Source: Pantoea cypripedii (GTDB lineage Bacteria; Pseudomonadota; Gammaproteobacteria; Enterobacterales; Enterobacteriaceae). Taken from it: DNA of 64,000 nucleotides. Position numbers and translations under genes: made by a program. Positions within the stretch are counted from its first letter, which is position 1. Each line of letters starts with the position of its first letter. The stretch lies in NCBI RefSeq assembly GCF_002095535.1, contig NZ_MLJI01000003.1, positions 581,494-645,493 on the forward strand, read 5' to 3'. Under the pieces are notes generated by a model, which saw nothing but the letters and a program-made list of their open reading frames with translations, did not search any database and was not told the DNA's origin. Of the stretch, positions 1 to 64,000 are shown in pieces.

Positions 1-283
1 AGGTCCGCTTCGCCTGTAACGCGAAGTTCATACCGGTTTCCCCGGCAAACCAGCTCAGCGCACCGACATAAGCAAACAACACCAGATTACCCAGCAGAAT
101 AGCGATGAGCGCAGGCCAGAAGCCGAGATGCCAGGTAATGATGCCGCCAAACAATGCATTGGTTAGGATCATCGGAAAACCAAACCACACCGCAGAAACT
201 GAACGGGTGGAATGGCGATGGCTCAGGGGAACAGGCTCGTGTTCAAATTCCTGCTCCAGCGCAGGGGAAGATTTATGTTTCAT
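1..283 (-). CDS. NCS1-family nucleobase/cation symporter, N-terminal part (cut by window edge)
   Basis: The reading frame starts at ATG 283 and runs off the left edge, so only the first 94 residues are visible. They show a hydrophilic tail of about 30 residues containing SHRHSTRS, then two membrane segments (AVWFGFPMILTNALFGG and PALIAILLGNLVLFAYVG) and the end of a loop, GETGMNFALQ. This is the usual start of purine/cytosine/allantoin permeases of the NCS1 family. The start overlaps the 3' end of the amidase gene by 11 bases, so the two are probably translated together, and the permease likely imports a nitrogen compound that the amidase hydrolyses. The substrate cannot be named from this fragment. 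Confidence 0.82.
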   Translation of the reverse strand, partial: MKHKSSPALEQEFEHEPVPLSHRHSTRSVSAVWFGFPMILTNALFGGIITWHLGFWPALIAILLGNLVLFAYVGALSWFAGETGMNFALQAKRT

Positions 284-1724
284 GGACGACTCCAGTGAAA
301 GCAGGATAGAGATGATTCCAGGGTTGAATGCGCTCAAAGGCGGCGCTCGCCGCCAGCACCAGGCCATCGTCCAGGTGACGACCAACAATCTGCATACCAA
401 TAGGTAATCCGCTACGGGTTAACCCGGCGGGAACCGATGCCGCTGGCTGACCGGTAAAATTGAAGGGGAAACAGAAGGAGAGCCAGTGATCGCTACTGAC
501 CATACGGCCATCAATGACCTCCGGGCCTTGCATCCCCAGCGGGAATGGCGGCACGGCCAGGGTTGGCGTCAGCAGCAGATCGTAACGCTGCATAAAGCGC
601 CACATCTGATTACTGAGTTTTTTCCGCGCCACAATCGCATCGGTGAATGTCTCCGCACGCCATGGCTGTTGCAGCATACCTGCGAGGTGGGGCGACATAC
701 GATCACCCAGCTGAACGGACATCTCACGCATGCCACTCAGGTCACTCTCCAGTGCGACCAGCGCCCGGAAAGCTGCTGCCTGATCGGCGATATCGGGATT
801 GACCTCTTCCAGGTCCGCACCCAGTTCTCGGGCAAAGCGGCGCGCTGCGGCGGTGACCACACGGCGCACTTCGCTATCAACCGCCACATAACCAAAATCA
901 GCGCTGAAAGCGATACGTAAACCGTTGAGCGGTTTTTCCGGCGCGCTTAGCCAGTCCACATCGTTGCAGGGGATGGAATGGCGATCGCGCATATCCGGCC
1001 CCGCCATGACCGACATCATCAATGCCGTATCCCGCACGGTACGCGTCATCGGACCAATATGTTCCAGTGATTCCCAACTGGATACCCCTGGGTAACGCTC
1101 GTCACGACAGCCAGGCCAAAGCGGAACCCGTCCCATCGATGCCTTGAATCCATAGACGCCGCAGTGTGCGGCTGGAATACGTACCGACCCCCCGCCATCG
1201 CTGCCGAGCGCAATCGGACAAAGCCGCGCTGCCAGCGCTGCACCTGAACCGGCGCTGGACCCGCCCGGTGTTTTACTCAGATCCCACGGATTACGGGGTG
1301 AAGGGAACAGCGGATTATGACCCACGCCGCTATAACCAAATTCCGGTGCAGTGGTTTTTCCCAGCAGCACCGCATCAGCCGCCAGCAGGCGTTCAACGGT
1401 GATGTCATCCTCATCCGGGATAAAATCCGCATAGGCAGCCGATCCTGACGTGGTTTTTACCCCGGCAGTACAAATCAAATCTTTCACTGCCAGCGGCACC
1501 CCGGCCAAGGCACCGAGCGTTTCCCCCTTCGCTCGTCTGGCATCAATCGCGCTAGCCTGGGCCAGCGCCCGCTCCGGCACCGGGGTGCAAAAAGCCTGAA
1601 TCTGCGGTTCCCGCTGGGTGAGGCGATCAACAGCCGCTTGCGTCAGTTCACGCGCGGACACCTCACCGTTACGAATCAGCGCCGCCAGCATGGTGGCATC
1701 GCCATCCAGTAACTCATCAAACAT
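273..1724 (-). CDS. Amidase signature family hydrolase
   Basis: Cytosolic amidase that hydrolyses a C-N amide bond, about 483 residues, the usual length for the family. The Ser-cisSer-Lys triad is visible: Lys81 in GVPLAVKDL, Ser156 in the GGSSAGSG loop and Ser180 in GSDGGGSVRIP. I prefer ATG 1724 because GGAG sits six bases upstream; an in-frame ATG at 1745 would add seven residues but has a poorer ribosome site. The stop overlaps the start of the NCS1 permease, so the pair forms an operon for uptake and hydrolysis of an amide or related nitrogen source. The natural substrate (allophanate, an indole amide, an aryl amide or other) cannot be told from sequence alone. Confidence 0.88.
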   Translation of the reverse strand: MFDELLDGDATMLAALIRNGEVSARELTQAAVDRLTQREPQIQAFCTPVPERALAQASAIDARRAKGETLGALAGVPLAVKDLICTAGVKTTSGSAAYADFIPDEDDITVERLLAADAVLLGKTTAPEFGYSGVGHNPLFPSPRNPWDLSKTPGGSSAGSGAALAARLCPIALGSDGGGSVRIPAAHCGVYGFKASMGRVPLWPGCRDERYPGVSSWESLEHIGPMTRTVRDTALMMSVMAGPDMRDRHSIPCNDVDWLSAPEKPLNGLRIAFSADFGYVAVDSEVRRVVTAAARRFARELGADLEEVNPDIADQAAAFRALVALESDLSGMREMSVQLGDRMSPHLAGMLQQPWRAETFTDAIVARKKLSNQMWRFMQRYDLLLTPTLAVPPFPLGMQGPEVIDGRMVSSDHWLSFCFPFNFTGQPAASVPAGLTRSGLPIGMQIVGRHLDDGLVLAASAAFERIQPWNHLYPAFTGVVHET

Positions 1725-1909
1725 GGCTTTCTCCAGGTTAATCATTGATACCTGGAGTCATTGCAGATCGCATGCCAGATCGCGCAGGTAAAGGCGGATA
1801 AAACAGAAAAGTCAGTCAGGATACGGGCCTGGATACAAGATCGAATTCTTATGGGCTTTTTTTGATAGCACAATTGCTAGCAATGCACCAAAACCGTTCG
1901 TCGGATGCG

Positions 1910-2812
1910 CTATGACTTGGCAAAACCCGGCATCGTCTGTAACGAGATGTTGAGGAACTCGACCAATGCTCTGACCCGCTGTGGGATAAACCGCGCATCA
2001 GGAAAAACGGCATACAAATAGCGATCCGGCAGGCGATAGTCTGGCAAGATGTGCACCAGCCTGCCGGAATCCAGTGCCGCCGCGCTGAGCGGCCGTTGCA
2101 GGCCCCCGATGCCAATACCCGCTTCTATGGCCTGCATCAACGCCTGGCTGGTGTTGGCCCTGAACACGGTATTCACCGCCAGCGAACATATTCCTGCGCT
2201 GCTGAGCAAGGTTAACGGCGCATCTTTGGCGATACCGCGGAAGCGCACATGCGGCAGTTGCGCCAGTTGCGTCACCTCGTTAACCGGCGTGGCCCTGATG
2301 AAGGCCGGTGCTGCCACCAGCACCGTTTCCACTCGCGCCAGGGAACGGGCCGCCATGGTTGTCGGCGGCTGTTCTGCCAGGCGTAGCGCCACATCAACCC
2401 CTTCACCAATCACATCCGATAAGCGATCGTCGAGCGCGATATCCAGCCTGATCCCCTGATGCTCCCGCTGGAAATTGAGTAAATAAGGCAGGAAAAGCTG
2501 CCCGATCCCACTGGGCAACTGCATATGCAGATTTCCCTGCAACTGCTGCTGCGCCGGGCGCAGCTGGGTTTCAATCTCATCCATGGCCTCCATCAACGGT
2601 AATATCTGCTGCAAATATTGCGTACCCGCCTCGGTCAGCGCCATGGATCGGGTGGTGCGTCGCAGCAACACCACCCCCAGCTCCGCTTCTAACGCGGCAA
2701 TCTGCTGACTTATCGCCGATTGTTTAAGGCCTGCCTGCCGCGCCGCCGCTGAGAACGAACCGGCTTCCGCGACCCGGATAAAAGTGCTGATGGCATTAAG
2801 TTTGTTATTCAT
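1910..2812 (-). CDS. LysR-family transcriptional regulator
   Basis: 300 residues with the standard LysR layout: a winged helix-turn-helix at about residues 4-62 (FIRVAEAGSFSAAARQAGL, then QSAISQQIAALE) and an effector-binding domain at about 90-295. It is transcribed divergently from the reductase gene that starts at 2911, with 98 bases between the two starts, so that gene is the likely target. The effector is unknown. Confidence 0.88.
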   Translation of the reverse strand: MNNKLNAISTFIRVAEAGSFSAAARQAGLKQSAISQQIAALEAELGVVLLRRTTRSMALTEAGTQYLQQILPLMEAMDEIETQLRPAQQQLQGNLHMQLPSGIGQLFLPYLLNFQREHQGIRLDIALDDRLSDVIGEGVDVALRLAEQPPTTMAARSLARVETVLVAAPAFIRATPVNEVTQLAQLPHVRFRGIAKDAPLTLLSSAGICSLAVNTVFRANTSQALMQAIEAGIGIGGLQRPLSAAALDSGRLVHILPDYRLPDRYLYAVFPDARFIPQRVRALVEFLNISLQTMPGFAKS

Positions 2813-2910
2813 CTATTAAATTTCGTGATAAGTGCTATCGAATGGATGGGATATAACCACAAAAAATAATAGATGAGAATGCAACCACAACCTCATGCGG
2901 AGACGGTCAA

Positions 2911-3969
2911 ATGCATCATTCATCACACAACAAGGTAGCCCTGGTGGCGGGGGCAAGCGGGATTGTCGGTAGCCAGCTGGTTAATAGCCTGCTGGCGCAG
3001 CAGTGGCAGGTGATTGGGCTGACGCGTCAGCCAGCGCGGCAACATCAACCGATTCCCTATGTCAGCGTTGATCTGCTGGATAGCGCCGGGAGCACGAAAG
3101 CGCTGGCACCGCTGACAAACGTCACCCACATTTTTTATAGCGCCTGGCTCGATGCAGCGGACTGGTCAGCGATGGTCGAACCAAATGTGCGGATGCTGCG
3201 CAACCTGGTACAAGGCGTTGAGGCGCATGCCCCGCTACAACACGTTAGCCTGATGCAGGGCTATAAGGTTTATGGTGCACATCTTGGTCGTTTTAAAACC
3301 CCGGCGCGCGAAACTGATCCTGGTGTACCAGGCGCGGAGTTCAATGCGGCACAGCTGGCATGGTTGTCGGCATTCCAGCAGGGAAAAAACTGGCACTGGA
3401 GTGCTCTGCGCCCAGGCGTAGTGGGTAGCGCGGTGCCGGGTAATATGATGAATCTGGCACTCAGCATCGCGGTTTACGCGTCATTATGTCAGGCAGCGGG
3501 TTTGCCGTTACGGTTTCCGGGGTCTGAACTGAGCTGGCAAAGTATGGTGGATCATACCGATGCCCGCTTACTGGCTTCGGCCAGCGTCTGGGCGGCCGAA
3601 GCCCCGGCGGCACACAACCAGGCGTTTAATGTTAACAACGGCGATCTCTGGCGCTGGAGTGAACTCTGGCCAGCCATTGCCCGCTGGTTTGAACTCGACT
3701 GTGCCCCGGCGGTCGCGTTGTCGTTCCAGCAGCTGTTCCGCGACTCGCGGGATAACTGGCAGGCGCTGGCACAACAGCACGCGTTGCAGCAGGAGGATAT
3801 CCTGCAACTCAACGATGGCCGTTTTGCTGATTTCGTTTTTGGCTGGGATTACGACATGTTTGGCGACGGCAGCAAACTACGTCGTGCCGGTTTCAGCCAA
3901 TATCGCGCCACTGATCAGATGTTTTTTGATCTGTTCAGCGCCTTTCGCCAGGCGAGGCTGATTCCTTAG
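2911..3969 (+). CDS. PRISE-like SDR reductase (5-beta-reductase/iridoid synthase type), altered active site
   Basis: Atypical short-chain dehydrogenase of 352 residues. The dinucleotide fold GASGIVG is at residues 14-20, and family blocks include SLMQGYKVYGAH, W-x-W-SALRPGVVG, LPLRFPGS and AFNVNNGDLWRW. PRISE enzymes reduce enones using NADPH and a Lys/Tyr pair. Lys119 in QGYKVYG is present, but where the family has FYY the sequence reads F144-N145-A146, so the usual catalytic Tyr appears to be missing. The protein may use another residue or do different chemistry. A LysR gene sits divergently upstream and another converges from downstream, overlapping by 35 bases. Family assignment is firm; the substrate is unknown. 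Confidence 0.8.
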   Translation: MHHSSHNKVALVAGASGIVGSQLVNSLLAQQWQVIGLTRQPARQHQPIPYVSVDLLDSAGSTKALAPLTNVTHIFYSAWLDAADWSAMVEPNVRMLRNLVQGVEAHAPLQHVSLMQGYKVYGAHLGRFKTPARETDPGVPGAEFNAAQLAWLSAFQQGKNWHWSALRPGVVGSAVPGNMMNLALSIAVYASLCQAAGLPLRFPGSELSWQSMVDHTDARLLASASVWAAEAPAAHNQAFNVNNGDLWRWSELWPAIARWFELDCAPAVALSFQQLFRDSRDNWQALAQQHALQQEDILQLNDGRFADFVFGWDYDMFGDGSKLRRAGFSQYRATDQMFFDLFSAFRQARLIP

Positions 3970-4879
3970 CTTCGGATTCGTAGAAGAAATTACACAGCAG
4001 CTGCCAGAGATAGCTGGCAGCTGGGGTGAAGCGATGATCGGCACTGCGCAACAGGTGGCTCTGGCTTTCGCGGGCAATACGATGATCAAGAGGAATCGCC
4101 CTGAGTTCCTGCTGGCGTAACACCTGTGGAATGGCCTGCTCGGTCATAAACGCAATGCCCAACCCGGCCTGACACAGCGACAGCGCACTGGAAAACAGGT
4201 TGCAACAATAAGCGGGGGCCAGCACCTGCCCTTCGCTTTTGAAGATGGCGCTGAGATAACGTTGCAAGCCAAAGTTTTCACTCATGGTAATCAGTCGGTG
4301 CTGGGTCAGCTCGGCAATGCTGATTTTGCTATATCCGGCTATCGGATGGTCCGGGCGCACGATGGCGCAAATGGGTCCACGCCGAAAGCTGTGGGATTTC
4401 AGCCCCGGCGGCCCGGCGGTGCCAAAACCGACCGCCATATCCACTTCGCCGCGCATGATCAGATCCACGGTGCTTTGCATATCACCCGAGCTGATATCGA
4501 CAAACACACCCGGCCAGGCCACGGAAAACTCCTTCAATACGTTGTTGACCACCTCTTCCACGATGCCCTGCCCCACCCGCAATGTCACCGAGCCACCACG
4601 CATATGCCGCATATCGCGCAACTGCCGTTCCAGCAGCTTGCGCCGTTGGCTGGTTTGCGCGTAATCATCTGCCAGTAGCTTACCGGCTTCCGTTAACACC
4701 ACATTGCGGCCACGCCGTTCCAGCAAGGGTAATTGCAGGCTACGTTCCAGCAACGATAACTGACGACTGACGACCGAAGGGTTGATGCCCAGCGCATCGG
4801 CGGCGCGCCGTATCCCGCCATGCATCCCGACTTCATATAAATAACTTATCGCCTTCTCCGGATAAGTGGCCGTTGTCAT
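3935..4879 (-). CDS. LysR-family transcriptional regulator
   Basis: 314 residues with an N-terminal helix-turn-helix (GIRRAADALGINPSVVSRQ) and a LysR substrate domain. It is divergent from the M20 peptidase/YfcC operon starting at 4992, with 112 bases between, and is the probable regulator of that operon. Its 3' end overlaps the convergent reductase gene by 35 bases. The C-terminal tail, rich in Glu, Ser and Arg, lies in that overlap. Confidence 0.86.
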   Translation of the reverse strand: MTTATYPEKAISYLYEVGMHGGIRRAADALGINPSVVSRQLSLLERSLQLPLLERRGRNVVLTEAGKLLADDYAQTSQRRKLLERQLRDMRHMRGGSVTLRVGQGIVEEVVNNVLKEFSVAWPGVFVDISSGDMQSTVDLIMRGEVDMAVGFGTAGPPGLKSHSFRRGPICAIVRPDHPIAGYSKISIAELTQHRLITMSENFGLQRYLSAIFKSEGQVLAPAYCCNLFSSALSLCQAGLGIAFMTEQAIPQVLRQQELRAIPLDHRIARESQSHLLRSADHRFTPAASYLWQLLCNFFYESEAKESASPGERR

Positions 4880-4991
4880 AAGTTGTTCCTATCTGTTGCT
4901 ATCAGGTCAACAATTCTAGCATTCCCACCTCATTTTTATACGCTGAGTTTTCTGCGCATACTGCCGTCTGGACTCAGGCAGGAAACGATAA

Positions 4992-6137
4992 ATGAACAAC
5001 ATAAAAAATTACTTACAACAGCATGCTGATGACATTCTGGGTGATATCAAACGACTGGTGCAGGCGGAGTCACCGTCATTAGATAAAGCGGCGGTGGATC
5101 GCTGTGGCGAGGTGCTGCAAAGCATTTTCAAACAGCGCCTGGAAATTGAGGCACAGGTGGATCACCAGACAAAATATGGCAACCATTTGCGTTTTTCACT
5201 CGGGAACGAGGGGCCGCAAACCACCCTGATGGGTCATTTCGACACGGTCTGGGATCACGGTGATTTAGCCCTGCGCGAAGAGGATGGCAAACTGTATGGC
5301 CCCGGCGTGCTGGATATGAAAGCGGGCCTGGTGCAGGCCATCTGGGCGGTACGCGCCCTGCAACAGCTGGATTTGTTAAGCGGGCAGCGCATTGTGTTCC
5401 TGTGCAACAGTGATGAAGAGGTGGGTAGCCCCAGCTCCAGTGACTGGATTGGCCGCAACGCCGCAGGATCACAGCAGGTGCTGGTGGTGGAACCTGCGGT
5501 AGTAGGCAGCAACGACCTGAAAATTGCGCGTAAAGGCACCGGACGTTATGACGTGGTGATTACCGGCCAGGCAGCACATGCTGGCAATAATCCTGAAGAA
5601 GGGATCAGTGCGGTGCAGGAGATGGCGCATCAAATCCATTTCCTCCATGCCTTAAATGCACCGGAACGCGGGACCACGGTCAACGTGGGCATCGCCAATG
5701 GCGGCAGCCGGATCAACGTGGTGGCCGACCATGCTGAACTGGGCATTGATACCCGTGTCACCAGCGAAGATGAAGCCCAGCGCATCCATGATGCTATCAC
5801 CCAACTGCAACCGGTGCTGCCGGGCATTGTGTTGTCCGTTACGGGTGAACAGGGCCGCCCGCCAATGCGTCAGACTCCGGCGTCACAGCAGATGCTGGAA
5901 CGCGCCCAGCAGATCGCACAACAGCTCGGATTTGCCGTTGAGGGTAAATCCGTCGGCGGCGGCAGTGACGGCAACTTCACGGCGGCGCTGGGTCTGCCCA
6001 CCCTTGATGGTCTCGGTGCCACCGGCGCGGGCATTCACGCACGCCATGAACACATCATCGTTGCCAATATTGTCCCGCGTGCCGCACTGGTGGCAGGCAT
6101 GGTGCTGGGCAACCGTGCAGCAGGGGATGCGGTATGA
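4992..6137 (+). CDS. M20-family zinc carboxypeptidase (glutamate carboxypeptidase type)
   Basis: Two-zinc exopeptidase or deacylase of 381 residues. Ligand and catalytic residues of the M20 family are visible: His82 and Asp84 in MGHFDTVW, Asp108 in GPGVLDMKAG, Glu142/Glu143 in SDEEVGS, Glu167 in VVEPA and His349 in GAGIHARHEH. The dimerisation (lid) domain occupies roughly residues 180-290. No signal peptide is seen, so it acts in the cytoplasm. It overlaps the next gene, a YfcC-type carrier, by four bases (ATGA), which suggests that the carrier imports a peptide or N-acyl amino acid and this enzyme cleaves it. A divergent LysR gene probably controls both. Confidence 0.9.
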   Translation: MNNIKNYLQQHADDILGDIKRLVQAESPSLDKAAVDRCGEVLQSIFKQRLEIEAQVDHQTKYGNHLRFSLGNEGPQTTLMGHFDTVWDHGDLALREEDGKLYGPGVLDMKAGLVQAIWAVRALQQLDLLSGQRIVFLCNSDEEVGSPSSSDWIGRNAAGSQQVLVVEPAVVGSNDLKIARKGTGRYDVVITGQAAHAGNNPEEGISAVQEMAHQIHFLHALNAPERGTTVNVGIANGGSRINVVADHAELGIDTRVTSEDEAQRIHDAITQLQPVLPGIVLSVTGEQGRPPMRQTPASQQMLERAQQIAQQLGFAVEGKSVGGGSDGNFTAALGLPTLDGLGATGAGIHARHEHIIVANIVPRAALVAGMVLGNRAAGDAV

Positions 6138-7531
6138 GCCAGGTAAACCTCGCACAGACAGCAACAGCACCGGCCGCCCGCCCCGTCGGGCAAAGTCCGT
6201 ATCTGCTGCTGTTTATTATGCTGGTGGTGGCCGCTGTTGCCACCTGGCTGATCCCGGCAGGCGCATTCGATTATGTCACCCGTGAGGGGATCAAGTTTGC
6301 GGTGAAAGGCAGTCTGCATGCGGTGCCGCAGTCTGGTGTCTATCCGCTGGAGATTTTTACCGCCATCGCTGAAGGCATGGTCAAAGCCGCGCCAATTATC
6401 TTTTTGATTCTGTTTACCGGCGGTGTGCTGGCGGTGGTGGAATCCACCGGGGCGATTAAAACCGCGCTCAACTCGCTGGCCCGCAGTACCAGCCTGAGTG
6501 ATACCCGCATCATCCTGATCTTTGGTGTGATTTTCGCCATTCTCGGCACCACCGGCGCGGTGATCAATGCGGTCGTGGCTTTTGTGCCGATTGGCCTGCT
6601 GGTGGCGCGTTCGCTGGGGCTGTCGCCGATCCTCGGAGCATCGCTGGTGTACCTCTCCTGCGCTGCCGGGTTTAACGTCTCGGTATTAGGCCCGGCGACC
6701 ACTGGCCTGACGCAACATCTGGCGCAACTGCCGATCTTTTCCGGCATGCTGCTGCGTGGGATAACCTTCCTGTTGTTTGCGCTGAGCGCCATTGCTTACC
6801 TGATCTGGTCGGTACGTAAAGCGCGTCGCGAAGGTCATCTGCGCCCGCAACAGGCTGAGGAACAGGATGCAACGCTGGTCGTCACCGGTCGCCATAAGCT
6901 GATTCTGATCACCTGTGCGCTGGCACTGATTATTTTCATCAGCGGTGCCGTGCGGTTGCACTGGGGCACCAATGAAATGTCCGCCATGTTTATCCTGCTG
7001 GCGATTGTGGTGGGGCTGATTGGCCGCATGTCCGGGACGGATATCGCCAATACTTTCCTTTCCGGCTGCTCTGGCCTGGTGAAAGGTGGTTTTATTGTCG
7101 GCCTGGCGGGCGCAGTGTCGCTGGTGCTGCAACAGGGCCATGTGCTCGATCCTATTGTTGGCTTCCTCACCGACCTGCTGGCACCGGTGCCGCAAAAGCT
7201 CGCGGCGATTGGCATGTTTATCAGCGCAGCGTTGATTCACTTTGGCATCTCATCAGGCTCTGGCGAATCGGCGGTGCTGATCCCAATCTTTTCTCCGCTG
7301 GGGGATAACCTCGGCCTGACACGTCAGGTCACGGTGCAAACCGTATTGCTGGGTGAAGGCATTGTTAACTGCATCAGCCCCACCTCCGGCGTACTGATGG
7401 CGGTGCTGGCGACCGCCGGTATTCCTTTCGGTAAATGGCTGCGTTTTATCGCGCCGCTGATCGCCGTGTGGTTCAGTATCTGCGTGGTGATGCTGTTGAT
7501 CGGTGTGTCGATTAAGTGGGGGCCTTTTTAA
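6134..7531 (+). CDS. YfcC/DcuC-type inner membrane carrier
   Basis: 465-residue integral membrane protein with about 12 hydrophobic segments, starting with PYLLLFIMLVVAAVATWLIP. Motifs such as FTGGVLAVVESTGA, GTTGAVINAVVAFVPIG, HFGISSGSGESAVLIP and CISPTSGVLMAVLA are those of the YfcC branch of the C4-dicarboxylate/arginine-ornithine carrier superfamily. Its start overlaps the M20 peptidase stop (ATGA). Import of the peptidase substrate is an inference from this coupling; no substrate has been shown by sequence. The gene is followed by a palindromic repeat that could end transcription. Confidence 0.85.
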   Translation: MSQVNLAQTATAPAARPVGQSPYLLLFIMLVVAAVATWLIPAGAFDYVTREGIKFAVKGSLHAVPQSGVYPLEIFTAIAEGMVKAAPIIFLILFTGGVLAVVESTGAIKTALNSLARSTSLSDTRIILIFGVIFAILGTTGAVINAVVAFVPIGLLVARSLGLSPILGASLVYLSCAAGFNVSVLGPATTGLTQHLAQLPIFSGMLLRGITFLLFALSAIAYLIWSVRKARREGHLRPQQAEEQDATLVVTGRHKLILITCALALIIFISGAVRLHWGTNEMSAMFILLAIVVGLIGRMSGTDIANTFLSGCSGLVKGGFIVGLAGAVSLVLQQGHVLDPIVGFLTDLLAPVPQKLAAIGMFISAALIHFGISSGSGESAVLIPIFSPLGDNLGLTRQVTVQTVLLGEGIVNCISPTSGVLMAVLATAGIPFGKWLRFIAPLIAVWFSICVVMLLIGVSIKWGPF

Positions 7532-7554
7532 GCCATTGAAATAACAACATCTCT

Positions 7555-7632
7555 GTAGCGGCGTGATTTATCACGCCTGTTCTGGCAATACATGCACCGT
7601 TCCTAAAGGCGCGCGATAAATCGCGCCGCTAC
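7555..7632. repeat. REP-like palindromic element, family A copy 1 (inverted pair)
   Basis: Two inverted copies of a GTAGCGGCGYGATTTATCRC unit separated by about 25 bases, each unit itself palindromic. The element lies in the gap after the YfcC-type gene. The same unit recurs at 11080, 21926, 28952, 30270 and 51784. It would form stable hairpins in RNA and may act as a 3' end stabiliser or weak terminator. Confidence 0.85.
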
Positions 7633-7771
7633 ACCATCTGAAAAATTTCCCCTGGTGATCTGTGAGCAAGCACAACATTTTGATGTTGTGCTTTTGTTAT
7701 TTACGTTTAATATTACGAATGAAAGTTAATTTAGATTCATTCGAAACACACCGAACCGACCAGGAGTTGCT

Positions 7772-9034
7772 ATGAACACCTCTTTTACCTCAGTGACCCT
7801 ACCTGACGATCACAAAGCAAAAATCCGGCTGATGAAACAGCAGCTGAGAGCGCAAATCGGCGACGTTGAAGGCTTATTCCTTCAGGTGAAAGCCAAAATC
7901 ACCCAGGCCATTGCCGAAGCAAAGGAAGATGAAGCACAGCGGGGAACAGCCTGGCCGGTGGTGAGCTGGCGTGATATCGCGGGAAAAAACATCTCTCAGG
8001 AGCAAATCGACTTTATTAAGCGTCGCGGCTGCGTGGTGGTGAAACAAAACTTCGCCCGTGACGAAGCCCTGGCCTGGGATAAGGCGATGCTGGATTACCT
8101 CGAACTGAATGATTTTGACAACCTCTATCGTGGCCCCGGCGATACCTTCTTCGGCAGTCTGGAAGCCTCGCGACCGGAAATTTATCCCATCTACTGGTCC
8201 AAATCGCAGATGGAAGCACGCCAGAGCGAAGGGATCTCCCTGACGCAATCCTTCCTGAACCGGCTATGGAAATTTAATAGCGGCGGTGTGACCTGGTTCG
8301 ATCCTGACGTCAGCATTATCTATCCCGACCGCATCCGTCGCCGCCTGCCGGGCACCACCTCGAAAGGGCTGGGCGCGCATACTGATTCCGGCGCACTGGA
8401 ACGCTGGTTGCTACCCGCTTATCAGCAGGTATTTCGCAACATCTTCAATAACCAGTTTGCTGACTACGATCCCTGGGATGCGGCGCACCGTACCGAAGTG
8501 GATGAATATGATGTCGCTAATACCACCAAATGCTCGGCTTTCCGCACATTCCAGGGCTGGACCGCGCTTTCAGATATGGAAACGGGTCAGGGCTTGCTGC
8601 ATGTGGTGCCGGTGCCTGAAGCCATGGCATATGTACTGCTACGTCCGCTGCTCAGCGATGTGCCAGAAGATGAACTCTGTGGTGTGGCACCCGGTAAAGT
8701 GCTGCCGATTTCGCAGCAATGGCACCCGGACCTGATCGCGGGTTTATCTTCCATTCCGCCGTTGCAGGCAGGTGACTCGGTGTGGTGGCATTGCGATGTG
8801 ATCCATTCCGTCGCTCCCGTTGAATCACAACAGGGCTGGGGCAATGTAATGTATATTCCCGCCGCCCCCTTGTGCGACAAAAATCTGCGTTACGCGGAAA
8901 AAGTCGCCAATGCGCTGGATTTCGGCATCTCTCCCCCCGACTTCCCGCGTGAAGATTATGAGCGTGACTGGCAGGAGCGCTTCACCACTGCGGATCTGAA
9001 TGCGATTGGCAAACGCAGCCTGGGGCTGGCCTGA
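7772..9034 (+). CDS. ybiU: YbiU-like DUF1479 protein, putative Fe(II)/2-oxoglutarate oxygenase
   Basis: 420 residues, the length of Escherichia coli YbiU, and strongly like that family as I recall it. The double-stranded beta-helix iron site is suggested by His203 and Asp205 in GAHTDSG, with a distal His at 340 or 345 in WWHCDVIHSV; Arg residues downstream would hold the co-substrate. The start has a clear AGGAG site (CCAGGAGTTGCT before ATG). The physiological substrate is unknown. A hairpin follows the stop and then a YciT-like regulator in the same direction, which may control it. Confidence 0.85.
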   Translation: MNTSFTSVTLPDDHKAKIRLMKQQLRAQIGDVEGLFLQVKAKITQAIAEAKEDEAQRGTAWPVVSWRDIAGKNISQEQIDFIKRRGCVVVKQNFARDEALAWDKAMLDYLELNDFDNLYRGPGDTFFGSLEASRPEIYPIYWSKSQMEARQSEGISLTQSFLNRLWKFNSGGVTWFDPDVSIIYPDRIRRRLPGTTSKGLGAHTDSGALERWLLPAYQQVFRNIFNNQFADYDPWDAAHRTEVDEYDVANTTKCSAFRTFQGWTALSDMETGQGLLHVVPVPEAMAYVLLRPLLSDVPEDELCGVAPGKVLPISQQWHPDLIAGLSSIPPLQAGDSVWWHCDVIHSVAPVESQQGWGNVMYIPAAPLCDKNLRYAEKVANALDFGISPPDFPREDYERDWQERFTTADLNAIGKRSLGLA

Positions 9035-9042
9035 TGAAATCT

Positions 9043-9071
9043 GCCCGGTGGTCCATCGTTCGCCACCGGGC
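9043..9071 (+). terminator. Hairpin after ybiU
   Basis: GCCCGGTGG and CCACCGGGC form a perfect 9-base-pair stem with an 11-base loop, eight bases after the ybiU stop. There is no T-run after it, so it may be a stabilising hairpin and not a classical terminator. Confidence 0.5.
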
Positions 9072-9128
9072 GCACCGCTTTCTGCTAGACTGGCGAGGTT
9101 TACCCTAACCGTGCCCCCTAAAAACTCT

Positions 9129-9881
9129 ATGAATACCCGACACGAACAGATTATCCAGTTGGTGAACGAGCGCGGCAGCGTGAGCGTGAGCGAGCTTTCG
9201 CAGTTGACCGGCGTTTCTGAAGTGACCATCCGCCAGGACCTCAACGCACTGGAACGCGAAAATTTCCTGCGTCGCGTGCACGGCTCGGCGGTGGCCCCCG
9301 ACAGTGATGATGTCGGTTCGCGCATGCGTACCCGCTATAAAATCAAACAGGCGATTGCCGAACACGCTGCGTCACTGGTTAATGATGGCGAAGCCATTTT
9401 CATTGAAGGCGGCAGCACTAACGCGTTGCTGGCACGTTGCCTTGCCAGCCGCAAAGATTTGACCATCATCACCGTGAGCCACTACATCGCCCAGTTACTG
9501 CGGGATTCGCAGTGCGAAGTGATTATCCTCGGCGGTCAGTACCAGAAAAGCAGTGAATCGATGGTGGGATCGCTTACCCGCTTCTGCCTGCAACATATCA
9601 ATTTCCATAAAGCCTTTCTCGGCGTCGATGGCTGGCACCCGGATACCGGTTTTACCGGCCGGGATATGATGCGATGCGATGTGATCAATGCGGTGATGGC
9701 CAAACAGACTTACACCATCGCCGTGACCGACTCCTCCAAATTTGGCGTGATCCATCCCTACCCCAGCGCGCCGGAACACCCGTTTGATGCGGTGATTACC
9801 GATGACGGCATTCCCGCCACCGCACGCGAGCAACTGACGGAAACCGGGGTGCGGTTAGAACTGGTCGCTCAGCCAAAGTAA
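9129..9881 (+). CDS. YciT-like DeoR-family transcriptional regulator
   Basis: 250 residues. An N-terminal DeoR helix-turn-helix lies at about residues 15-45 (VSVSELSQLTGVSEVTIRQDL) and is followed by LRRVHGSAV. The C-terminal sugar-phosphate sensor domain contains IFIEGGSTNALLARCL, ILGGQYQKSSESMVG and GVDGWHPDTGFTGRDMMR. These blocks match E. coli YciT, a regulator linked to osmotic stress. I start at ATG 9129 because it aligns with YciT; an upstream frame extension would read through the hairpin. Targets may include ybiU or the flavin enzyme downstream; this is inferred only from position. Confidence 0.86.
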   Translation: MNTRHEQIIQLVNERGSVSVSELSQLTGVSEVTIRQDLNALERENFLRRVHGSAVAPDSDDVGSRMRTRYKIKQAIAEHAASLVNDGEAIFIEGGSTNALLARCLASRKDLTIITVSHYIAQLLRDSQCEVIILGGQYQKSSESMVGSLTRFCLQHINFHKAFLGVDGWHPDTGFTGRDMMRCDVINAVMAKQTYTIAVTDSSKFGVIHPYPSAPEHPFDAVITDDGIPATAREQLTETGVRLELVAQPK

Positions 9882-9964
9882 CGTTATAACGCACAAATTG
9901 ATCGTTGCCGGTTACGCTGATAAGCGCATGATGTCTTCCTTTGGCATGAAACCAGGATAAACCC

Positions 9965-11062
9965 ATGAGCAAATTGTTTAGCCCAATCAAACTGGGTGCG
10001 CTTCAGTTAGATAACCGCATCGTGATTGCCCCGATGTGCCAGTATTCGGCACAACAGGGATGCGCCACGGCATGGCACCGTATCCATTTAGGCCAGCTGG
10101 CATTCTCCGGCGCAGGGTTGTTGATCATCGAAGCTACGGCGGTAGAACCGGAAGGCCGTATTTCGCCCCAGGATCTCGGCCTGTGGGATGATACGACGGA
10201 GCAGGCCCTGCAAACCGTGGTCAACGATATTCGCCAGTATGCTGATATCCGTCTCGGCATTCAGCTGGGCCATGCCGGACGCAAAGCGTCTACCTTCGCC
10301 CCATGGCAAGGCGGCACACAGATTCCGCTGGAGCAGCAAGGCTGGCAGACCGTCGCGCCTTCCGCTATCCCGATGCATGAAGGTGAGCGCCCACCCACCG
10401 CGCTGACCCATGCAGACCTCGAACGTATCAAACTGGCTTTTGTTGCCAGCGCACAACGCGCGGTGCGTATTGGTTTTGAATTGATCGAACTGCATGGCGC
10501 TCATGGCTATCTGTTGCATCAGTTCCTGTCGCCGCTTGCCAACCAGCGTGAAGATGAGTACGGCGGCAGCCTGGAAAACCGTATGCGTTTCCCGCTTGAA
10601 GTGTTAGCAGCGGTACGCGCCGCAGTGCCGGAGCATGTCGCGGTGGGTGTGCGAATTTCCGCGACTGACTGGGTAGAGGGTGGCTGGGATGTGCCGCAGT
10701 CTGCTGAGTTCTGCCAGAAAATCGAAGCGCTGGGATCGGCCTATGTTCATGTCTCCAGTGGCGGCCTTTCTGCCCAGCAGAAAATCACCGTATCAGCCGG
10801 TTATCAGGTGCCCTTCGCCCGTGAGCTGCGCAAAATCACCCGCATGCCGGTCATCGCAGTGGGGCTGATTACCGAAGCCCGCATGGCCGAAGATCTGTTG
10901 CAGGAAGGCGATGCCGATTTGGTGGCGCTGGCACGAGGTATCCTCTACGACCCACGCTGGCCCTGGCATGCCGCAGCCGAACTGGGTGCCAGTGTGCATG
11001 TACCGCCACAGTATCTGCGATCTGAACCGCACGGGGTGAAGGGAAGTATTAAGGCCCGATGA
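9965..11062 (+). CDS. Old yellow enzyme, XenA/YqjM subgroup
   Basis: FMN-dependent ene-reductase of 365 residues that uses NAD(P)H to reduce activated C=C bonds or nitro/xenobiotic compounds. The subgroup marks Cys25 and Tyr27 (APMCQYSA) are present, as are GRKAST for FMN binding, the active-site block HGAHGYLLHQFLSP and the C-terminal phosphate loop VALARGILYDPRWPWHAA. The family is normally dimeric and cytosolic. It is expressed in the same direction as the YciT-like regulator but after an 83-base gap with its own AGGA site, so it may have its own promoter. Confidence 0.93.
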   Translation: MSKLFSPIKLGALQLDNRIVIAPMCQYSAQQGCATAWHRIHLGQLAFSGAGLLIIEATAVEPEGRISPQDLGLWDDTTEQALQTVVNDIRQYADIRLGIQLGHAGRKASTFAPWQGGTQIPLEQQGWQTVAPSAIPMHEGERPPTALTHADLERIKLAFVASAQRAVRIGFELIELHGAHGYLLHQFLSPLANQREDEYGGSLENRMRFPLEVLAAVRAAVPEHVAVGVRISATDWVEGGWDVPQSAEFCQKIEALGSAYVHVSSGGLSAQQKITVSAGYQVPFARELRKITRMPVIAVGLITEARMAEDLLQEGDADLVALARGILYDPRWPWHAAAELGASVHVPPQYLRSEPHGVKGSIKAR

Positions 11063-11079
11063 CGTAGCTGTCCCCATTC

Positions 11080-11138
11080 GTAGCGGCGCGATTTATCGCG
11101 CGGTTTTTTAAAAGACGCGCGATAAATCGCGCCGCTAC
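11080..11138. repeat. REP-like palindromic element, family A copy 2 (inverted pair)
   Basis: Two inverted copies of GTAGCGGCGCGATTTATCGC separated by a T-rich bridge (GGTTTTTTAAAAGA). It lies exactly between the convergent old yellow enzyme and MocR genes, so it can work as a bidirectional terminator. This is the cleanest copy of the family and defines the consensus. Confidence 0.9.
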
Positions 11139-11144
11139 AAGGGG

Positions 11145-12518
11145 TTACCCGCCCAAAACACGCTTCAGCACGCTATAAATCCGTTCGTCATTTGACTGCG
11201 ACACATTAAAACGCAAAAACCGATCGCCAGTGCCGGACTGGCTGAAAGTGTTGCCGGGGGCCAATACCACCCCCTGAGACAAACAGGCGCGCGAGACGTC
11301 TGCGGCATTCATCCCTTCCGGCAGTTCACACCAGAGAAACAACCCGCTTTGCGGCACCAGCCACGGTCGAATGCCGAGCTGCCCGAGCCGTGAGATCACC
11401 TCCACCCGGTTATCCGCCAGACGCTGCTTAATTGTCTCGATATGCCGCCGATAGCCACTGTCCTTCAAAATATTCAACAACACATCGGCCGCCAGCTGGC
11501 CGCTGCTAAAGCCGGTGGCGATTTTAAGATCGGTAAGTTTATCCACCCACGCGGGTTTAGCGGCAATAAAGCCACAACGTACCGAGGCGGAGACCGTCTT
11601 AGAGAAGCTGCCGATCAGCATGACCCGCGACAGGCCATCGAGCGCGGCCAAACGCGGTGCCGTGCTGCTTTCCAGATCGGCAAAAATATCATCCTCGACA
11701 ATCACCAGATCCGAATCTTCGGCAATTTTCAGCAGCCGATGTGCCGTTGTCGGAGAAAGCGTGGCACCGGTCGGGTTGTGGATGCCGGAGTTGGTGATAT
11801 ACAGGCGCGGAGCGTGCAGCGTCAGTGCCTGCTGGAACGCATCAAGATCCGGCCCCTGTGCCGTCCAGGGTACGCCAATTACGTTAACCCGCTGCGCCCT
11901 GAGCAGCGCATGGAAATTGAAGTAACAGGGATCATCCACCAGTACGCTATCCCCCGGCTCCAGCAGAAAGCGACAGATCAGATCGATGGCATGGGTGCCG
12001 GAATCCGTCAGCACCAGTTGCTCAGGCTTCACCGACAAGCCATAGCCCGCCAGCCGTCGGGTCAGCAGTTGACGCAGCTCCGGGTTGCCTGCGGGCACGG
12101 CGTAATCGGTAAGCAACACGCTTTCACTGCGCGCGGCCTTACGTAACGCGCGGCGAATTCCCTCTTCATACATCCAACTCGCTGGCAGCCAGCCACAGCC
12201 GGGTTTCAGCATGTCCGGCGCAGCGTCGAGTGCCTGCCGGGTAATCCACAGCGGATCGATGTCGCGCTCCACCTGCGGTCCGAGCTGCGCAAGATCCAGC
12301 GGCGCAATCGGCCCGGAAACAAAGAAGCCCGCCCCCGGACGCGAGACGATGATATTTTCCGCTTCCAGCCGATCATATGCCTCCACCACGGTGGAAACGG
12401 ACACGCCTGCCGACTGCGCTCTGGCACGCACCGAAGGCAAGCGACTGCCCGGCGTCAGCGCCCTGGACGCGATTTGCTGACGAATATCATCCATCAATTG
12501 CTCGATACGGGTTTTCAT
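11145..12518 (-). CDS. MocR-type regulator (GntR HTH fused to class I aminotransferase)
   Basis: 457 residues. A GntR winged helix-turn-helix lies at about residues 10-70 (RALTPGSRLPSVRARAQSAG), followed by an aminotransferase-like domain from about residue 95. The PLP lysine is near residue 307 in IGSFSKTVSASVRCG, and the NSGIHNPTGATLS and EDDIFADLE blocks are present. MocR proteins bind operators through the HTH domain and sense a PLP adduct. The gene is divergent from a DMT exporter at 12639, its probable target, with a long inverted repeat between the two starts. Confidence 0.92.
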   Translation of the reverse strand: MKTRIEQLMDDIRQQIASRALTPGSRLPSVRARAQSAGVSVSTVVEAYDRLEAENIIVSRPGAGFFVSGPIAPLDLAQLGPQVERDIDPLWITRQALDAAPDMLKPGCGWLPASWMYEEGIRRALRKAARSESVLLTDYAVPAGNPELRQLLTRRLAGYGLSVKPEQLVLTDSGTHAIDLICRFLLEPGDSVLVDDPCYFNFHALLRAQRVNVIGVPWTAQGPDLDAFQQALTLHAPRLYITNSGIHNPTGATLSPTTAHRLLKIAEDSDLVIVEDDIFADLESSTAPRLAALDGLSRVMLIGSFSKTVSASVRCGFIAAKPAWVDKLTDLKIATGFSSGQLAADVLLNILKDSGYRRHIETIKQRLADNRVEVISRLGQLGIRPWLVPQSGLFLWCELPEGMNAADVSRACLSQGVVLAPGNTFSQSGTGDRFLRFNVSQSNDERIYSVLKRVLGG

Positions 12519-12546
12519 GTCGTTCCCTGCTGTACCGCCCTGGAGA

Positions 12547-12574
12547 CCAGTACAGTTATTTAAAAGTGTACTGG
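12547..12574. promoter_or_regulatory. Candidate MocR operator
   Basis: CCAGTACA and TGTACTGG form a perfect 8-base inverted repeat with a 12-base AT-rich centre, so the half-sites are 20 bases apart. It lies between the divergent MocR and DMT transporter starts, where a MocR operator is expected. Confidence 0.6.
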
Positions 12575-12638
12575 ATTGTATCTGGCCTGAGTGCCGTTGT
12601 CAGTGGTTTACTGCGCAACATTCAGGAAGGAGACGATG

Positions 12639-13502
12639 ATGAAAATTGTATTAAATGGCTGGGTCAGTGGGTTTATTGGTGTGATGATTTTTGCCGGTTC
12701 GCTGCCCGCCACCCGCGCTGCCATCGCCGGTTTTAACCCGCTGTTTCTTACCTGCGCGCGTGCCACCATTGCCGCCTTGCTGGGGAGTTTATTATTGCTG
12801 GCGTTGCGCCAGAGACGCCCTGCCCGTAGCGATATTCCGGCGCTGACGATCACCGCGCTGGGCGTGGTTGTGGGTTTTCCACTGCTCACCGGCCTGGCTG
12901 TGCAGCATATTTCATCCGCACGTTCGATTGTGTTCCTTGGCTTGCTGCCGATGTCCACGGCGATCTTTGCCGTGCTGCGTGGCGGCGAACGCCCTCGCCC
13001 GCTGTTCTGGCTGTTTTCACTGACCGGCGGAGCCATCATCGCCGGTTATGCCCTGAGCGGCACAGCGGGAATGATGATGAGAGGTGATAGCCTGATGATC
13101 GGGGCCATTATCTTATGCGGGCTGGGCTATGCCGAAGGGGCAAAACTCTCCAGGCGTCTCGGTGGCTGGCAGGTCATTAGCTGGGCGCTGATTCTTTCCG
13201 TTCCGATTATGTTACCGATCGCCGTTTTCACTCGCCCGGTAACCTTTGCCAACATTGCGATGTCTGCCTGGCTGGGGTTCGCCTACGTTTCCATCTTCAG
13301 CATGTTGATCGGCTTTATCTTCTGGTATCACGGGTTGGCAAAGGGCGGCATTGCAGCGGTAGGACAATTGCAGTTGATACAACCGTTTATGGGATTTGCG
13401 CTGGCGGCCTTGCTACTGCACGAATCCGTCAGCTGGGCCATGCTGATGGTGGCATCCGCCACCCTTGTTTGCGTGTTTGGTGCTAAACGCTTTGCGGGTT
13501 GA
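12639..13502 (+). CDS. EamA/DMT-family inner membrane exporter
   Basis: 287 residues and about ten membrane segments in two EamA repeats; the second repeat contains SAWLGFAYVSIFSMLIGFIF and GKGGIAAVGQLQLIQP-like sequence. DMT proteins of this type export amino acids or related metabolites. The start at 12639 is chosen because AAGGAG lies about six bases upstream; ATG 12636 is three bases earlier and too close. The divergent MocR gene suggests that export responds to a PLP-reactive amine or amino acid. Confidence 0.87.
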   Translation: MKIVLNGWVSGFIGVMIFAGSLPATRAAIAGFNPLFLTCARATIAALLGSLLLLALRQRRPARSDIPALTITALGVVVGFPLLTGLAVQHISSARSIVFLGLLPMSTAIFAVLRGGERPRPLFWLFSLTGGAIIAGYALSGTAGMMMRGDSLMIGAIILCGLGYAEGAKLSRRLGGWQVISWALILSVPIMLPIAVFTRPVTFANIAMSAWLGFAYVSIFSMLIGFIFWYHGLAKGGIAAVGQLQLIQPFMGFALAALLLHESVSWAMLMVASATLVCVFGAKRFAG

Positions 13503-13507
13503 GACAA

Positions 13508-13558
13508 GGTGCGCTTGAAAGCGCACCCTACGCCCGTAAGCTCGGCATTAATGCCGAC
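13508..13558. repeat. Bipartite palindromic repeat, family B copy 1
   Basis: Two adjacent palindromes: GGTGCGCTTGAAAGCGCACC, then CCTACGCCCGTAAG as a linker, then CTCGGCATTAATGCCGACG. The same bipartite unit occurs at 28878-28929. It sits between the convergent DMT and binding-protein genes and may serve as a terminator. Confidence 0.8.
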
Positions 13559-13560
13559 GG

Positions 13561-14667
13561 TTATTTATTGTCCGGATAACTCAGCGTGATCGCATCGTCA
13601 GGGAAGGTGGTGAAATCTTTAATAATGGTATGGAAATCAGCGGTTGGATTGAGATCGCTAAATTGCTGCGGATAGAGATCTTTCGCCAGAATTTCCATGC
13701 CGATGATGTTGTACGGATGGTTATAGAAGTGGTGGTAAACCCCGTACACACGGCCCTGTTTCACCGGTGCGATCTGCGACAGACCGGTACGGCTCAGCAG
13801 TTTCTGGAAGGTGACACCCACATCTTTGGGATCCACACCGTAACCAAACGGCAGCACATTGGTATTCGGACGCTTTGAACCGGTCATGATATAAACATCC
13901 GGCTTCATGGCGATGATTTTTTCCAGCGCGACAAAACCAGAGCTACCTGGCAGCAACGCAGAACCGATATTTTTGCCACCGACGGCTTCAACCAGACCGC
14001 CCCAGCCATTATGACTGTGGGTAAAGCAGCAGTTGTCGCTGTTGCCCGCAATCGGCTCGATAAATACCGTAGGTTTATTTTTAATCTTATCAATCGTCTG
14101 TGTCAGCTTTTCCATATGCTGATGATAGAAATCAGTATAGGCTTTGGCCTGCGCTTCGCGGTTCAGCACTTTACCCAGCAGAGTAACAGACGGCGCGGTG
14201 TTCTGAGCGGGGTGCAGTTCGTAATCAACAAACACCACCGGGATATGCAGGTTGTTCAGCGTATCCAGCACACCCGATTGCTTCAGCGCCGGTTTGGCGC
14301 GCAGCTGCGCAATCATCAAATCCGGCTTTTGCGCCAGTACGCTTTCCAGGTTGACCTGTCCCTGATCGTTAAAGCCCATATCGACGATTTTCGTCGCTTC
14401 CGGCCAGCGCCCTTTCAGCATGTCCCAGGTCTGGGTGTCTTGCTTTTTCGGCAGGTTATTCCAGGCGACCACGCGTTTGAATGGGTCATCACGATCCAGT
14501 AACGCCAGCGTCAGGACATCACGACCATCCTGCAAAATAATGTGCTGCGGTTCTTTGTTGATGGTCTGGGTATGACCATCCATGTCGGTAATGCTCACTG
14601 GATAGGTGGTGGCCGAAGCCGCCGCTGAAGCCAGTAACCCCATAGCCAGTAACAAGCGCGTTTTCAT
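13561..14667 (-). CDS. Periplasmic iron-complex binding protein, FecB/TroA type (orphan)
   Basis: 368 residues with a cleavable signal peptide (MKTRLLLAMGLLASAAASA). The TroA-like fold is shown by the EPQHIILQDGRDVLTLALL, KPDLMIAQLRAKPA, FIEPIAGNSDNCC and VYGVYHHFYNHPYN blocks. Such proteins deliver siderophores, haem or cobalamin to an ABC permease. No permease, ATPase or TonB receptor lies nearby, so it must work with components encoded elsewhere or is a passenger. I start at ATG 14667, which has GGAG upstream and gives a proper signal peptide. A Fur-like box lies 19-37 bases before the start. Confidence 0.82.
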   Translation of the reverse strand: MKTRLLLAMGLLASAAASATTYPVSITDMDGHTQTINKEPQHIILQDGRDVLTLALLDRDDPFKRVVAWNNLPKKQDTQTWDMLKGRWPEATKIVDMGFNDQGQVNLESVLAQKPDLMIAQLRAKPALKQSGVLDTLNNLHIPVVFVDYELHPAQNTAPSVTLLGKVLNREAQAKAYTDFYHQHMEKLTQTIDKIKNKPTVFIEPIAGNSDNCCFTHSHNGWGGLVEAVGGKNIGSALLPGSSGFVALEKIIAMKPDVYIMTGSKRPNTNVLPFGYGVDPKDVGVTFQKLLSRTGLSQIAPVKQGRVYGVYHHFYNHPYNIIGMEILAKDLYPQQFSDLNPTADFHTIIKDFTTFPDDAITLSYPDNK

Positions 14668-14685
14668 CGCAAACTCCGTGATAAA

Positions 14686-14704
14686 AAGAATAGTTATTAT
14701 TATC
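14686..14704 (-). promoter_or_regulatory. Candidate Fur box
   Basis: On the minus strand GATAATAATAACTATTCTT matches 14 of 19 positions of the standard Fur box. It lies just before the start of the iron-type binding protein, so repression by Fur with iron is likely. Confidence 0.6.
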
Positions 14705-14789
14705 AATAACCTTAACACAACCTTAAGAGACAAAAAATAAACTGTACTTCAATCAGTTGTGTCGGAGTGTGTAGAAAACGCGAAGGGGT

Positions 14790-15542
14790 TCAGGTGAAAT
14801 CAGACAGTCTCTGCCCGGATACGATCAGTTCCTGCAACAGCATCTGGCGACGCTCCTCAGGGGTATCACGGCTCACCATAAAGCAGATCGCCGCCACCGC
14901 TTGTCCGCTTCGCGAGCGAATCGGGGCGGCCATACAACAGGTGAAACTCTCCGACAGGCCCTCTGTCAGACAATAACCCAGCTGCCCAGCGCGGTGGATG
15001 TCAGTCAAAAACGCCTGTTTATCGAGGATTTGTCCATTCGCCAGCTGATAGTCTTCTTCCGGGATCAGATCGAGAATCGCGCGATCGGACCAGTTACTCA
15101 GCAGCAAACGTCCCGTGGCTGTCCAGGTGATGGGCACGCGTACACCGATGTCCGAGGTGATTTTGAACGGATGCGCATTACTTTCCGACAGCACCACGGT
15201 GTACTTATCCCCTTCCAGCATACAGAGCTGGACGGTTTCGCCATGACGCGCAACGATTTCTACCATTAACTGATGAGCACGGCGGATAAGATCGTTATGC
15301 GCCATGTAGTCTGCACCGTAGTAGTGCATTTCCCGTCCAAAGAAAACCGCGCCATCAGCATCCAGTTCCACCAGACCCGCTTCACTCAGCAGGCTGACTA
15401 ACTCATAAACGCTGGAGCGAGGTGCGCCGGTGGCATCGATCAAATCACGCATCGCCATCGGCTGCCGGGCGATATGCAACTGGCGAAAAATGTCGATAAC
15501 CCGGTCAACGCCGCGCGCCCGTGATGGCTTTTCATCCGGCAT
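14790..15542 (-). CDS. IclR-family transcriptional regulator
   Basis: 250 residues with an IclR winged helix (GVDRVIDIFRQLHIARQPM, then ATGAPRSSVYELVSLLSEAGLV) and a C-terminal GAF-like effector domain (VRVPITWTATGRLLLSNW, then GLSESFTCCMAAPIRSR). The ATG at 15542 has GAGGAG upstream; a TTG seven codons earlier is less likely. It is divergent from the RidA/ABC transporter/dehydratase operon that starts at 15937 and is its probable regulator. Confidence 0.9.
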   Translation of the reverse strand: MPDEKPSRARGVDRVIDIFRQLHIARQPMAMRDLIDATGAPRSSVYELVSLLSEAGLVELDADGAVFFGREMHYYGADYMAHNDLIRRAHQLMVEIVARHGETVQLCMLEGDKYTVVLSESNAHPFKITSDIGVRVPITWTATGRLLLSNWSDRAILDLIPEEDYQLANGQILDKQAFLTDIHRAGQLGYCLTEGLSESFTCCMAAPIRSRSGQAVAAICFMVSRDTPEERRQMLLQELIVSGQRLSDFT

Positions 15543-15936
15543 AAGCAAATTCTCCTCAGGCAATAATGCGGTGGCTGAACTGCGCCAAAAAGAAAAGCAT
15601 CATACACCCAGCGCTGACGTTAACCCATCCCTGTTAATTAAATTTTTATTTTCTGTCTTTATATTTTCCTGTTCTATTTTGGGGCCTCATTTTAGCGCAT
15701 GCCGCTTGATGTATTTTTTAAAACCACGATAAAGGTCACATTCCGATTAAGAAAACTTCAGCTTCATTTTTTTATTTTGCGATCGCGACAACATCACAAA
15801 AAATTAAATCCCCCCACACATATTGCAAAAGCAAAAATCCTGTGCAAATCTTGCCCTATCCGATATTGCAGATACGAGTCTGATATACCGGACAACCCAG
15901 TAAAGAGTTGTCCTGATTAAAAAGGAGCAGAGTTGC
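15543..15936. promoter_or_regulatory. 394-base divergent promoter region between IclR gene and ridA operon
   Basis: AT-rich DNA with no credible coding frame. It must hold the promoters for both directions and the IclR operator. I see a partial dyad around 15873-15900 (GATATTGCAGATAC then GTCTGATATACCGGAC) as a possible operator, and a clear AAAGGAG ribosome site for the ridA-like gene at its right edge. Confidence 0.45.
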
Positions 15937-16329
15937 ATGACGATCAAACGTTATGGCATTGAAGGTGGTACCGGCACCGGCGGCCAGAAACTGCCGTTCG
16001 CACGGGCGGTAGAAGCTGATGGCTGGCTGTATATCTCCGGCCAGACACCGATGCGCGATGGCGAAGTAGTGGAAGGCGGCATCATCGAACAGACCCGGCT
16101 GGCGTTCGATAACTGCCTGTCTATCATGCGGGAAGCTGGTTACCGGGTGGAAGATGTGGTGCACGTCACTGCGGTATTAACTGACGCCCGCTACTTCAGT
16201 TCATTTAATAAAGTATTCAGTGAGATATTTAGCGGAAACCCTCCCGCACGTATTTGTAGCGTGCAGGATTTAGTTGTCGACTGCAAAGTTGAAGTCGATA
16301 TGAAATGTTTCCGTAGCGATCGTAAATAA
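15937..16329 (+). CDS. RidA/YjgF-family enamine/imine deaminase
   Basis: 130 residues. RidA proteins hydrolyse reactive enamines and imines such as 2-aminoacrylate released by PLP enzymes. Family marks are WLYISGQTP, the AFDNCLSIMREAGYRVEDVV helix region and PARICSVQDL, which carries the key Arg. It is the first gene of an operon with an amino-acid ABC importer and a D-serine dehydratase-like enzyme, whose reaction would release exactly such an intermediate, so the placement makes chemical sense. Confidence 0.9.
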   Translation: MTIKRYGIEGGTGTGGQKLPFARAVEADGWLYISGQTPMRDGEVVEGGIIEQTRLAFDNCLSIMREAGYRVEDVVHVTAVLTDARYFSSFNKVFSEIFSGNPPARICSVQDLVVDCKVEVDMKCFRSDRK

Positions 16330-16441
16330 CATTACCTCACCAACAACAGACTGAATTTTTTATTTTTTGCCCACACCAGGGTGTGTCGTTAATAAGTCAT
16401 GTTTTTTCATGTTGTCTCCATTAAATAAGAGAGCATAAAAA

Positions 16442-17278
16442 ATGAATGCAATTTCGTTGAAGATGAGCGCCAGAATGGTTGCAGGTGCGCTGGTTATGCT
16501 GGCCGTGGCTGGCTGTACCCCCACCGAGGAGAAAAAAGAGGCGGGAGCGGCACCACAATCTGCGCTGCAAACCGTGTTACAACGCGGCACGCTGCGCGTC
16601 GGTGACTGTCTGAGCTTCGCGCCTTTCGGCTTTTACGATAAGGACGGCAATCCCGATGGCTATGACGTCGATTTAGCCAAAGCGCTGGCGAAAGAGATGG
16701 GCGTTAAACTGGAAATGGTCAATACCACCAGCGCCAACCGCATTCCCAACCTGCAAACCAATAAAGTGGACGTGGTGTTCTGCAACTTCACCCGCAATCT
16801 GGAGCGCGCCAAAGAGATCGGTTTCACCAACCCGTATGTGGTAGCAAGTGAAGCGATGCTGGTACGCAAAGAGAGCGGCATCAAATCCGCCCATGACATG
16901 GCCGGTAAAACCATTGCGACCGTCAAAGGTTCAACCAACGGTGACGAAGTGCGCAGCATGGGTATCGACGTGAAAATCCAGGAATACGACTCTTCACAGG
17001 CAGCGATCCTTGCCGTGAAACAGGGCCAGGCAGATGCGATGATCGAGGATAACAACTTCCTCGCTTATCAGGCCAAACTCGATCCGACGCTGACGGTGAC
17101 CAACGAAGCGCTGGTGCCGCTGGAATACAACGCCTTTGGCGTGAAACAGGGCGACCAGGTATGGCTCAACTATCTGAATGAATTCCTGTTTGAAATCAAT
17201 GCCTCCGGCGAGAATGCCACGCTGTACCAGAAATGGTTTGGCAGCAAACCGCGTTACCCGCTGAACCCGCAATTCTGA
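16442..17278 (+). CDS. Amino-acid ABC transporter substrate-binding lipoprotein
   Basis: 278 residues. The signal ends in LAVAGC, a lipobox with Cys25, so the mature protein is probably anchored to a membrane. The rest is a family-3 solute-binding protein: GTLRVGDCLSFAPFGFYDKDG, GYDVDLAKALAKEMGVKL, VDVVFCNFTRNLERAKEIGFTNPY split by normal loops, and ATVKGSTNGDEV. Polar amino acids are the usual ligands. It is followed after a hairpin by two permeases and an ATPase. Confidence 0.91.
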   Translation: MNAISLKMSARMVAGALVMLAVAGCTPTEEKKEAGAAPQSALQTVLQRGTLRVGDCLSFAPFGFYDKDGNPDGYDVDLAKALAKEMGVKLEMVNTTSANRIPNLQTNKVDVVFCNFTRNLERAKEIGFTNPYVVASEAMLVRKESGIKSAHDMAGKTIATVKGSTNGDEVRSMGIDVKIQEYDSSQAAILAVKQGQADAMIEDNNFLAYQAKLDPTLTVTNEALVPLEYNAFGVKQGDQVWLNYLNEFLFEINASGENATLYQKWFGSKPRYPLNPQF

Positions 17279-17285
17279 TTGTCTG

Positions 17286-17310
17286 CGGCGCAGCGCTGCA
17301 TGCTGCGCCG
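17286..17310 (+). terminator. Intercistronic hairpin between binding protein and permease genes
   Basis: CGGCGCAGC and GCTGCGCCG form a perfect 9-base-pair stem with a 7-base loop, without a T-run. In ABC operons such hairpins protect the upstream message and lower permease expression relative to the binding protein. Confidence 0.6.
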
Positions 17311-17327
17311 TCAGAAGGAGTAAGCCC

Positions 17328-18065
17328 ATGAGTTATCAATGGTTAACCCTGTGGAATTATGGCGAAACCTTTCTGGCCGCCGCCTGGCTGACGCTTCAGG
17401 TCACCCTGCTGGCTTTTGTGCTGGCCGTGGCGCTGGGACTGCTGGCGGCACTGGCGAAAGCCTCTCCACTGGCACCGGTGCGCTGGGTAAGTCACTGTTA
17501 TGTGGAATTTATCCGTAATACGCCCGTCCTGCTGCAAATCTTTATTATCTTTTTCGGGCTGCCTTCTCTCGGCATCACCATGAGCGCCTTTACCGCTGGT
17601 GTGCTGGCGCTGGGCATCAACGTGGGTGCTTATTTGTCGGAGACTTTTCGCGCCGGGATTCAGTCCGTGCCGAAAGGACAGCTGGAGGCGGCGTGGATTC
17701 TGGGCATCCCGCGTCGTCAGGTGTTTCTCAGCGTAGTGCTGCCCCAGGCCGCGCGCGCAGTATGGCCAGCGATTATCAATAACCTGATTCAGTTGTTACT
17801 CGGCACGTCGCTGCTGTCCGCGATTGCCTTGCCCGAACTGACCGGCACCGCAACGGTGATCAACGCCCGTACCCTGCTCTATATCCAGACTTTCAGCGTG
17901 GTGACGGTGGTGTATTTGCTGTTCAGCAACCTGTTTTCCTGGCTCGGCAATCTGGCAGGACGACGGATGTTTCATCCGCCGCTGGTGACCCAGGTAAAAA
18001 AGTCCGCCTGGTGGTGGGCAAGAAAATGGCTGACTAACCCACTGAAACGGGAGAACGCACTATGA
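17328..18065 (+). CDS. Polar amino-acid ABC transporter permease (first)
   Basis: 245 residues with about five membrane helices of the HisMQ type (TLWNYGETFLAAAWLTLQVT, then YVEFIRNTPVLLQIF). The EAA loop that contacts the ATPase reads [22 protein letters not shown]. It overlaps the second permease gene by four bases (ATGA) and pairs with it as a heterodimer. Good AAGGAG site upstream. Confidence 0.92.
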   Translation: MSYQWLTLWNYGETFLAAAWLTLQVTLLAFVLAVALGLLAALAKASPLAPVRWVSHCYVEFIRNTPVLLQIFIIFFGLPSLGITMSAFTAGVLALGINVGAYLSETFRAGIQSVPKGQLEAAWILGIPRRQVFLSVVLPQAARAVWPAIINNLIQLLLGTSLLSAIALPELTGTATVINARTLLYIQTFSVVTVVYLLFSNLFSWLGNLAGRRMFHPPLVTQVKKSAWWWARKWLTNPLKRENAL

Positions 18066-18706
18066 GTGACCTGATCATCAGTTCGTTACCGCTGCTGTTA
18101 AAAGGGCTGGGTATCACCCTGCTGCTGTCGGTGGCGGCGATTGCTGGCAGTACCTTACTTGGTCTGCTCGCGGCGGTGTTGCGTACCAGCCGATTACCGG
18201 TCGCGCGTCAGGTTGCCGTGCTCTATACCGAGCTGTTCCGTGGCACACCGGTGCTGATCACCCTGATGTTTATTTACTTCGGCGTGGCGTATTTCGGCTA
18301 TGAAATCAACCTGTTTGCTGCCGGGATTCTCGGCCTGAGCATTTATCAGGGCGCGTATATCGCCGAAGTGTTTCGTGCCGGGATCGAAGCCGTGCCGAAA
18401 GGACAATGGGAAGTGTCATGGATCCTTGGCCTGTCTAAACGCCAGACCTTTCTTAGCGTGGTCCTGCCGCAGACGCGCGGCATCGTGCTGCCGCCGCTGG
18501 TCGGGCAGTACCTTTCCCTGATTAAAGACACCTCAATTGTCAGCATGATCGGCATGTCGGAGCTGATGCATCAGGGTCAGGCGATTGTTGACCGCATCGG
18601 CCAGCCGGTGGTGGTGTATGGCCTGGTGGCCGTGCTGTATTTCGTTGTGTGCTTTCCGCTTTCCCGCTGGGTTCAACATCATCAAACCAGGAGTCAGTTA
18701 TCATGA
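18062..18706 (+). CDS. Polar amino-acid ABC transporter permease (second)
   Basis: 214 residues, second HisMQ-type permease, with [17 protein letters not shown] and the EAA loop [21 protein letters not shown]. It overlaps its neighbours on both sides by ATGA junctions, so translation of permeases and ATPase is coupled and their ratio fixed. Confidence 0.92.
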
Positions 18707-19440
18707 GCAAGTCCGCCATTACGCTGAGCCGTATTACTAAATCGTTTGGTGCCACCCAGGTACTGAAAGAGATCAGCCTTGATGTCTCACCTGGCGAAGT
18801 GCTGGTGTTGATCGGTGCATCGGGTTCGGGAAAAAGTACCGTGCTGCGCATTATGAGCGGGCTGGAAACTGCCGACGGTGGCGAGATCTGGGTTAATCAG
18901 GTGCCATTGCACGATCGCAAACGCAGCCGGGAAATCTGTGGTCACGTTGGCATGGTGTTTCAGCAGTTCAACCTGTTTCCGCATAAAACGGCACTCGGTA
19001 ACGTCACACTGGCGCTGATCAAAGCGCAGAAACTCTCCGAAGCGGAAGCCAATAAACGCGGCATGGCGGCACTGACACGCGTCGGTCTGGCTGAGCGTGC
19101 ACATCACTATCCAGCGCAGCTGTCCGGTGGACAGCAACAACGCGTGGCGATTGCCCGTGCCCTGGCAGTTGAACCTAAAATTATGTTTTTTGATGAAGCC
19201 ACGTCAGCCCTCGACCCGGAACTGGTGGGTGAAGTCATGGAAGTGATGCGCAGCCTGGCACGGGAAGGCATGACGATGGTCGTCGTGACCCATGAGATGG
19301 GTTTTGCCCGTAAAACGGCTGACCGTGTGGTGTTTATGGACCAGGGCGTGATTGCCGAACAGGGATCGCCAGAGCAGATTTTCGTCCATCCACAAAATCC
19401 ACGCACGCAGCAGTTTTTATCGCGCGTACTTGAACATTGA
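18703..19440 (+). CDS. Amino-acid ABC transporter ATP-binding protein
   Basis: 245 residues, the standard size for GlnQ/HisP-like ATPases. Walker A is GASGSGKST, the Q-loop region is [14 protein letters not shown], the signature is [15 protein letters not shown], Walker B is [14 protein letters not shown] and the H-loop is VVTHEM. ATG 18703 overlaps the permease stop and matches the family start; a longer frame is not needed. Confidence 0.95.
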
Positions 19441-19451
19441 TCGGGGGTGCT

Positions 19452-20723
19452 ATGTCGATTCAATTCCCGCTGGTGGCGGATGGCAGGCTGGATGCACAAC
19501 AACCCGCACCACGATTCAAATCGGTCGCCGGGGCGGGTGACGCGCCGCTGCCGATTGGCACCGCCGTGCTCAGCAGTGAACAGGTGTTTTCACCGTTGCT
19601 GCTGATGAAGCAATCGGCCCTGGAAAATAACCTGCGTCAGCTGGCTGACTTTTGCCGTGAACAGGGGGTGATGCTGGCGGCACATGGCAAAACGTCAATG
19701 TCACCTGCCATTCTGCGCCGCGCCATTACCGAAGGAGGAGCCTGGGGGCTCAGCGCCGCCACCCCGGCGCAGGTACGCGCGCTACGTCAGTTTGGCATTC
19801 GCAACGTCTTTCTCGCCAATCAACTGGTCGATCCTGCGGGTATCCGCTGGATTGGTGAATGGCAAAAGCAGCATCCCGACCACGGTTTTCTCTGCTACGT
19901 AGATTCACTACAGGGAGTACGCTTGCTGGAACAGCACCTCGGTGACAGTCAGATTGCGGTATTGCTGGAGATGTCGGTCAGTGGCGGACGCACCGGTTGC
20001 CGCACCCAGGCTGCTGCACTGGAGATTGCGACGGCGATTGCTGCCAGCCCTGCCCTGCAACTGGTGGGCGTGGCAGGCTATGAAGGCGCATTGGGGGCGG
20101 GTCGCGATAGCCTCGGTATCGCCAGGGTACACGACTATTGTCAGATGCTGATCGCCACTGCCGCACGGCTGGCAGAAAAACAGCTGTTCGCACGCGACCA
20201 CATTATTCTCAGCGCCGGTGGCGGAGCCTGGTTTGACGTTGTCACCGCCTGTTTTACCGAAGCGCAGTTGCCATTACCCGTAACCCCGCTGATTCGTTCC
20301 GGTGCTTATATGGCGCACGATAACGGGCTATATGCGCGGATCAATCCCTTCTCGCAACCGGGTGCCACGCATCATTTTGACGCCGCGCTGGAAATCTGGG
20401 GCCGCGTGTTATCACGCCCGGAGCCGGGACTGGCATTTGTGGATTTTGGCCGCCGCGATGTGCCGTTCGATCAGGATTTGCCGAACCCGATGTGGGTACG
20501 TGATGCCGATGGCAGTGCACCTCGTGCGGCTGGTGCGATGCGCATCAGCGAAGTGAACGATCAGCATGCGTATTTGCAGCTAGCAGAGGACGACGAATTA
20601 AAGGTGGGTGACTGGGTTGGTTGTGGTATTTCGCATCCCTGCACCGCGTTCGATAAATGGCGCTATCTGCCGCTGGTGGATGATGATTATTGCGTCACAG
20701 ATTCACTGGAAACAGCATTCTGA
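19452..20723 (+). CDS. D-serine dehydratase/D-threonine aldolase-like PLP enzyme
   Basis: 423 residues. The alanine-racemase-type barrel carries the PLP lysine at Lys80 in AAHGKTSMSP, and the C-terminal domain ends with SHPCTAFDKWR, where His395 and Cys397 match the zinc pair of eukaryotic-type D-serine dehydratase. The enzyme would split or deaminate a D-3-hydroxyamino acid. It closes the operon with the ABC importer, and the first gene (RidA family) would clear the enamine it releases. The ATG at 19452 has GGGGG upstream; an in-frame TTG at 19437 is less likely. D-serine, D-threonine or hydroxyaspartate are candidate substrates. Confidence 0.85.
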   Translation: MSIQFPLVADGRLDAQQPAPRFKSVAGAGDAPLPIGTAVLSSEQVFSPLLLMKQSALENNLRQLADFCREQGVMLAAHGKTSMSPAILRRAITEGGAWGLSAATPAQVRALRQFGIRNVFLANQLVDPAGIRWIGEWQKQHPDHGFLCYVDSLQGVRLLEQHLGDSQIAVLLEMSVSGGRTGCRTQAAALEIATAIAASPALQLVGVAGYEGALGAGRDSLGIARVHDYCQMLIATAARLAEKQLFARDHIILSAGGGAWFDVVTACFTEAQLPLPVTPLIRSGAYMAHDNGLYARINPFSQPGATHHFDAALEIWGRVLSRPEPGLAFVDFGRRDVPFDQDLPNPMWVRDADGSAPRAAGAMRISEVNDQHAYLQLAEDDELKVGDWVGCGISHPCTAFDKWRYLPLVDDDYCVTDSLETAF

Positions 20724-20740
20724 GTGATATGTCGCCAATG

Positions 20741-20761
20741 GCGGCCGGGAGTCCCGGCCGC
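20741..20761. terminator. Bidirectional hairpin between convergent genes
   Basis: GCGGCCGGG and CCCGGCCGC form a perfect 9-base-pair stem with loop AGT, between the PLP enzyme and the convergent alcohol dehydrogenase. It lacks a T-run but is well placed to end both transcripts. Confidence 0.6.
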
Positions 20762-20768
20762 ATACTTC

Positions 20769-21818
20769 TTAGTTCAGGGTCGACATGTCGATCACAAATC
20801 GGTATTTAACGTCGCCTTTCTCAAGACGCACAAACGCCTCATTAACCTGATCTGCGGTAATCAGCTCAATATCGGCAGTGATGTTGTGTTCGGCACAAAA
20901 CTCCAGCATTTCCTGGGTTTCATCGATGCCACCGATATTGGAACCGGCAAAGCTGCGGCGTCCTTTAACCACATTAAACGCACCAACTTCGATAGGTTCC
21001 GGCGGCAGACCCACCAGTACCACGGTGCCATCAATCGCCAGCAGTTGCAGACAGGCATTGATGTCATGTTTCGCTGATACCGTATCGATAATCAGATCGA
21101 CTTTGCTGGCAAATTTTTTCATTTGCTCAGCATCGGATGTCAGCACAGCCTCGTGGGCACCTAAACGCTGGGCATCTTCAACTTTGGCTTGTGATGTGGT
21201 GAAGACCACAACGTGAGCCCCCATCGCGCGCGCAATCTTAATCGCGACATGTCCCAGGCCGCCAATGCCCAGCACGCCAACCACCTTACCAGGCCCCGCC
21301 TGCCAGTGCTTCAGCGGCGAATAGACGGTAATACCGGCGCAGAGTAACGGTGCAGCCGCTGCCATATCATCAAAGTGCGGCATTTTCAGGGTATAGCGTT
21401 CTTTGCACACATAGGTTTGTGAGAAACCACCAAAGGTCATACCGCCCAGATGTTTATCTGGCGTATTAAAAGAATAAGTGGTGCCATTTTCACAGAATTG
21501 TTGCAGATCGCGTTCACATGCCGGGCAGGTACCGCATGAATCGACAATGCAGCCCACGGCAGCATAATCGCCGATAGTGAAGTTTTTAACGTCTGAACCC
21601 ACAGCGGTTATCCGGCCGACAATTTCATGCCCTGGCACCATCGGATAATGGCTGGCGCCAAAATCATTCTTCACCTGATGAAGATCTGAATGACAAATGC
21701 CGCAGTACAGGATCTCCATTTCAACGTCATCCGGTAACAATCCGCGACGCTGAATGCTGAAGACATTTAAAGGATTGATAGATGAATCAGTGCCAATCGC
21801 TTTAATGGATTTGATCAT
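20769..21818 (-). CDS. Zinc-dependent alcohol/aldehyde dehydrogenase, YahK/cinnamyl-alcohol type
   Basis: 349 residues, the length of E. coli YahK, an NADPH-dependent aldehyde reductase. Catalytic zinc ligands are Cys42 (ILYCGICHSDLH) and His64-Glu65 (VPGHEIVG). A structural zinc site of spaced Cys residues follows (CIVDSCGTCPAC), and the Rossmann motif is GVLGIGGLGHVAIK. Start ATG 21818 has GAGGAAG upstream. It probably reduces broad aldehydes. Confidence 0.9.
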   Translation of the reverse strand: MIKSIKAIGTDSSINPLNVFSIQRRGLLPDDVEMEILYCGICHSDLHQVKNDFGASHYPMVPGHEIVGRITAVGSDVKNFTIGDYAAVGCIVDSCGTCPACERDLQQFCENGTTYSFNTPDKHLGGMTFGGFSQTYVCKERYTLKMPHFDDMAAAAPLLCAGITVYSPLKHWQAGPGKVVGVLGIGGLGHVAIKIARAMGAHVVVFTTSQAKVEDAQRLGAHEAVLTSDAEQMKKFASKVDLIIDTVSAKHDINACLQLLAIDGTVVLVGLPPEPIEVGAFNVVKGRRSFAGSNIGGIDETQEMLEFCAEHNITADIELITADQVNEAFVRLEKGDVKYRFVIDMSTLN

Positions 21819-21925
21819 GGCTTCCTCGCAAACTACAGAAATTAAAAAAGTCATCATACTGGCTGGCATCGGGGGGATTAAGATGCCCTGGCATAATGAG
21901 GATATGAATGGCATTCATGAAACCT

Positions 21926-21947
21926 GCGCGATAAATCGCGCCGCTAC
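21926..21947. repeat. REP-like element, family A copy 3 (single unit)
   Basis: A lone TGCGCGATAAATCGCGCCGC unit plus TAC, upstream of the aldo/keto reductase gene. No inverted partner is close by. The rest of the 21819-22086 gap shows nothing else I can identify apart from an AGGAAAG ribosome site before 22087. Confidence 0.75.
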
Positions 21948-22059
21948 GGCTGGCTCCCAGGCCGGTATCAATGTCCGCCCTTGATTAATGAACGCCATTT
22001 ATAGGGGCTAACGACCGAAAAAATCCATTCCGCCGCCCACCAGGCGCTATGCTTTTTAG

Positions 22060-22938
<879 letters not shown>

Positions 22939-22947
22939 GCCGTGTGA

Positions 22948-22972
22948 CTCTGGCCATACCGGGTGGCCAGAG
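22948..22972. terminator. Bidirectional hairpin between convergent genes
   Basis: CTCTGGCCA and TGGCCAGAG make a perfect 9-base-pair stem with a 7-base loop, between the aldo/keto reductase and SDR genes. Confidence 0.65.
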
Positions 22973-22982
22973 CTCCGCCTGA

Positions 22983-23816
22983 TTAACCCGGTGTTTGCAA
23001 TTTTCCTGCGCGCATCGCCGCAATCACACCGCCATCAATCAGTAAATCGCTGCCGGTAACAAATCCGGCATCCGGACCCAGCAGGAAAGACGCCGCAACA
23101 GCAATTTCCTCGGGAGGAGCCATACGTTTTACCGGAGAGGCATCGACCATCGCGCGATAGATGTCGCCAATGTCGGAGTTAAGTTCATGCTGCGCCAGCG
23201 GAGTCACCACGACCCCAGGGCTGATTGAGTTCACCCGTGCGCCCTTCTCACCCCAGCTGATAGCCGAGGCCTGCACACGCAGATGATTGGCACGCTTCGC
23301 CATCATATAAGCCACCAGGGTATTCGGGATGGCATCCTGTTGCAGGAAAGGTAAATCCAGTAACTCATCGGCTGGCGTAAAGGCTAACGCCTGATCCTGC
23401 TCCGGGGGAAGCGCAGGCATCATATGGCCTGCCATGCTGGAGATAATCAGGCCAGCACCACCGGGAGCGATAACTTTTTCAAACTCATCAAACACCAGTG
23501 CGGCACCGTAGAGATCCACTTCCAGCACTTTGTCTACCGGAGCCATATTCGGTGACAGACCCGCGGTATTGACCACCTGCATCACATTGCCGAGTGACGC
23601 CGCATAAGCAGCCAGCTGTTGTACCGAGTCACGCGATGTCACATCAACATGTTGCGTCTCGACGCGATAACCCGCTGCCACAATTTGATCAGCAGCCTGT
23701 TGCAGCGTTTGCGCATTGAAATCGGCCAGCAGCAGCGTTTTGCCAAATCCCTGACGGCGTGCAATCGCCTGACCAATGCCACCCGCGCCGATAATTACCA
23801 CGATATCTTTCGTCAT
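22983..23816 (-). CDS. Short-chain dehydrogenase/reductase
   Basis: 277 residues. The cofactor loop reads IIGAGGIGQAI, a slightly altered TGxxxGIG, and the active site has Ser126 or Ser127 with Tyr170 and Lys174 (YMMAK). A glycine-rich end (VTGSDLLIDGGV) is typical of classical SDRs. Residues about 130-165 form an insertion compared with short classical SDRs. It is divergent from a LysR gene that may regulate it. GAGGT lies ahead of ATG 23816. Confidence 0.9.
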   Translation of the reverse strand: MTKDIVVIIGAGGIGQAIARRQGFGKTLLLADFNAQTLQQAADQIVAAGYRVETQHVDVTSRDSVQQLAAYAASLGNVMQVVNTAGLSPNMAPVDKVLEVDLYGAALVFDEFEKVIAPGGAGLIISSMAGHMMPALPPEQDQALAFTPADELLDLPFLQQDAIPNTLVAYMMAKRANHLRVQASAISWGEKGARVNSISPGVVVTPLAQHELNSDIGDIYRAMVDASPVKRMAPPEEIAVAASFLLGPDAGFVTGSDLLIDGGVIAAMRAGKLQTPG

Positions 23817-23946
23817 ATTGACCTCTCAATAGTTCGTCAAAGGTGATTGCCGCCCTGCGGTTCAATCAATGAGCAAAAGTCTATACGCGGGTGATTCAGG
23901 TGATAAGATGCTTAATAGTTAATGAACTTATATCTGAGATTTATAA

Positions 23947-24879
23947 ATGCTGCGAGATGAGCTGGGCGACCTGGCCGCTTTTTTGGTGGTGGCCGAAGAA
24001 AAAAGCTTCACGCGTGCGGCGGCAAGGCTTGCCACTTCGCAGCCGTCGCTGAGCCAGACCGTGCGACGACTGGAAGAACGCCTCGGCGTGCGTCTGTTAA
24101 TACGGAACACGCGCAACGTGGCGGTCACCGAGGCCGGTGAACAGCTGGTGAATACCCTGCGTCCGGCGTTTAGCGATATCGACAACCGCTTACAGGCGTT
24201 GAGTCAATTCCGTGATAAACCCGCCGGAACGGTACGCATCACCGCCGGTCAGCATGCGGCAGACACCCTCATCTGGCCCGCCATCAACGAGGTGCTGCAT
24301 AGCTATCCCGATATTAAAATTGAATTGTCGCTGGACTCCGCGTTGACCGATATCGTCAGCGAACGCTTTGATGCCGGTATTCGCCTCGGTGAGCGGGTGG
24401 AACAGGATATGATCGCTGCACGCATTGGCCCTGAGTTGCGCCTGGCGGTGGTGGCGACACCCGATTATTTCGCCAGGCATGGTCTCCCCACATCGCCACA
24501 TGATTTAACCCATCATTCCTGTATCAATATCCGTTTGCCCAGCTCGGGCGGAATCTACGTGTGGGAGTTTAATCAGGGAGAACGCGAACTTAACGTGCGC
24601 GTGGAGGGGCAATTTATTGTTAACAACATCGTCGCGACGCTGAAAGCGGCCGAAGCCGGGCTGGGGTTAGCCATGGTGATGGAAGATATGGTTGAGACCC
24701 AGCTTGCGGCAGGCACGCTGGTACGGGTGCTGGAAGCCTGGTGTGAGCCCTTTGCCGGTTATCATATTTATTATCCCAGCCGCCGCCTGCTTTCTCCGGC
24801 GTTTCAGGTGTTTTTACAGACCTTACGCCAGAGAAATGAGACGGCAGAAAAACAGCGCAGAGAGAAACGTTTAGGCTGA
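23947..24879 (+). CDS. LysR-family transcriptional regulator
   Basis: 310 residues with a clear HTH (FTRAAARLATSQPSLSQTVRRLE) and effector domain. It is divergent from the SDR gene with 130 bases between starts and is its likely regulator. Its 3' end overlaps the convergent racemase gene by nine bases. The C-terminus ends in a very basic tail (RQRNETAEKQRREKR). Confidence 0.9.
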   Translation: MLRDELGDLAAFLVVAEEKSFTRAAARLATSQPSLSQTVRRLEERLGVRLLIRNTRNVAVTEAGEQLVNTLRPAFSDIDNRLQALSQFRDKPAGTVRITAGQHAADTLIWPAINEVLHSYPDIKIELSLDSALTDIVSERFDAGIRLGERVEQDMIAARIGPELRLAVVATPDYFARHGLPTSPHDLTHHSCINIRLPSSGGIYVWEFNQGERELNVRVEGQFIVNNIVATLKAAEAGLGLAMVMEDMVETQLAAGTLVRVLEAWCEPFAGYHIYYPSRRLLSPAFQVFLQTLRQRNETAEKQRREKRLG

Positions 24880-25566
24880 AAGCGCCAGCTGCACCGCGTC
24901 CTGGGCATGAATCAGCGTGGTATCGAACAACGGCACTGTCGCATCTTCTGGTTTTACCAACAGAGTGATTTCAGTGCAGCCGAGAATGATCGCTTCAGCG
25001 CCGTCGGCCACCAGTTGCGCGATAATCTCGCGATACTGCGCCCGTGACTCCTCACGGATCACACCGAGGCACAACTCCTGATAGATGATGTCATGCACCA
25101 CTTTACGCTGCGCTGCCGCGGGCACCAGCACGTCGATGCCGTATTCCTGTTGCAGGCGGCCTTTGTAGAAGTCTTGCTCCATGGTAAAGGCCGTTGCCAG
25201 CAATCCCACGCGTTTAACTCCCGCCTGACGAATACGTTGCGCCGTGGCGTCCGCAATATGCAGCAGCGGAATCTGCACCGCTGCGGTGATCTGGTGAGCG
25301 ACTTTATGCATGGTATTGGTACAAAGCACGATGAAATCCGCCCCACCCCGCTCCAGACTGATGGCGGCAGCTGCCAGAATTTCCCCGGCTTTTTCCCATT
25401 CCCCTGCCACCTGCAACTGCTCGATTTCCTGAAAATCGACGCTGTACATCAGGCTGCGCGCTGAGTGTAAGCCACCCAGTTGCTGCTTCACCTGCTCATT
25501 GATGATGCGGTAATACAGCGCGGTTGATTCCCAGCTCATCCCGCCAATCAGGCCGATCAGTTTCAT
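24871..25566 (-). CDS. Aspartate/glutamate racemase family, YgeA-like
   Basis: 231 residues. The two catalytic cysteines of the PLP-independent racemases are Cys82 in FIVLCTNTMHK and Cys197 in IILGCTEITLL, and the N-terminus MKLIGLIGGMSWESTALYY matches E. coli YgeA, a broad amino-acid racemase. ATG 25566 overlaps the stop of the FUSC exporter gene (ATGA), so the pair is an operon. This suggests that the exporter and racemase act on related compounds, but the link is unproven. Confidence 0.92.
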   Translation of the reverse strand: MKLIGLIGGMSWESTALYYRIINEQVKQQLGGLHSARSLMYSVDFQEIEQLQVAGEWEKAGEILAAAAISLERGGADFIVLCTNTMHKVAHQITAAVQIPLLHIADATAQRIRQAGVKRVGLLATAFTMEQDFYKGRLQQEYGIDVLVPAAAQRKVVHDIIYQELCLGVIREESRAQYREIIAQLVADGAEAIILGCTEITLLVKPEDATVPLFDTTLIHAQDAVQLALSA

Positions 25567-27614
25567 TGTGCGTCCCTTATTTTGTCCGGCCATCGTGCCG
25601 TCGGAAATAACGATAACCGAATATTAAATAAATGGAACAGCGGAACGAACAGGGCGCGATCCTGTAACGCCCCCGCCTCCAGCCCCAGCAATAACCGGTT
25701 CAACTCCTGCAGCAATGCCGCTTGCGGCTGGGTTTGCAGCGATTTCAGACGCTGCTTCAGGAACAGACTCAGCTCGTGAAACATCGCTCCGCTATCAATG
25801 TTATGCGCTGCCAGTAAGGTCTGATGACGTGTATAGAAGTCATAGCAATTGGCTCCCAGCCAGGCTTCAGCAATCAGGTTTCCTCCCGCCACCAGGTCCG
25901 GCACCGGATCAACGCGTTTACGTGGCAGGATCACATTCACCTTATCCAGCGTGCGTGCCACAAATTGCTGGCGCATCGACATGGTTACGCCATTGAGCCG
26001 CATCTCCGTAAGAAATTGCAGTAGCTCGCGGATGCCTTTACGCATGGCTCGTTTCGCCGTCCATGAGGGCCGTTTATTACGGATCAAGGCGGTAATCACC
26101 ACCCCAAAGACGATACCCAGCATGGTGGAGAGCACAGCGTTCACTATAAGCAGTAAATCCGGTTTGAAGTGATGGCTCATCCCGATAAAGCCAGGTATCT
26201 GCGTCGCGACAATCAGGCCAATCAGGTTAGTGGAAGGATTGGCGATCACCAACCCCAGTGCCAGCAGGCCCGGTGCCAGGCAGATGATCAGCGCTTCAAA
26301 GGTGATGGCCTGGGGTATCAGAAACACGATATACATCAGGCTGATAGCGACCGCGATAATCACCCCTTTCAGGAACAGCTTCATCGGAGCAATCGGGCTA
26401 TCCATACCGGCAAAGAATGAACACAGCACTGCCGCCATCATTGGCGCGGTCGAACCATCTACCCATCCACTGCCGATCCAGAACAGACAGGTGGCAAAGG
26501 TGGCGATAAACGCGGTAAAGGATGAGAGCAGCAACAAACCTTTGTCGATATGTCGATGAGTACGTGCCACGGTTTTTCCGGGCTTCACCGTTAGTGTCCA
26601 CTCACTCACACGTTCGCTAACGCTGTGGTAGGCATGGGCGATACGCACAAAGTTCAGCAGCCGCTCCAGCAATCCGAGCAATAAAATGCTCTCCTCACTG
26701 TTCAACCTGCCCTCTTCCCACGCCTGTTTCAATTGATCCTGCGCCGCCACCAGATTGGCATGCACCGGTTGATCGTCGTCACCATTCAGCCACAGCAGGA
26801 ATTGCTGAAACGCCTGCGCAACATACTCGGGGAAAAGAATCCCCTGTTGCGCCAGCAGGTTAAGCCGCGACTCAATGGCTGTCAGCGTCGGGATCAGATA
26901 CGAAAGATGTTGATACTGCACGCTGACCAGACGCACCAGACGACGCGCAGAGTCTCCTTCGTAGACGCAATGGGTAATCAGCGTTTCCACGTTCAGCGGG
27001 TAGTTCGCCATCTGAATCAGGATACCTTCCCGTTCAACCGTCTTATCGGCTGGCATCGCGGTCACCAGCTCGCGGCACAGATTGCGTGCGTTCTGATACC
27101 ACTGGCTGACGCTCTGCTCCAGCAGATGACGCATTGACACCGGCATAATCAGGCGATGTACCAGGCTGCTACACACAATCGCCACGGTGATTTCTTCAAT
27201 ACGTGAGATGACGGTGTAAGTAATGGACGCCGGTGACGTTACATCGGGGAAACCCATGATGGCTGCGCTATATCCCGCCAGCATAAAGACATAACTTTTC
27301 GGCGTGCGGTCGTGCAATGACAGATAGAGGCAGCCTGCCACCCACAACGAGATGGCGAAACTGAATAGCATCGGATCCTGCACCGTAGCCGGGTAGATCA
27401 GCAGCGTGAACAGGCCACCCAGCAACGTACCAAAGAATCGGAAGACCGATTTCGACACCGTTGAAGCGGAGTAGAGCTGGGAAGCAACGTACACTGTAGT
27501 CAGCGACCAGGCCGGTTTATCGAGATTGAGTTCCAGAGCAATGTAAAAAGCCAGAAAGGCAGCAAGACAGGTTTTGGCAGAAAATAGCACTGCGCTTTGA
27601 GAAAACCACTTCAT
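25563..27614 (-). CDS. FUSC/AaeB-like aromatic acid efflux protein
   Basis: 683 residues in the FUSC arrangement: an N-terminal membrane block (about residues 10-160, including LAAFLAFYIALELN), a long cytoplasmic region, a second membrane block (about 350-510) and a cytosolic tail. AaeB exports hydroxybenzoates together with the membrane-fusion protein AaeA. No AaeA-type gene is present here; the partner gene downstream is a racemase. The role is therefore efflux of an unknown organic acid or dye-like compound. Confidence 0.85.
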   Translation of the reverse strand: MKWFSQSAVLFSAKTCLAAFLAFYIALELNLDKPAWSLTTVYVASQLYSASTVSKSVFRFFGTLLGGLFTLLIYPATVQDPMLFSFAISLWVAGCLYLSLHDRTPKSYVFMLAGYSAAIMGFPDVTSPASITYTVISRIEEITVAIVCSSLVHRLIMPVSMRHLLEQSVSQWYQNARNLCRELVTAMPADKTVEREGILIQMANYPLNVETLITHCVYEGDSARRLVRLVSVQYQHLSYLIPTLTAIESRLNLLAQQGILFPEYVAQAFQQFLLWLNGDDDQPVHANLVAAQDQLKQAWEEGRLNSEESILLLGLLERLLNFVRIAHAYHSVSERVSEWTLTVKPGKTVARTHRHIDKGLLLLSSFTAFIATFATCLFWIGSGWVDGSTAPMMAAVLCSFFAGMDSPIAPMKLFLKGVIIAVAISLMYIVFLIPQAITFEALIICLAPGLLALGLVIANPSTNLIGLIVATQIPGFIGMSHHFKPDLLLIVNAVLSTMLGIVFGVVITALIRNKRPSWTAKRAMRKGIRELLQFLTEMRLNGVTMSMRQQFVARTLDKVNVILPRKRVDPVPDLVAGGNLIAEAWLGANCYDFYTRHQTLLAAHNIDSGAMFHELSLFLKQRLKSLQTQPQAALLQELNRLLLGLEAGALQDRALFVPLFHLFNIRLSLFPTARWPDKIRDAQ

Positions 27615-27762
27615 AAAGCTTAAAAGACCTTGAGCAGGCAGGGAGGAACTCTATCCTGGCAGAAGCCTCTGTGGTTGGCATTTTGATTTGTTATACAAAT
27701 TATTACCGTGCTAATTATATGGGCATCTATGGAAATTCCACGCGACATTTTTTACCGGTTTA

Positions 27763-27777
27763 CTGATTACAGTGAAC
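27763..27777 (-). repeat. Stray iteron copy far from the plasmid origin
   Basis: CTGATTACAGTGAAC, identical to the plasmid iteron core, lies alone between the FUSC and ssuA genes about 7 kb left of the iteron field. It could bind RepA or reflect past recombination. The rest of 27615-27879 is AT-rich promoter DNA for the two divergent genes. Confidence 0.75.
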
Positions 27778-27879
27778 GTGAGAAAACACGCAACTAAAGT
27801 TATAAGCGATCGAAAATTGTTATTTATTGGTTATATATGCGCTTTGCTATGGTGGTGAAAAAACCACGAGAGAACAACG

Positions 27880-28836
27880 ATGAAACGTAAAACGCATGTA
27901 TTAAGCACGCTGGCGTTAAGCCTCGGGCTGCTCTCCGCACACAGCTTCGCGGCGAATCCGCAAACCGTCACTATCGGTTATCAGAAAGCCAATATCTTCG
28001 CGCTGTTGAAATACCGTGGCACGCTGGATGACACCTTTAAAAAGGAAGGGATTAACGTGCGCTGGGTCGAGTTTCCTGCCGGGCCACAAATGCTGGAAGG
28101 ACTGAATGTCGGCAGTATCGATCTCGCGGCTACCGGAGATGCGCCACCGGCCTTCGCTCAGGCGGCTAAAGCGGATTTGGTCTATCTCGCACATTCACCG
28201 GCTAACCCGAAAACGGAAGCCATCGTGGTACCCAACGATTCACCGATCAAAAGCGTGGCCGACCTTAAAGGGAAGCGTGTTGGCCTGAACAAAGGTTCCG
28301 ACGTCAATTATCTGCTGGTGAAAGCACTGGAAGAAGCCGGGCTGAGCTACAAAGATATCAAACCGGTTTACCTGCCTCCCGCTGATGCCCGTGCTGCATT
28401 TCAGAAAGGCGCGATTGACGCCTGGGTGATTTGGGATCCGTTCCTCGCCGAAGTGGAAGCGCATACCGGCGCACGTCAGGTGCGCAATGCCGAAGGCCTG
28501 GTGCCGCATTACACCTTTTATCTCGCCAGCCGTCATTTTGCGGAAGAGTATCCGCAGGCAGCGCAACAGGTGGTGGATGAGCTGAGTAAACTGAGCGACT
28601 GGGCTAACCAGCACCAGGATGATGCCGCCGCGATTCTGGCGAAATCAACCGGGCTGGATAAAGCCATCTGGCAAACCACGCTGGCACGCCTGCCTTATGG
28701 CGCGCAACGCATGACACCGCAGGTGTTTGCTGAACAGCAGGCCCTGGCGGATAGCTTTACCCGTGTCGGCCTGCTGCCGGTGAAGGTGGACGTGCGCAGC
28801 GCAACCTGGTCGCTGGATAAACAAGCGACCCAATAA
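27880..28836 (+). CDS. ssuA: Aliphatic sulfonate ABC transporter binding protein SsuA (orphan)
   Basis: 318 residues, close to E. coli SsuA in length and blocks. It has a cleaved signal peptide (about 24 residues ending SFAA), then IGYQKANIFALLKYRG, PAGPQMLEGLNVGSIDLA, ATGDAPPAFAQAA, KGKRVGLNKGSDVNYLLV and AWVIWDPFLAEVE. SsuA binds alkanesulfonates in the periplasm for import under sulfate starvation. The usual ssuB, ssuC and ssuD are absent here, and the DNA just downstream is repeats and an IS element, so the rest of the locus was probably lost or lies on the chromosome. Confidence 0.88.
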   Translation: MKRKTHVLSTLALSLGLLSAHSFAANPQTVTIGYQKANIFALLKYRGTLDDTFKKEGINVRWVEFPAGPQMLEGLNVGSIDLAATGDAPPAFAQAAKADLVYLAHSPANPKTEAIVVPNDSPIKSVADLKGKRVGLNKGSDVNYLLVKALEEAGLSYKDIKPVYLPPADARAAFQKGAIDAWVIWDPFLAEVEAHTGARQVRNAEGLVPHYTFYLASRHFAEEYPQAAQQVVDELSKLSDWANQHQDDAAAILAKSTGLDKAIWQTTLARLPYGAQRMTPQVFAEQQALADSFTRVGLLPVKVDVRSATWSLDKQATQ

Positions 28837-28877
28837 TTTGCATATGCCGTAGCTACCGTCTTGAGCGTCAATCCCTA

Positions 28878-28929
28878 GGTGCGAATAAATTCGCACCCTA
28901 CGCCTGTAAGGTCGGCATTCATGCCGACC
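28878..28929. repeat. Bipartite palindromic repeat, family B copy 2
   Basis: GGTGCGAATAAATTCGCACC, linker CTACGCCTGTAA, then GGTCGGCATTCATGCCGACC. Same layout as the copy at 13508, with compensatory changes that keep both palindromes. It lies directly before a family A element. Confidence 0.8.
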
Positions 28930-28951
28930 AGGCCAATAACCGCACGGAGCC

Positions 28952-29023
28952 GTAGCGGCGCGATTTATCGCGCTATTCTGTGCACGGAGCCGGTTAACAC
29001 CGCGCAATAAATTGCGCCGCTAC
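28952..29023. repeat. REP-like palindromic element, family A copy 4 (inverted pair)
   Basis: GTAGCGGCGCGATTTATCGC facing an inverted, slightly diverged partner (GCGCAATAAATTGCGCCGC plus TAC). It borders the left side of the IS110-family element. Confidence 0.85.
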
Positions 29024-29078
29024 GCCCGGTGCGGTATCGGGTCACGGCGTCAATATCCCACACCGGCCGTCCTGAACG

Positions 29079-30062
29079 TCAGGCGGTCGCTACGTAATTT
29101 TCATCCCACTTCATCCGGGTTTTCAGCACGCCGAAGCACTGATGAACCAGCTTTCGCATCACCGCCCCCAGCGCGGCCTTTTTCGCTTTCCCTTTCGCCA
29201 GTAATCTCTCATACAGCGCTCTGGCCGGACCGTTCCACTTCGACGCCACCACCGCAGCCATATACAGTTTCGCCCTCACATCCGCCGGGCCCGTTTTGGA
29301 CATCCGCGCAAGCCCCCTCACGTAACTTCCCGATGTCTTCTCTACTGGCACCACCCCCAGCCACGATGCGACCTGCGACGCACTGCGGAACGGGCACGAG
29401 TGCAGCACTGCCAGCATCGTCGTTCCCACCACGCTGCCTATTCCTTTTATCGATTCCAGCAGCTCACGGTCCTCTTTCAGCCCCGGATGATTATCCGTGT
29501 GGTCTGAAATGAGGGCTTCAATACGCTTCAGTTCTTCCTCATTCGCTTTCCGGGTTCTCGTCAGGGAGTCGATGACCTCCCGTGACGTCCGGGTTGAATG
29601 GGCTTTTTCCAGCCGGTTTACTGCCCGCTGCACATCCGCCTGAAGCGAGTCCCGCAGGCGCATCAGTTCCCGCAGCTTACGCACTTCAGGTGACGGTGGT
29701 ACCCACGCATCGGGCTGTTTCAGCTCACCGTAACGGGCCAGCACCCAGGCATCGGCGGTATCATTCTTGGTGAGCATACCGATCCCACGGGCAAATTCCC
29801 TGACCCGCTGAGGATTCCCCATGCAGACCGTGACGGGGGTGTTTTCATGCAGCCCGAACGCCACATTCTCGTGGTAGACACTGGTGGCTTCCAGCACCGC
29901 GGTAACCTGTTCAGGCGGGCACTTCTGCATGAGGAGCCAGTCGTATATCTCACGCTCCGCACCGGGCTGGTTCTTCATGGATTTGGTTTTCTTTTTGCCG
30001 TTGCCGGGTAACAGGCAGAGGTCAAGTTTGTTTTTACTGACATCAATACCGAGATAAATCAT
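29079..30062 (-). CDS. IS110-family transposase (DEDD recombinase)
   Basis: 327 residues from ATG 30062, which gives the usual N-terminus MIYLGIDVSKNKLDLCL with Asp7 of the RuvC-like DEDD site; a longer start at 30092 is possible. Further acidic residues include the Glu of AVLEATSVYHE and the Asp pair of KNDTADAWVLARY. The C-terminal Transposase_20 domain follows (IKGIGSVVGTTMLAVL, then SASQVASWLGVVP with the nucleophilic Ser). The gene appears intact. These enzymes cut and join DNA guided by an RNA from the element's own non-coding end. Confidence 0.93.
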   Translation of the reverse strand: MIYLGIDVSKNKLDLCLLPGNGKKKTKSMKNQPGAEREIYDWLLMQKCPPEQVTAVLEATSVYHENVAFGLHENTPVTVCMGNPQRVREFARGIGMLTKNDTADAWVLARYGELKQPDAWVPPSPEVRKLRELMRLRDSLQADVQRAVNRLEKAHSTRTSREVIDSLTRTRKANEEELKRIEALISDHTDNHPGLKEDRELLESIKGIGSVVGTTMLAVLHSCPFRSASQVASWLGVVPVEKTSGSYVRGLARMSKTGPADVRAKLYMAAVVASKWNGPARALYERLLAKGKAKKAALGAVMRKLVHQCFGVLKTRMKWDENYVATA

Positions 30063-30257
30063 CAGATAACTCCCTTTCACATGAACCATCACGCCATCTT
30101 GCCTTGTACATACGAAGTCAGAGCTTCTGGTTACCGTTCAGAGTAGATGCTGGCGTGAAAGGAGAAACGGAGGGCTTAAACTACGATGCAGGATTTTCTC
30201 CTGAGCGGCGCGACAAGCTTCCTCCGTTTCCTGTTACTGGTAGCTAACCAGCAACAG
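30063..30257 (-). ncRNA. Candidate bridge RNA leader of the IS110-family element
   Basis: The 200-base region 5' of the transposase is strongly structured. GAAACGGAGG (30165-30174) pairs perfectly with CCTCCGTTTC (30221-30230), extended by GCTT/AAGC across a small bulge, enclosing a loop of about 40 bases. A second hairpin, CTGTTaCTGGT with ACCAGcAACAG, lies at 30231-30257. IS110-group elements encode a bridge RNA in the 5' non-coding end. Position, size and folding fit; the loop that would read the REP target was not resolved. Inference only. Confidence 0.45.
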
Positions 30258-30269
30258 TTTCAAGATACA

Positions 30270-30338
30270 AGCGGCGCGATTTATCGCGCAATTCCGTTCG
30301 TCGTACCGGAAAACACGCGCGATAAATCGCGCCGATAC
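30270..30338. repeat. REP-like palindromic element, family A copy 5 (inverted pair, 5' edge altered)
   Basis: AGCGGCGCGATTTATCGCGC facing GCGCGATAAATCGCGCCG plus ATAC. The usual GTA at the left edge reads CAA, as expected if the IS element ends here. Confidence 0.82.
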
Positions 30339-30378
30339 AAATCAATGCCAACCTGAACTACACCTCTCCCCTGCCGAT

Positions 30379-30555
30379 TTAGTGGCGGTCCAGCGCTTTG
30401 CTTAGACGGGTATCGTAAACACCCCCGCACATCGGCGATCAACAGCTCGTCAAATTTTCCGCGCTCCAGCAGACGGGCTAAATCGACCGAATATTCCAGA
30501 TCTTTGTATTGCCATTCGCGGTCATGCGGATGCGCCCACAGACCCGGCGACTAAT
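30379..30555 (-). pseudogene. Decayed 5' fragment of a flavin-dependent (LLM, NtaA/DszA-like) monooxygenase
   Basis: On the minus strand a frame reads SPGLWAHPHDREWQYKDLEY, then SVDLARLLERGKFDELLIADV, the N-terminal signature of NtaA/SnaA/DszA monooxygenases. An in-frame TAG (near 30547) stands just before it, where a Gln codon is common, and a one-base shift after ADV leads into GVYDTRLSKALDRH and a stop at 30379. Only about 55 of about 440 residues remain. It lies 10 bases after the FAD/NAD(P) gene in the same direction, so it was probably the next gene of that operon before the IS/REP rearrangement. Confidence 0.72.
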
Positions 30556-30564
30556 GTTGGGGAA

Positions 30565-31971
30565 TTAAGGGGCGGAAGGGGGAGATCGCTCCGCGTGAGC
30601 GAGTGGCAGCGATGCCAGAATCTGGCGTGCGACTTCAGCGGCATGATCAGCCACCTGCGGCAAGCCCATCAGCTCACCAAAACGCGCCCGCGCTGCCGGG
30701 CCGACAACGAACAACCTGGGGTTCGGCTGGCCGGATTGCGTCAGCGTACGGGAGTGGCGATCAACATCAATGCCAAATCCCAGCGCATCGGCACGAATCA
30801 TGCCCTGCTGGCTGAGCGACTTCAGCAGCGGCTGGCTGGCGGTTAATGCCTCATGGCCGGGGCCGGTCGTGACAATCAGATGATCGAGTTGATGATTTTC
30901 CGTCACGCCATGGCGCGTATGCAGCTGAATTATCAGTTGCTTGTCGCTGGCATCGATCCTGATCAGGCGTGCGGCTAACACGCGCAGGCTCCCCGCCTGC
31001 TGACGTTCGGTTATGGCCGCCGTCACCTGTGGCGCGATGCGGTAACGATGTACATCCCACCATGAACGCAGATGGCGCACAAAACGTTGCTGCTCCCGTA
31101 GCGGCAAGGACTGCCAGATATCCTGCCCCTGCACGCGCACCTCATCCAGCACGCGCTGCCACGGCAATTGTTGTTCGGCGGCGCGTACGACTTCCGCACG
31201 GATATGGTGTAGCCACTGACGTACGCTCGGTTGCTGCTGTGGAGCAAGCGTCCACTCCGGCCAGTCACCGCTCAGATTAGCACGCGATAGTTGCCCACGA
31301 CGCGAGAAGGCCAGCAACGGCCCGTGGTGCTGGCGCGTTGCCAGCGATGCCACCACATCCGCCATACTCAGGCCGGTGCCGATAATCGCGACCGAGGCAT
31401 GACCCGCAATGTTATCCAATCCCCCTGGCCGCCACGGGTTGGTAATCAGCGCCGGATGTGCCGCAAAAGGAAGTAAGGCGCGAGGTAATGCCGGTGGCGG
31501 ATGGCTGATCGCCAGGGCCAGCACATCGCCTTGTAGCGCTTCCCCGTTACTCAGCAGCAGTTGCTCTCCTTCCCAGGCGATAGCGCTGGCCTGAATGTGC
31601 TGCAATGTCACCTGTGGATGTTGTAAGGCTGCCTGCGCAAATTGCTCCGCCAGATAGCGACCAAACATCCCACGCTGCGGGTAAACCGCGCCATCAGCGC
31701 AATGTGCTACTGAATCCAGTGAACATTCGGGTTGCTGACGATACCAGCGGTCGAACGCACCCGGCTCGTCACCGCTCAGTTGCATACGCGCAGCGGGTAC
31801 GTTGATGCGATGCGCAGGCTCCTGGGTCGAATACGCCACGCCTGCTCCGAGGCTGTCTCTTGGTTCAATCACCGTCACGCGCAGGGGTGCCGTTGCCGTT
31901 CGGGCAAGATGAATCGCCAGCGCCGTACCACTGAACCCGCCGCCAACGATAATCACATGCGGTGTCTGCAT
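30565..31971 (-). CDS. FAD/NAD(P)-binding oxidoreductase
   Basis: 468 residues from ATG 31971, which has GGGGAAAAGG upstream; ATG 31998 would add nine residues. The N-terminal dinucleotide fold is HVIIVGGGFSGTALAIHLA, followed by an FAD-contact region with GVAYSTQEPAHRINVPA and a second fold around VAIIGTGLSMADVVASL. The C-terminus contains RLFVVGPAARARFGELMGLPQV. Proteins of this NAD_binding_9 group often sit beside flavin monooxygenases and sulfonate genes; here the remnant of such a monooxygenase follows. The reaction is not known. Confidence 0.8.
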   Translation of the reverse strand: MQTPHVIIVGGGFSGTALAIHLARTATAPLRVTVIEPRDSLGAGVAYSTQEPAHRINVPAARMQLSGDEPGAFDRWYRQQPECSLDSVAHCADGAVYPQRGMFGRYLAEQFAQAALQHPQVTLQHIQASAIAWEGEQLLLSNGEALQGDVLALAISHPPPALPRALLPFAAHPALITNPWRPGGLDNIAGHASVAIIGTGLSMADVVASLATRQHHGPLLAFSRRGQLSRANLSGDWPEWTLAPQQQPSVRQWLHHIRAEVVRAAEQQLPWQRVLDEVRVQGQDIWQSLPLREQQRFVRHLRSWWDVHRYRIAPQVTAAITERQQAGSLRVLAARLIRIDASDKQLIIQLHTRHGVTENHQLDHLIVTTGPGHEALTASQPLLKSLSQQGMIRADALGFGIDVDRHSRTLTQSGQPNPRLFVVGPAARARFGELMGLPQVADHAAEVARQILASLPLAHAERSPPSAP

Positions 31972-32036
31972 CGCCTTTTCCCCATTGCCTGTATGCATTT
32001 CCTATATAACTTTAATAAAAGATGAACAGATGAAAG

Positions 32037-32059
32037 TTATCCACTTTTTCTGTGGATAA
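32037..32059. promoter_or_regulatory. DnaA-box dyad
   Basis: TTATCCAC and GTGGATAA face each other across a T-rich 7-base gap. On the minus strand TTATCCACA (32051-32059) is a perfect DnaA box. It sits between parS and the FAD/NAD(P) gene. It may bind DnaA or be a hairpin near the oxidoreductase promoter. Confidence 0.55.
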
Positions 32060-32127
32060 ATCGTTGCATATCATCTGGCTAATTTTAGCCAGTATTTATG
32101 ATGGCGTTACGGCAGGGTGCATCCATG

Positions 32128-32411
32128 TGGCGATTTCACCCTGAAATCCTTTTCTAAAAATCATTATATTCATAGAGATAGGCGTGAAATCGGCGTGGCG
32201 AGCTTTATAATTTTCCGACCAGTACGAATGCGGGCAATCATAATTTAGTGGATTGTTGCCTTCACAGAGGGATGGTTAATTTGCCGTCACCGGTTGTGTT
32301 CATTGATCGGAAGGATTGCCCGTGATGAGTGAAATCATGGCGATTTCAGCCTGAAATTTTAGGCCTCATTACTGATATTTCATGCAGTTAGCGGTGAAAT
32401 TACGCTGGCGA
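32128..32411. other. parS: parS centromere region, P1 type
   Basis: Downstream of parB lies a cluster of the two box types used by P1 ParB: heptamers ATTTCAC/GTGAAAT (32133-32139, 32184-32190, 32329-32335, 32394-32400, plus variants at 32343 and 32377) and hexamers TGGCGA/TCGCCA (32128, 32196, 32338, 32406). Two palindromes ATTTCA-SCC-TGAAAT are included (32133-32147 and 32343-32357). The spacing differs from P1, with a bare stretch of about 125 bases between the two halves, where IHF could bend the DNA. Confidence 0.8.
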
Positions 32412-32423
32412 AGGAAAAGGAGG

Positions 32424-32447
32424 TAAAAAAAACCGCCCGAAGGCGGC
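32424..32447 (-). terminator. Rho-independent terminator after parB
   Basis: On the minus strand GCCGCC-TTCG-GGCGGT is followed by eight T residues, starting six bases after the parB stop. A textbook intrinsic terminator for the parAB operon. Confidence 0.92.
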
Positions 32448-32452
32448 ATTGC

Positions 32453-33424
32453 TCATTGATTGAGGTATTTGTTCAGGGTCTCGTTAATCACCCGATCCAA
32501 CTCGTCCTGGAGTTCTTTTGACTGTCGATTAAATTCATAGCTGAACATGCGACCACGCGTCTTTTTACGTGCAAAGCGGTCTTTGTCGGCAAAGGTCCAG
32601 AGCGCGGTGGCGACGACTTTATCTTTAGCGGGTGACTGCACCAGCGTCTGGCTGCCATTACGCACCAGACGCAGAATTCCATTCTTCACTTCATCTTCCG
32701 CTAATCCATCTCTGGCACAAACGGTATCAACATCCATACCAATGGCATCAATCAGCGCATCAACCGTCTGACCCGTCTCCTGCAGCTTCTCATAAGCCTG
32801 CAACAGAGATTTATAATCGGGATAGGTCAGCTCTGAGTGGTTAGGGAATAACGTGATGAGATCGGCAGGCACACTGGCCGCCTGCAATGCGCGTGTCACT
32901 TTGGCCTGAGAAAGACCTTCGCTCTGGGCAATTTCTTTTTGCGACAAACCACCATCTTTCAGCGCCAGCAGACGCATGCCAACCTCACGCAGGTTGTGTT
33001 CACGGGCAGTCTGAATATCCTGTGCCAGACGACGGGCTTCTTCTGCCGTGATTGAGGCGTCAGTAACCAGAACATCAAGACCTGTTTTACAATGCAGCGC
33101 AGCAGCACGGCGGCGTGAACCATCGAGAATCTCGATACGGTCATCACGCTTGACGCCAATAGCCGGAAAGAACTGCTGGAGTTTGATGGTACGGATAATG
33201 TCGCGCAGTGATTCGGGTGTCAGACCTGATTGGTCACGGCCGTTGGTTTCCATCACCACAAAGGTTTTATCTTCGATATCTTTTGCTGCAATGTGCTCCA
33301 GTGTGAACTGGGCGCGTTTACCGGTGGACAGGATAAAAGTCTGGGTATGGCCTTCTGATGTTTCTTCTGTTTGCAGCGGTGTCTGGCTGAAAGTTCTGCC
33401 AATCGTTATGCGTTTTGCGCTCAT
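32453..33424 (-). CDS. parB: Plasmid partition protein ParB, P1 type
   Basis: 323 residues, similar to the 333 of P1 ParB. A central helix-turn-helix (GLSQKEIAQSEGLSQAKVTR at about residues 160-180) binds the heptamer boxes and a C-terminal dimer domain (about 270-323) binds the hexamer boxes; both box types are present just downstream. The N-terminal part holds the ParA-interaction and spreading region, including the basic GSRRRAA motif. It starts seven bases after the parA stop and ends before a strong terminator. It acts with ParA to segregate the plasmid. Confidence 0.95.
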   Translation of the reverse strand: MSAKRITIGRTFSQTPLQTEETSEGHTQTFILSTGKRAQFTLEHIAAKDIEDKTFVVMETNGRDQSGLTPESLRDIIRTIKLQQFFPAIGVKRDDRIEILDGSRRRAAALHCKTGLDVLVTDASITAEEARRLAQDIQTAREHNLREVGMRLLALKDGGLSQKEIAQSEGLSQAKVTRALQAASVPADLITLFPNHSELTYPDYKSLLQAYEKLQETGQTVDALIDAIGMDVDTVCARDGLAEDEVKNGILRLVRNGSQTLVQSPAKDKVVATALWTFADKDRFARKKTRGRMFSYEFNRQSKELQDELDRVINETLNKYLNQ

Positions 33425-33431
33425 AGTAACC

Positions 33432-34631
33432 TCAGTTCAGGCGAATAAATTCAATGCGGTCAAACACGGCTTTGGCAAAATCCTCCGCAGCCGAACGCGC
33501 ATTCTTCAGGGCTTCACTGCTGCCTACATAGGTAGAAGGATTGGCCGAAATTACAGTGTCAAACGACTCTCCGCAGCGCTCAAAACCATCAAGCCTTGGT
33601 AAGGCGGCATCCAGCATGTCACCGCCAAAAATCTCTTTAGCAAGGCTGTGGCAGAGTTTGTGGTCAGCTTTGTTGGAGAGCTTCGACATAAATCCAATAT
33701 TGCCCTGTAAACGACAACTTGCGCCGGATTCTTCAATGATGCCAATCAGCTCTGGCAGACGCGTCAGATACTTCAAAGTGGAGTGAAAATCGACCTGTGC
33801 CGGGGGAACTGGCGTCATCAGCAAATCAGATGCGGCAATGGCGTTTTTCAGGAATGCGTCGAGGTGAGGGCCACTGTCGATAAAGATGAAGTCATAATCT
33901 TTCTTCAGTTTGGCGATAACATTATCGTGCAATACAGAATGGACATTATGCTGAGGCAGATGCTCGGCACAAAGCTCATCCCAGCGTGAAGCGATAAACG
34001 CATCATCGATGGAAGCGGGCAGCACATCCACACCAGGAATAATAGAAGGAACGATAAATTCGTTCAGCAATTCTTCGCGGCTGACATTCTGCAACATCGC
34101 CTGTGCCGCGGTGGCTTCAACTAATCCCACTGAACGCTCATGATTGAGGAACATGGTTGCGGAAGATTGCGGGTCAAGATCGATAACCAGAATGCGTAAA
34201 TCTTCAAATAACAGGTGTGGATGTGCGCGCAGCGCGTGGGCCAGCGAAACGGTTGATACCGTTTTCGATACGCCACCTTTCAGGTTACCAACAAATAACG
34301 TGAATGCATCACCGTGACGATCACGGTACTTGGGCACACCACGATGGTGATAGATGTCGATAATGTTCTGAATCGACATTGCATATTTGGTTGAGCTACC
34401 GGCGGCACGCTTATCAAACGGATAACCGTTTTCTTCCATCTCATTCACAGCATAATCGACACTGGCGCGCGTCAGCTTGGGTAACTTTGCCAGTGCCGCT
34501 TTAGCGTAAACCTGGTAAAAAGTATTTTCCTGCAACTCTTCTTTTTGTGCCTGGATCTGTTCCGTCAGGCTCATGAGCATTTTCTCAGAACGTTGAGCGA
34601 CCTTCAGAACCTGCTTTTCATCGTTAGCCAT
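33432..34631 (-). CDS. parA: Plasmid partition ATPase ParA, P1 type
   Basis: 399 residues (P1 ParA has 398). The first 100 or so residues form the DNA-binding domain typical of type Ia ParA. The deviant Walker A is GNLKGGVSKTVSTVSLAHAL, Walker A' is LVIDLDPQSSATMF and Walker B is FIFIDSGPHLD. ATG 34631 follows GGAGCAACT; an alternative 15 bases upstream is weaker. The protein moves plasmids over the nucleoid and also represses its own operon through an operator upstream. Confidence 0.96.
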   Translation of the reverse strand: MANDEKQVLKVAQRSEKMLMSLTEQIQAQKEELQENTFYQVYAKAALAKLPKLTRASVDYAVNEMEENGYPFDKRAAGSSTKYAMSIQNIIDIYHHRGVPKYRDRHGDAFTLFVGNLKGGVSKTVSTVSLAHALRAHPHLLFEDLRILVIDLDPQSSATMFLNHERSVGLVEATAAQAMLQNVSREELLNEFIVPSIIPGVDVLPASIDDAFIASRWDELCAEHLPQHNVHSVLHDNVIAKLKKDYDFIFIDSGPHLDAFLKNAIAASDLLMTPVPPAQVDFHSTLKYLTRLPELIGIIEESGASCRLQGNIGFMSKLSNKADHKLCHSLAKEIFGGDMLDAALPRLDGFERCGESFDTVISANPSTYVGSSEALKNARSAAEDFAKAVFDRIEFIRLN

Positions 34632-34648
34632 AGTTGCTCCACACATGT

Positions 34649-34676
34649 AGGATTTATGACTTTATACCGAAATCCT
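34649..34676 (-). promoter_or_regulatory. Candidate parAB operator
   Basis: AGGATTT and AAATCCT form a 7-base inverted repeat with a 14-base centre, 18 bases before the parA start, where the ParA autoregulatory operator lies in P1-like systems. Confidence 0.55.
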
Positions 34677-34882
34677 GCACATCAGGCAAATATATCTCAT
34701 TTACTCAGAAACAACTGATGTGAACGAAACACCTTGTCCAGGAGGATGTTATTACAAACATTCACTGTAATCAGTGCGGCAATCCTGAGCAGCCGGATGA
34801 AATGAATAAAAGATGAGCTGATCATTTTTCGAGCTAACCTGCCAGAATTCACTGTAATCAGTAGTGGCGTGAGTAAAAGTAC

Positions 34883-34938
34883 GGAGCAGGGAGCAGGGAG
34901 CAGGGAGCAGGGAGCAGGGAGCAGGGAGCAGGGAGCAG
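34883..34938 (+). repeat. GGAGCAG tandem repeat (8 copies)
   Basis: Eight perfect head-to-tail copies of a 7-base unit inside the iteron field, flanked by iterons at 34848 and 34945. A seven-base unit open in all frames is an artefactual source of coding frames; I see no gene. The copy number probably varies between isolates. Confidence 0.95.
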
Positions 34939-36478
34939 GGAAGATTCACTGTAGTCAGCAAGCTTTACAAGCAACGCGGGCATAAACCCACTGTAGTCGG
35001 CAAAAGATTCACTGTAATCAGCAAGCCATCACTAAACATTCACTGTAATCAGTAACCGCATCTACACGGATAAGCTAACGATAGCCTGTTTAACACCGGC
35101 TGAAGGGACAAAATCATTCACTGTAATCAGTAAAAGAGAACCCCATTCTGGTTTTCCGTCAAACATTCACTGTAATCAGCAGTCGCAATTTGCGAAATCC
35201 ATAATCGTTCACTGTAGTCAGTAAGACAATTCTCCGCCCACCTCAAATGTTCACTGTAGTAAGTAAGCCAAATTTCCCGGCATCCGGAAACGTTCACTGT
35301 AGTGAGCAACCCTGGTTATATAACCCGCAGGTGTTCACTATAGTCAGTACAAGGTGTCATCAAATCGGCAAACATTCACTGTAATCAGTCGCTGCTTTCG
35401 TACTCCGATCAACCATCATCTGTCCCTGACTGATGCTTTTACCGCGATAAAAAATCAAAACATTCACTGTAGTCAGCAAGATTGAGAGCGCACTTCAGAG
35501 GATTTTCCATGCGTTACGTACCTCAGGCCGAATCAGCAACATTCACTGTAATCAGTGGAGGGTATGCGGACGTATTACGTCAGCAGTTCTCCGGGAGCGG
35601 GAACTGGCGTGAGCTCAACAGTGAGAATCGGACGTTCACTGTAATCAGTAAGTGGTATCCATAAGGAAGAAGTTAAACATTCACTGTAATCAGCAGAGGG
35701 GGATCAACAGAAGTGAAATGTTCACTGTAATCAGCAACGGACCACACAAAGTCGATGATGGCTAGTAAGCAGCGATATCCCAAATTCACTGTAATCAGTA
35801 AGAGGTCATGTTAACGCCTGAGCCGAACATTCACTGTAGTCAGTACCCGGTCACACACAACCCCACTGGCGATGTTCACTGTAGTTAGTAGAAACGAACA
35901 TCGGCAGCCGCTGACCTCTGTATATCAACAGCTGAAACAGAAGATTCACTGTAATCAGTGACACCGTGACGTTAGCAGTGAAAGGCTTAACCCATGCTAT
36001 CAGGTGCCAATCTGGTGTTCACTGGAGTCAGTAACCGGGGTAAATATTCACTGTAATCGGCAAACGTGACCAACCCTGTCACTTTTTTGTTCCTGAAAAT
36101 ACGTGAGATGCTGATTACAGTGAACATAATGGCTATCAATTCAATAAGACATTGAAAATCATATACATATAACAAAACACCCACTGTAATCAGTAAGTTC
36201 ATCACAACGTAAGCATTCACTGTAATCAGTGGGGACGTACGAGTTGATAGCGTTCACTGTAATCAGCAAAAACCCCTCGGATACTCATCTTTTAACGATG
36301 AAAACAATAAATGTAAGCACTCACTATCAATTTATAACAATGAATACTGTATCTGGCAGCAATAATATGGATTATGGTTTTGTGATCACAGGCAGGAATG
36401 CTGATTACAGTGAACGTTACTGATTGCAGTGAATCTGATAGGCGCTAGCTGATTACAGTGAATGTCTGAAGGGAGGGA

Positions 36479-36507
36479 AGTGTCACTTTTCGGCTAAAAG
36501 TGACACT
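36479..36507 (-). terminator. Large hairpin downstream of repA
   Basis: AGTGTCACTTTT and AAAAGTGACACT form a perfect 12-base-pair stem with loop CGGCT, 39 bases after the repA stop and between two reverse iterons. It may end the repA message or serve as a protein-binding dyad. Confidence 0.6.
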
Positions 36508-36545
36508 GCAACGCGTGATGTACTGATTACAGTGAACATGATGAC

Positions 36546-37475
36546 TTAGTCGTCAAAATCCAGATCGTCGAGTGCATCAATGCTCTCAAGATTGCTGATC
36601 CCATCCAGTTTTGGTGTCCGGCTGTGGATAATAAAAAACACAGAACGACCACGTTTCACTTCTGAATAGTCGAGATAACCAATCTCTTTCAGTTGCTCCA
36701 TGGCACGGCGTACCACATGGTTCTGGGTGGTGGTTTTTGAACCCAGGTTGAGGCGCATACGCAGACGAGCCAGTGATATAGGAGCAGGGTTTGTTGGCAG
36801 GCTCTCCAGATAGGTATAAAGCGCCTGAGCAGATTCCTTACGCTTAAGCCGCGAGATGGCGCGGAGCTGCAGCAAAACCTTATGGTCAAAGTTATACAAC
36901 TCGAACAGTTTAGGATCCGCCTGAATCTGCACCACATCCTTTTCACGATCGTAATAGGCCGATTGTACCAGGTGGGTATGATAGGCTTTGCCGTTACCTT
37001 CAAAGGAGAGGGTATTGGTCGCGATACGACGTAATGAGGCATCTAAACGCTTACGTAAGGCCGCAGAGGAGTTTGCCGAGGGGATCCCGCACATTTTTAC
37101 GAAATCGATAAACGGCAGCGTCACCGTGTCGCCTTTCGACGGATAACGGGAGAATGACTGAATGATCCCGGCCCAGGTTTTGAAATCATTATCCATATCC
37201 AGCCTTGCGCCGGTAATGGTAATCTTTTCATAGCCTTCAGCTTTAACCAGTGACAGGTTTTTCAGCTCTTTCGTGGCATCGGTTGAAGCCATCGCGCCAG
37301 ATTTACCGCGCGCGGTGGATTTCAGTGTCGGAACAAACAGTCCCAGGCGCATCAAGGCGACCGGTTGTACGGTGTTATTTTTGTTAGGGTGGAGCTGAAT
37401 AACTTCACCGCTGTTTTTTGTCACCGACAGAAAAGGTTCAAGTAACGCCTTGTTTTCACTCTCTTTATCTGCCAT
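36546..37475 (-). CDS. repA: Replication initiator RepA, P1/RepFIB type
   Basis: 309 residues with two winged-helix domains of the Rep_3 family. The block [17 protein letters not shown] and the later [29 protein letters not shown] and [11 protein letters not shown] match P1 RepA closely, as I recall it; the N-terminus is longer and the C-terminus ends in an acidic tail. Monomers bind the iterons to open the origin, dimers couple iterons and repress. Five phased iterons lie just upstream of the start and overlap the promoter region, so autoregulation is expected. Confidence 0.96.
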
Positions 37476-37515
37476 AGCCTGAGATCTTCATTCTGTGGAT
37501 GAAAAGGGTCGGTTT

Positions 37516-37733
37516 CTGATTACAGTGAACATTAACACTGTTTATAGTGAACATTCTACTGCTTACAGTGAATATAATGCTGATTACAGTGAACACTTTG
37601 CTGATTATAGTGAACACGATCACCTTCTCAGCCCTTGTCCGGTGCGGCCTGCGACGATCGGGGATCTCTTTGGATCTCTTTTAGATCTCTCTATGATCTT
37701 TCTTAGAGATCTAATCACTGTATAACTGGATAA
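37516..37733 (-). other. oriR: Replication origin (P1 oriR layout)
   Basis: Reading away from repA there are five iterons at 37516, 37538, 37559, 37580 and 37601 with 21-22 base spacing (two helix turns, same face), a short GC-rich block, six GATC sites at 37656, 37663, 37673, 37684, 37695 and 37708 within GATCTCTT-like repeats, and two tandem DnaA-like boxes on the minus strand (TTATACAGT 37717-37725, TTATCCAGT 37725-37733). This is the element order of P1 oriR, where Dam sites mark the melting region. The remaining DNA to 37951 has nothing I recognise beyond the promoter for the next gene. Confidence 0.88.
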
Positions 37734-37951
37734 CTCTTTGAAAAACCCAGTCAGAACGTGGAATAAAGCACGATCGGGAATAAAACACCGCCAACTGCAT
37801 ATTCAGGATCCTGACATTAGCCGCACGCAAGTTAGATCCCTGTACGTTCTTCTACTGAGAACAACTTTGTCATTAATATTCATTTTTCAACAATTCAACC
37901 ACGGCGTATGGTAAGCCTCATTGACGACACAAACTCACGATGAAGGTTGTT

Positions 37952-39328
37952 ATGACTGAAAATGTAATCTCACGTAACCCCACCAGCGGTGAAATCCTGG
38001 CAACGTATCCGCTGCAAACGCCTGCTGAACTGGAAAAAGCGCTGCAACAAAGTGCACATGCTTTCAACCAGTGGCGTAACACAACATTGGAGCAGCGCGT
38101 GCTGGTTCTGCGCCAATTAGCAGAACAGATCCGTCAGCGTCAGGATGAGCTGTCCGCGATGGCGACACTGGAAATGGGTAAACCTATTGCTCAGGCTCGC
38201 GCTGAAGTACTGAAATGCGCCAACCTGTGTGACTGGTATGCTGAACAAGGCCCGGCGATGCTGGCTGACAAACCGACGCTGGTGGAAAATCAACAGGCAT
38301 GGCAGGCATTTCGTCCGCTTGGTGTGATCCTTGCGGTCATGCCGTGGAACTTCCCTTACTGGCAGGTACTGCGTGGCGCAGTCAGCATGTTACTGGCAGG
38401 AAATACTTACCTGCTAAAACATGCCCCAAGCGTGATGGGCTGTGCCAACCTGATCACCAGCCTGTTTGATGCGACCGACCTGCCGAAAGGCGCTTTCAAC
38501 GTCATCAATGTTGATAACGATGGTGTCTCGGTGGCGATAAAAGATCCGCGCGTTGCGGCGATTGCCGTTACCGGCAGCGTACGTGCAGGCGGTGCGATCG
38601 CCGCACAAGCGGGTGCCGCACTGAAGAAAACCGTACTGGAACTGGGTGGTGCCGATCCTTTTATCGTTCTCGCCGATGCAGATCTGGACGCCGCAGTGGC
38701 TTCAGCGGTCACAGGACGCTACCAGAACACCGGACAGGTGTGTATGGCAGCCAAACGGTTCATCATTGAAGAAAGCGTCGCAGAAGCGTTTGAGGCGCGT
38801 TTTAGCGCAGCGGTGCAGGCACTGAAAATCGGTGATCCACTGGATGAAGCAACCTATATCGGTCCGATGGCCCGTTACGATCTGCGTGATGAACTGGATA
38901 AGCAGGTGCAACAGAGCATTGCCGAGGGTGCGCGTCTGGTTATTGGTGGTCATAAGATCGAAGGTGTGGGTAACTACTATGCGCCGACGATCCTGGCAGA
39001 TGTCACACCGGAAATGACAGCATTCCAGCAGGAGATCTTTGGCCCGGTTGCCGCGATCACCATTGCTCGTAACGCAGAGCATGCATTAGAACTGGCAAAT
39101 AACAGCGAGTTTGGCCTTAGCGCTACCGTGTGGAGCGGCAATGAAGCCGTTGCGGCGGAACTGGCCAGCAAACTGGAAACCGGTGCAGTCTTCATCAACG
39201 GCAACGGTGCTTCCGATCCGCGCGTAGCGATTGGCGGCGTGAAGAAAAGTGGTTATGGCCGCGAGTTGTCAAGCTTTGGTGTTTACGAGTTCTGTAATAT
39301 CCAGACTGTCTGGAAAAATCGTCGCTAA
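37952..39328 (+). CDS. sad: NAD(P)+-dependent succinate semialdehyde dehydrogenase, Sad/YneI type
   Basis: 458 residues from ATG 37952 (AAGG five bases upstream; ATG 37940 is an alternative). Long blocks match E. coli Sad: ANLCDWYAEQGPAML, MPWNFPYWQVLRGAV, Glu230 in LELGGADPF and nucleophile Cys264 in GQVCMAAKRF. It oxidises succinate semialdehyde to succinate, linking GABA or aromatic breakdown to the TCA cycle. It lies right beside the origin and is not part of the nicotinate route, whose end product is fumarate. Confidence 0.93.
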   Translation: MTENVISRNPTSGEILATYPLQTPAELEKALQQSAHAFNQWRNTTLEQRVLVLRQLAEQIRQRQDELSAMATLEMGKPIAQARAEVLKCANLCDWYAEQGPAMLADKPTLVENQQAWQAFRPLGVILAVMPWNFPYWQVLRGAVSMLLAGNTYLLKHAPSVMGCANLITSLFDATDLPKGAFNVINVDNDGVSVAIKDPRVAAIAVTGSVRAGGAIAAQAGAALKKTVLELGGADPFIVLADADLDAAVASAVTGRYQNTGQVCMAAKRFIIEESVAEAFEARFSAAVQALKIGDPLDEATYIGPMARYDLRDELDKQVQQSIAEGARLVIGGHKIEGVGNYYAPTILADVTPEMTAFQQEIFGPVAAITIARNAEHALELANNSEFGLSATVWSGNEAVAAELASKLETGAVFINGNGASDPRVAIGGVKKSGYGRELSSFGVYEFCNIQTVWKNRR

Positions 39329-39334
39329 CTCGAC

Positions 39335-39360
39335 CGGGGCGCGCGATACTACGCGCCCCG
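39335..39360 (+). terminator. Hairpin after sad
   Basis: CGGGGCGCG and CGCGCCCCG form a perfect 9-base-pair stem with an 8-base loop right after the sad stop. No T-run follows, so termination may be partial. Confidence 0.55.
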
Positions 39361-39381
39361 ACTTAGCAACGATGACTTCGT

Positions 39382-39954
39382 ATGAACACACCTGGCATCA
39401 TCATCCTTGCTGCTGGCCTCGGTGCACGGTTTACCCGTGCCGGAGGGCAGGGCAACAAACTGCTGGCACCGCAGGAAAACCAACAACCCCTGCTGGCGTT
39501 GACGTTGCAACAGGCGCAGGCTTCCGGCCTGCCTGTGCTGCTGGTTACCCGTCCTGAATATCACGAGATCCTTGCACTTGCGGAGCAATACCAGGTACCT
39601 GCCATCACTGTTGCCAGTGCAGGCAGTGGCGAAAGCATTGCGGCGGCAGTACGGGAAACCCGAGCCTGGTCAGGCTGGCTGATTCAGCCGGGTGATATGG
39701 CATGGGTAACGGCACAGGATCATCAACGCGTGGCGAGCCTGCTTACCGCCGGGGCGCAACAGGTACGTCTGTGCTGGGATCAACTGCCAGGACATCCGGT
39801 AGGCTTTGCGGCACGTTATGGTGAGGCGCTGAGTCAGCTAACCGGTGATAATGGCGCACGCGCCTTGCTGGACCCGGCAATCCTGCAAAAAATCAGTGCG
39901 CACGCCGGGGTGATTCGTGATGCGGATCTTCCCGGTACTACAAACCATTCCTGA
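39382..39954 (+). CDS. MocA-like molybdenum cofactor cytidylyltransferase
   Basis: 190 residues, near the 192 of E. coli MocA. The nucleotide-binding start is IIILAAGLGARFTRAGGQGNKLLAP, read as the LAAGxGxRxG...K motif (split here for length), with PGDMAWV as the metal-binding loop and GHPVGFAARY near the end. MocA joins CTP to molybdopterin to give MCD, the cofactor form used by xanthine-dehydrogenase-family enzymes such as NicB. It converges on the XdhC-like gene with a 17-base overlap. Its place beside nicAB argues for a dedicated maturation role. Confidence 0.85.
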   Translation: MNTPGIIILAAGLGARFTRAGGQGNKLLAPQENQQPLLALTLQQAQASGLPVLLVTRPEYHEILALAEQYQVPAITVASAGSGESIAAAVRETRAWSGWLIQPGDMAWVTAQDHQRVASLLTAGAQQVRLCWDQLPGHPVGFAARYGEALSQLTGDNGARALLDPAILQKISAHAGVIRDADLPGTTNHS

Positions 39955-40909
39955 CACGAACAATATCCGCCAGCGTCGCGAGGGCGATTTCTCCCGGTGT
40001 TTTGCTGCCAATTGGCAAACCGATCGGCGCATGAATCCGAGCCAGCGCCTGTTCGGATAATCCCCCCAGGTCTGCCAGGCGTTGAAAGCGGCGCTGGCTA
40101 TTCTTCGCCGACCCCATGGCACCAATATAAAACGCTGGCGTATTGACCGCTTCCATCAGCGTCAAATCATCGACGCGTGGATCATGGGTAAGACAAAGGA
40201 TCGCTGTTCCCGCCGAAGCCCCCGATTTTTCCAGATAGCGCGCCGGATGCAGCTGTGTGCAATGCAAATTTTCATTTGGCTGCACCGCTGCACATAATTG
40301 ACCGAATTCGGTATCGCGATGTTCACACACCACCACACGAAAACCGAGCATCAGCGCCAGACGAATACAATCGTTCGCCACCGCTGAATAACCCGCGATA
40401 AACACCGTGGTCACGGCACCCACCGGCAATACCGCGCTGTTATCGTCATAGCGCAGCAATGTTTGTGGTGAACCGGGAGCGAGAACCTGCCATTCATGAT
40501 CAACCCCCAGCGTGATATAACGCGTCAGCAACGGGCCACCACTCAGCGCGGCCTGCATCGCACTCAGTAACGCCAGCGAGCGTTCCTGCGGTACAAAACG
40601 TTCCACCAGCACATCCAGGACACCACCACAGGGCAGTTGCACCGGAGGTGCCAGCCCTTCGGCACCGTAACGCACTTGTTCACTTGGCTGCGGATAAGCA
40701 CCCTGTTGCAGCCGCGCCAGGAAATCCTCCTCAATGCAGCCGCCCGAAAGTGATCCCACCCAGTTGCCTTGCGCGTCAGCCACCAGCATGGCGCCGGGTG
40801 AGCGGGGGGCAGACCCCCAGCTATGCAGCACGGTACACAGCCAGATGGTCTTACCCTGTTGCAGCCACAGCAATGCCTGGTCGATAACGCGTTGATCGAG
40901 TGACAACAT
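39938..40909 (-). CDS. XdhC-family molybdenum cofactor insertion/sulfuration factor
   Basis: 323 residues with the XdhC/CoxI N-terminal domain (TVLHSWGSAPRSPGAMLVADAQG, read in two parts, then GSLSGGCIEEDFLARL) and a C-terminal Rossmann domain (VFIAGYSAVANDCIRLALMLGF, LCLTHDPRVDD, FYIGAMGSAKNSQRR). XdhC proteins bind Moco, guide sulfuration and insert it into the target. The gene follows nicB by 14 bases in the same direction, so it belongs to the nicotinate dehydrogenase operon and probably matures NicB. Confidence 0.88.
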   Translation of the reverse strand: MLSLDQRVIDQALLWLQQGKTIWLCTVLHSWGSAPRSPGAMLVADAQGNWVGSLSGGCIEEDFLARLQQGAYPQPSEQVRYGAEGLAPPVQLPCGGVLDVLVERFVPQERSLALLSAMQAALSGGPLLTRYITLGVDHEWQVLAPGSPQTLLRYDDNSAVLPVGAVTTVFIAGYSAVANDCIRLALMLGFRVVVCEHRDTEFGQLCAAVQPNENLHCTQLHPARYLEKSGASAGTAILCLTHDPRVDDLTLMEAVNTPAFYIGAMGSAKNSQRRFQRLADLGGLSEQALARIHAPIGLPIGSKTPGEIALATLADIVRVRNGL

Positions 40910-40923
40910 AGGTTTCCTCCGCG

Positions 40924-43900
40924 TTAGTGGCTGCTGGGATTCGCGCGTACCTGCGCCACTTTTTCCGTTAAGTCAGTCCAGGCGGGCTGGTCCGGGGCAT
41001 AACGCTGGCGCAGATAGGCCGCAATATCCGCCACCTGTTTATCCGACAAACTGGCAGCAAAGCCCGGCATATAACCGAGTTCATCCGTCGCGGGTTTATC
41101 GATGCCATGCAGCACCACCTGCAACAGGTTATCCGGCGTCGCACTGGTCAGGCTGCTGCTGTTAGCCATGACCGGACTGACGCCAAACAGCTTCGGCCCG
41201 CCCTCGCTGGCGCTGTGGCATGCCTGACATGCGCCTTTGAACAATCGTTCTCCGGCAGCGGTGTTCCATGCCGGTTTGATCGACGGTTGCGGCACCGGCT
41301 CAGGCATAACGGTCTGGCCATTAATATCCGCCAGATAACTCGCCATCGCCCGCACATCCGCTTCCGGCAGCGTAGCCAGATGGCTTACCACCGGTGCCAT
41401 TGGCCCGGCTGCAACCCCATGTTTATCGTCGTAACCCTTCCGCAGATAGTTGTAGAGCGAATCCGCTGTCCAGGGTTGCGGCGATTTGCTGAGCTGATTC
41501 AACGCAGGCGCTTCCCAGCCATCAACCCAGCCACCCGCGAGGAACTGATCGCCGGATTTTTCCGCTCCCATCAGGTTACGCGGGGAGTGGCAGGCGCCAC
41601 AGTGACCGGCCCCGTTGACCAGATAGGCGCCGCGATTCCATTCGGCGCTCTTGGCCGGATCGTTCTGGTACTCGCCACTGCGCAGATACAACGTATTCCA
41701 GCCCGCCATCAGGAAACGCATATTGAACGGGAACCGCATACTATTAGGCGGCGGCGTCTGTTCAACGGCAGGTTGCGACATCAGATATGCATACAACGCC
41801 TGCATATCTTCTTCGCTCAACTGACGAAACGAGGTGTAGGGAAATGCCGGATAGAGATGATGACCATCACGGCTGATGCCCTGGCGCATGGCGCGATCGA
41901 AGGCGGTAAACGACCAGCTACCGATACCCGTTTTCTTATCCGGGGTGATATTGGTGGTGTAGAGGGTACCAAACGGCGTATCCATCTTCAGTCCACCGGC
42001 GTTGGTGGTTCCGCCCTCGGTGGTGTGGCACACCGCGCAATCACCGGCAGCGGCCACCTGACGACCGCGCTCCAGCATCTCCATTGACCAGCTACCCGCC
42101 TGCGGCGGAGTGACCGGCGCGATAGCCGCACGCCAGGGTAGGGCATTGGTGGCGATGCCGATTGCCGCACCGAGTAAACCCGCCGCACCGCCAAAGGCCC
42201 ATTTACGGCGGCGGGTGGATTTTTTGCGTTGCGGCGCGGGCAATGCGGGTTCGGGTTGTGGGTCCGGTCCGTTCAGGGCCTGGCGCAGTTTGTCCGAGGT
42301 GATGGGCAGTTCGCGAAAGCGGATGCCGGTGGCGTCAAACACCGCGTTGGCAATGGCGGCCGCGCTGGGAACCGAAGCGGATTCCCCGGCACCGAGCGGA
42401 GGCTCATACGGGCGCGGCATCATCATCACATCGATATCCGGCACTTCCGGGAAAGTGAGGATCGGATAACCCCCCCATTCCTGGCTGGCGATCATATTGC
42501 TTTCAATCGTCACCTGTTCTTTCAGCACGCGGCTGGTGGACTGGATAACGTTGCCGTGGATCTGGTGTTTCACCCCGGCAGGATTGACCATCATGCCGGC
42601 ATCGTGGCCGACGGTAATGCGCGTCACGGCAATTTCGCCGCTTTGCTTATCGATAGCCACATCCGCCACCCAGGCAGCCCAGGCGGCACCAAAACCGGGG
42701 AATTTGCTGTGGATGTAACGCGCATAGGCGAAGCCGCGACCGCGTAACACGCCGGGTTCGCTGCTGTTCTGCATCGGTTCGGTACGTGGCGTCCAGCCTG
42801 CGCGGTCGGCGGTGGAGCGGATCAACTCAGCTGCGCGTTGGTCCTGGATATAGCGCAGCCGGTATTCAACCGGATCGACGCCTGCTGCGTGCGCCAGTTC
42901 GTCCATATAAGATTCATGGGCGAAGGTATTTGGCAATGCCGACACGCCACGCATCCATGAGGCGCGCACAATCGGGGCCATATCTTCGATGGTGACGCGC
43001 ATATGGGGAAAGTCGTAAGGCGGGATCGAGGTGCGATCGCCCATCTCGTAGGCCAGCGCAACCGGGTCAACGCGTCCGGTCAACAGCAGCGCCAGAGTTG
43101 GCGCGCCGTTGGAAGGGTAGGAAGTGGTGAAGTCGTAAACATGCGGGTTACCCTCAGCATCGAGGCCGCCATCCACATCCATCAACTGGGCGGTGCCTTT
43201 CGGCTCCCAGACGTGTTCCTGCGCGCGCGTCAGCTGCACGCGCACCGGCTTACCGACGGCACGGGAAAGCAGTGCGGCATCCGCTGCCACATCATCCGCG
43301 CAGTTGCGGCCATAACAACCGGCCGCCTCCATGCGGTTCACCTCGATATCACTTTCCGGGATTTCGAACAGCCAGGCGAGGTCAGCACGCAGCAGGTGAG
43401 GATTCTGGGTACCGCTCCAGACCTGCAACCCCGCCTCGTCATAAGCAGCCACCGCACAAGACGGGCCAATCGAGCCATGCAGCTGATACGGCCAGACGTA
43501 ATTGCGGGTAAAGCGCTGCGTCACGTTTTCCAGCGCCGTATCAACCTCGCCGGTATCGTGTACCACACGCGAGGTGCGGGGGTTATCGCGAATGGCTTTT
43601 TCGACGTCACGCATATCCGGCAGCAGATGTTCCCAGGGTTTCCAGCGAACTTTCAGGGTTTCCATCGCGGCGATGGCCTGATCTTCGCGTTCCGCCACCA
43701 CGCCAATAAAGTCAGCGATTTGCACCACTTTGACGATACCGTCGAGATGCGCAATCGAGCTTTCATCAATGCTTAGCAGCGACGTCCCGACAAACTGGCC
43801 GGTGTCATACCCGGCATAGGGCGGGCGGATCACCCGACCATGCAACATCCCCGGCAGGCGCATATCATGCACCCAGGTCAGTTCGCCGGTGGCTTTGGCC

Positions 43901-44496
43901 GGGATATCGACACGTTGCGAGCTGGTGCCGACTAAGCGATATTCACTGGCGGGCTTTAGCGGCACATCGTGAGCAATAGGTAACTGGCTGCGTTGACCGT
44001 TGACCAGCTGCGCGAAGTTCAGGGTGGTGCCATCGGCCAAGCGAAACTCACCGGCATCAAGGGTTAATGCATCGACCGTGACCTGTAAACGCGCTGCTGC
44101 CTGCTGGGTCAGCCACTGGCGCGCAACGGCGGCGGCTTTGCGCAGCGGCACAGCGGAAATCTGTAAGGTAGCGCTGGCAATGGTCGCTCCCTGATTCGGG
44201 ACGCGGAGCGTATCGCCCAGCACCATCTGCACCTGATCCATGCGCAGATTTAATTCTTCTGCGACGATTTGCGTCAACGCGGTTTTCACCCCGGTGCCGA
44301 GATCAACATGGCCGTTAAACGCCCAGACGTTGCCCGCACCATCAATGGCGAGGAACAACGCCAGTTCTTTCGGTTTGAGGCTCGGCGTTTGTCCTTTTGG
44401 CACCAGGCCAGGCGGGGGCTGAATCTCATCAACGATCAGCAACACATTATCGGCATCCAGCAGCTGTTGCTGGGTGGGTACAGCGGAATGGCTCAT
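40924..44496 (-). CDS. nicB: Nicotinate dehydrogenase large subunit NicB (molybdopterin + three cytochrome c domains)
   Basis: 1190 residues (P. putida NicB is about the same). Residues about 30-745 are the xanthine-dehydrogenase-type MCD domain, with the GAGESASVPSAAA block holding the catalytic Glu. One membrane helix near 770 follows (KWAFGGAAGLLGAAIG). Three haem sites come next: CAVCH near 822, CGACH near 963 and CQACH near 1090. With NicA it hydroxylates nicotinate to 6-hydroxynicotinate and passes electrons to the respiratory chain at the inner membrane. ATG 44496 overlaps the nicA stop by four bases (ATGA) and has GGAGG upstream. Confidence 0.95.
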   Translation of the reverse strand: MSHSAVPTQQQLLDADNVLLIVDEIQPPPGLVPKGQTPSLKPKELALFLAIDGAGNVWAFNGHVDLGTGVKTALTQIVAEELNLRMDQVQMVLGDTLRVPNQGATIASATLQISAVPLRKAAAVARQWLTQQAAARLQVTVDALTLDAGEFRLADGTTLNFAQLVNGQRSQLPIAHDVPLKPASEYRLVGTSSQRVDIPAKATGELTWVHDMRLPGMLHGRVIRPPYAGYDTGQFVGTSLLSIDESSIAHLDGIVKVVQIADFIGVVAEREDQAIAAMETLKVRWKPWEHLLPDMRDVEKAIRDNPRTSRVVHDTGEVDTALENVTQRFTRNYVWPYQLHGSIGPSCAVAAYDEAGLQVWSGTQNPHLLRADLAWLFEIPESDIEVNRMEAAGCYGRNCADDVAADAALLSRAVGKPVRVQLTRAQEHVWEPKGTAQLMDVDGGLDAEGNPHVYDFTTSYPSNGAPTLALLLTGRVDPVALAYEMGDRTSIPPYDFPHMRVTIEDMAPIVRASWMRGVSALPNTFAHESYMDELAHAAGVDPVEYRLRYIQDQRAAELIRSTADRAGWTPRTEPMQNSSEPGVLRGRGFAYARYIHSKFPGFGAAWAAWVADVAIDKQSGEIAVTRITVGHDAGMMVNPAGVKHQIHGNVIQSTSRVLKEQVTIESNMIASQEWGGYPILTFPEVPDIDVMMMPRPYEPPLGAGESASVPSAAAIANAVFDATGIRFRELPITSDKLRQALNGPDPQPEPALPAPQRKKSTRRRKWAFGGAAGLLGAAIGIATNALPWRAAIAPVTPPQAGSWSMEMLERGRQVAAAGDCAVCHTTEGGTTNAGGLKMDTPFGTLYTTNITPDKKTGIGSWSFTAFDRAMRQGISRDGHHLYPAFPYTSFRQLSEEDMQALYAYLMSQPAVEQTPPPNSMRFPFNMRFLMAGWNTLYLRSGEYQNDPAKSAEWNRGAYLVNGAGHCGACHSPRNLMGAEKSGDQFLAGGWVDGWEAPALNQLSKSPQPWTADSLYNYLRKGYDDKHGVAAGPMAPVVSHLATLPEADVRAMASYLADINGQTVMPEPVPQPSIKPAWNTAAGERLFKGACQACHSASEGGPKLFGVSPVMANSSSLTSATPDNLLQVVLHGIDKPATDELGYMPGFAASLSDKQVADIAAYLRQRYAPDQPAWTDLTEKVAQVRANPSSH

Positions 44497-45026
44497 TGCT
44501 GTGCCTCCGCCTGCTGTAAACAGAGTTGTACCGCACGCTTCACTGCGCAGAGGATTTCCTGATGGGTGCCGCAGCGGCACAGGTTGCCACTCAGCGCGGA
44601 GCGGATTTGCTGGTCACTGGGGCAGGGGAGATCGCGCAACAGCGCGGCGGTGGTCATGATCATGCCATTCAGGCAATAGCCGCATTGTGCAGCCTGTTCA
44701 TCAATAAACGCCTGCTGCACCGGATGCAGCGCGTCACGGCTGCCCAGCCCTTCGAGGGTGGTCACCGCGCGCTGCCGCACGCCATACGCCGGAATGACAC
44801 AGGAACGCGCCGCAACGCCATCGATCATCACGGTGCAGGCACCGCATTCGCCGAGGCCGCAGCCATACTTGGGACCGTTAAGCGACAATTCATTACGCAA
44901 TACCAGTAATAACGAGGTATCGCGGTAGCTGGTAACTTCCCTTTCTTCGCCATTAACCTTCAATGAATAACAGCGTAAACCTGCAGGTGAAACCGGTGTG
45001 GCAGACTGTTGTGCCATCATTTTCAT
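44493..45026 (-). CDS. nicA: Nicotinate dehydrogenase small iron-sulfur subunit NicA
   Basis: 177 residues with two [2Fe-2S] clusters. The plant-type site is YGCGLGECGACTV and the second site is CGYCLNG with CRCGTH, as in all small subunits of this family. It carries electrons from the molybdenum site to the haems of NicB. The N-terminus is some 20 residues longer than in P. putida NicA; in-frame ATGs three and four codons later are possible starts. Translation is coupled to nicB. Confidence 0.94.
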   Translation of the reverse strand: MKMMAQQSATPVSPAGLRCYSLKVNGEEREVTSYRDTSLLLVLRNELSLNGPKYGCGLGECGACTVMIDGVAARSCVIPAYGVRQRAVTTLEGLGSRDALHPVQQAFIDEQAAQCGYCLNGMIMTTAALLRDLPCPSDQQIRSALSGNLCRCGTHQEILCAVKRAVQLCLQQAEAQQ

Positions 45027-45064
45027 TATTGACCGCCTTACCGAGGCGGCTCACTCGCCCCGGG

Positions 45065-45526
45065 TTATGGCTGGCTCGTGTCGTCCAGCATTTTCCTGAG
45101 CAGATAAACCAGCGCGACTCGTTCGGCCGGATTTAACTGCCCATACGTCATTTCAGTAATACGAACCGCGTTGTCGGTGGTGTGCTGAATCAGCGTCTGT
45201 CCGGACTCGGTCAGCATCACAATCACCTTACGCTTGTCAGTCGGATCGGGACCGAGGCTGACCAGATCGCGGGCTTTTAAGCGTTCGACCACGCCGCGAA
45301 TGGTGGCCTGATCGACAGCGGTGTAACGTACCAGGTCATTCTGCGCACTGGGACCGTGGTCACGCAGCGCACAGAGGGTAATAAATTGCACCGCCGTAAT
45401 CTGTGAATCACCCACATGTTGCTGAAAAATAGCCACATGACGCTGGTAAACTTTGCGCAGCAGATGGCCAACCTGTTGGGTGTAGTCGTAATTGTCTTCC
45501 GCTGAGGAAGTATGGTCGTGTGACAT
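45065..45526 (-). CDS. nicR: MarR-family regulator NicR
   Basis: 153 residues with a MarR winged helix (AVDQATIRGVVERLKARDLVS and the DPTDKRKVIVMLTESG wing). In P. putida NicR represses the nic genes and 6-hydroxynicotinate relieves repression. Here the gene lies inside the leftward operon, between nicX and nicA, so the repressor would control its own synthesis. Two matching 20-base boxes in the nicX-nicC promoter region are its likely operators. Confidence 0.9.
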   Translation of the reverse strand: MSHDHTSSAEDNYDYTQQVGHLLRKVYQRHVAIFQQHVGDSQITAVQFITLCALRDHGPSAQNDLVRYTAVDQATIRGVVERLKARDLVSLGPDPTDKRKVIVMLTESGQTLIQHTTDNAVRITEMTYGQLNPAERVALVYLLRKMLDDTSQP

Positions 45527-45604
45527 AAAAAGGTCCTTTTTCCCGGATACTGCCAGGCAGTGTAATGCATTGTCACTGCGCTGACAGCCGCTCCCTGCGC
45601 AAGA

Positions 45605-46657
45605 TTAACGCGCGCGCGAGGCTTCCGGTGCCACCACTTCCCCTTCGGCCACCACCAGCAGATCGTCAACTTTGATATCGCAACGGCGCAGAGCGATGTC
45701 CATATGGCAAGGCGTTTTGCGTTTGCCGCCGACTTCGGTGTTCGGCCCGGTGGAGAACAGGAAATTGCCGTAAAATGCGCGGGCATCCATACACATGCCG
45801 TCGTTTTTGTCGTGCAGCCCCATGGCTGTCCACTGCGCACGTGGCTGCAATCCCCAGCCAATATGCGAAATACCGTACACTTCCGGATCGTTGAAGTAGC
45901 CCATGTAATCGCGCAGATATTCCGCTTCAAAGCCACCGTGGATCTTCGTCACAAAGCCTTTTTCAATTTCCAGCGTGATACGTTCACGGGCATAGGATTT
46001 AAACGGCAGCAGGATGTCGCCCACTTCCAGTACCAGCACCCCTTCCGCCTGATCTTCATTCGGCCAGGTGAACAGGAAACCGCTCGGCCAGTGGTCCCAG
46101 CGACCCGGCTCATCGGCATAACCGTATTCGGTCACCGTCGGATACTGTCCCAGCGGTGCGCGGAAATCGCTGCCTGCCTGTGATTTCACCGTCATCATGC
46201 GCGCTTTCTCCAGCACCGCCGCAGCGGCCAGCACACGCGTTTTGTCCTCTTCGGTTGGCAACATTCGTGCCAACACTTCCGGCGGTTCAACAGCCAGCAG
46301 GATACGCGTCCCGGTTTTCAGGATTTGCTCCTGCTCCGGCGAGTGCAGCAGCATCATGGTATCGACAATCAGATCCGCCGCTTCCAGCGCACGTTGGGCC
46401 GCGATGTTGCCGGTCAGCGCGGTATCACCGCAGTAGGCGGTCATATCGTTACCCATCGCGGTGGGGTGGTTAAACGACGGCAGTTCAACGCAATACACTT
46501 TTGCGCCCAATCGTAGTGCAGCGTCGGTCGCTGCCTGCACCGTGCGTGCATCAGAATAGTGACTTTTCAGAATAGCGACGCTCTGGGTGGCATCGACTTT
46601 CGACAGACGTAATACCTGTTCAAACATCTGTCCTAACTGACTCTGATTTACAGCCAT
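45605..46657 (-). CDS. nicX: 2,5-dihydroxypyridine 5,6-dioxygenase NicX
   Basis: 350 residues, the same length as P. putida NicX. It is a mononuclear iron extradiol-type dioxygenase that opens 2,5-dihydroxypyridine to N-formylmaleamate. The residues reported as key in NicX (His265, His318, Asp320) occur here at the same numbers, in VYGISHIGWG and KTPCHMDIA. The fold is M29-peptidase-like. It is the first gene of the leftward arm, with GAGAGG upstream and a shared promoter region with nicC. Confidence 0.96.
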   Translation of the reverse strand: MAVNQSQLGQMFEQVLRLSKVDATQSVAILKSHYSDARTVQAATDAALRLGAKVYCVELPSFNHPTAMGNDMTAYCGDTALTGNIAAQRALEAADLIVDTMMLLHSPEQEQILKTGTRILLAVEPPEVLARMLPTEEDKTRVLAAAAVLEKARMMTVKSQAGSDFRAPLGQYPTVTEYGYADEPGRWDHWPSGFLFTWPNEDQAEGVLVLEVGDILLPFKSYARERITLEIEKGFVTKIHGGFEAEYLRDYMGYFNDPEVYGISHIGWGLQPRAQWTAMGLHDKNDGMCMDARAFYGNFLFSTGPNTEVGGKRKTPCHMDIALRRCDIKVDDLLVVAEGEVVAPEASRAR

Positions 46658-46716
46658 TGTGGGTTCCTCTCAGGTTAGATGCCAGATGATATCTGGTGGT
46701 TAAAACTTCATCTTTT

Positions 46717-46736
46717 TATAGCGAATACGCTCGATA
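46717..46736. promoter_or_regulatory. Candidate NicR operator, nicX side
   Basis: TATAGCGAATACGCTCGATA, an imperfect palindrome (AGCG-AATA-CGCT) 60 bases before the nicX start. It agrees with the nicC-side box at 15 of 20 positions. Confidence 0.65.
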
Positions 46737-46892
46737 TATTTGTTATAGACGTGTTGCGAAGAAGAGTGCAAGCATTTCTTTTTGTCATAAGAAAAGCCTA
46801 TTTAACGCAGTGCCAATGCTGTGATTAACATCATGACATGCAGTTTTCACCACAATAACCATTGCAATTCACAAAAAAATAACGCCAATAAT

Positions 46893-46912
46893 TATAGCGT
46901 ACACACTCAATA
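46893..46912. promoter_or_regulatory. Candidate NicR operator, nicC side
   Basis: TATAGCGTACACACTCAATA, 69 bases before the nicC start, sharing TATAGCGNANACNCTCNATA with the nicX-side box. Both boxes lie where a repressor would cover the promoters. Confidence 0.65.
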
Positions 46913-46972
46913 ATTTGAGCCGGAGTCGAAACGGATACCGCAGGTGTACCTTCAAATCAGCGTGAGTTTTGA

Positions 46973-48126
<1,154 letters not shown>

Positions 48127-48127
<1 letters not shown>

Positions 48128-48948
48128 TGAGCACGTTTATCAGTGGTGGACAGGTGCAGGCGAACGGTATTCGCCAGCACTACCTGCGCTACGGTGGCAA
48201 AGGCCCGACGCTGATTCTGGTGCCTGGCATCACCAGCCCGGCCATTACCTGGGGTTTTGTCGCAGAGGTATTGGGTCAGCAGTTTGATACTTGGGTGCTG
48301 GATGTGCGCGGACGTGGTTTATCCAGCAGTGGTGAGGGGCTGGATTACGGCACCGAAAGCTGTGCCGATGACATCAACGCGTTTGCCAACGCGCTGGGTC
48401 TGACGCAGTACCATCTGGTCGGTCATTCGATGGGCGCGCGTTTTATTATGCGCGCGGCCGTCAAGCAGCCTGATGGCGTGTTATCGCTGTCGCTGATTGA
48501 TCCGCCGGTATCGGGGCCGGGGCGTCGTCTCTATCCGGGACAATGGCCGTGGTATCAGGATTCGATCCGTGAGGCGGAGCAGGGCATGGACGCGGAAGCG
48601 ATGAAGAAATATTGCCCGAGCTGGACCGAAGAACAGCGTCAGCTGCGTGCGGAATGGCTGCATACCTGCTACGAACCGGCGATTCGTCGCGCCTACGACG
48701 ATTTCCATCAACTGGATATCCATCAATATTTCCACGCGCTGCCAGCCAAAACTCTGCTGATGGTGGCAGGCAAAGGTGGGGTGATCCTGCCGGAAGATGA
48801 GGCAGAGATCCGCGAACTGCTGCCCTCCATTACCGTCGCGCATGTGGAGCAGGCCGGACATATGATCCCCTGGGATGATTTTCCCGGCTTCTTCGCCGCC
48901 TTTGGTTCTTTCCTTGGTGCAATCCTGCAACCGGAGACTCAGCAATGA
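48127..48948 (+). CDS. nicD: N-formylmaleamate deformylase NicD
   Basis: 273-residue alpha/beta hydrolase. Starting at ATG 48127 gives nucleophile Ser101 in LVGHSMGARF and acid Asp125 in SLIDPPVSG, the numbers known for P. putida NicD, with the catalytic His in EQAGHMIPWDD near 245. This supports that start over the GTG at 48124. It removes formate from N-formylmaleamate to give maleamate. It is translationally coupled to nicC and nicE. Confidence 0.94.
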
Positions 48949-49697
48949 CCCGTCAATACCGTATCGGCCAGATTGTGCCGAGTTCTAACATCACCATGGA
49001 AACGGAAATCCCGGCCATGTTACAGGCGCGTCAGCTGATTCGCCCGGAGCGTTTTACTTTCCACTCCAGCCGTATGCGCATGAAACACGTCAACAAAGAT
49101 GAGCTGGCGGCAATGGATAAAGAATCGGACCGCTGTGCGCTGGAACTGTCGGACGCGCAGGTTGATGTGCTCGGCTATGCCTGCCTGGTGGCGATCATGG
49201 CGATGGGACCGGGTTATCACCGCCAGTCACAGCAGCGTCTGACGGCGGTCACGCGGGAAAACGACGCACTGGCCCCGGTGATTAGCAGTGCCGGTGCGCT
49301 GGTGGACGCGCTGCACATCATGGGTGCGAAAAAAATCGCGCTGGTGGCCCCTTATATGAAGCCGCTGACTGAGCTGGTGGTGGATTACATTCAGCGTGAA
49401 GGCATTGAGGTAAAAGTCTGGCGAGCGCTGGAAATTGCCGATAATCTCGCGGTCGCCCGTCACGATCCCAGCAATCTGCCGGGCATTGTTGCTGATATGC
49501 CGCTCGATGACGTTGATGTTGTGGTGCTGTCGGCTTGCGTGCAAATGCCTTCCCTGCCAGCGGTGGCCAAAGTGGAAGCGCAGACCGGTAAACCGGTGAT
49601 CACTGCCGCGATCGCCACCACCTACGCGATGCTCAAGGCGCTGGAACTGGAGCCGGTGGTACCCGGAGCCGGTGCGTTGCTGTCCGGAGCCTGGTAA
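48945..49697 (+). CDS. nicE: Maleate cis-trans isomerase NicE
   Basis: 250 residues, Asp/Glu racemase-like fold. The two catalytic cysteines are Cys80 (LGYACLVAIM) and Cys198 (VLSACVQMPS), offset by two from those of P. putida NicE. It turns maleate into fumarate, which enters the TCA cycle. The start overlaps the nicD stop by four bases (ATGA). Confidence 0.95.
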   Translation: MTRQYRIGQIVPSSNITMETEIPAMLQARQLIRPERFTFHSSRMRMKHVNKDELAAMDKESDRCALELSDAQVDVLGYACLVAIMAMGPGYHRQSQQRLTAVTRENDALAPVISSAGALVDALHIMGAKKIALVAPYMKPLTELVVDYIQREGIEVKVWRALEIADNLAVARHDPSNLPGIVADMPLDDVDVVVLSACVQMPSLPAVAKVEAQTGKPVITAAIATTYAMLKALELEPVVPGAGALLSGAW

Positions 49698-49708
49698 GGA
49701 GAAACGTG

Positions 49709-50347
49709 ATGACACAAAGCGCCAGTGACAATTACGCCGGTGTCTGGGGCAACCGTATTGGTTTTGGTAAGCGTCCCGCGCTGCTGATGATCGATTTTCT
49801 GCAAGGCTACACCACCGAGGGCGCGCCTTTATTTGCGCCGGGCGTAGTGGAGGCGGTACGGGAATCAGAAGCGCTGCTGGCAACGGCGCGCCGTTGCGGT
49901 ATTCCGGTGATCCACACCCAGATTCGTTACCACCCACAGCACCAGCGTGACGGCGGTATCTGGGTACAGAAAGCCCCGGTGATGCGTGACATGGTGGAAG
50001 GCAATCCGCTGGCGGCGTTCTGCCCGGAAGTGCTGCCGTTGCCGGAAGAAGTGGTGATCACCAAGCAATATGCCAGCGCTTTCTTTGGCACCGCACTGGC
50101 ATCGCTGCTGGTGACGGAAGGCATCGATACCCTGATCATCGCCGGTTGTTCCACCAGCGGCTGCGTGCGCGCCAGCGCCGTGGACGCTCTGCAATACGGC
50201 TTTCGTGCCATGGTGGTACGTGAATGCGTCGGCGATCGCCACGCTGCCCCGCATGAAGCCAACTTGTTTGACATCGACAGTAAGTACGGCGATGTGGTGT
50301 CCAAAGCCACCACACTGGAATATCTCGGACAGTTCAGCGCCCGTTAA
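49709..50347 (+). CDS. nicF: Maleamate amidohydrolase NicF
   Basis: 212-residue isochorismatase-fold cysteine hydrolase. Triad: Asp29 in LLMIDFLQGY, Lys in VITKQYASAFFGT and Cys in AGCSTSGCVRASAVDA. It hydrolyses maleamate to maleate and ammonia. ATG 49709 has GGAG seven bases upstream; a GTG three bases earlier is less likely. The 11-base gap after nicE keeps it in the operon. Confidence 0.94.
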   Translation: MTQSASDNYAGVWGNRIGFGKRPALLMIDFLQGYTTEGAPLFAPGVVEAVRESEALLATARRCGIPVIHTQIRYHPQHQRDGGIWVQKAPVMRDMVEGNPLAAFCPEVLPLPEEVVITKQYASAFFGTALASLLVTEGIDTLIIAGCSTSGCVRASAVDALQYGFRAMVVRECVGDRHAAPHEANLFDIDSKYGDVVSKATTLEYLGQFSAR

Positions 50348-50387
50348 GGGCGCTTATTCACCTGCACGGAGTGCGCACAAAGAACAG

Positions 50388-50407
50388 GTTTCGCTGGTAA
50401 GCGAAAC
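50388..50407 (+). terminator. Small hairpin between nicF and nicT
   Basis: GTTTCGCT and AGCGAAAC form an 8-base-pair stem with a 4-base loop, no T-run. It may set nicT expression apart from the enzyme genes. Confidence 0.4.
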
Positions 50408-50452
50408 GCATAACAACATGCCCATCAGGGTTTATGGCGCCCGGAGAAAATC

Positions 50453-51763
50453 ATGACTGTTGCTACAACCCGTCCTGCTGTGCTGGCAGCCGAGGACACT
50501 GCCGCGATTTACCGCAAGATCACCTGGAAACTGATTCCTTTTCTCTGTTTATGTTACCTGGCGGCATATCTGGACCGTATCAATATCGGTCTGGCGAAGC
50601 TGCAAATGGCGAGCGATCTGTCGCTGAGTGAAACCGCGTTTGGCCTGGGAGCCGGGCTGTTTTTTGTCGGTTACATTCTGTTTGAAGTGCCGAGCAACCT
50701 GATTCTGCAACGTGTTGGCGCGAAGATCTGGATTGCGCGCATCATGATCACCTGGGGTTTACTCTCCACCGCGACGTTGCTGGTGCAGACGCCGATGCAG
50801 TTCTACATTGTGCGTTTCTTACTCGGCGCGGCTGAAGCCGGTTTCCTGCCGGGGGTGTTGTTCTATCTCACCAAATGGTTTCCCTCGTGGCGTCGCAGCC
50901 GCATCATCGCGCTGTTTATGATTGGTCTGCCGCTCTCCAGTTTGATTGGCGGGCCGCTTTCCGGCTGGATCATGGGTAATTTTCATGAGGTTTACGGCCT
51001 GCGCGGTTGGCAGTGGTTATTCCTGCTGGAAGGCATCCCGAGCGTGCTGCTGGGCGTGATGACTTTCTGGTTACTGCCGAACAGCGTGGAAAGTGCCAGT
51101 TGGCTTAGTGAGGATGAAAAGCAGGCGGTGCAGCGCGAGCTGGCCGCTGACGAAGGTGAAGCGAAAGGGGTGAAACACCGTTTGCGCGATGGCCTGCTGA
51201 ATATCCGCGTGGTGATGCTGGGTGGGATCGACTTCTCCATTCTGCTGAGCGCCTATGCGATGGGCTTCTGGATGCCGACCTTTATTAAAAACGCCGGAAC
51301 CACCGATATCGCCACAATTGGCTATCTGACGGCGATCCCCAGCCTGGCGGCGCTGATCGGCATGCTGGCGATTGGCGGCAGTTCAGACCGGATGCGTGAG
51401 CGCCGCTGGCATATCATCGTGCCGTTTATTGTCGGCGCAGCGGCGATGGGAGCCAGTACCTTTTTCTCCCATAACGTCATGATGACGGTGCTGCTGTTCT
51501 CCGTGGCGCAGGCGATGATCATTGGTGCCGTACCGGTGTTCTTCAGCCTGCCAGCCACCTTCCTGAAAGGTACGGCGGCTGCGGCAGGGTTTGCGCTTGC
51601 CTGTTCAATCGCCAATATTGCCGGGTTGGTCAGTAACTCCGTGATGGGCATCGCGCTGGATCTTACCGGCAGCGGCAACGGCGCGCTGTGGTTCTTCGCG
51701 GTGTGTCTGTTGCTGAGCTGCCTGCTGGTCATCGCCTTACCGGCGAAACTGGTTAACCGTTAA
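50453..51763 (+). CDS. nicT: MFS transporter NicT (probable nicotinate or hydroxynicotinate importer)
   Basis: 436 residues and 12 membrane segments of the anion:cation symporter type (RINIGLAKLQMASDLSLSE, then GAAEAGFLPGVLFYLTKWFP, a strong family mark). The homologue in P. putida is NicT. As the last gene of the rightward arm it is expressed with the enzymes and probably brings in the pathway substrate. CGGAG is present upstream of ATG. Confidence 0.9.
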   Translation: MTVATTRPAVLAAEDTAAIYRKITWKLIPFLCLCYLAAYLDRINIGLAKLQMASDLSLSETAFGLGAGLFFVGYILFEVPSNLILQRVGAKIWIARIMITWGLLSTATLLVQTPMQFYIVRFLLGAAEAGFLPGVLFYLTKWFPSWRRSRIIALFMIGLPLSSLIGGPLSGWIMGNFHEVYGLRGWQWLFLLEGIPSVLLGVMTFWLLPNSVESASWLSEDEKQAVQRELAADEGEAKGVKHRLRDGLLNIRVVMLGGIDFSILLSAYAMGFWMPTFIKNAGTTDIATIGYLTAIPSLAALIGMLAIGGSSDRMRERRWHIIVPFIVGAAAMGASTFFSHNVMMTVLLFSVAQAMIIGAVPVFFSLPATFLKGTAAAAGFALACSIANIAGLVSNSVMGIALDLTGSGNGALWFFAVCLLLSCLLVIALPAKLVNR

Positions 51764-51783
51764 ACTTATTCTTTCCTCAAACC

Positions 51784-51844
51784 TGCGCGATAAATCGTGC
51801 CGCTACGGGCCAGTGCGTATCTGTAGCGGTGCGGTTTATCGCGC
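51784..51844. repeat. REP-like palindromic element, family A copy 6 (diverging pair)
   Basis: TGCGCGATAAATCGTGCCGC plus TAC, then 16 bases later GTAGCGGTGCGGTTTATCGC. The two units point away from each other, unlike the other pairs, and carry more changes. The element separates nicT from yegT. Confidence 0.8.
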
Positions 51845-51968
51845 ATTTTTTTGCCTGTTAACCATCGGTTAAAATTATGTGGGTTAGGTCAAACTATCAG
51901 CTAATGGTATTATAAAGGTATTGTCACTGGTGTTAGATTGGTTCTACCAACACCGGGGAGTGAGTTCG

Positions 51969-53243
51969 ATGAAAAATACAATGCCAAAACTGTCGTTCAT
52001 GATGTTTCTGGAATGGTTTATCTGGGGGGCATGGTTTGTGCCGCTCTGGGCCTTTCTGAGCAAAAACGGTTTTACACCGATGGAGATCGCCTGGTGCTAT
52101 GCCTGCACCTCCATCGCTGCCATTCTGTCACCGATTCTGGTGGGCTCACTGGCCGACCGCTTCTTCCAGGCGCAGAAGGTGCTGGCGCTGCTGATGATAG
52201 CCGGGGCGATCCTGATGTTCTTCGCCGCGCAGCAGACGCACTTTGCCAGCTTCTTCCCGCTACTGCTGCTTTACGCGCTGACCTACATGCCCACCATCGC
52301 CTTAACCAACAGCATTGCCTTCTCTCATGTTGGCGATGTGGAGCGCGACTACCCACGCGTGCGCGTGATGGGCACCATTGGCTGGATTGCTTCCGGCATC
52401 GCCTGTGGTTTCCTGCCACCGCTGCTTGGTTTCGGCGATATCTCGGCGAGCAACGTGCCCTTGCTGATCACCGCCGCCAGCTCGCTGGTGCTGGGCATCT
52501 TCGCGTTGATGCTGCCCGCTACCGAACCTAAGAGCACCGGCAAGTTCAGCCTGCGCGTGGCGCTCGGCCTCGATGCATTGCATCTGCTGAAAGATCGTAG
52601 CTTCCTCGTGTTCTTCGTTTGTTCGTTCCTGTTCAGCATGCCGCTGGCCTTCTATTACATCTTCGCCGAAGGTTACCTGACCGAAGTCGGATTGCCGCAC
52701 GCAACCGGCTGGATGACGCTCGGCCAGGTTTCGGAAATCTTTTTCCTGCTGGCACTGCCGTTCTTTATCAAGCGTTTCGGCATCGGCAAAGTGCTGCTGC
52801 TGGGGCTGGTGACCGCCGCATTACGCTACGTGTTCTTTGTGTTTGGTGGCGATCAGAACCTGCTGACTTACGGCCTGCTGTTTATGGGCATCCTACTGCA
52901 CGGCGTCAGCTATGACTTCTACTTCATCACCGCCTACATTTACGTGGACAAGAAAGCGCCAGTGGCGATGCGTAACGCGGCACAGGGGCTGATCACGCTG
53001 GCCTGTCAGGGTATCGGCAGCCTGCTGGGTTATCGCCTTGGGGGCTATCTGATGCAGGAGATGTTTGCGTATGACAAACCACAAAATGGCCTGACATTTA
53101 ACTGGGCCGGGATGTGGATGTTCGGTAGCGTGATGATTGTGATTATCACCCTCGCATTTATCACGCTGTTCCGCGACGGCAAAAAACGCAGTGAAGAATT
53201 AACCGCTTTTGATACTTCAGCAGCCGCTGAAAGCCATAAATAA
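51969..53243 (+). CDS. yegT: Nucleoside-type MFS transporter YegT
   Basis: 424 residues (E. coli YegT has 425), 12 membrane segments, of the NupG/XapB nucleoside:H+ symporter family: FMMFLEWFIWGAWFVPL, GTIGWIASGIACGF, GLPHATGWMTLGQVSEI. The ATG 51969 has GGAG upstream and matches the family start; an earlier ATG at 51921 gives an odd extension. It begins a yegTUV operon that would import a nucleoside-like compound. Confidence 0.92.
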   Translation: MKNTMPKLSFMMFLEWFIWGAWFVPLWAFLSKNGFTPMEIAWCYACTSIAAILSPILVGSLADRFFQAQKVLALLMIAGAILMFFAAQQTHFASFFPLLLLYALTYMPTIALTNSIAFSHVGDVERDYPRVRVMGTIGWIASGIACGFLPPLLGFGDISASNVPLLITAASSLVLGIFALMLPATEPKSTGKFSLRVALGLDALHLLKDRSFLVFFVCSFLFSMPLAFYYIFAEGYLTEVGLPHATGWMTLGQVSEIFFLLALPFFIKRFGIGKVLLLGLVTAALRYVFFVFGGDQNLLTYGLLFMGILLHGVSYDFYFITAYIYVDKKAPVAMRNAAQGLITLACQGIGSLLGYRLGGYLMQEMFAYDKPQNGLTFNWAGMWMFGSVMIVIITLAFITLFRDGKKRSEELTAFDTSAAAESHK

Positions 53244-53254
53244 GAGAAGTGAAG

Positions 53255-54283
53255 ATGACAATGACACACCAGGAAAAACGGATTTTGGGCGCCTTTTATG
53301 GTCAGGCACTGGGCGATGCGATGGGTATGCCGTCGGAACTCTGGCCGCGCAGCCGAGTGAAACAGCATTTTGGCTGGATCGATCGCTTCCTGCCCGGTCC
53401 GGCTGAAAATAACGCCGCCTGCTATTTTGGCCGGGCGGCCTTTACCGACGACACCTCCATGGCGCTGGCGTTGGCTGACGCCATCATCACCCACGATGGT
53501 GACATCAACGCGGAAACCATCGGTGCCAATATTTTGCGCTGGGCGGAAGCGTTCGATGCCTTCAATAAAAATGTGCTGGGCCCGACGTCAAAAATCGCGC
53601 TCAATGCACTGAAGGCTGGCACACCGGTGGCACAGCTGGAAAATAACGGCATGACCAACGGTGCGGCGATGCGCGTTTCGCCGCTGGGTTGCCTGTTACC
53701 GGCGCGCGATCTGGCGAGCTTTATTGATGCGGTGGCGCTGGCTTCCAGCCCCACACACAAATCCGACGTGGCGATTGCCGGTGCCACGGCGATTGCCTGG
53801 GCCGTCTCGCGGGCCATTGATGGCGCAAGCTGGGCAACCATTCGTGATGAACTGCCGTCAGTCGCGCGCGCTGCACAGGAAAAACGCGTGACCACCTTCA
53901 GTGCGTCAATTGCTGCGCGTATCGAGCTGGCATTGCAGGTGGTGGCGCAGGGCAGGGGCATCGAATCAACCATGCAGCAGATTTATGATCTGGTCGGCAC
54001 CGGTACCAGCACCATCGAATCGGTGCCTTCCGCCATTGCCATGGTGGAACTGGCCGCCTGCGATCCCAACCGCTGCGCCATTCTTTGTGCCAATTTGGGC
54101 GGCGATACCGACACCATTGGTGCAATGGCGGTGGCAATTTGTGGGGCATTGCAGGGGATTGAGGCCATCGATCCGGCATTAAAAGCCGAGCTTGATGCGG
54201 CCAATAACCTGGATTTCACCCGCTACAGCAGCGCGTTCAGCCGCTTCCGTCAGCAGCGTGAGGCCGCCTATGCTGACGCCTGA
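53255..54283 (+). CDS. yegU: ADP-ribosylglycohydrolase family protein YegU
   Basis: 342 residues. The dinuclear magnesium site of the family is seen in FTDDTSMALALADA and GGDTDTIGAMAVAICGAL, and ILGAFYGQALGDAMGMPSE is the family start. It would cleave an N- or O-glycosidic bond to ribose. ATG 53255 is used; GTG 53249 and ATG 53261 are alternatives. The 3' end overlaps yegV by 14 bases. Its natural substrate is not known. Confidence 0.9.
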   Translation: MTMTHQEKRILGAFYGQALGDAMGMPSELWPRSRVKQHFGWIDRFLPGPAENNAACYFGRAAFTDDTSMALALADAIITHDGDINAETIGANILRWAEAFDAFNKNVLGPTSKIALNALKAGTPVAQLENNGMTNGAAMRVSPLGCLLPARDLASFIDAVALASSPTHKSDVAIAGATAIAWAVSRAIDGASWATIRDELPSVARAAQEKRVTTFSASIAARIELALQVVAQGRGIESTMQQIYDLVGTGTSTIESVPSAIAMVELAACDPNRCAILCANLGGDTDTIGAMAVAICGALQGIEAIDPALKAELDAANNLDFTRYSSAFSRFRQQREAAYADA

Positions 54284-55250
54284 TTGCCTCGCGCGGCTGA
54301 CTGCCCGCCTGCCGGTCTGCGTCATCGGTGCGGCGGTGGTTGATGTGATTGCCGATGCTTATTCGCTGCCGCATCGTGGCAGCGATATTGAGTTGCAGCA
54401 GCAGGGCGTCAATGTGGGGGGGTGTGCCCTGAACGTGGCGATTGCCTTGCATCGGCTTGGCATTCCGTCGCTCAATGCGTTGCCGCTGGGCAAGGGGGTG
54501 TGGGCCGGGATCGTGCGCCAGAAGCTGGCAGAATATGGCATCGAAAGCGTTCTCGAAACCGCGTCAGGTGATAACGGCTGGTGTCTGGCGCTGGTGGAGC
54601 CGGATGGCGAACGTACCTTTCTTTCGGTCAGCGGCGTCGAAAATCAGTGGGACGCGGCGCTGCTCGATGCCTTGCCACAACCGGAACATCGCTGGATCTA
54701 TCTGTCGGGGTATCAGCTCACCAGCAAAAGTGGCGAGGTGTTGATTAACTGGCTGGAGCGCCAGACGGCACCTTATCAGCTGCTGGTGGATTTCGGCCCG
54801 CGGCTGGCGGACATCGCGGATGCTGATTTTGCGCGCATCATGGCACTGAAACCACTGATTACAGTGAACAGGCAGGAGGCGGAACTGCTGTGGCGGGAGC
54901 GACTGGGCGCAGCGGAAATCTTTGATGCGCACAGCCTGTTGACGCGCTGGCAGCAACGGTTTGGCAGTGCGATGGTGGTGCGGCTCGACAGCGACGGCGC
55001 GGGCTATAGCGATGGCATGACCCAGGGCTGGATTCCGGCACTGGTCACCACCGTGGTAGACACCATTGGCGCAGGCGACAGCCATGCAGGTGGTTTACTG
55101 GCCGGGCTGGCTTCCGGCTGGTCACTGGCTGACAGCGTTGCACTCGGCAATGCGGTGGCGTCTTATGTGGTGTCGCAGCGCGGCGGTGATTGTGCGCCGG
55201 ATCGCGCGACGCTGGCGGCTTACTGGCAGCAGCGGCTTACTCCGCAATAA
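54270..55250 (+). CDS. yegV: PfkB/ribokinase-family sugar kinase YegV
   Basis: 326 residues (E. coli YegV has 321). PfkB marks: GGCALNVAIALHRLG in the substrate region and DTIGAGDSHAGGLLAGL with the catalytic Asp and anion hole. It probably phosphorylates the sugar or nucleoside freed by YegU. GAGG precedes ATG 54270, which lies inside the end of yegU. The coding sequence contains an exact plasmid iteron core at 54854. It overlaps the convergent yegW by 14 bases. Confidence 0.92.
   Translation: MLTPDCLARLTARLPVCVIGAAVVDVIADAYSLPHRGSDIELQQQGVNVGGCALNVAIALHRLGIPSLNALPLGKGVWAGIVRQKLAEYGIESVLETASGDNGWCLALVEPDGERTFLSVSGVENQWDAALLDALPQPEHRWIYLSGYQLTSKSGEVLINWLERQTAPYQLLVDFGPRLADIADADFARIMALKPLITVNRQEAELLWRERLGAAEIFDAHSLLTRWQQRFGSAMVVRLDSDGAGYSDGMTQGWIPALVTTVVDTIGAGDSHAGGLLAGLASGWSLADSVALGNAVASYVVSQRGGDCAPDRATLAAYWQQRLTPQ
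54854..54868 (-). repeat. Stray iteron copy inside yegV
   Basis: CTGATTACAGTGAAC, a perfect iteron core, encodes part of KPLITVNRQEA in the kinase. It is 17 kb from the origin and could bind RepA, or be a chance match favoured by a common codon run. Confidence 0.7.
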
Positions 55251-55980
55251 ACACGTACATATCGCTGCGGCAGTAGCTGATGCTGTACTCCAGCGGATTG
55301 CCTTGCGCGTCGAGTGCCAGCTGCTTAATCACCAGCACCGGCACATTGGCGGGCAGGGCGATTTGCTGTTGCAGCGCTTCATCCGGCATCCGTGCGCTGA
55401 CGCGGCTCTGCGATTTTACCGGCAGAATTTGCTGCTCACGAAAGTAATCGTACAGCGAGATACCGATGTCATCCGCATCGGCAATCAACTGGGTTGATAC
55501 CCACGACTCCTCCACGGACACCGCCTGTTGATCGACATAGCGAATGCGTTTTAGCTGCCAGACATCGCTGCCGCTGCTCAGTCCCAATTTCTCTGCAATC
55601 TCGGCGGTGCAACGAATTTTGCTTTTGTTGATCCACACCGTATCGGGCTTTTTGCCACGTAACACCGCCTGCTGCGAGAGTCCCTTGGGTTCCTTGAGTG
55701 AATATTCGAACTGGCTGCAAATTTGCGTGCCATAACCGCGTGAGCGAAACACCACGCCCTCTTTCTCCAGCTCGTCCATTGCTTTACGAACCGTAATGCG
55801 CGAAATCCCCAGCGACTGGCTGAACTCGCGCTCACCCGGCAGGATCTCCTCATGCACCAGCACGCCCTCACGCACGGCATCTTTAATCGCGGAAGCAAAG
55901 CGCTTGTACAGAGGCGTACGGCTCTCATCCGCCAGGATGGAGGCAAGCCGGGCAAACAGGGAAGTATGTTGATTGGTCAT
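55237..55980 (-). CDS. yegW: GntR/HutC-family regulator YegW
   Basis: 247 residues (E. coli YegW has 248). A GntR winged helix at about residues 25-90 (ILPGEREFSQSLGISRITVRK split at the turn) is followed by a UTRA effector domain with LKRIRYVDQQAVSVEESW. It converges on yegV with a 14-base overlap. By family and context it is the repressor of the yegTUV operon, sensing a sugar phosphate or nucleotide. Confidence 0.92.
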   Translation of the reverse strand: MTNQHTSLFARLASILADESRTPLYKRFASAIKDAVREGVLVHEEILPGEREFSQSLGISRITVRKAMDELEKEGVVFRSRGYGTQICSQFEYSLKEPKGLSQQAVLRGKKPDTVWINKSKIRCTAEIAEKLGLSSGSDVWQLKRIRYVDQQAVSVEESWVSTQLIADADDIGISLYDYFREQQILPVKSQSRVSARMPDEALQQQIALPANVPVLVIKQLALDAQGNPLEYSISYCRSDMYVFIAE

Positions 55981-56136
55981 ACGCAATCCAGAAAACCGCA
56001 GATCGGGCTATGATACTGAAAATTCGATGGCTGCGAAGCGGATTTGCAGTGCTAAAGCGGTGTTTTGCGGATGGAAGGGTGCGGTGTTATCTGACAGACA
56101 GACAAGCCGCACCTGAAGTTTTATGAATATGAATCA

Positions 56137-56349
56137 TTAAGGGCCATTATTATCACTTATGGCCGGTAATTCATCTGCGGATTTGTCTTTCCACTTATCG
56201 CCGGAATTTGAGCAGTTTGAATCATGATTCTGCCCGATTTGCAGACAGACTTCAGAAGAGTAATTCCCGTAAATCGGGGAGTTGTTCTGACAACCTCCTG
56301 TAAGTAATACCATGGATGCAGCAATCGCTAAAAACAAAGTGGGTTTCAT
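56137..56349 (-). CDS. Small putative lipoprotein
   Basis: 70 residues with a signal ending in VLLTGGC (Cys20), an acceptable lipobox, and a short Asn/Ser/Asp-rich mature part with two further Cys residues (EVCLQIG, SNCSNSG). The family is not recognised. It is divergent from the bacteriocin gene and so is not its lysis gene by position, although lysis proteins are also small lipoproteins. The upstream gap 56350-56580 is AT-rich; I found no LexA box there. Confidence 0.6.
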   Translation of the reverse strand: MKPTLFLAIAASMVLLTGGCQNNSPIYGNYSSEVCLQIGQNHDSNCSNSGDKWKDKSADELPAISDNNGP

Positions 56350-56580
56350 ATCACACCTGGCCTGTGTATTCAGGTTAACGGGAAGAAAAATGATAGGTGT
56401 GATCGGCGCTAATAACGAATTATCTTTGCCGGGGTTTAATTAACTTGATGCGATTGATTTATTAATGTCCCGATAATGAGTTTTTTGTGTTGTGTCCCTG
56501 GTGTAATAAAGTGACTATTTTAAAAATCTATTTATTTTAGTGACAAGGGCTATTGGTCATATAATCCTGGTACACCTGAG

Positions 56581-57654
56581 ATGATTATGGTCAATGGTGA
56601 ACAACGCATTCAAATAACCGGTGGCTGGAGTTGGGTCAGTGATGATCATCTTCACTGGTCCGACGGTAATGAAGGCGGCAGTAGTAATGACAATTTGCGC
56701 ACCAATGTCACAGCAAAAGTCCCTTCCGGTTATCGTGCTGCGGTCGATGGTTATATCTATATGATATCCGTGGACGGTAATGACGATATCGTCAACGTCA
56801 GTCTCTATTCTCGTCCACTGAATTCCAGCCGACAGGAATGGATGAAAGGAGAATCCGCACGTCAGGAACAGGCTAAAGCGCTGGCTCAGGAACAGATTAA
56901 CCTGAAGAAAGCTATGGAAGCGGAAGCTGCGCGTAAAGCAGCAGAAGCAGCCGCTGCGGCTGAGGCACAGCGGCAGGCCGAAGAGGAGGAAAGACGTCGT
57001 CAGGCTGAGTGGGATGCCGCACATCCCGTCGAAGCTGCGCAGCGGGATGTTAACAACGCATCAGCCGCCGCAACCGCCGCCAGCAACCAAATCAACGCTG
57101 ATAATGCGCAGATCAACAGCAACAATGCGGAGATCAACGCGCGTCAGCCCAGATTGGATCAGCTGAATGGCGAAATTGCCCAGTTGCGTGAGGTCTGGGC
57201 CTCAATGATGAAGGCGGGTGATACGGCTCGCGCGAACCAGTTCCATAGAGCGCAGATTGATCCGCGACTCAACGAAAGGGAGCCGCTGCAAAGTGCTGTG
57301 GAGTCCTTTCAGGCGCAAAATAACGCGTTAAGTCAGGATGTTGCCAACCAGACGGCAACGCTTAACAGCGCTAATCAACAGTGCAGGAGGCGGAAAGCCG
57401 TTTGCAACAGGCACAGGCTGATGCGGAAGCTAAGCGCCAGGCAGAACTCGCCCGGCAGGCTGCCGAGGAAGCGCGTGTGCAGGCCGAGCGCGAGGCGGCA
57501 GAACGTGCCAGAGCCGAAGCGGAGGCACGAGCACAAGCAGAGGCCGAAGCAGCCTCTAAAGCAGCGGCGCTTGAAGCCGCACGCTCTAAACTCGAAGAAC
57601 CCAATGTTTTTGGTTTTGCTGGATTTCCAGCGGCGGCTGCGGCTGCCCCCCTGA
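56581..57654 (+). pseudogene. DNase bacteriocin, 5' part up to frameshift (real coding to about 57380)
   Basis: The frame from ATG 56581 encodes an N-terminal region of about 95 residues with no clear match, then a long Ala/Glu/Gln-rich coiled-coil (about 95-265) like the receptor-binding stalk of colicins. After about residue 265 the frame turns into an Arg-rich shadow sequence (CRRRKAVCNRH), while the coiled-coil continues in the next frame. One base appears to be missing between 57374 and 57385. Restoring it gives one protein of about 716 residues, normal for S-type pyocins. Either a real inactivating mutation or a sequencing error. Confidence 0.78.
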
Positions 57655-58727
57655 CATTTGCTGAAACTGGATTGGGTGGTTACGCGCTCGGTGAGGCAGC
57701 TGCCGCCGCTGCCTGGGGCACTGTCCGGGCGGTTCTCGCGGATTTGCTCGGTACAGCCCTGGCCGGGAGTGGTGTGGGTGCGCTTATTGCCTCAGTGACC
57801 TATATTCCGGGCGAGGGCAGCGACCAGGTGCCAGGCCGTGACGATATCAATATGTTCCTGTCGGCAATGCCCGGTGAGGCCATTAACCTGCCTGCAGAGC
57901 ATGAGTTGCTGGCTGCCGCTGCGGCAGATGGTTCGGTTGAGATGTCAGTGCGCGGGCGCGTTTACTTTAGCGATGGCCTGCTAAAAACCTATCTGGTCCG
58001 CACGATCAATCCGAGTCGGGTACGAGTGTTGAGCGCGACGGTGGATGCGGTGACGGGGTTGTATAGCGTCACGATTCCGGCGGAGAGCGGGCTGCCTTCG
58101 CGTACCATTCTGGTCTCGCCAGAAGGTGCACCGGGATATCAGGGATTGCCGCCACTGGCTACGCCCGTACACAACGAAGCGGTGCCCGAGAATACCGGCA
58201 ACACCGATTCTGGCGTGGCTAGCCCTGCGGTGGAGAGTTTTCCGCAGGCCGATGACCTGGATTTTCGCGACGCTATACTTATCTTCCCGGCGGATTCCGG
58301 GTTGGATCCTGCCTACGTCATGCTGCAAAGCGGCCGGGACCTGCCGGGTAAAGTCACAGGAACCGGGGCTGATGTGGAGGGAACATGGTTAGCTGGGGCG
58401 AGTGAGGGCTTAGGCTCCCCGGTACCAACTCGTATCGCTGATCGGCTGCGCGACCGCGAATTTAGTAGTTTTGATGCGTTTCGTAAGGCGTTTTGGCAGG
58501 AGGTGGCAGCGGATCCGGAGCTGGCAGCGCAGTTTAAGACCAGCAATTTGGGGCGAATGAGAAAAGGACTATCTCCTCGTGTTATTGATGTAGAGCGGTC
58601 AGGTAAACGAGCTTCGTCTGAGTTACATCATATTGACCTGATATCAGAAGGCGGAGAGGTCTATAACATAGATAATATCCGAGTTGTTACACCCAAGCAG
58701 CATGTTGGAATTCACTCAGAAAAATAA
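57381..58727 (+). pseudogene. DNase bacteriocin, 3' part: pyocin S domain and HNH nuclease
   Basis: Continues the coiled-coil (VQEAESRLQQAQADAEAKRQ), then a Gly/Ala-rich membrane-active stretch (about 57600-57800) and a pyocin S-type translocation domain (about 57830-58300). The end is a colicin E7/E9-type nuclease: ELHHIDLISEGGEVY, NIDNIRVVTPKQHVGIH, with the His residues of the HNH/beta-beta-alpha-metal site all present. The toxin domain looks intact; without the 5' part it would not be exported or imported. The only start in this frame is GTG 57381 with no ribosome site. Confidence 0.82.
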
Positions 58728-58736
58728 GGGATATTC

Positions 58737-58985
58737 ATGGAACGCAAGGCGAAGTTAGAAGAATATACGGAATCCGAGTTTCTTAATTTAATTGAAGAAA
58801 TTTTCTCAGCAGAAGGAGGAGAGGAGTATCAGGATGCTCTAATTGATCATGTATGTGAAACTTCAGAATATCCCAACTGCAATGATCTTATTTTCTGGAG
58901 TGATGATGACTTGACCCCAAAAGGAATTGTTGACGAAATAAAATCATGGCGTGCAGCGAATAATAAGCCAGGATTTAAATCCTGA
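58737..58985 (+). CDS. Colicin DNase immunity protein (Im7/Im9 family)
   Basis: 82 residues, acidic, starting nine bases after the bacteriocin stop. It follows Im9 closely in layout: YTESEFLNLIEEIFSAE, a helix III region SEYPNCNDLIFW in place of the usual EHPSGSDLIYY, then GIVDEIKSWRAANNKPGFK. Helix III and its Tyr pair make the main DNase contact; here the pair reads Phe-Trp. The gene is intact, so protection could remain even if the toxin is broken. Confidence 0.92.
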   Translation: MERKAKLEEYTESEFLNLIEEIFSAEGGEEYQDALIDHVCETSEYPNCNDLIFWSDDDLTPKGIVDEIKSWRAANNKPGFKS

Positions 58986-59018
58986 CTTGTAAATTAATTC
59001 GCTAAAACCTCGGAAGGT

Positions 59019-59054
59019 ATGGCCGGAATGTAACGTGCATCCGGCCATTTTAAT
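59019..59054. terminator. Terminator after the immunity gene
   Basis: ATGGCCGGA and TCCGGCCAT form a 9-base-pair stem followed by TTTTAATT on the plus strand. It lies between the immunity gene and the convergent MFS gene and may serve both. Confidence 0.7.
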
Positions 59055-59086
59055 TCCAGCCATTTCTCTGGTGATCAGATCGCGAA

Positions 59087-60289
59087 TCACTGGCTGGTTG
59101 TCAACTCTCTGCTCGCTGCCGGGAAACCATGATTTCCGGCACGCATCGCGATGATAAACGCCGCCAGCAATAAAACGATCAACGCCCAGGGAAAGGATCG
59201 GGTACCGACATGTTCCAGCAATAATCCCCCCACCAGACCACCCAGCGCGATAGCGCCGTTCCAGGTCACCACGTTCATAGAAAGCGCGACATCAGCGTGT
59301 TCACCCGCCGCGTCTGCCAGTGCCGTTTGCAACAGGGTCGCCGCGCCGCCAAACGTCAGGCCCCAGACGCCGATCCCGACCAGCATCACCGCCGGGGATG
59401 CGGCACCGATGGCAAACACCAACGCCACCGCGGCAAACACCGCCAGGGACAGCAACACGGCATTGCGCAGGTGGCTGTCGATAATCCGGCCAGTAATATA
59501 AATCCCGCCCAGTGCCGCCAGGCCAAATATCAGCAGGACCACGTCAACCCTCGGAACAAGACCCGCAGGCGTGATAAACGGGGCGATATAGGTATAAAGA
59601 ATGTTGTGCGCCAGCATCCATGTGAGAACCACGCCCAGCACCGAACGGACTCCCGGAATCAACAACACCGCACCGATAGGCATTTTTTGCGTGGCTGAGC
59701 TGCCCGGATAATCCGGCACTGCCAGCAGAATCCAGCCAATCAGCAGCACAGACAGCCCCGACATCACCGCAAATGTCAGACGCCATCCTAAAAACGCCCC
59801 CATCCAGGTGCCTGCCGGTACGCCCAGCGACAGCGCAATCGGCGTGCCGACCATCGCCAGCGCTAAAGCCCGTCCCTGCATCGATGGCACCACCATTTTG
59901 CGAGCATAACCGGCGAGCAGGCTCCAGGCGAGTCCGGCGGATGCCCCGGCAAGGAAACGGGCAATCATGATCACCGCAATGCTGCCAGAGATGGCGGTCA
60001 GCGTATTAAAAAGCAAAAACCCTCCGACGGTGCTGAGCAACACCAGACGACGTGACCAGGTGCGGGTCACGATAGTCAGCGGGATGGCTGCCAGCAGGGA
60101 ACCGGCCGCGTATGCGGTAACCATCTGCCCGGCGAGCGAGGGGGAGATATGCAGTCCTCTGCTTATTTCCGGCAGCAGCCCGGCAGGGATGGTTTCGGTC
60201 AGAATACAGATAAAACCCGTCATGGCCAGCGCCAGCAGGGCAAGGATGGGCAGGTGCTGAGCCGGTTCAGCCCGATGGTTTTTCTTCAT
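59087..60289 (-). CDS. MFS drug/sugar efflux transporter (AraJ-like)
   Basis: 400 residues and 12 membrane segments, DHA1-type. The start LALAMTGFICILTETIPAGLLPEI and motif C-like GLAWSLLAGYARKMV are typical of the AraJ/YdhP group of exporters. It is divergent from a TetR gene whose twin operators lie in the shared promoter, a classic inducible-efflux layout. The exported compound is unknown. Confidence 0.88.
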   Translation of the reverse strand: MKKNHRAEPAQHLPILALLALAMTGFICILTETIPAGLLPEISRGLHISPSLAGQMVTAYAAGSLLAAIPLTIVTRTWSRRLVLLSTVGGFLLFNTLTAISGSIAVIMIARFLAGASAGLAWSLLAGYARKMVVPSMQGRALALAMVGTPIALSLGVPAGTWMGAFLGWRLTFAVMSGLSVLLIGWILLAVPDYPGSSATQKMPIGAVLLIPGVRSVLGVVLTWMLAHNILYTYIAPFITPAGLVPRVDVVLLIFGLAALGGIYITGRIIDSHLRNAVLLSLAVFAAVALVFAIGAASPAVMLVGIGVWGLTFGGAATLLQTALADAAGEHADVALSMNVVTWNGAIALGGLVGGLLLEHVGTRSFPWALIVLLLAAFIIAMRAGNHGFPAASRELTTSQ

Positions 60290-60316
60290 AAAAACAGCCT
60301 TAGCGGTGATTAATTA

Positions 60317-60336
60317 ATGTATCGATCGGTATGTAT
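60317..60336. promoter_or_regulatory. Candidate TetR-type operator 1
   Basis: ATGTATCGATCGGTATGTAT, 28 bases before the MFS start. It matches operator 2 at 18 of 20 bases. Confidence 0.7.
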
Positions 60337-60370
60337 ATTGGAATGGGGTTGCGGCGATTGTCAATAAATT

Positions 60371-60390
60371 ATGTATCGATTAGTATGTAT
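60371..60390. promoter_or_regulatory. Candidate TetR-type operator 2
   Basis: ATGTATCGATTAGTATGTAT, 18 bases before the tetR start and 54 bases from operator 1. Direct repeat, so two repressor dimers could bind on similar faces. Confidence 0.7.
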
Positions 60391-60407
60391 GTCGTGGAGG
60401 AGAGAAG

Positions 60408-61016
60408 ATGAGAACAGGCCGACCAAGACAGTTTGACCGCGATGAAGCGGTGATTCATGCCATGCACTTATTCTGGGAAAATGGTTATGAGTCCACCTCG
60501 CTCGCCCAGCTCAAGGCAGCAATTGGCAAGGGGATTACTGCGCCCAGTTTTTATGCTGCCTTTGGTTCCAAAGAGGCGCTTTTTCAGGAAGCGGTGAGCT
60601 GCTATCTGCGCACCCATGCGCAGGTCACGGAATCTTTATGGGATGCGGAATTACCGCCGCGTCAGGCACTGGAAACGGCGTTATTTAACTCCGCCCGCAT
60701 GCAGTATGAACCCGGTCATCCGCGTGGATGCATGGTGGCATTGGGCGTGATGTCCTCATGTTCGGAGGAAAACCGTCATCTGCTGCAACCGCTGAAGGAT
60801 TCACGGCAACGTACCAGTGCAGGGGTAAAAAATTGTGTTCAGCGCGGGATACGTGCGGGCGAGCTGAGGGATGATGAGGCGACGCTGGCGCTGGCAGTAA
60901 GTTTCAATAGCTTTCTGCTGGGGATATCGACATTGGCGCGCGATGATGTTCCGCTGGCTGAAACGGAACGGGCCATCGCGCAGATGATGAAACTGTGGGA
61001 TGCGGCCCGCATCTGA
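60408..61016 (+). CDS. TetR-family transcriptional repressor
   Basis: 202 residues. N-terminal TetR HTH (AVIHAMHLFWENGYESTSLAQL, then TAPSFYAAFGSKEALFQEAV), followed by a helical ligand domain. Strong GGAGG site upstream. It is divergent from the MFS exporter and probably represses it and itself through the two 20-base repeats between them. Confidence 0.92.
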   Translation: MRTGRPRQFDRDEAVIHAMHLFWENGYESTSLAQLKAAIGKGITAPSFYAAFGSKEALFQEAVSCYLRTHAQVTESLWDAELPPRQALETALFNSARMQYEPGHPRGCMVALGVMSSCSEENRHLLQPLKDSRQRTSAGVKNCVQRGIRAGELRDDEATLALAVSFNSFLLGISTLARDDVPLAETERAIAQMMKLWDAARI

Positions 61017-61027
61017 CGCAACATAAT

Positions 61028-61055
61028 GCCTGCCCGTTTCAGGTAACGGACAGGC
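61028..61055. terminator. Hairpin between tetR and tautomerase genes
   Basis: GCCTGCCCGTT and AACGGACAGGC pair with one mismatch around a short loop, between convergent genes. No T-run. Confidence 0.5.
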
Positions 61056-61068
61056 AGCTCAGCGTCAG

Positions 61069-61254
61069 TTAGCGCTCATCAAAGGGGATGCCGCCCTTCG
61101 ATTTGTTTTGCAACGGGGTTTCCACAATCGAAACCACCACTGCGTTTTTGTCGATTTCAAAAGATTCCGACACGGCAGTGGTGATGGCTTTCAGCAGTTT
61201 CTTCTTCTGCTCAACAGAACGGCCTTCCGCGGCATAAACGACAACTTCTGGCAT
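61069..61254 (-). CDS. 4-oxalocrotonate tautomerase-family protein
   Basis: 61 residues starting MPEVVVYAAEGRS, so Pro is exposed after Met removal as the catalytic base; 4-OT enzymes are 60-63 residues. The ATG at 61254 has AGGAG upstream and is chosen over ATG 61287, which would bury the Pro. It likely tautomerises an enol acid; no aromatic ring-cleavage operon is next to it, so its partner is unknown. Confidence 0.88.
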   Translation of the reverse strand: MPEVVVYAAEGRSVEQKKKLLKAITTAVSESFEIDKNAVVVSIVETPLQNKSKGGIPFDER

Positions 61255-61343
61255 AACGTCTTCTCCTGTAAGGGTAATTTCCGTCATTCAGCATACTCCT
61301 GACATGGGCAGAAAGACGTAGCTAATTGTTGCTTTCTGTACCT

Positions 61344-62567
61344 TTATGCTTCCACCGGGTCACGCTCGAACCATTCCGGTACCGGATCGGGTAATTTCAC
61401 CCAGTTTGCCGGGCCTTCAGCCATCTCTGCTGGCGTCAGCAGGGCATGATCCAGCGCGCTCCGCACCTGGTCTTCATCCATCTCAATACCGATAAACACC
61501 AGTTCCTGGCGTGCATCGCCGATGCCTTCCTGCCAGTGCTGGGCAATAAACGCCAGTGATTCGCTATCCTGCGGCCAGCGTTCGCGCGGGATGCTGGCCC
61601 ACCAGTGACCGGCATAGCCCTGGCGCGCCACGGCTCCGGCCTGCGACCACATCGCCGCATATTCCGGTCGGCTGGCGAGCCAGAAGTAACCTTTCGAGCG
61701 GATCACCCCGTCCAGCTGGTGGTTTACGGCATGCCAGAAGCGTTCTGGATGGAAGGGGCGGCGTGCACGATAGACAAAACTGCGGATGCCATATTCTTCG
61801 GTTTCGGGTTGATGTTCGCCGCGTAATTCCTGTAACCAGCCGGGGGCCTGCGAAGCGGCATCAAAATCAAAGCGGCCGGTTTCCAGCACTTCACTCAGTG
61901 GCACCTGACCAAACCGGGAAAACACAATGTGTGCGCGGGGATTAAGGGATTGCAGCATGGCAAACAGCGTTTGCTGATCGTCCGCGTCGATTAAATCGGT
62001 TTTATTCACCACCAGCACATCACAAAACTCGATCTGATCAACCAGTAAATCGACGACCGAGCGTTCATCAGCCTCACCCAGTGATTCGCCGCGTGCCTGT
62101 AGCGAATCGGTTGAGCGGTAGTCGCGCAGGAAATTAAATCCATCCACCACGGTGACCATGGTATCGAGCCGGGCAAAACGTGACAGGCTCTGGCCGTCTT
62201 CATCCTCAAAGGTGAAGGTTTCTGCCACCGGCAGCGGTTCGGAAATACCGGTGGATTCGATCACCAGCTGGTCGAAACGACCTTCCTGGGCCAGACGTTT
62301 CACTTCCAGCAGCAAATCTTCACGCAGCGTGCAGCATATGCAGCCATTACTCATTTCCACCAGCTTCTCATCGGTGCGTGACAGCTCCGCACCACCGTCA
62401 CGCACCAGCGCAGCATCAATGTTCACCTCTGACATATCATTGACGATCACCGCGACGCGGCGGCCTTCCCGGTTGTTGAGAATATGGTTGAGCAGCGTGG
62501 TTTTACCCGCGCCAAGAAAACCAGAAAGAACGGTAACGGGGAGACGTGAGTCTGAATCGAGCGGCAT
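61344..62567 (-). CDS. COG0523 zinc-regulated GTPase metallochaperone (ZagA/ZigA-like)
   Basis: 407 residues. G1 loop [16 protein letters not shown], metal site Cys76-x-Cys78-Cys79 in [12 protein letters not shown]4 NKTD, and a C-terminal CobW_C domain (about 270-390). Proteins of this group hydrolyse GTP to hand zinc to client enzymes under zinc lack. A Zur-type box directly upstream supports the zinc role over cobalamin synthesis. No client gene of the Zur regulon is next to it. Confidence 0.9.
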
Positions 62568-62591
62568 AGCATTTCCTCTGAATCATGTATT

Positions 62592-62612
62592 GATATGTTA
62601 TAACATAACAAT
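62592..62612 (-). promoter_or_regulatory. Candidate Zur box
   Basis: GATATGTTATAACATAACAA lies 24 bases before the GTPase start and contains the palindrome TGTTATAACA, matching the core of enterobacterial Zur sites. Zinc-dependent repression is expected. Confidence 0.72.
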
Positions 62613-62668
62613 AATAACCCAGAGATGACAAGGGAGATTGTTCGGCGGGACAAAAGGGAAGGGGTAGA

Positions 62669-62688
62669 CGCCGGGCGATGACCCGGCG
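62669..62688 (-). terminator. Hairpin after the GntR gene
   Basis: CGCCGGG and CCCGGCG with a 6-base loop, 10 bases after the GntR stop. GC-rich, no T-run; weak evidence for termination. Confidence 0.4.
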
Positions 62689-62697
62689 GCGAGGGGT

Positions 62698-63333
62698 TTA
62701 GAGTAAACCCCAGTAGGCACCAAATTCCGGCAGGATATGACCCTGTAAAGCCACCAGCGCACTGTCGTAATCGTTGTTGCGCAGGGCGGTCACAATGGTG
62801 ACGTGCTGATTCCAGGAGCGATGCATATGCTCATCATTGCTGCCGAGATAATTACGGATGGTCGCCATGCGCGATGAAATCAGCGTGTAGGCCTGCTCCA
62901 GATAAGGGTTCTGGCACCAGGTAAACAGCGCCTGATGGAACAGGTTATCCAGCCGGATATATTCCACAGTGGAGCCGTTGTTAATGCAGAATTCCATGTT
63001 ATCGAGAATCGCCGAAATCTCCTGCACCAGCTGCTTCGGATTCTTTTTCAGCGCCAGCTCCATCGCCTTTGATTCGACATAAAAGCGAAATTCCAGCAAA
63101 TCCTTAAATTCCAAATCGTTGAGGCTAAACACAAAGGTGCCGCTCTTCGGTTTAATCTGCACCAGACCTTCGCTCTGCAAACGTCGTAAGGCATCACGGA
63201 CCGGGGCTTTGCTTGCCGCTAAGCGGGTGGCGAGGGCCGATTCTGAAAGCTTACCGCCCATTGGCAGCGAGCCATTAACGATCATGTCCTTGATTCGTTT
63301 GTACACCACATCTTTCAGAAGATCCTGCGCCAT
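62698..63333 (-). CDS. GntR-family regulator, FadR/FCD subgroup
   Basis: 211 residues. Winged helix at about residues 8-70 (LSESALATRLAASKAPVRDAL, split at the turn) and an all-helical FCD domain with metal/ligand His residues (LDNLFHQALF, HVTIVTAL, LQGHI). FCD regulators usually control sugar-acid or organic-acid genes. No such operon is visible in the window; a target may lie to the right, beyond the SGNH gene. Confidence 0.88.
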   Translation of the reverse strand: MAQDLLKDVVYKRIKDMIVNGSLPMGGKLSESALATRLAASKAPVRDALRRLQSEGLVQIKPKSGTFVFSLNDLEFKDLLEFRFYVESKAMELALKKNPKQLVQEISAILDNMEFCINNGSTVEYIRLDNLFHQALFTWCQNPYLEQAYTLISSRMATIRNYLGSNDEHMHRSWNQHVTIVTALRNNDYDSALVALQGHILPEFGAYWGLL

Positions 63334-63428
63334 AGTTTTACTGTCTGCTCCACTACTAATCGGAGCAGTATGTATACCAGAAATGAAGCCATTCGGACAT
63401 GAGGTAAATCCCGCTCTGCGCAGCCAGA

Positions 63429-64000
63429 TTAACGCTTAACCATCTGCTCGCTATCGGCATTATGCCGTTGTCCGGCGGCCGCTAACTCAGGACCATAATT
63501 TGCCACCAGCACTGAGAACGTTTCCTGTGCCTTGATGCGATACAGTTCCTCTGAGGGGTGAATACAGTCTGGCGACAGTAACGATTGCCAGTCTTTCATC
63601 TGCAAAATACGTTGATACTGCCTGACCAGCGGCACAGATTCCGCGCGAGCCACCGCATCAAGTTTGCTGACATAAGGGGCGATATGCCATTTCTCTCCGC
63701 CGCCACAAATCGGATGGGGTTCCTGAAGAATCACTTCTTTTCCTGCTGCGCGGGCAATATTCACTAATTGCGTCATTACCGCCGTGTATTTATCCGGGCT
63801 GACACGATAATCCGGCTCAATATCCCGAAAATGAAAATGGCGCGCATCGTTAGTCGCAAAATTCAGCAAAATGATCCGGGCAGGGGATTTTTTCCATTTC
63901 CTCACGCCAGCTTTTATTGTTTTTGTAGAAATACTTTCCATTTAACAGGTCCATCGCCTGGGATGACGAAGCACCTTTATTGACCACAGAAATACCATCA
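63429..64000 (-). pseudogene. SGNH/GDSL-type hydrolase, frameshifted and cut by window edge
   Basis: The right edge begins inside the gene: one frame reads ISVVNKGASSSQAMDLLNG and KNNKSWREEMEK, then the coding sense moves to another frame at a run of six A residues on the minus strand (63888-63893) and continues SPARIILLNFATNDARH. SGNH blocks are visible: NFATND for the Asn block and DCIHPSEELYR for the catalytic Asp/His pair. One A fewer would join the frames. The N-terminal block with the Ser nucleophile lies outside the window. Could be a real mutation or a homopolymer error. Confidence 0.75.

Follow-up and report, generated by a model that had tools for sequence, protein, structure and literature searches.

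What do some 30 copies of a single initiator-type site do in the DNA between repA and parA of a large Pantoea plasmid? The locus lies in the window (the whole stretch analysed, which is the last 64 kb of the 645,493-bp contig C3 of a three-contig, 6.55-Mb genome). We give a probability of roughly 0.7 to the reading that this array is an enlarged incA-type negative control locus of the LPP-1 replicon, a replicon of the P1/RepFIB kind, which would titrate RepA and handcuff the origin. RepA binding, titration, handcuffing, the effect on copy number and the reason for the enlargement are what we infer; the sites themselves are observed to be under purifying selection.

The replicon and its origin

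The RepA and ParAB encoded in the window are those of large Pantoea plasmids, and on this basis the window is assigned to a Pantoea megaplasmid of the LPP-1 type. The name LPP-1 comes from the literature: the title of PMC3505739 calls this large Pantoea plasmid universal, and the paper gives repA and parAB among its core genes. The window's genome and that of At-9b (plasmid pPAT9B01) belong to one genus. Features of the locus are collected in Table 1.

Table 1. Features of the replicon, the array and the lone sites in the window
Feature	Position	Strand	Basis
repA, Rep3 initiator, 309 aa	36546..37475	-	PF01051, PF21205; 97-99.7% identity to RepA of large Pantoea plasmids
Origin, five iterons in 21-22 bp steps, upstream of repA	37516..37614	-	Site scan
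AT-rich stretch with six GATC sites	37656..37711		Sequence; Dam sites then incC iterons likewise ordered in the P1 record
Downstream (incA-position) array, 32 RepA-type iterons, 27 in + and 5 in -	34761..36536		Site scan
repA-proximal group of four iterons, oriented as origin iterons (36401, 36420, 36449, 36523)	36401..36536	-	Site scan
parA, HTH_54 + AAA_31; probable start about 34631	33432..34646	-	Pfam domains
parB	32453..33424	-	Pfam PF08775
Probable parS, ATTTCAC/ATTTCAG and TCGCCA boxes downstream of parB	32128..32405	-	Read by eye
Satellite iteron, exact, between FUSC-family gene and sulfonate-binding protein gene	27763..27776	-	Site scan, relatives
Satellite iteron, exact, inside PfkB-family kinase coding sequence	54855..54868	-	Site scan; name from annotated relatives

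The RepA encoded here carries Rep3_N and Rep3_C domains (WH1 and WH2), with E-values of 2.4e-12 and 9.3e-06, each above cut-off. It had been called P1-like from the letters alone, and this was upheld, since 85% of the query aligns to the RepA of P1 at 49% identity; SSU5-type (68%) and RepFIB-type (about 60-65%) proteins are nearer. At least 5,000 plasmid records match it, with 3,974 of 5,000 among the matches listed at 60-80% identity. Two of the five origin iterons are exact copies, and the adjoining AT-rich stretch is likely the unwinding and Dam-methylation region. By its initiator domains and its tandem iterons beside an AT-rich, GATC-rich region, the locus is classed as a Rep3 iteron replicon of the P1/RepFIB type. 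A scan for exact TTWTNCACA DnaA boxes found none between repA and position 37950; the whole window has three such matches against 3.57 expected.

The order of origin iterons, repA, array, parA and parB is that of P1, and the placement of the array at the matching incA locus, between repA and parA, agrees with what the sequence-only reading had proposed. The probable start of parA is taken from the 1200-bp length of the gene in annotated relatives. The probable parS was recognised by ATTTCAC/TCGCCA boxes, whose letters we take to be those of P1-type parS. A P1-like parS is described on an LPP-1 plasmid in PMC10999674. Between the parAB side and the lone site at 27763 lies an IS110-family transposase gene (29079-30092).

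The array and selection on its sites

A scan with TTCACTGTAATCAG at up to two mismatches found 31 sites in the 1.78 kb between repA and parA, 19 of them exact, while ten first-order Markov sequences of the region yielded a mean of 0.0. A 32nd, degenerate copy (4 mismatches) lies at 34987, where At-9b has a site with one mismatch at the corresponding place, so that the count of about 32 made from the sequence alone proved right. The site of 15-16 bases described in that reading is real, but the conserved unit is longer, about 18-20 bp, and consists of RTTCACTGTARTCAGYAA with an AAC-like lead. The orientation flip noted near repA was found as described: the four repA-proximal sites, and a lone one at 36111, face opposite to the remaining 27. 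The array is also without genes, as had been claimed, since no ORF of at least 60 aa inside it is longer than 77 aa and a scan of 32000-38000 gave no Rfam hit at the gathering score. Repeat families in the region gave no good match extending past the iteron. The array iterons differ in sequence from the ParB-box-like sequences, which sit downstream of parB.

Three other elements of this DNA were recorded. A microsatellite with a 7-bp unit, GGAGCAG, is present in eight copies at 34883-34938, within the array. The palindrome AGTGTCACTTTT-5-AAAAGTGACACT (36479-36507), a candidate terminator or operator, separates two of the repA-proximal iterons; of 17 loci checked, 8 contain a stem of the same sequence with 9 or more pairs. 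A promoter scan gave 6 promoter-like sites, at the chance level of 6.1, and 7 terminator-like sites were found against 2.5 expected, an excess that comes partly from the iterons' own inner symmetry.

RepA loci were obtained by scanning genome contigs, and 45 of the best 80 among 131 (L009-L052 and L058) were classed as LPP-1 type by RepA identity of at least 80%. Without eight truncated or reduced loci (L026, L046-L052), and with the window and At-9b included, there were 39 usable loci. L026 is cut within the array and L047 ends 10 bp past repA and is not countable; L046 is a 42-kb contig with 6 sites within three mismatches, on which no parA was found, and L106, a 508-kb plasmid from an assembly of the same organism name, has 24. 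L025 begins at repA without the origin and is absent from the comparison of origin and array sites below.

Comparison of site count and spacing across related plasmids had been suggested when the array was first read. Between repA and parA, the 39 LPP-1 loci have 12-31 sites at up to three mismatches, and most have three to five origin-oriented sites beside repA with the rest mainly reversed. Sites were 73-99% and spacers 45-97% identical over 17 pairwise comparisons. MAFFT aligns repeats unaided where spacers are near 50% identity, and the case for selection therefore rests on pairs with 72-83% spacer identity and on the excess of shared sites over shuffled controls. Three such pairs have sites far better kept than spacers: L017/L022 (96% vs. 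72%), L025/L022 (95% vs. 73%) and L013/L014 (99% vs. 83%). The window (31 sites) and At-9b (30) share 29 sites in register, compared with a mean of 22.5 and a maximum of 25 in 15 spacer shuffles. In 8 pairs with 15 shuffles each, the repeats alone shared 13-23 positions on average, and the observed number exceeded every shuffle in all 8, narrowly in two (23 vs. 22 and 19 vs. 18). These results show purifying selection on the array sites. That the copies might be assembly duplicates, an outcome the sequence-only reading had set against itself, is excluded, as related species keep the sites in register although the spacers have diverged; the array is not an assembly artefact, because 39 loci carry 12-31 sites and the sites outlast their spacers in three pairs.

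The spacing between sites gave a different result. Interval lengths are stable across relatives (148, 37, 36 and 69 bp in both the window and At-9b, whose spacings are near-identical throughout), but they are no better kept than other intergenic DNA: the indel/substitution ratio of the L108/L110 array is 0.033, within the range of 0.006-0.109 for eight other intergenic comparisons on the same plasmids, some of which contain an origin, a probable parS or a satellite site and are themselves under some constraint. Selection on spacing or geometry was consequently dropped. Many intervals had been read as 40-45 bases, close to four helix turns. Nine of 30 do fall at 40-46 bp, but the helix-turn argument is weak, as the window array by itself shows no significant 10.5-bp phasing (R = 0.18); in the pooled 39 loci, 429 of 764 intervals (same orientation, 15-60 bp) show it with R = 0.31, a periodicity inflated by the ancestry that the loci share. 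Helical phasing was dropped as an argument on both counts.

The same iteron word is found in the origin and in the array. In 37 of 39 loci, origin iterons are further than array iterons from the 14-mer consensus. Mismatches average 1.48 in the origin, 0.50 in reversed array sites and 0.59 in repA-proximal sites; the consensus derives mostly from array sites, and mismatch serves as a proxy for affinity. With that proxy, the weaker origin match agrees with array sites filling before origin sites.

The exact iteron is present in 56 of 60 genomes of the genus. Six genomes have at most one exact site (G007, G018, G037, G040, G043 and G044), and RepA identity exceeds 66% in none of these; two small genomes whose RepA is of LPP-1 type have few, with 2 in G051 (1.4 Mb, RepA 88%) and 7 in G014 (2.4 Mb, RepA 95%). 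The reduced symbiont plasmids L048-L052 keep origin iterons and have downstream a single site each at three mismatches, or 0-1 at two, in the 2.5 kb examined (1.06 kb only in L049); a coarse search over 3.5 kb of their AT-rich DNA picked up at most 7 matches, which were scattered. Loss of the array in symbionts may reflect the general decay of AT-rich reduced genomes.

Array size and lone sites around the array

Site number was compared with replicon size in complete plasmids. At two mismatches, 20 sites were counted in plasmids of 235, 286, 455 and 530 kb, 24 in those of 508, 744 and 779 kb, and 26 in one of 729 kb; at three mismatches, plasmids of 548, 794 and 927 kb have 21, 30 and 28, respectively. 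Plasmid size as the cause of site count was not retained, as there is a trend only: a count of 20 is found at 235 kb and again at 530 kb, and the large plasmids are relatives of one another. A coarse search of 34 of the 35 non-LPP-1 loci (all but L071) found several contigs of 58-335 kb with 12-17 sites, which places LPP-1 at the high end of a range; it detected no downstream site in 8 of the 34, in some of them through seed failure or a contig end. On contig C2 of the window's genome, a 1.4-Mb replicon, four other Rep3 initiators (L149-L152) are 36-67% identical to this RepA. Each has its own iteron word, with roughly 5, 11, 15 and 22 downstream sites in the coarse search, a sign that LPP-1 is probably not alone in having large arrays.

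Lone copies of the iteron, here called satellites, are new to this analysis, as is their clustering around the array and the presence of one inside a PfkB-family gene. Exact matches to TTCACTGTARTCAG were listed in full for 22 of the 60 genomes, including two without an array (G018 and G044). The 20 array-bearing contigs (8.53 Mb) carry 38 exact sites outside the array and origin, one to five per contig, at places that vary between lineages; the group of G002, G011 and G012 has three to five. None of the 38 is more than 25 kb from the array, compared with 6.8 expected within that distance under a uniform distribution. The parA side has 31 and the origin side 7, and 29 of the 38 share the orientation of the origin. 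Several are orthologous, and by our reading the independent places number about eight.

Two satellite places fall in the window, and a third, in another species group, is beside a sugar-porter gene. The gap between the FUSC-family and sulfonate-binding genes was compared in ten sequences (the window, At-9b and eight more), five of which had been picked for having the site, while the window, At-9b and L108-L110 had not. Site columns were invariant at 13 of 14 positions, against 43 of 203 in the flanks. L106 has both genes, but the DNA between them contains no site at up to two mismatches. In the PfkB-family gene, the codons CCA CTG ATT ACA GTG AAC are invariant in all 15 loci where the gene was found (14 distinct sequences), while of the 201 codons whose amino acid is invariant no more than 18 keep the same codon throughout. 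Just 3 of 93 amino-acid-invariant four-codon windows are fully codon-invariant, the number that the six-codon block supplies. A site was the reason for fetching L116, L120 and L127 but not the other 12 loci; as the species share ancestry, these are not 14 independent tests.

The remaining contigs of these 20 genomes, about 96 Mb in sum, contain 18 exact matches. Of 13 whose surroundings were inspected, 10 lie within ORFs and 3 on a mobile-looking element, and no intergenic chromosomal site shared among these 13 presented itself as a crtS-like trigger. Those within ORFs include L098, L100, L102 and L103, on large chromosome-like contigs; by eye, the ORFs are a putative selB in the window's genome and putative phage-like genes elsewhere. 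The three remaining matches (L099:1478, L101:1475 and L133:1471) are exact LPP-1 iterons in three genomes, beside the same conserved gene, which has no Pfam match; in L101 a DUF2857 gene is located upstream, and the L099 site is also covered by a 153-aa ORF on the opposite strand. The near flanks of L133 differ from those of L099 and L101 while the site is identical, and a mobile element carrying or exploiting the RepA site might be involved.

These sites also bear on a broader proposal, to which we hold tentatively and at less than even odds: a distributed system in which a conserved array of ~20-32 sites, together with selected satellites within ~20 kb on both sides, mostly origin-oriented and one set in PfkB-family codons, would count RepA and would fold the origin region or keep it silent, limiting a plasmid of nearly a megabase to one firing per cell cycle.

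Function of the array

In the titration and handcuffing reading, RepA made from repA would bind the array sites, which are closer to consensus than the five origin sites; we infer this binding from the identity of array and origin iterons and from the selection on the sites. Free RepA would reach the origin only once most array sites were filled, and array-bound RepA could also pair with the origin. As the array is 1-3 kb from the origin, it would be copied right after initiation, and the doubled sites would soak up free RepA. More sites would mean more RepA counted per cycle and less noise, which would suit a replicon of 0.2-0.9 Mb held near one copy.

A toy titration model, whose parameters were free, was adjusted to bring starts close to one per generation (0.89-1.04 obtained). 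It gave variances of 3.24, 1.75, 1.08, 0.80 and 0.43 for 6, 9, 20, 31 and 60 sites; with zero sites it could not be tuned. Cycles without a start fell from 0.589 at 6 sites to 0.298 at 31. The fraction with two or more starts hardly changed (0.241 vs. 0.243), and the model therefore gives no support for a better block to re-initiation. The gain it suggests is fewer missed cycles and fewer runaway cycles, which speaks to plausibility and is not proof.

The P1 record runs from a DnaA site through Dam sites, five incC iterons, repA, incA, parA and parB to ParB sites, and numbers the incC copies 10-14, which implies nine at incA, as the sequence-only reading had stated; our seed search recovered 7 of the 9 downstream sites. 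P1 incA lowers copy number and causes incompatibility. P1 resembles LPP-1 in the order from origin iterons through repA, downstream iterons, parA and parB to ParB sites, in a Dam-site cluster beside the origin iterons, and in two downstream orientation groups of which the first faces like the origin. It differs in having nine sites in 285 bp rather than 32 in 1.78 kb, in its iteron word, and in an annotated DnaA site beside the Dam sites where the window origin has no exact TTWTNCACA. We know of no satellite sites in P1. Like the array, datA consists of clustered initiator sites that would keep the pool of free initiator down; unlike the array, it is chromosomal, lies far from oriC and acts on DnaA. 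The locus is named in a review of Vibrio cholerae chromosome 2 (PMC6090056).

RepFIB plasmids (F, pO157 and relatives, with iterons E to J/K) share with LPP-1 a Rep3 RepA of about 60-65% identity, upstream origin iterons and a downstream block, which in RepFIB has a control and incompatibility function (PMC11983097). Downstream iterons alone displaced a plasmid there, and upstream ones did not (PMC11983097). In two RepFIB records the block has 7 and 6 sites within two mismatches, the iteron word differs from that of LPP-1, and an integrase gene, not parAB, follows repA. The low copy number, RepA sink and origin pairing suggested for the array from its sequence would fit these RepFIB data.

Chromosome 2 of V. 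cholerae is likewise a second large replicon with an iteron-type initiator, and its ori2-inc region, with inhibitory sites by the origin and a small number of sites farther away, of which some lie within genes, can be likened to LPP-1 (PMC6090056, PMC11711613). Titration and handcuffing are both discussed in PMC6090056, along with a distal titration cluster of six RctB sites in 74 kb, 40 kb from ori2. Sites are few in V. cholerae, a separate 29/39-mer inhibitory type exists, and the iterons contain GATC, whereas LPP-1 has one site type. V. cholerae also has crtS, for which no LPP-1 counterpart was identified among the 13 of 18 off-contig exact matches inspected.

Handcuffing alone, with many bound RepA molecules bridging to the origin and titration unimportant, is favoured by the RepFIB authors for a downstream block acting on the origin (PMC11983097), and the two orientation groups of the array resemble P1 incA. 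It leaves the keeping of some 30 separate sites unexplained, and the indel/substitution ratio lends no support to a rigid bridge geometry; we regard handcuffing by itself as unlikely. More doubtful still is a RepA-bound domain organiser, in which array and satellites would fold ~20 kb on each side of the origin to aid segregation or origin silencing. The confinement of all 38 lone sites to within 25 kb on 20 contigs, their prevailing origin orientation and the synonymous conservation of the pfkB site argue for it; against it, satellites number one to five per contig at places that differ between lineages, partition has its own probable parS, and mutation of three prominent distal RctB sites in V. 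cholerae had minimal effect on chromosome 2 replication, with a weak effect for one of the three (PMC11711613).

A partition (centromere-like) or parA-regulatory array might be suggested by the adjoining parA, whose ORF is about 115 bp from the last iteron, yet the iterons carry the origin word and not ParB boxes, and the probable P1-type parS lies downstream of parB, which makes this reading very improbable. Slighter again is the chance of a non-functional repeat expansion or an assembly duplication: high copy number and the microsatellite within the array could be taken that way, but conservation in register over diverging spacers in separate assemblies, and repeat families that do not extend well past the iteron, argue strongly against it.

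Among open-access titles and the starts of abstracts we found no description of the array and nothing on LPP-1 copy-number control; the word 'iteron' is absent from the main text of PMC3505739.

LPP-1 plasmids occur across the genus Pantoea at 0.2-0.9 Mb. Over diverged species, replicons of this kind form a natural series in site number, from 0-1 in reduced symbiont plasmids through 6-9 in RepFIB and P1 to 12-32 in LPP-1, which makes the role of extra iterons, titration or handcuffing, directly testable. If true, the preservation of initiator sites in coding sequence would suggest a control of plasmid replication that is not limited to the origin, a question already raised for chromosome 2 of Vibrio.
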